From Bacteroidales bacterium (GTDB lineage: Bacteria; Bacteroidota; Bacteroidia; Bacteroidales; Tenuifilaceae), in the NCBI GenBank assembly GCA_008933525.1, contig WBUV01000034.1:1-13908 (forward strand): 13,908 bases of DNA, in the 5' to 3' direction. Below, one piece after another: positions 1-13,908 of this stretch (positions are counted from its first letter, which is position 1; the number at the start of each line of letters is the position of its first letter). Position numbers and translations under genes: made by a program. The notes beneath the pieces are model-generated. The model had not been told where the DNA came from, ran no database searches, and saw nothing but the letters and a program-made list of their open reading frames with translations.

Positions 1-309
1 GTTGTATATAGGTGTTGACTTGTCGCCGTCAAACTTCATTTGTATTAAAACCAAGAACGACCGGTTTATGTCGTTACGAACATTTTCGAACTCTTTTGCA
101 GTGATAAATTCAAAGGGGGTTATTTTCCAAGATCTTTCCACGGCATCTCGGATTTCAACGTTATAACCCGACATGGGATTGTCCTCCAAAACCACATAGG
201 TTTTGGTTCCGAGGAATGTCTTTACATCTTCTGGTCTAACCAGATTTCTTTGTGCAAAAGCGCTATAAGTTCCGCTAATAATCAGAAGTAGGGCGATTAC
301 TTTTTTCAT
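1..309 (-). CDS. Exported protein of unknown function (N-terminal part)
   Basis: The reading frame starts at ATG (309-307) and runs open off the left edge, giving 103 codons without a stop. The N-terminus MKKVIALLLIISGTYSAFA has two lysines, a hydrophobic core and an A-x-A-like end, so it reads as a Sec signal peptide cleaved about residue 19. The mature part begins QRNLVRPEDVKTF and continues with a mixed hydrophobic/charged segment (TYVVLEDNPMSGYN around residues 36-49) without a catalytic motif that I recognise. The protein is therefore probably periplasmic or surface-exposed. I do not recognise the family, and the C-terminus is outside the window. A TAAATTTG -7 element lies about 45 bases upstream on the same strand. 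Confidence 0.75.
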   Translation of the reverse strand, partial: MKKVIALLLIISGTYSAFAQRNLVRPEDVKTFLGTKTYVVLEDNPMSGYNVEIRDAVERSWKITPFEFITAKEFENVRNDINRSFLVLIQMKFDGDKSTPIYN

Positions 310-353
310 TGTTTTATTTTTTTGTTAGACGTTTTTTCGCATTACAATAATTA

Positions 354-361
354 CAAATTTA
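354..361 (-). promoter_or_regulatory. Candidate -7 element for the exported protein gene
   Basis: Read on the minus strand this is TAAATTTG, a full match to the Bacteroidota -7 consensus TAnnTTTG. It would place transcription start near 347 and give a leader of about 38 bases. I do not see a good TTTG -33 element at the expected spacing, so the call rests on the -7 box and its position. Confidence 0.45.
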
Positions 362-477
362 CATTTGTTTTGTTAAAAATGGAATCGAAAATAAATTGAA
401 TTCTACTCATTAAGTTTTGAGTTTCCATTTCAATAAATCATGTCGATATTTTGTTATAAATGTTGGATCGGACAGGT

Positions 478-506
478 AATGCTGTAAAGCATTTTTTATA
501 TCTTTG
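478..506 (+). promoter_or_regulatory. Hairpin abutting a -7 element upstream of the acyltransferase
   Basis: AATGCT and AGCATT (478-483 and 488-493) form a 6-bp stem with a GTAA loop, followed by TTTT. A TATCTTTG box at 499-506 fits the Bacteroidota -7 consensus TAnnTTTG and could start transcription near 513, giving a leader of about 93 bases. No TTTG lies at the usual -33 position. The hairpin plus T-run also looks like a weak terminator, but no plus-strand gene precedes it in the window. Confidence 0.4.
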
Positions 507-605
507 CTAGCATTGGTGGAATATCTATTTGTTTTAACGAATTGAAATTCTTGTGTATAGGTTCTTTTGTGTACCCTCGGATGGAGATTAAATTAAATTT
601 TTTGG

Positions 606-2438
606 ATGATGACAAAGGATAAAATTGTCGATGCAAAGGAGATTAAGAAGGCTGTTAATCTGGGGCCAATTATAGGCGATGGTTTTGCCCATTTGCTAAT
701 GTGGGTGCTTAGGTTCAATAAAATCAATGAGAAGTATTCAAAGATTTCAGATAAAAAGGGGTTAGACTTTTTAACCGCTGCGCTGGACTCAATTGAACTT
801 AAGTTCGATGTTAATCCAGAGGAATTGAAAAGGCTACCTAAATCTGGTCCGTTTATTACCGTGTCGAACCACCCGTTTGGTGGTGCCGATGGTATGATTT
901 TACTAAAGATTTTGCTAGAGCAAAAAAGGGAAGACACTAAACTTTTAGGGAATTTTCTCCTAAAAAGAATTCCTCCTGTTAGTGATTATGTGCTGGCTGT
1001 TGATCCATTTGAGGGTGGTGCAATGCGCAGTTCCAATGTTACGGGGCTTAAACAAGCATTTAATCATTTGAAGGATGGCGGAGCGTTAGGCTTATTCCCT
1101 GCCGGAGAGGTTTCTACCTATTACGATAATGTCGACGAATCCGGTGTGGTTGATAAGCATTGGCAACCATCTATGATTAAGTTCATAAAAAAAGCCGAAG
1201 TGCCAGTTGTTCCAATATATTTTCAGGGAGAGAATAGTAGATTATTCCATCTTTTAGGATTGATTCATCCTTTGCTTCGTACTGTTAAAATTCCTTCCGA
1301 ATTACTTAATAAACGTAATCAAACAATTCGTGTTCGGATTGGTTATCCTATTAGTGTAGAGGAACAAAAATCGTACTGCGATATTGAGCGATACGGCCGT
1401 TTCCTTAGGCTTAAAACATATGCTCTTGGTTCATCCATTGAAGTGGATAAGTTTTTCAACTATAAGCTCAAATCGGAGCCAGAGCCCGAGCAGGTTATTC
1501 CTCCAGTGGCGCCAAACTTAGTGGAGGAGGAAGTGAGTGTTTTAATGGAGAAATACTTGCTGTTTAAGAGCAAGAATTATGCTGTTATCTGCTCTCCATC
1601 TTCCGAAATGCCAAACCTAATGACCGAGATTGGTCGATTGCGCGAGATCACTTTCCGTGATGTAGGCGAGGGAACCAATCGTAAAATAGATTTGGATGAG
1701 TTTGACCTTTACTATTGGCAACTCTTTATTTGGGACGAGGACGAGAAACGAATTGTAGGTGCATACCGTGCTGGAAAAGGGAAAGAGATAATTGATAGGT
1801 ATGGAATAGAAGGATTCTACATTCAAACCCTTTTCAAGATTGATAAGAATTTTGCACCAGTTCTAGAGCAATGTATCGAGTTAGGCCGGTCCTTTATAGT
1901 TCCGGATTACCAGCGAAAGCCTCTTCCGCTATTCTTGCTTTGGAAAGGAATTCTATATTTCTTGATTAAAAACCCAGAGTACAGGTATTTGATTGGACCA
2001 GTGAGTATTTCGAACCGTTTCTCCGATTACTCGAAGGGTGTGATAATCAGTTTTATGAAATCCAACTACTACGATCACGATTTCGCCCGATATATCAGTT
2101 CAAGGAATCGATTCAGGATACCTTTAAAGGAGGAAGAGTTCAATATCATTTTCGATAACTCCGACGATTTGGCAAAACTAGATAAGTTTATTCAGGAAGT
2201 TGAGCCTTACGATTACCGTATGCCTGTGCTGCTGAAGAAGTATGTGAAATTGAACGGGAAAATTATTGGCTTCAATGTCGACCCCAAATTCAATAATGCT
2301 TTGGATGGTTTACTTATTCTCGATTTATTCCAAGTACCTTACGAAACCATAACGTCATTATCAAAGGAAATTAATGATAAATCAATCCTCGAACGGTTTA
2401 ATATAACCGATTATACGTTTGAGGACCAAGAGGGATAG
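606..2438 (+). CDS. Fused O-acyltransferase / N-acyltransferase for amino-acid lipids (OlsF/GlsF-like)
   Basis: This 610-residue protein joins two acyltransferase domains. Residues about 75-250 form a PlsC/LPLAT-type O-acyltransferase: the acyltransferase motif appears as NHPFGGADG with H89 and D95, the second motif as FPAGEVS (164-170), and a third as VPVVPIYFQG (199-208). Residues about 310-550 resemble the OlsB/GNAT-type N-acyltransferase (acceptor region ELGRSFIVPDYQRKPLP at 425-441, then GPVSISNRFS). An acidic and proline-rich linker (about 288-308) joins them. The same order is known for OlsF of Serratia and Flavobacterium, which makes ornithine lipids in two steps. Bacteroides uses separate proteins for glycine lipids. 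The substrate here (ornithine, glycine or another amino acid) cannot be read from sequence. The protein is probably cytoplasmic and peripheral to the inner membrane. The gene stands alone, with an intrinsic terminator just downstream. ATG 606 and ATG 609 are both possible starts. Confidence 0.85.
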   Translation: MMTKDKIVDAKEIKKAVNLGPIIGDGFAHLLMWVLRFNKINEKYSKISDKKGLDFLTAALDSIELKFDVNPEELKRLPKSGPFITVSNHPFGGADGMILLKILLEQKREDTKLLGNFLLKRIPPVSDYVLAVDPFEGGAMRSSNVTGLKQAFNHLKDGGALGLFPAGEVSTYYDNVDESGVVDKHWQPSMIKFIKKAEVPVVPIYFQGENSRLFHLLGLIHPLLRTVKIPSELLNKRNQTIRVRIGYPISVEEQKSYCDIERYGRFLRLKTYALGSSIEVDKFFNYKLKSEPEPEQVIPPVAPNLVEEEVSVLMEKYLLFKSKNYAVICSPSSEMPNLMTEIGRLREITFRDVGEGTNRKIDLDEFDLYYWQLFIWDEDEKRIVGAYRAGKGKEIIDRYGIEGFYIQTLFKIDKNFAPVLEQCIELGRSFIVPDYQRKPLPLFLLWKGILYFLIKNPEYRYLIGPVSISNRFSDYSKGVIISFMKSNYYDHDFARYISSRNRFRIPLKEEEFNIIFDNSDDLAKLDKFIQEVEPYDYRMPVLLKKYVKLNGKIIGFNVDPKFNNALDGLLILDLFQVPYETITSLSKEINDKSILERFNITDYTFEDQEG

Positions 2439-2445
2439 CATAATT

Positions 2446-2471
2446 AGGCCAGAGTTAATCTGGCCTTTTTT
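2446..2471 (+). terminator. Intrinsic terminator after the acyltransferase gene
   Basis: AGGCCAGA (2446-2453) and TCTGGCCT (2459-2466) form a perfect 8-bp GC-rich stem around a 5-base loop, followed immediately by five further T residues. It starts 8 bases after the acyltransferase stop codon. This separates that gene from the dipeptidase gene downstream. Confidence 0.9.
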
Positions 2472-2501
2472 ACATTAAACTTTTCTTCATTAGTTGCATC
2501 T

Positions 2502-2509
2502 TATTTTTG
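2502..2509 (+). promoter_or_regulatory. Candidate -7 element for the dipeptidase gene
   Basis: TATTTTTG matches TAnnTTTG and lies between the upstream terminator and the dipeptidase start. Initiation near 2516 would leave a short leader of about 15 bases. The -33 region is only T-rich, without a clear TTTG. The terminator upstream means that a promoter must lie in this short gap. Confidence 0.45.
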
Positions 2510-2530
2510 AACCTGAAATAGTAAGATATT

Positions 2531-3760
2531 ATGAATAGATTTTTCCCTTTTATAGCAATTTCATTGCTAGTTATTGCCTGTGGTAATTCTAAGAATACCG
2601 ATGAGACTCTTTTGAACCGTGCCTTAAAGTTGCACGCCGAAATGGTTACTATTGATACACATACCGATACACCGTTAAACTTTCTTCGTACTGGTTTCGA
2701 TTTTAGTGGCGAGAGTAATACCGCACGTGGAAGTAGAGTAGATTTGAAAAAGATGGAGGAGGGCAAACTCGATGCTGCATTTTTTGCAGTATTCCTTGGT
2801 CAGCGTGAGTGCACTCCCGAAAAATATGCCGAGGTAAACAAAAAGGCTCATGAAATTTTTGATGCCATAAACAAGGTTATTGTTCAGTACCCTAAAAGGG
2901 CTGCAATTGCCACTATGCCGAATGATGTTTACAGTTTGAAAAAAGAAGGCAAACGAGCAATTTACATCGGACTCGAGAATGGTTATCCAATAGGTGAGGA
3001 TATCAATCAGCTTAAAGTTTTTTATGATCTAGGTGCCCGTTATGTTACGCTTTGTCATACCCGAAACAATCAAATTTGCGATTCATCTACCGATCCCAAT
3101 GGCCCACAGCATAATGGACTGAGTGAGTTTGGCAAACAAGTGGTGGCTGAAATGAATAAAATGGGGATGATGATTGACGTTTCGCATATTTCCGATAAAT
3201 CGTTTTACGATGTACTTGCGTTATCCAAAGTTCCTGTTTTTGCATCGCATAGCTGTGCTAGGGCTGTTTGCGACAATCCTCGAAATTTAGATGATGATAT
3301 GTTAAGGGCAATTGCAAAGAATGGTGGGGTTGTTCAGATGTGTATTTTGAGCGATTACGTTAAGAAAACTCCAGAGAGTCCGGAGCGCGATAGCGCTTAC
3401 AGGGCTTTGCGCAAAAAGTATAATAACTTCCGCGATTTAACTCCAGAACAGGACAAGCAGGCAACCGCCGAATGGTACGAGTTGGAGGAAAAGTACTCTG
3501 TAAATCGTGCCACTGTTTCCGATGTTGTGGATCATATCGATCATATGGTTAAGATTATGGGTGTCGATTATGTTGGTATAGGAACCGATTTTGATGGTGG
3601 CGGAGGTGTTGAAGGGTGTAAGGATGCATCGCAAATGTATAACATCACCATTGAATTGATGAAACGCGGTTACTCCGATAGTGATATCAAAAAGATTTGG
3701 GGTGAGAATTTCCTTCGTGTATTTAACGCTGCAATAAACCACGCTCAGAAAAAAGTGTAA
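2531..3760 (+). CDS. Membrane dipeptidase, peptidase family M19, lipoprotein
   Basis: This 409-residue zinc dipeptidase would hydrolyse dipeptides in the periplasm or at the outer membrane. The N-terminus is a lipoprotein signal: a hydrophobic stretch ending in LVIAC, with the lipidated cysteine at residue 17. The M19 metal ligands can be placed by comparison with human renal dipeptidase: H44 and D46 (IDTHTDTP), E149 (IGLENG), H219 (IDVSHISD) and H240 (FASHSCARA). The H44-D46-E149 spacing equals that of the human enzyme. The conserved GTDFDGGGG (351-359) supplies the catalytic-site aspartate. Length and motif order are those of a complete enzyme. The gene is monocistronic by context: a terminator precedes it and a strong promoter for engB follows. 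The natural substrate is unknown. Related enzymes process dietary or peptidoglycan-derived dipeptides. Confidence 0.92.
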   Translation: MNRFFPFIAISLLVIACGNSKNTDETLLNRALKLHAEMVTIDTHTDTPLNFLRTGFDFSGESNTARGSRVDLKKMEEGKLDAAFFAVFLGQRECTPEKYAEVNKKAHEIFDAINKVIVQYPKRAAIATMPNDVYSLKKEGKRAIYIGLENGYPIGEDINQLKVFYDLGARYVTLCHTRNNQICDSSTDPNGPQHNGLSEFGKQVVAEMNKMGMMIDVSHISDKSFYDVLALSKVPVFASHSCARAVCDNPRNLDDDMLRAIAKNGGVVQMCILSDYVKKTPESPERDSAYRALRKKYNNFRDLTPEQDKQATAEWYELEEKYSVNRATVSDVVDHIDHMVKIMGVDYVGIGTDFDGGGGVEGCKDASQMYNITIELMKRGYSDSDIKKIWGENFLRVFNAAINHAQKKV

Positions 3761-3845
3761 CCATTCCTTTGCTGAAACGTAAACTCTGGTCGATAAGTTG
3801 CTTTCTGCCCATATTGTTGGTAAAAAGGAACTTATTGACTAACGG

Positions 3846-3878
3846 TTTGCTTTTTTTTGTTTTTCGGGTGTATATTTG
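3846..3878 (+). promoter_or_regulatory. Bacteroidota-type promoter for engB
   Basis: TTTG (3846-3849), a 21-base spacer and TATATTTG (3871-3878) match the Bacteroidota primary-sigma pattern TTTG-N19-21-TAnnTTTG. The start of transcription would be near 3885, giving a leader of about 40 bases before the engB ATG. A run of eight T residues lies inside the spacer. The 164-base gap holding this promoter contains no gene. Confidence 0.7.
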
Positions 3879-3924
3879 AAGTCGAATTCTGGGACAAATA
3901 TTTTATTAATTTAAACCTTAAGCT

Positions 3925-4557
3925 ATGGTAATTCGTACTGCGAAATTCGTGGCTAGTTATCCGCGTGTTGAGAAAGCTCCAATTTCCAACAAGCCTGAGT
4001 ATGCCTTTATTGGTCGCTCAAATGTGGGTAAGTCTTCGCTTATCAATATGCTTACTTGTACTAAAGCTTTAGCAAAGGTTTCTCAAACACCAGGGAAAAC
4101 TCAATTAATTAACCACTTTCTTATTAACGAGGAGTGGAACTTAGTGGATTTGCCTGGTTATGGTTATGCCAAAGTTTCAAAAAGCGACCGCAAATCATTT
4201 TCCGATATTATTACCAATTTTATACTTAAGCGCGAGAACCTTTACCTTTTATTTGTGCTTATTGATTCTCGTCTTGAACCCCAGCCAATTGATGTTGATT
4301 TTGTGAATTGGTTAGGAGCGAATCAAATTCCATTCGCATTGGTGTTTACAAAAACCGATAAGGTCTCAAGTGGAACCTTGCAGGCCAATATGGATGCTTT
4401 TGCTGCCGAGATGTTAAAAACATGGGAGGAGTTGCCTCAAATGTTTACGAGTTCTGCTGTTACAAGAACAGGTCGCGAGGAAATTTTAAGGTATATTGAA
4501 GAAATAAACAAAAATACTAAAATAAACCAGTTGGAAAGTGCTGAGAAGATTTGGTAA
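3925..4557 (+). CDS. engB: Ribosome biogenesis GTPase EngB (YsxC/YihA)
   Basis: This 210-residue protein is an essential-type GTPase that acts in late assembly of the 50S subunit in the cytoplasm. All G motifs of the family are visible: G1 GRSNVGKSS (30-38), G2 around TPGKTQ (55-60), G3 DLPGYGYAKV (75-84), G4 TKTD (142-145) and G5 SSA (176-178). The length is normal for EngB and the ATG start gives the expected short N-terminal extension before G1. It is followed after 42 bases by prs, with a possible separate -7 element between them, so co-transcription is possible but not certain. Confidence 0.96.
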   Translation: MVIRTAKFVASYPRVEKAPISNKPEYAFIGRSNVGKSSLINMLTCTKALAKVSQTPGKTQLINHFLINEEWNLVDLPGYGYAKVSKSDRKSFSDIITNFILKRENLYLLFVLIDSRLEPQPIDVDFVNWLGANQIPFALVFTKTDKVSSGTLQANMDAFAAEMLKTWEELPQMFTSSAVTRTGREEILRYIEEINKNTKINQLESAEKIW

Positions 4558-4563
4558 TTTTTG

Positions 4564-4571
4564 TAAATTTG
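4564..4571 (+). promoter_or_regulatory. Candidate -7 element for prs
   Basis: TAAATTTG fits TAnnTTTG and sits in the 42-base gap between engB and prs, giving a leader of about 22 bases. There is no clear TTTG at -33, so prs may instead, or also, be read from the engB promoter. Confidence 0.4.
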
Positions 4572-4599
4572 CGGGCATTAACAGGAAAAATATCCCAAA

Positions 4600-5544
4600 A
4601 TGCACAGCAAACACCAAATAAAGTTCTTCACTGGTCGGAGTTCTCGCTATCTTTCCGAGAAAATTGCTCAGAGTTTCGGAATTCCACTAGGAAAATCGAA
4701 TATTACAGTATTCAGCGATGGTGAATTTCAACCATCCTATGATGAATCGGTGCGTGGTTGCACCGTTTTTATTATACAGTCAACATTTCCTCCTGTAGAC
4801 AATCTTTTTGAGCTTCTTTTGATGGTTGATGCTGCACATAGAGCATCGGCATACAAAGTTGTGGCTGTGATGCCTTACTTTGGATGGGCACGTCAGGATA
4901 GGAAAGATAAGCCACGCGTGGCTATTGGTGCAAAAATGGTTGCCAATATGTTGCGTGCTGCTGGTGTAGATAGAGTAATGACTATGGATTTGCACGCCGA
5001 CCAAATTCAGGGATTTTTCGATGTTCCTGTTGACCATTTGTACGCATCATCAATTTTTGTCCCTTATATCAAAAGTCTTAATTTAGATCCTATTGCCATT
5101 GCTGCTCCCGATATGGGCGGTGCAAAACGTGCAAACGCATATTCTCGTTTTTTGAACTCATCGTTGGTGGTTTGTCATAAAAGTCGCGAAAAAGCAAATC
5201 AAGTAGGCGAGATGACGGTTATTGGAGAGGTTGAGGGCAAACATATTGTTATCCTTGATGATATGGTCGATACCGCTGGTACTCTTACAATGGCTGCCGA
5301 TTTAATGATGGAAAAGGGCGCTGCCTCAGTACGTGCTTTTGCTACACATGGTGTGCTATCTGGTTCAGCTTACGAAAGAATTCGCGATTCAAAAATTACC
5401 GAATTGGTCGTAACTGATACAATTCCTTTAAGAACCGATAAGGATACCTCTAAAATTAAGGTGTTGTCCGTTGCCGACTTGTTTGCTGATGTTATCAATA
5501 AAGTTTATAATTATCAGTCAATCAGCGATAAATTTATTATATAA
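4600..5544 (+). CDS. prs: Ribose-phosphate pyrophosphokinase (PRPP synthetase)
   Basis: This 314-residue cytoplasmic enzyme makes 5-phosphoribosyl 1-diphosphate from ribose 5-phosphate and ATP, feeding purine, pyrimidine, histidine, tryptophan and NAD synthesis. Visible signatures are FSDGEFQPSYDESVRG (38-53), the ATP-site segment RQDRK (98-102), the metal-binding DLHADQIQGFF (130-140), the catalytic flexible loop KSREK with K194 and R196, and the PRPP-binding loop VILDDMVDTAGTL (217-229). The length is that of a class I bacterial Prs. It lies directly before rplY-pth, like the prs-ctc-pth order in Firmicutes. A dedicated rplY promoter begins six bases after its stop codon. Confidence 0.97.
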   Translation: MHSKHQIKFFTGRSSRYLSEKIAQSFGIPLGKSNITVFSDGEFQPSYDESVRGCTVFIIQSTFPPVDNLFELLLMVDAAHRASAYKVVAVMPYFGWARQDRKDKPRVAIGAKMVANMLRAAGVDRVMTMDLHADQIQGFFDVPVDHLYASSIFVPYIKSLNLDPIAIAAPDMGGAKRANAYSRFLNSSLVVCHKSREKANQVGEMTVIGEVEGKHIVILDDMVDTAGTLTMAADLMMEKGAASVRAFATHGVLSGSAYERIRDSKITELVVTDTIPLRTDKDTSKIKVLSVADLFADVINKVYNYQSISDKFII

Positions 5545-5549
5545 TCGTT

Positions 5550-5580
5550 TTTGTTTCTTAAAATCACTTTGCTATCTTTG
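5550..5580 (+). promoter_or_regulatory. Strong Bacteroidota-type promoter for rplY-pth-hslR
   Basis: TTTG (5550-5553), a 19-base spacer and TATCTTTG (5573-5580) match the Bacteroidota promoter consensus in both boxes and at the optimal spacing. Transcription would start near 5587, giving a leader of about 93 bases that contains the structured element described next. It begins immediately after the prs stop codon, so the ribosomal-protein cluster can be expressed independently of prs. Confidence 0.8.
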
Positions 5581-5593
5581 CAACCCAAAATTT

Positions 5594-5653
5594 CCCTCAA
5601 AATGGTACGATGGGGGGCTACAGAAAAATGAGGGGTAGCCCTGAGTAATACCG
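5594..5653 (+). promoter_or_regulatory. Structured rplY leader with a 5S rRNA loop E-like motif (candidate L25 autoregulatory element)
   Basis: The leader folds into one long hairpin. The lower stem pairs UGGUA (5603-5607) with UACCG (5649-5653), counting one U-G pair. The upper stem pairs GGGCUAC (5615-5621) with GUAGCCC (5635-5641). A symmetric 7-by-7 internal loop lies between them: CGAUGGG (5608-5614) opposite UGAGUAA (5642-5648). Aligned with loop E of E. coli 5S rRNA (G72-G76 and G100-A104), five consecutive pairs have identical bases on both strands: GAUGG opposite GAGUA. Loop E is the binding site of ribosomal protein L25, the product of the gene 27 bases downstream. The pairing is visible in the sequence. 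Autogenous regulation is inference. Autogenous control of rplY is known in E. coli, but through different leader features. Confidence 0.7.
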
Positions 5654-5679
5654 GTGTAATAACATAAAATAACAAAACA

Positions 5680-6255
5680 ATGAAAACAATTGAATTAAGT
5701 GCTGCAGTTCGTACAGAAACTGGAAAAACTTTTGCAAAAAACATGCGTAAATCGGCTTTGATTCCTGCAAACATTTATGGTGGCGATCAAAACCTAATGA
5801 TTTCTGTTGATGAGAAAGAGTTAATGAAGGCGATTTACACTCCTCATGTTTACATTGTTAACCTTTCTGTTGAAGGTAAGGTTTACAGCACAATTATTAA
5901 GGAAACTCAGTTTCATCCAGTTTCCGACAAGGTACTTCATATTGATTTTCTTCAAGTATCTGATAAAAAGAAAATAACTATAGCACTTCCTGTGGTTCTT
6001 GAAGGACAAGCTGAAGGTGCTAAGCAAGGTGGAAAACTTGCTCAAGTTGTTCGCAAGTTACGTGTTAACGGATTGGCAAAAGATCTTCCTGAAAGCATCA
6101 ATATTGATATTACTAACTTAGGTTTAGGCAAGAGTATCATGGTTGGTGATTTAGAATTCAAGAAATTTACTATTGCTGAGCCAAAGAGTGTTGTGATCGC
6201 AACTGTAAAAACAACTCGCGCAGCTAAGGATGCCGCTGTTGAGACTAAGAAATAA
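5680..6255 (+). CDS. rplY: 50S ribosomal protein L25 / general stress protein CTC
   Basis: This 191-residue protein is the long (CTC/TL5) form of L25, which binds loop E of 5S rRNA in the central protuberance of the 50S subunit. The N-terminal RNA-binding domain (about 1-93) has the family hallmarks RTETGK (11-16), ALIPANIYGG (26-35) and KETQFHPVSDKVLHIDF (74-90). The C-terminal TL5-type beta domain follows (about 97-178), with a short alanine/lysine-rich tail. The start ATG follows an A-rich, unstructured stretch without a Shine-Dalgarno sequence, as is common in this phylum. A strong promoter and a structured leader with a loop E-like motif precede it, suggesting feedback control. pth follows after 12 bases. 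Confidence 0.96.
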   Translation: MKTIELSAAVRTETGKTFAKNMRKSALIPANIYGGDQNLMISVDEKELMKAIYTPHVYIVNLSVEGKVYSTIIKETQFHPVSDKVLHIDFLQVSDKKKITIALPVVLEGQAEGAKQGGKLAQVVRKLRVNGLAKDLPESINIDITNLGLGKSIMVGDLEFKKFTIAEPKSVVIATVKTTRAAKDAAVETKK

Positions 6256-6267
6256 TTTATTTAAAGT

Positions 6268-6831
6268 TTGAAATATCTAATTGTAGGATTGGGGAATATT
6301 GGTGCTGAGTATTCCAATACCCGTCACAACATAGGATTTAAGGTATTGGACGCACTGGCAAAGGCGTCCAATATTTCTTTTGTAGATTCCCGTTATGGTG
6401 CAGTTGCTGAACTGAAACATAAGGGACGTATCTACGTTTTGCTAAAACCATCAACCTATATGAACCTTAGCGGAAAGGCGGTTAATTACTGGATGCAAAA
6501 GGAAAATATACCACTTGAGAATGTTTTTGTTATTGTTGATGATTTAGCCTTGCCCATAGGGGCAATTCGCATTCGCCAAAGCGGTAGCGATGGTGGTCAT
6601 AATGGGCTGAAGAGTATCAACGAAGTGCTTGGTACGAATGCCTACGCGAGGTTGAGGTTTGGGATTGGAAGTGTATTTTCTAAAGGTCGCCAGGTTGACT
6701 ATGTGCTAGGTGAATGGACCGAAGAGGAGGAGAAAATTCTTCCTGAAAGAATTGTGAAAGCTGGCGAGGCTATAGTCAGTTTTGGTACAATCGGCGTTGA
6801 ACGTACAATGAACTTTTTTAATAGTAAGTAG
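6268..6831 (+). CDS. pth: Peptidyl-tRNA hydrolase
   Basis: This 187-residue cytoplasmic enzyme releases peptides from peptidyl-tRNA that drops off ribosomes. Catalytic and substrate residues match E. coli Pth: N10 (VGLGN), H20 (NTRHN), N66 ([10 protein letters not shown]) and D91 (VDDLALPIG). The GGHNGLKS loop (109-116) is also present. The start codon is TTG. It is chosen because the family begins exactly at [10 protein letters not shown] and no ATG or GTG lies at that point. The gene is 12 bases after rplY and one base before hslR, so the three are almost certainly one transcript. The TTG start may lower its translation relative to rplY. Confidence 0.96.
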
Positions 6832-6832
6832 A

Positions 6833-7261
6833 ATGGCCGAAATTTCTACAAGGATTGATAAGTGGCTTTGGAGCGTGCGGATTTTTAAAACCCGCAGCAT
6901 TGCCATTGAGTTTTGTAGAAAGGGTAGGGTAACAATCAACGGAAATATGGTTAAGCCTGCCCGCGAGGTTCAGGTTGGCGATACCGTTGTGGTGCGTAAA
7001 CCTCCTGTTAATTATACCTTTAAGGTAAAGGGTTTTCCCAAAAGTAGGGTAGGGGCAAAACTTGTTATGGATTACCTTGAGAATTTAACTCCAGCGGATG
7101 AGTTGCAGAAGCTCGACCCTGCATTTATGGCTTTTAACATCTACCGCGAACGCGGTACTGGTCGGCCCACTAAAAAAGACCGCCGCTCATTGGACGAACT
7201 TTTCGAGGATGGATTCGAGGGTTTCGACTGGGACGATGAGGACGAGAAGGCAAAGGACTAA
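6833..7261 (+). CDS. hslR: S4-domain RNA-binding protein, heat shock protein 15 family
   Basis: This 142-residue protein carries an S4 RNA-binding domain at about residues 4-65 (RIDKWLWSVRIFKTRS, then CRKGRVTINGNMVKPA and a VGDTVVVR strand). E. coli Hsp15 binds free 50S subunits that still carry a nascent chain and helps recycle them. This protein is somewhat longer than E. coli Hsp15, with a basic segment (GRPTKKDRRS) followed by a very acidic tail (FEGFDWDDEDEKAKD). It starts one base after pth stops, which fits a shared role in rescuing stalled translation products. Its stop codon overlaps the stop of the convergent gene on the other strand. Confidence 0.88.
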   Translation: MAEISTRIDKWLWSVRIFKTRSIAIEFCRKGRVTINGNMVKPAREVQVGDTVVVRKPPVNYTFKVKGFPKSRVGAKLVMDYLENLTPADELQKLDPAFMAFNIYRERGTGRPTKKDRRSLDELFEDGFEGFDWDDEDEKAKD

Positions 7262-7776
7262 CCTTTTCTATAAACACTCTTTATCTCTCCAATATACATT
7301 CTGTGAAAATCGGACTTTGGATAGTTCTTTTGAATTATTCCCTTGTCAAAGAAATTCTCTGCTTTAAGAAAATCGGCGTATAGTTTTTCGCATTCAACAA
7401 TCAATCTCGACTCCTTAAAGGCAATTCCATTATTGGTTTTTATTGGTGTAAGTCCTGTCTCCTTTGCTTTATCGAAATCTCTGCCCGATTTTGCTCCGCA
7501 AAAATTTAAAGCATCACGGTGTTGCTCATCAAAGAAATTGAGTGTGAAATGGTTGTTGTGCTCTGTGAACTCAAATGTGTAGCGCTGAGGTCTAATAAAT
7601 ATAAAAGCTACGGGCTTATTCCATAGTATCCCAAATCCACCCCACGATGCGGTCATAGTGTTGAATTTCTGCTCATCGCCAGCGGTAATAAGCATCCAAT
7701 CGTTATCCAATGAGTTGAAAAGGTTCTCAATTAACTCAAATGGTGATATCAGGCTGAAATTGTCAATCTTTTCCAT
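7258..7776 (-). CDS. Flavin reductase-like FMN-binding split-barrel protein
   Basis: This 172-residue protein belongs to the flavin reductase-like family, whose members bind FMN and either reduce flavin with NAD(P)H or use it for other redox chemistry. The diagnostic segment is FNTMTASWGGFG (38-49) followed by KPVAFIFIRPQRYT (54-67), which forms the FMN phosphate and isoalloxazine pocket. TLNFF (78-82) and FCGAKSGRDFDK (92-103) follow as in the family. I place the start at ATG 7776, one base after the stop of the upstream transporter gene. An in-frame TTG at 7794 would add six residues and overlap that gene. It is the last gene of the minus-strand operon. The partner that uses the flavin is not evident. 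Confidence 0.85.
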   Translation of the reverse strand: MEKIDNFSLISPFELIENLFNSLDNDWMLITAGDEQKFNTMTASWGGFGILWNKPVAFIFIRPQRYTFEFTEHNNHFTLNFFDEQHRDALNFCGAKSGRDFDKAKETGLTPIKTNNGIAFKESRLIVECEKLYADFLKAENFFDKGIIQKNYPKSDFHRMYIGEIKSVYRKG

Positions 7777-7777
7777 A

Positions 7778-8656
7778 TTAAATCTCAATTCCAAAATAGT
7801 TTCTAATCAAAAGGCCAATTCCAAAAGTTAGCGCAGATACTCCTAGGCTAATTACTGTCATTTCAAGGAATCGATGCTTGAAGTTTAAATCCTTGGCTAC
7901 TGATATGTAGTAGTTGAAAAGGAATATTATCAATACTGCCGAGAATAAAGCAATAATCAACGCCTTAAAGTATGACGTTAGAAGTAGGAATGGTGCAATT
8001 AAAATTGCAACGGTAAGTACGTAGGCAATTCCTGTATACAAGGCCGATTTTCCAGCATTTTTCTCCCCTTCTGTCTTTACAGAAAGGTACTGCGATGCTG
8101 CCATTGAAAGCGATGCAGCAATACCTGTAATAAGCCCTACAATTGCAATTAGTTTTGTGTTTTGCAGTGCAAGGCTAAAGCCTGCAAGTGCCCCTGTGAG
8201 TTCTACTAGGGCATCGTTTAGGCCAAGAACAATGGAGCCGATATAGTCCAAACGCTCCTCCTTAATCATATCTATAAGTTCTTTCTCGTGCGCTTCCTCC
8301 GATTCCATTATGTCTTTTATTTGAGGAAGGTGAGGTATTAGTTGTTCGTAGATGCTTTGGGCGTTAACTTCCTGCTTTTCCATTAGTTTGATGGCAAATG
8401 TTAAGCCTAAAACCTTAGCCATAAGAACAAAGAAATTTACTCTTGAACTTTTTGGTTTTACTTCTTTTCCAGAAATACCTTTGAAAAAATTATAGTGGTC
8501 GAGTTCTTCACCAGCAATTCTGGCCAAAACATTCTTGTTGGCTTCGTCCTTCTCAATGGCGGCTAAACGTTTGTATATGTGGAATCCAGTAATCTCTTCT
8601 TGTTGTGCTTTAAGGACGATTCTGTCAAATTCTGCTTTATCAATCAAATTGCTCAT
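7778..8656 (-). CDS. Ferritin-like / VIT1 (CCC1) family metal transporter, MbfA-like
   Basis: This 292-residue inner-membrane protein has a cytoplasmic ferritin/rubrerythrin-like domain (about 1-130) fused to a VIT1/CCC1 membrane domain (about 136-292). The di-iron site is suggested by E20 and by two ExxH motifs, E51-H54 (EELDHYNFF) and E120-H123 (EEAHEKE). The transporter part shows the VIT1 signatures GLNDALVELTGALAGFS (145-161) and ASLSMAASQYLSVKTEGE (181-198), with about five hydrophobic segments. The same architecture in MbfA of Agrobacterium and Bradyrhizobium exports iron and protects against peroxide. Iron or manganese transport here is inferred from that. It lies 10 bases after cutC and one base before the flavin reductase gene, in a metal/redox context. 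Confidence 0.9.
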   Translation of the reverse strand: MSNLIDKAEFDRIVLKAQQEEITGFHIYKRLAAIEKDEANKNVLARIAGEELDHYNFFKGISGKEVKPKSSRVNFFVLMAKVLGLTFAIKLMEKQEVNAQSIYEQLIPHLPQIKDIMESEEAHEKELIDMIKEERLDYIGSIVLGLNDALVELTGALAGFSLALQNTKLIAIVGLITGIAASLSMAASQYLSVKTEGEKNAGKSALYTGIAYVLTVAILIAPFLLLTSYFKALIIALFSAVLIIFLFNYYISVAKDLNFKHRFLEMTVISLGVSALTFGIGLLIRNYFGIEI

Positions 8657-8666
8657 TTTGTTAAAA

Positions 8667-9413
8667 TTAAAAATGCAAATTTAAGTACTCAACAACCATT
8701 TTTATAGACTCAACATCCGAAACTTGGTTTACGTAATCGGGAAGCGAATTTCCATTAAGAGTTAAGTTCTCCTTTCGGTAAATCATTTTGCTCTCAACAT
8801 CCTTAACACCACTCATATGGAATTCATTTGCACCAGTATTTAAAATATGTTTAATGGTGTCAGCATTTATTCCGCTACCAGGCATTATTGCAACTCTATT
8901 TGCCGCTTTTTTAACAAGTTCACACAGTAAATCAACGGAGTCGGCAGCCTTATTCTTTTGACCAGATGTTAATATATGCGTTGCTCCCGTTTTAATGATA
9001 TCCTCCAGTGCTTTATAGGGGTCAGGAGTGAAGTCGAATGCTCTATGGAATGTAAATGTTAAGGGCTTACTCAGTTCAACCAATTCAGCGGTTCTTTCAG
9101 TGTCCACTTCGCCGTTTGGTAGCAGAATTCCACAAACTATTCCATTAACACCAAGTTGCTTTGCAACGAGAATATCGTTTTTGATTTGCTCAAATTCAAT
9201 GTCGGAGTAAAGGAAATCGCCAATTCTTGGGCGGATAAGTATATTTATAGCGATATCAACTCTCTCACGGATAGTTTTTATGCAACCATACGAAGGAGTT
9301 GTTCCGCCAATAAAAAGATTTTCGCAGAGTTCAATTCTTTTTGCTCCTGCTATTTGAGCGTTTATAGCACTTTGAACCGAATTGGCGCAAACCTCAAGGG
9401 TGAATCCTTTCAC
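8667..9413 (-). CDS. cutC: CutC family protein (copper homeostasis-linked)
   Basis: This 248-residue protein is a complete CutC, predicted to be a TIM-barrel-like protein in the cytoplasm. Family motifs are LEVCANS (6-12), RIELCENL (26-33), GGTTPS (36-41), IRPRIGDFLYS (60-70), TFHRAFD (121-127), ILTSG (147-151) and MPGSGI (177-182). CutC was linked to copper tolerance in E. coli genetically, but its biochemical role is still uncertain. The start is GTG. Its G overlaps the last base of the upstream TAG stop (TAGTG), which suggests translational coupling with the lipoprotein gene. The next gene, a metal transporter, begins 10 bases after the stop. Confidence 0.94.
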   Translation of the reverse strand: MKGFTLEVCANSVQSAINAQIAGAKRIELCENLFIGGTTPSYGCIKTIRERVDIAINILIRPRIGDFLYSDIEFEQIKNDILVAKQLGVNGIVCGILLPNGEVDTERTAELVELSKPLTFTFHRAFDFTPDPYKALEDIIKTGATHILTSGQKNKAADSVDLLCELVKKAANRVAIMPGSGINADTIKHILNTGANEFHMSGVKDVESKMIYRKENLTLNGNSLPDYVNQVSDVESIKMVVEYLNLHF

Positions 9414-12058
9414 TACTTCAACGCTTTTAAAACTTGCTCGCCTAAACCAATGCTATAACCCTCGGAGTAGAAAATAACTTCGCCCTTTGAGTTGATAACG
9501 GTTACTATAGGATAGTTTGTCGACAACGCTTTATTACATCCTTCGGCAATGGACTTGGCAAGTGTTTGCTCCTTATCGTATCCAAATTTCGATGAACTTG
9601 GAAGATTGCTAAAGCTATTCGGGTTGAAATCTTCGGTCATTTTATCTTTTCCAACCACAAAAACAACATTGCCTCCCCATTTGTCGAAATCGGATTTTAC
9701 AGCGGCCATATCGACCATTAAATGCTTTGTGGGCTCCTTGTTTGGTTCAACTATTGCCACAACAGCCGATTTTTCTTTCACCAATTCGCCAATTGTTCCG
9801 CTGTTTTCACCATTTAGGTTAGGGATTGCTGTTTCGGTATTAATTATTCCAGAAATCTGGCTCTGGCTGTTATTCTCGTTGAACTCAAGCGATACGGTTG
9901 TTGTTTGATTTTCCTTAATCTCAAAATACTTGAACTTGCAAAGTACCGTACCATTGCTTAACCGATTTCCGGTGATTAACCTGTAAAGTCCAGCATCTAG
10001 GCTAATTTTTGCGGGTAGATTATTTACGTTGGGGTCTGTTTCAAAATCGAGCGAAACGAATTTGCCTTTCTCCAATTTACCAATGGTGAAATGTGTGTAG
10101 TATTGTGGTTTATGAATTGGAAGATTGTTGCCAAGGTTCAAATTCAACGTGCCCTTAGGGAACACCTGCTCAGCGGTTTCTTCAAAAACCACATCGTTCC
10201 ACTTGTCGCGCATTAGGAATTGTGGACGCTTGGTTGATGGTTCAAGCCTAGCGGGGATTCCAAAACTACGGCAAGCGGCGACAAAGAATACGTTACGTGA
10301 GTATTCATCTGCAACTCTCAACTTAAATACACTTTCGGGGCTTATCGGAACTTTGTAGTAGTTGCTTTCCTTATCAATGGTGATATTTTCTTTAATCCAC
10401 TTCGCAATGCTGTATGGATTGTTGCGGAAGAAGCCAATTTCGTCGAATGTGAATGAGTTTTGTAGGAAACTTCTCCAAGGTGTAACGAACTCTCTGCCAA
10501 TTCTAGGCGAAAGAACGTACTTGTCGAAATCCTTAAAGTCTCTGCTGTCAATTATCGAAGGGAAAGAATCAACGGTTGCAATGTGGTCCTGCAATGTTGA
10601 TGCTGTAATATCGTGCAAATCCTTCTCTGATATACTATTAAGAATAGCCAATCCTACTGTTAAATCCTTTCCGTCAAGTTCCTTGATGAAGTTGTAAATC
10701 TCCTGCCAATTTCCGCGGCTCAGTTTTAGGTATTTCCAGGTTTCATCAATGTTTACTCCCTTTTCCATTGCAAGATTTGCTGCCGATGCAGAGTCAATAA
10801 ATGTTGCAATGAATTTATTGCGAATGGCATCCTCTTCCTTTAACCTAGCGTTATTAGCTTCGGCTTTTGATTGGTCTGCTTGGGCTACAGGTTGCTCTGC
10901 TGGAGGCGTTAAAGTTAAATCCAAATCTGTAAAGTTTGGATTTTCTACAATGCTAATAGTTATATCAGTTGCATCTTTATCGGCTTTGGAAAAACCAATC
11001 CTATTATCTTTCGATGCCCATACTATTAAATCGCCAAATCCTGTAGTGAGTGAGCACGTGCCCTCCTCGTTGGTTTGTTTTGTTCCTATTGGATAAAACT
11101 CCGCATAATTGTAAAGTTGAAACTCAATTTTAGCTTCGCTTACAGCATTTCCATTTTCGTCAACTACTTTAATGTTGAGGTTTTTGGTTGGAGCATAGTT
11201 GCCAAGCAGGTTGATTTCGGTGAACCATTCCGAATCGGTTAGTTTTTCTTCGTTACCGGTGTATTTGCCGAATACGAAAGTGCGCATCATCATTGCTCTT
11301 TTTGCAGGGCCAGCAAACCAACCCATATTTAGTTCTGGCTCAGGTTCACAAGCGCCAAGGAAGTACCATTTGCCATCTACCCAAACTTCAACCCAGGCGT
11401 GGTTATCGTCGGTATGAGCCCAGCGTGGAGTGTATACCTGACGGGCAGGAATACCCACTGAGCGTAGCGCTGCAACTGCAAATGTAGATTCTTCACCGCA
11501 ACGGCCAAAAGCAGTTCGAACAGTAGTTAGTGGTCCCGATGTCCTTTCGTCGGTCGATTTGTAGATAACCTTCTCGTGGCACCAGTGGTTAACCTCTAGG
11601 GCTGCATCGTACATACTCAATCCTTCGAGGCGTCCTTTCAATTCTGCAAGGAAAACCTGACGGGCAGAGTCGGTATATTCATTATTGATACGATAGGGCA
11701 GGACGAAATGAAGAAAAATATCCGAAGGAATCTTTTTACCCCACTTAAAGAACGATTTAGCCTCAAGCGATGATTTTACCTGCTTTAGCACATAGTTACT
11801 GTTATGCATAGCCAAGTCGCTCAAAGGCATATAGGCGTATAGGAATTCAAAGCCTTCGCGTTCCTTTAGCGTTAGATCGCTATTTATTATTTGGTTGATA
11901 CTGGAGTCGTGTTCCTGAATCAACTTAATTCTTTCGTTGAATTTTGTTTTTACCTCCTCGCGTTGGGCTTTACTATCGATTAAATGGCGGTTAAACCAGT
12001 TTTGGCAAGAGGTTAGCATTGTGGCTATTAGGATGCTGAAGATTAATATTTTCTTCAT
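9413..12058 (-). CDS. Large transglutaminase-like lipoprotein with a second, degenerate TG-like domain and a thioredoxin-like C-terminus
   Basis: This 881-residue protein begins with a lipoprotein signal (LTSC, lipidated C18), so it should sit in the periplasm or outer membrane. Residues about 130-250 form a transglutaminase/cysteine-protease-like core: C187 in GRCGEES and H220 in DDNHAWVEVWVDG, with acidic residues in ACEPEP (236-241) where the third catalytic residue usually lies. Residues about 290-372 look like a carboxypeptidase-regulatory or transthyretin-type beta domain. Residues about 545-630 repeat the core pattern (VFFVAACRSFGIPAR at 590-604 parallels FAVAALRSVGIPAR at 193-206). 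In that repeat the catalytic cysteine position reads DEYSRN, so it is probably inactive. Residues about 762-881 resemble a thioredoxin fold without CxxC (YPIVTVINSKGEVIFYSEG). Function and substrate are unknown. It is the first gene of a four-gene operon. Confidence 0.85.
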   Translation of the reverse strand: MKKILIFSILIATMLTSCQNWFNRHLIDSKAQREEVKTKFNERIKLIQEHDSSINQIINSDLTLKEREGFEFLYAYMPLSDLAMHNSNYVLKQVKSSLEAKSFFKWGKKIPSDIFLHFVLPYRINNEYTDSARQVFLAELKGRLEGLSMYDAALEVNHWCHEKVIYKSTDERTSGPLTTVRTAFGRCGEESTFAVAALRSVGIPARQVYTPRWAHTDDNHAWVEVWVDGKWYFLGACEPEPELNMGWFAGPAKRAMMMRTFVFGKYTGNEEKLTDSEWFTEINLLGNYAPTKNLNIKVVDENGNAVSEAKIEFQLYNYAEFYPIGTKQTNEEGTCSLTTGFGDLIVWASKDNRIGFSKADKDATDITISIVENPNFTDLDLTLTPPAEQPVAQADQSKAEANNARLKEEDAIRNKFIATFIDSASAANLAMEKGVNIDETWKYLKLSRGNWQEIYNFIKELDGKDLTVGLAILNSISEKDLHDITASTLQDHIATVDSFPSIIDSRDFKDFDKYVLSPRIGREFVTPWRSFLQNSFTFDEIGFFRNNPYSIAKWIKENITIDKESNYYKVPISPESVFKLRVADEYSRNVFFVAACRSFGIPARLEPSTKRPQFLMRDKWNDVVFEETAEQVFPKGTLNLNLGNNLPIHKPQYYTHFTIGKLEKGKFVSLDFETDPNVNNLPAKISLDAGLYRLITGNRLSNGTVLCKFKYFEIKENQTTTVSLEFNENNSQSQISGIINTETAIPNLNGENSGTIGELVKEKSAVVAIVEPNKEPTKHLMVDMAAVKSDFDKWGGNVVFVVGKDKMTEDFNPNSFSNLPSSSKFGYDKEQTLAKSIAEGCNKALSTNYPIVTVINSKGEVIFYSEGYSIGLGEQVLKALK

Positions 12059-12135
12059 TTCTGTGAGTTTTGAAATAACAAATAAAAATACGCAAAATTT
12101 TGAATAGTATAACTTTTCGGTGGATTATCGTTGGG

Positions 12136-12143
12136 CAAAACTA
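12136..12143 (-). promoter_or_regulatory. Candidate -7 element for the lipoprotein-cutC-transporter operon
   Basis: Read on the minus strand this is TAGTTTTG, matching TAnnTTTG. It would start transcription near 12129 and give a leader of about 70 bases. The -33 position has only a TTTC-like sequence (12162-12165), so this is a moderate candidate. No better box is visible nearer to the start codon. Confidence 0.35.
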
Positions 12144-12182
12144 TATAGGATAGATTTTGTAGAAACATGACTTGATTCAAAT

Positions 12183-12295
12183 GATCCCAGAGGGGTCTTA
12201 TGTTTATAGGAAATATTATTCATTATTGAATTCGACCCCGGCTGGGGTCGAATATTTTGAAGTTTATTCTATGATTATAAAATCCCCCTAGGATT
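12183..12295. repeat. Cluster of three REP-like palindromic units
   Basis: Unit 1 pairs GATCCC with GGGGTC (12183-12188 and 12192-12197) and is followed by TTATGTTTATAGGAAA. Unit 2 is a near-perfect hairpin, TTCGACCCC and GGGGTCGAA (12231-12239 and 12244-12252), followed by AATATTTTGA. Unit 3 pairs AATCC with GGATT (12281-12285 and 12291-12295) and is preceded by TTCTATGATTATAAAA, which looks like the same flank in inverted orientation. From memory, many Bacteroidota intergenic regions contain short elements of the form hairpin GACCCC...GGGGTC followed by GAATGTTTATAGAAA. I could not count copies elsewhere in the genome. Confidence 0.5.
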
Positions 12296-12327
12296 AAATA
12301 AAGAACGTGCGAGAATTCGCACGTTCT
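12293..12327 (-). terminator. Intrinsic terminator of the bcp-recA operon
   Basis: AGAACGTGCGA (12302-12312) and TCGCACGTTCT (12317-12327) form a perfect 11-bp stem with a four-base loop. Read on the minus strand the stem is followed by TTATTTAATCC, a T-rich but interrupted tail. It lies about 44 bases after the recA stop codon, the right place to end that transcript. No suitable T-run follows in the plus direction. Confidence 0.7.
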
Positions 12328-12370
12328 ACAAATTTTAAAAGAGTCCCAAGGTTTAGTGTCGATTATTTTA

Positions 12371-13390
12371 TTATGCCTTTAGCGCATCTTTAATCTTTCC
12401 TTCAATCTCTGCTGATAGTTCTGGATTATCCATAATTATCTGGCGTACAGCATCTCGACCTTGCCCCAAGCGGGTTTCGCCGTAACTGAACCATGAGCCG
12501 CTTTTCTTCACTACGTTTAGTTCAGTGGCTAAATCGATAATTTCTCCTGATTTTGAAATTCCCTCACCAAACATAATGTCGAACTCTGCTTTTTTGAAAG
12601 GTGGTGCTAGTTTGTTCTTCACAATCTTAACGCGTACACGGTTACCAGTTGAGTCGTCACCATCCTTAATCTGATTCAACCTGCGAATATCAACTCTAAC
12701 TGATGCGTAAAACTTCAAGGCATTACCACCTGTTGTGGTTTCGGGGTTGCCGAACATTACGCCAATCTTATCGCGAAGCTGGTTGATGAAAATACAGCAG
12801 GTATTTGTTTTGCTGATGGTTCCAGTTAATTTACGAAGAGCCTGCGACATTAAACGAGCTTGTAATCCCATTTTGCTGTCGCCCATTTCGCCCTCAATCT
12901 CTGCCTTTGGAGTAAGTGCTGCAACCGAGTCAATTACAATGATATCAATTGCACCAGAGCGAATTAGGTTGTCGGCAATTTCAAGAGCTTGCTCACCATT
13001 ATCGGGCTGAGAAATTAGCAATGTTTCAACATCAACACCAAGTTTTTCGGCGTATGTGCGGTCGAATGCGTGCTCTGCATCAATAATTGCAGCTATGCCG
13101 CCCTGCTTTTGTGCTTCGGCAATAGCGTGGATTGCCAGTGTGGTTTTACCTGACGATTCAGGTCCGTAGATTTCCACAACCCGTCCGCGTGAGTAACCCC
13201 CAACACCAAGCGCAATATCCAACGAAAGTGAACCAGACGATATTGATGAAACCTCAGCAACCGCCTTGTCGCCCATTTTCATTATGGAACCCTTGCCAAA
13301 GTCCTTCTCAATTTTATCGAGAGTGGCCTGTAGCGCTTTTAGTTTTTCTTTGCTGACCTCTTTACGATCTTTACTTTCAGTTTTTTCCAT
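12371..13390 (-). CDS. recA: Recombinase RecA
   Basis: This 339-residue protein is the DNA strand-exchange recombinase for homologous repair. The Walker A motif GPESSGKT (76-83), the catalytic glutamate region DAEHAFD (103-109), Walker B VIDSVAAL (151-158) and the DNA-binding L2 loop [16 protein letters not shown] (212-227) are intact. The N-terminus is lysine- and glutamate-rich, about nine residues longer than E. coli RecA before the core. The C-terminus is short and lacks the strongly acidic tail of the E. coli protein. It starts 14 bases after bcp, so the two are co-transcribed. I see no E. coli- or Bacillus-type SOS box in front of either gene. Confidence 0.97.
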
Positions 13391-13404
13391 TTAGGGTGTA
13401 TTTA

Positions 13405-13872
13405 TTACTTTTTTAACTCTGTTAATATTTGAGTAACGTGCTCTTTTGTGTCTACTTTATCAAAAATATGGCTTATAATTCCATTTTTGTCAATAACAAA
13501 TGTTGTTCTCAGAATACCCATATACGCTTTGCCGTACATTTTCTTTTCGCCCCAAACTCCATAAGCGTTGGCAACTTCTTTTTCAGTATCGGCAACTAAG
13601 CGGAATGGAAGTGAATATTTTTGGATGAATGATTGGTGCGATTTTGCGCTATCAGGGCTAACACCAACAACCTCCATCCCTAGCTTCTGTAAATCCTCAT
13701 AACCATCTCTCAGGCTGCAAGCTTCGGCTGTACATCCCGATGTGTTATCCTTTGGGTAGAAGTATAGCACTAAAATCTTCCCCTTGTAATCCGATAACGT
13801 AATACTCTTGCCATCCTGATCAATCCCTTTGAAATCAGGAGCCTTATCGCCAATGTTTAATTTTGTTTTCAT
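13405..13872 (-). CDS. bcp: Thioredoxin-dependent thiol peroxidase (Bcp/PrxQ peroxiredoxin)
   Basis: This 155-residue cytoplasmic peroxiredoxin reduces hydrogen peroxide and organic hydroperoxides with electrons from thioredoxin. The peroxidatic cysteine is C47 in the SGCTAEAC motif, and C52 five residues later is the resolving cysteine typical of the PrxQ/Bcp subfamily. GDKAPDF (8-14), VLYFYPKDNT (35-44) and VVGVSPDS (68-75) are further family marks. The length is standard. The start ATG lies 36 bases from the right edge of the window. It is the first visible gene of an operon with recA, 14 bases apart, linking peroxide removal to DNA repair. Confidence 0.95.
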   Translation of the reverse strand: MKTKLNIGDKAPDFKGIDQDGKSITLSDYKGKILVLYFYPKDNTSGCTAEACSLRDGYEDLQKLGMEVVGVSPDSAKSHQSFIQKYSLPFRLVADTEKEVANAYGVWGEKKMYGKAYMGILRTTFVIDKNGIISHIFDKVDTKEHVTQILTELKK

Positions 13873-13887
13873 AGTTTGTTAGTTTTG

Positions 13888-13895
13888 TAAAGTTA
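13888..13895 (-). promoter_or_regulatory. Weak -7-like element upstream of bcp
   Basis: Read on the minus strand this is TAACTTTA, one base off TAnnTTTG. It is suitably placed for a start near 13881. The -33 box would lie outside the window, so it cannot be checked. Confidence 0.25.
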
Positions 13896-13908
13896 TAAAG
13901 AATCAATT

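Follow-up and report, generated by a model that had tools for sequence, protein, structure and literature searches.

A hairpin preceding rplY in Bacteroidales resembles loop E of 5S rRNA and is probably an autoregulatory leader for ribosomal protein L25

Autoregulatory leaders of ribosomal-protein genes commonly, but not obligatorily, resemble the rRNA site of the protein, and the rRNA-mimicking ones are generally known as copies of 16S or 23S rRNA. A copy of 5S rRNA is known from plants, where a 5S-binding ribosomal protein recognizes the P5SM element in the TFIIIA pre-mRNA. The rplY gene of E. coli and other gammaproteobacteria, encoding L25, is said to have an autogenous operator, reportedly described by Aseev in 2015.

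Section 3.8 of a 2024 review (PMC10931766) states that E. coli L25 represses its own mRNA, and the portions of this review dealing with the protein add that bL25 binds 5S rRNA and that the E. coli operator features occur only with short bL25. In the portions of a 2020 paper on leaders (PMC7247131) considered here, an L25 leader is named only in Enterobacteria.

In the window (the whole stretch of 13,908 nt analyzed here, from a Bacteroidales genome), a hairpin of 51 nt is situated between prs (4600-5544) and rplY. Its internal loop is symmetric (7-by-7) and places GAUGG opposite GAGUA; we liken this loop to loop E, which we take to be the known L25 site on 5S rRNA. The hairpin is very probably an autoregulatory leader that rebuilds loop E and, when bound by free L25, blocks translation initiation. 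The features of the locus are as follows.

5603-5607, plus strand: 5' strand of the lower stem, pairing with 5649-5653 and covarying
5609-5613, plus strand: GAUGG, equal to positions 72-76 of 5S rRNA loop E (sequence, comparison with relatives)
5614-5621, plus strand: 5' strand of the upper stem, with G-U as the first pair, pairing with 5635-5642 and covarying
5635-5642, plus strand: 3' strand of the upper stem (sequence)
5643-5647, plus strand: GAGUA, equal to positions 100-104 of 5S rRNA loop E (sequence, comparison with relatives)
5649-5653, plus strand: 3' strand of the lower stem (sequence)
5680-6255, plus strand: rplY, two-domain bL25 of 191 aa (TIGR00731, 138.4 bits with the cut-off 73.1; PF01386 and PF14693)
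6268-6831, plus strand: pth (TIGR00447, above its cut-off)
6833-7261, plus strand: Hsp15-like gene, hslR (NF007673, 51.8 bits, below the cut-off of 148)

The first-pass annotation had described this hairpin, and its coordinates for the stems, GAUGG/GAGUA and the 7-by-7 loop all proved exact when the letters were read again. The outermost pair of the lower stem is U-G, C5608 is opposite A5648, and a G5614-U5642 pair is formed atop the loop, followed by the remaining upper stem (5615-5621/5635-5641). The ATG of rplY at 5680 is 26 nt past the hairpin end.

As in the E. coli rplY operator, in so far as the cited review presents it, a structured 5' leader of rplY would be read by L25 with translational repression as the outcome, which has been demonstrated in E. 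coli and is proposed here. According to the same source, the E. coli gene encodes a short one-domain bL25 and has a weak GAGA Shine-Dalgarno element, whereas the protein from the window has two domains. The E. coli leader folds as a near-regular hairpin without GAUGG/GAGUA, and our model of the leader, R1, has no match in a 4-kb E. coli rplY region. Identity with the E. coli-type operator is thus rejected on account of the two-domain bL25, the lack of a model match and the other fold. With the fusobacterial S4 leader, as given in the relevant portion of PMC7247131, the rplY leader shares an mRNA copy of the protein's rRNA site beside the protein's own gene. Here, too, a conserved structured RNA is located directly upstream of the gene and resembles the rRNA site of its product. 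Leaders of this kind, however, are generally known as copies of 16S or 23S rRNA, while the rplY leader copies 5S rRNA; to our knowledge, it would, if our reading is true, be the first bacterial leader to do so. P5SM is likewise a 5S rRNA-copying mRNA element, but it is eukaryotic, controls splicing, and differs in the protein and in the part of 5S rRNA involved.

The isolated hairpin of the window has a predicted folding energy of -19.2 kcal/mol (z -3.71, with one of 200 shuffles equally low), and z for isolated hairpins of seven relatives ranges from -1.0 to -5.6, being above -2 in three of these eight. Since the folding energy of the 141-nt context is unremarkable (z -0.05 vs shuffles), comparison with relatives is needed to decide. 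Among 60 relatives rplY was found in 56, and 50 upstream regions were extracted, one of them too short to read. The motif is present in 41 of the 49 readable regions (40 by pattern, L042 by the model) and missing from eight; with stems that covary and a loop that does not change, this shows that the likeness to loop E is not due to chance, which the first-pass annotation had already considered a poor explanation. Alignment A1 comprises 38 of the 41 leaders (L008, L010 and L042 were left out). In A1, 89.3% of the structure cells are paired (72.2% in shuffles), 97 cells have double changes (36.8 in shuffles), and the covariation score is 0.621 (0.313 in shuffles), each value being reached by none of 500 shuffles; when, as a control, partners are slid by 1-3 columns, pairing is at most 48.9%. 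The number of pairs changed on both sides (11 vs 9.9) is not unusual, as 123 of the 500 shuffles reach 11. Of the two outer lower-stem pairs, the first fails to form in 18 of the 38 leaders and the second in 15, so that a lower stem of three pairs is general and one of five pairs is characteristic of the window's family. Neither AUG (73-75) nor AGUA (101-104) changes in any of the 38.

At least 80 named rplY loci from species genomes were ranked by likeness to leader-bearing proteins, and this set is therefore biased towards leader-bearing lineages. R1 matches just upstream of rplY in 77 of the 80 loci listed, the others being L201, L260 and L271; the bearers among the loci listed include Bacteroides caecigallinarum, Phocaeicola abscessus, Prevotella, Hoylesella, Xylanibacter, Dysgonomonas and Balneicella halophila. 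In an alignment of 74 of these listed leaders, not independent of A1 because the model used to fit it had been trained on A1, 80.9% of cells are paired (71.7% in shuffles) and 67 have double changes (19.9 in shuffles), with 0 of 500 shuffles as high, while the two outer lower-stem pairs are unpaired in 51 and 65 leaders. Among the loci listed, positions 73-76 and 101-104 are invariant in all 77 leaders, with G (73 leaders) or A (four) at position 72 and G (71), A (four) or U (two) at position 100. The comparison of homologous leaders that the first-pass annotation had proposed as a test thus came out in its favor, as the loop bases are kept and both stems covary in the two alignments.

Loop E itself was read from the 5S rRNAs of the relatives, of which 33 out of 60 have an RF00001 match. 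A pattern demanding ATGGTA and GAGAGTA was applied to 30 loci, yielding GAUGGUA in 25 and AAUGGUA in two, opposite GAGAGUA, and missing three. The sole 5S rRNA found in the window's assembly, the one the earlier comparison called for, has GAUGGUA/GAGAGUA in loop E, and so have those of two congeners; its contig, C185, may be foreign to the window's genome. Around and beyond loop E this 5S rRNA (L001, 1501-1611) differs from those of the congeners (L288, L296).

On the leader side, 115 of 127 upstream regions could be parsed with a pattern demanding ATG and GTA; nine of the twelve unparsed ones are leaderless or too short, and L027, L247 and L254 bear the leader by model or pattern. Like loop E of bacterial 5S rRNA (helix IV/V), the leader has the letters 72-76/100-104 in register between two helices. 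At position 72 it has G in 101 cases and A in 14, and the G/A choice here is common to the leaders and the relatives' 5S rRNA. The site 5608/5648 is occupied by U-A (72 leaders), U-G (20), C-G (14) and C-A (9), so that C-A in the window, earlier noted as a departure from loop E, is one of four pyrimidine-purine combinations. Positions 77/99, U-A in 5S rRNA, are G-U in 63 leaders, C-A in 29, U-A in 16, A-U in four and G-C in three. The departure from U77-A99 thus depends on the lineage, with A99 in 45 of the 115 leaders and U77 along with it in 16. A78-G98 occurs in none of the 115 parsed leaders, and the window has G-U at 77-99 and G-C at 78-98, thus copying neither pair of loop E. These counts imply mimicry of ten bases generally and of twelve in some Prevotella-type leaders. 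Unlike loop E, then, the leader mostly has helix pairs in place of 77-99 and 78-98, and it is located in an mRNA. At one locus near a contig end (L095, G495:C71), what looks like the 3' terminal part of a 5S rRNA gene, together with a terminator-like repeat, directly precedes rplY.

In 198 genomes of the order, R1 (E up to 0.1) yielded 96 hits in 95 genomes, and 184 of the same 198 have an rplY match. Directly upstream of rplY are 94 of the 96 hits (78 by listed places, 10 in fetched stretches and 6 more; one of them, G597, runs over the contig end). The other two are G569, at a contig end, and G044:C3 (E 0.05), a weak second hit in a stretch that reads as coding. The window's genome has no further R1 hit better than E 2. 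Of 150 rplY places listed in the order, 70 are in genomes without an R1 hit; when these were rescanned with filters off, 10 upstream regions matched R1 at 20 bits or more, and 60 did not match at 20 bits. The leader is therefore found in at least 104 of the 184 rplY-bearing genomes sampled from the order, with about 19 rplY genomes left out of this count. Among the R1-negative regions, L092, L113, L099 and L145 look like leader variants by eye; variants whose loop letters differ or whose upper stems are long, weak in or missed by the model, are seen in L260, L099, L145; L113, L092; and L271.

In a sample of the phylum, scanned with strict filters and few candidates scored, 5 of 395 genomes matched, all from the same order. 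In a class sample, with rplY in 77 of 80 genomes, 29 loci were read; two of them, from the same order, scored about 37 bits, and the 27 from other orders had no leader, with R1 never scoring above 10.6 bits. As many genomes of the order and these 27 loci have rplY without the leader, the leader is not needed for L25 as such. In a quick tree of 88 chosen L25 proteins, made without bootstrap and with branch support that is moderate (SH-aLRT 76), a single change accounts for the 39 leader-bearing rows, vs 28.9 changes in shuffles; the simplest reading of this history would be one gain of the leader, or one loss elsewhere. By eye, rplY in most of the leaderless genomes of the order and of the 27 other-order loci is close behind prs and has no promoter box of its own. 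The leader and an own rplY promoter seem linked in occurrence.

The upstream part of the leader adds the following features in the window.

5550-5580, plus strand: Bacteroidota-type promoter, with TTTG at 5550-5553, a spacing of 19 nt and TATCTTTG at 5573-5580 (sequence)
5594-5599, plus strand: CCCUCA, 5' half of an extra helix, pairing with 5629-5634
5629-5634, plus strand: UGAGGG, located in the hairpin loop and forming the 3' half of the extra helix by pairing with 5594-5599

A box of the TAnnTTTG type, presumably the promoter motif of the phylum like TTTG, precedes the hairpin in 112 of the 115 parsed leaders by a lax pattern. The scan of the window with TANNTTTG gave 28 matches vs 16.6 expected, which makes a box by itself weak evidence.

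The extra helix, which joins the 5' end of the leader to the hairpin loop, is probably a pseudoknot in the window's family. By reading, the CCCUC/GAGGG form is present in 21 of the 24 leaders of this family; it is missing from L025 and L026, and L006 has a possible AACUC/GAGUU counterpart. Further pairs change jointly (UCCCUC/GAGGGA, CCCCUC/GAGGGG). Runs of five or more pairs occur in 22 of the 24, vs a mean of 8.6 and a maximum of 15 with shuffled segments. Such five-pair runs also occur in 34 of the 91 leaders outside the family, and L032 and L033 there have strong 5'-loop pairings of their own. In 40 hand-chosen representatives, the 5' segment pairs with its own loop better than with permuted partners (0 of 5000 as good), and weakly so in the 29 representatives outside the window's family (152 of 5000), with no excess in the set of Bacteroidaceae/Prevotella leaders (2795 of 5000) or in that of the Dysgonomonas type (618 of 5000). 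A pseudoknot general to all leaders is thus unsupported outside the window's family by this test. In 63 of the 91 leaders outside the family, GCUUU follows the -7 box ahead of the lower stem.

The bL25 of the window has the 5S-binding domain and shares 32% identity with E. coli L25 across 90 residues. R11, K16, R23, Y33, H87 and D89 are common to both proteins and wholly or nearly kept in 14 relatives; we take residues of this type to be the contacts with 5S rRNA. The pth and hslR genes are possibly co-transcribed with rplY, and any effect on L25 expression could extend to them.

In the proposed mechanism, the hairpin would rebuild the L25-binding part of loop E (72-76/100-104) between its two helices, and L25 present in excess of free 5S rRNA would bind it. 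Bound L25 would stabilize structure near the start codon and keep the 30S subunit off, so that rplY translation would drop until new 5S rRNA absorbs the spare protein. Across leaders, 2-32 nt separate the lower stem from the rplY ATG. According to the relevant portion of PMC9976891, initiation in Bacteroidia favors low structure and a lack of further AUGs around the start codon, in place of Shine-Dalgarno pairing. A protein-stabilized hairpin in this region should hinder initiation.

Many leaders of the window's family have 26-32 nt between the hairpin end and the ATG, which is a looser fit to direct blocking and would suit L25 binding the leader but acting on transcription elongation or mRNA decay. 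This is unlikely, as the lower stem of Prevotella-type leaders ends 2-4 nt before the ATG, and a transcription terminator, also considered, was rejected because no terminator-like site was found at 5400-5800 of the window. It is quite improbable that another RNA-binding protein, either a different 5S-binding one or a general one, reads the hairpin, given that loop E is the L25 site and that nearly all R1 hits precede the L25 gene. A stable hairpin this near the transcript's 5' end would be expected to protect the mRNA as well, but an element for stabilization or processing without a protein ligand leaves unexplained the invariant loop bases equal to loop E next to freely changing stems, and we consider it very improbable.

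The conserved AUG could in principle start a short regulatory reading frame, since ATG at 5610 of the window is in frame through to the TAA of GAGTAA. Over the 115 leaders, however, its frame relative to rplY is spread over all three frames (45/39/31), and the stop is before the helix end in 94; with neither frame nor stop conserved, an upstream reading frame is ruled out for practical purposes. Practically no weight can be given either to an ordinary hairpin resembling loop E by chance, which would suit the ordinary energy of the 141-nt leader, as conservation, covariation and gene association are all against it.

Initiation control by L25 bound to the loop E copy remains our preferred reading. 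A wider picture is put forward with more doubt than confidence: the 5S rRNA mimic would control rplY, and perhaps pth and hslR, across much of Bacteroidales, with L25 shared between the mRNA and 5S rRNA, so that rplY translation gauges free L25 against free 5S rRNA; a pseudoknot of the first transcribed bases with the hairpin loop would have to form or open for the switch in some families; and the leader would have arisen once, for two-domain bL25 and separately from the E. coli operator. If our reading is true, L25 autoregulation would reach beyond gammaproteobacteria with short bL25 to a two-domain bL25 lineage including Bacteroides and Prevotella, the same feedback would have been invented twice with different RNAs, and the leader would offer a small testable model for one protein reading loop E in two settings.

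The leader would also fill a missing Rfam family. At gathering score, Rfam 15 has no match in the window or in the loci of 11 relatives; in 17 further relatives' loci (E<=1) there are three sub-threshold matches to unrelated families, and a further E-value search gave two matches, also to unrelated families and far below the cut-offs. The literature searched, mostly titles and beginnings of abstracts with little subscription literature, contained no L25 leader from Bacteroidota, and an earlier sighting is possible. Short DNA matches in six phage records fall past the hairpin, covering query positions 96-139. In L265, L272, L173 and L176, a second GTGTG copy of a part of the lower stem (e.g. 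CATCGTGTGAT) is found upstream of the motif, and it might be an alternative partner of the lower stem.
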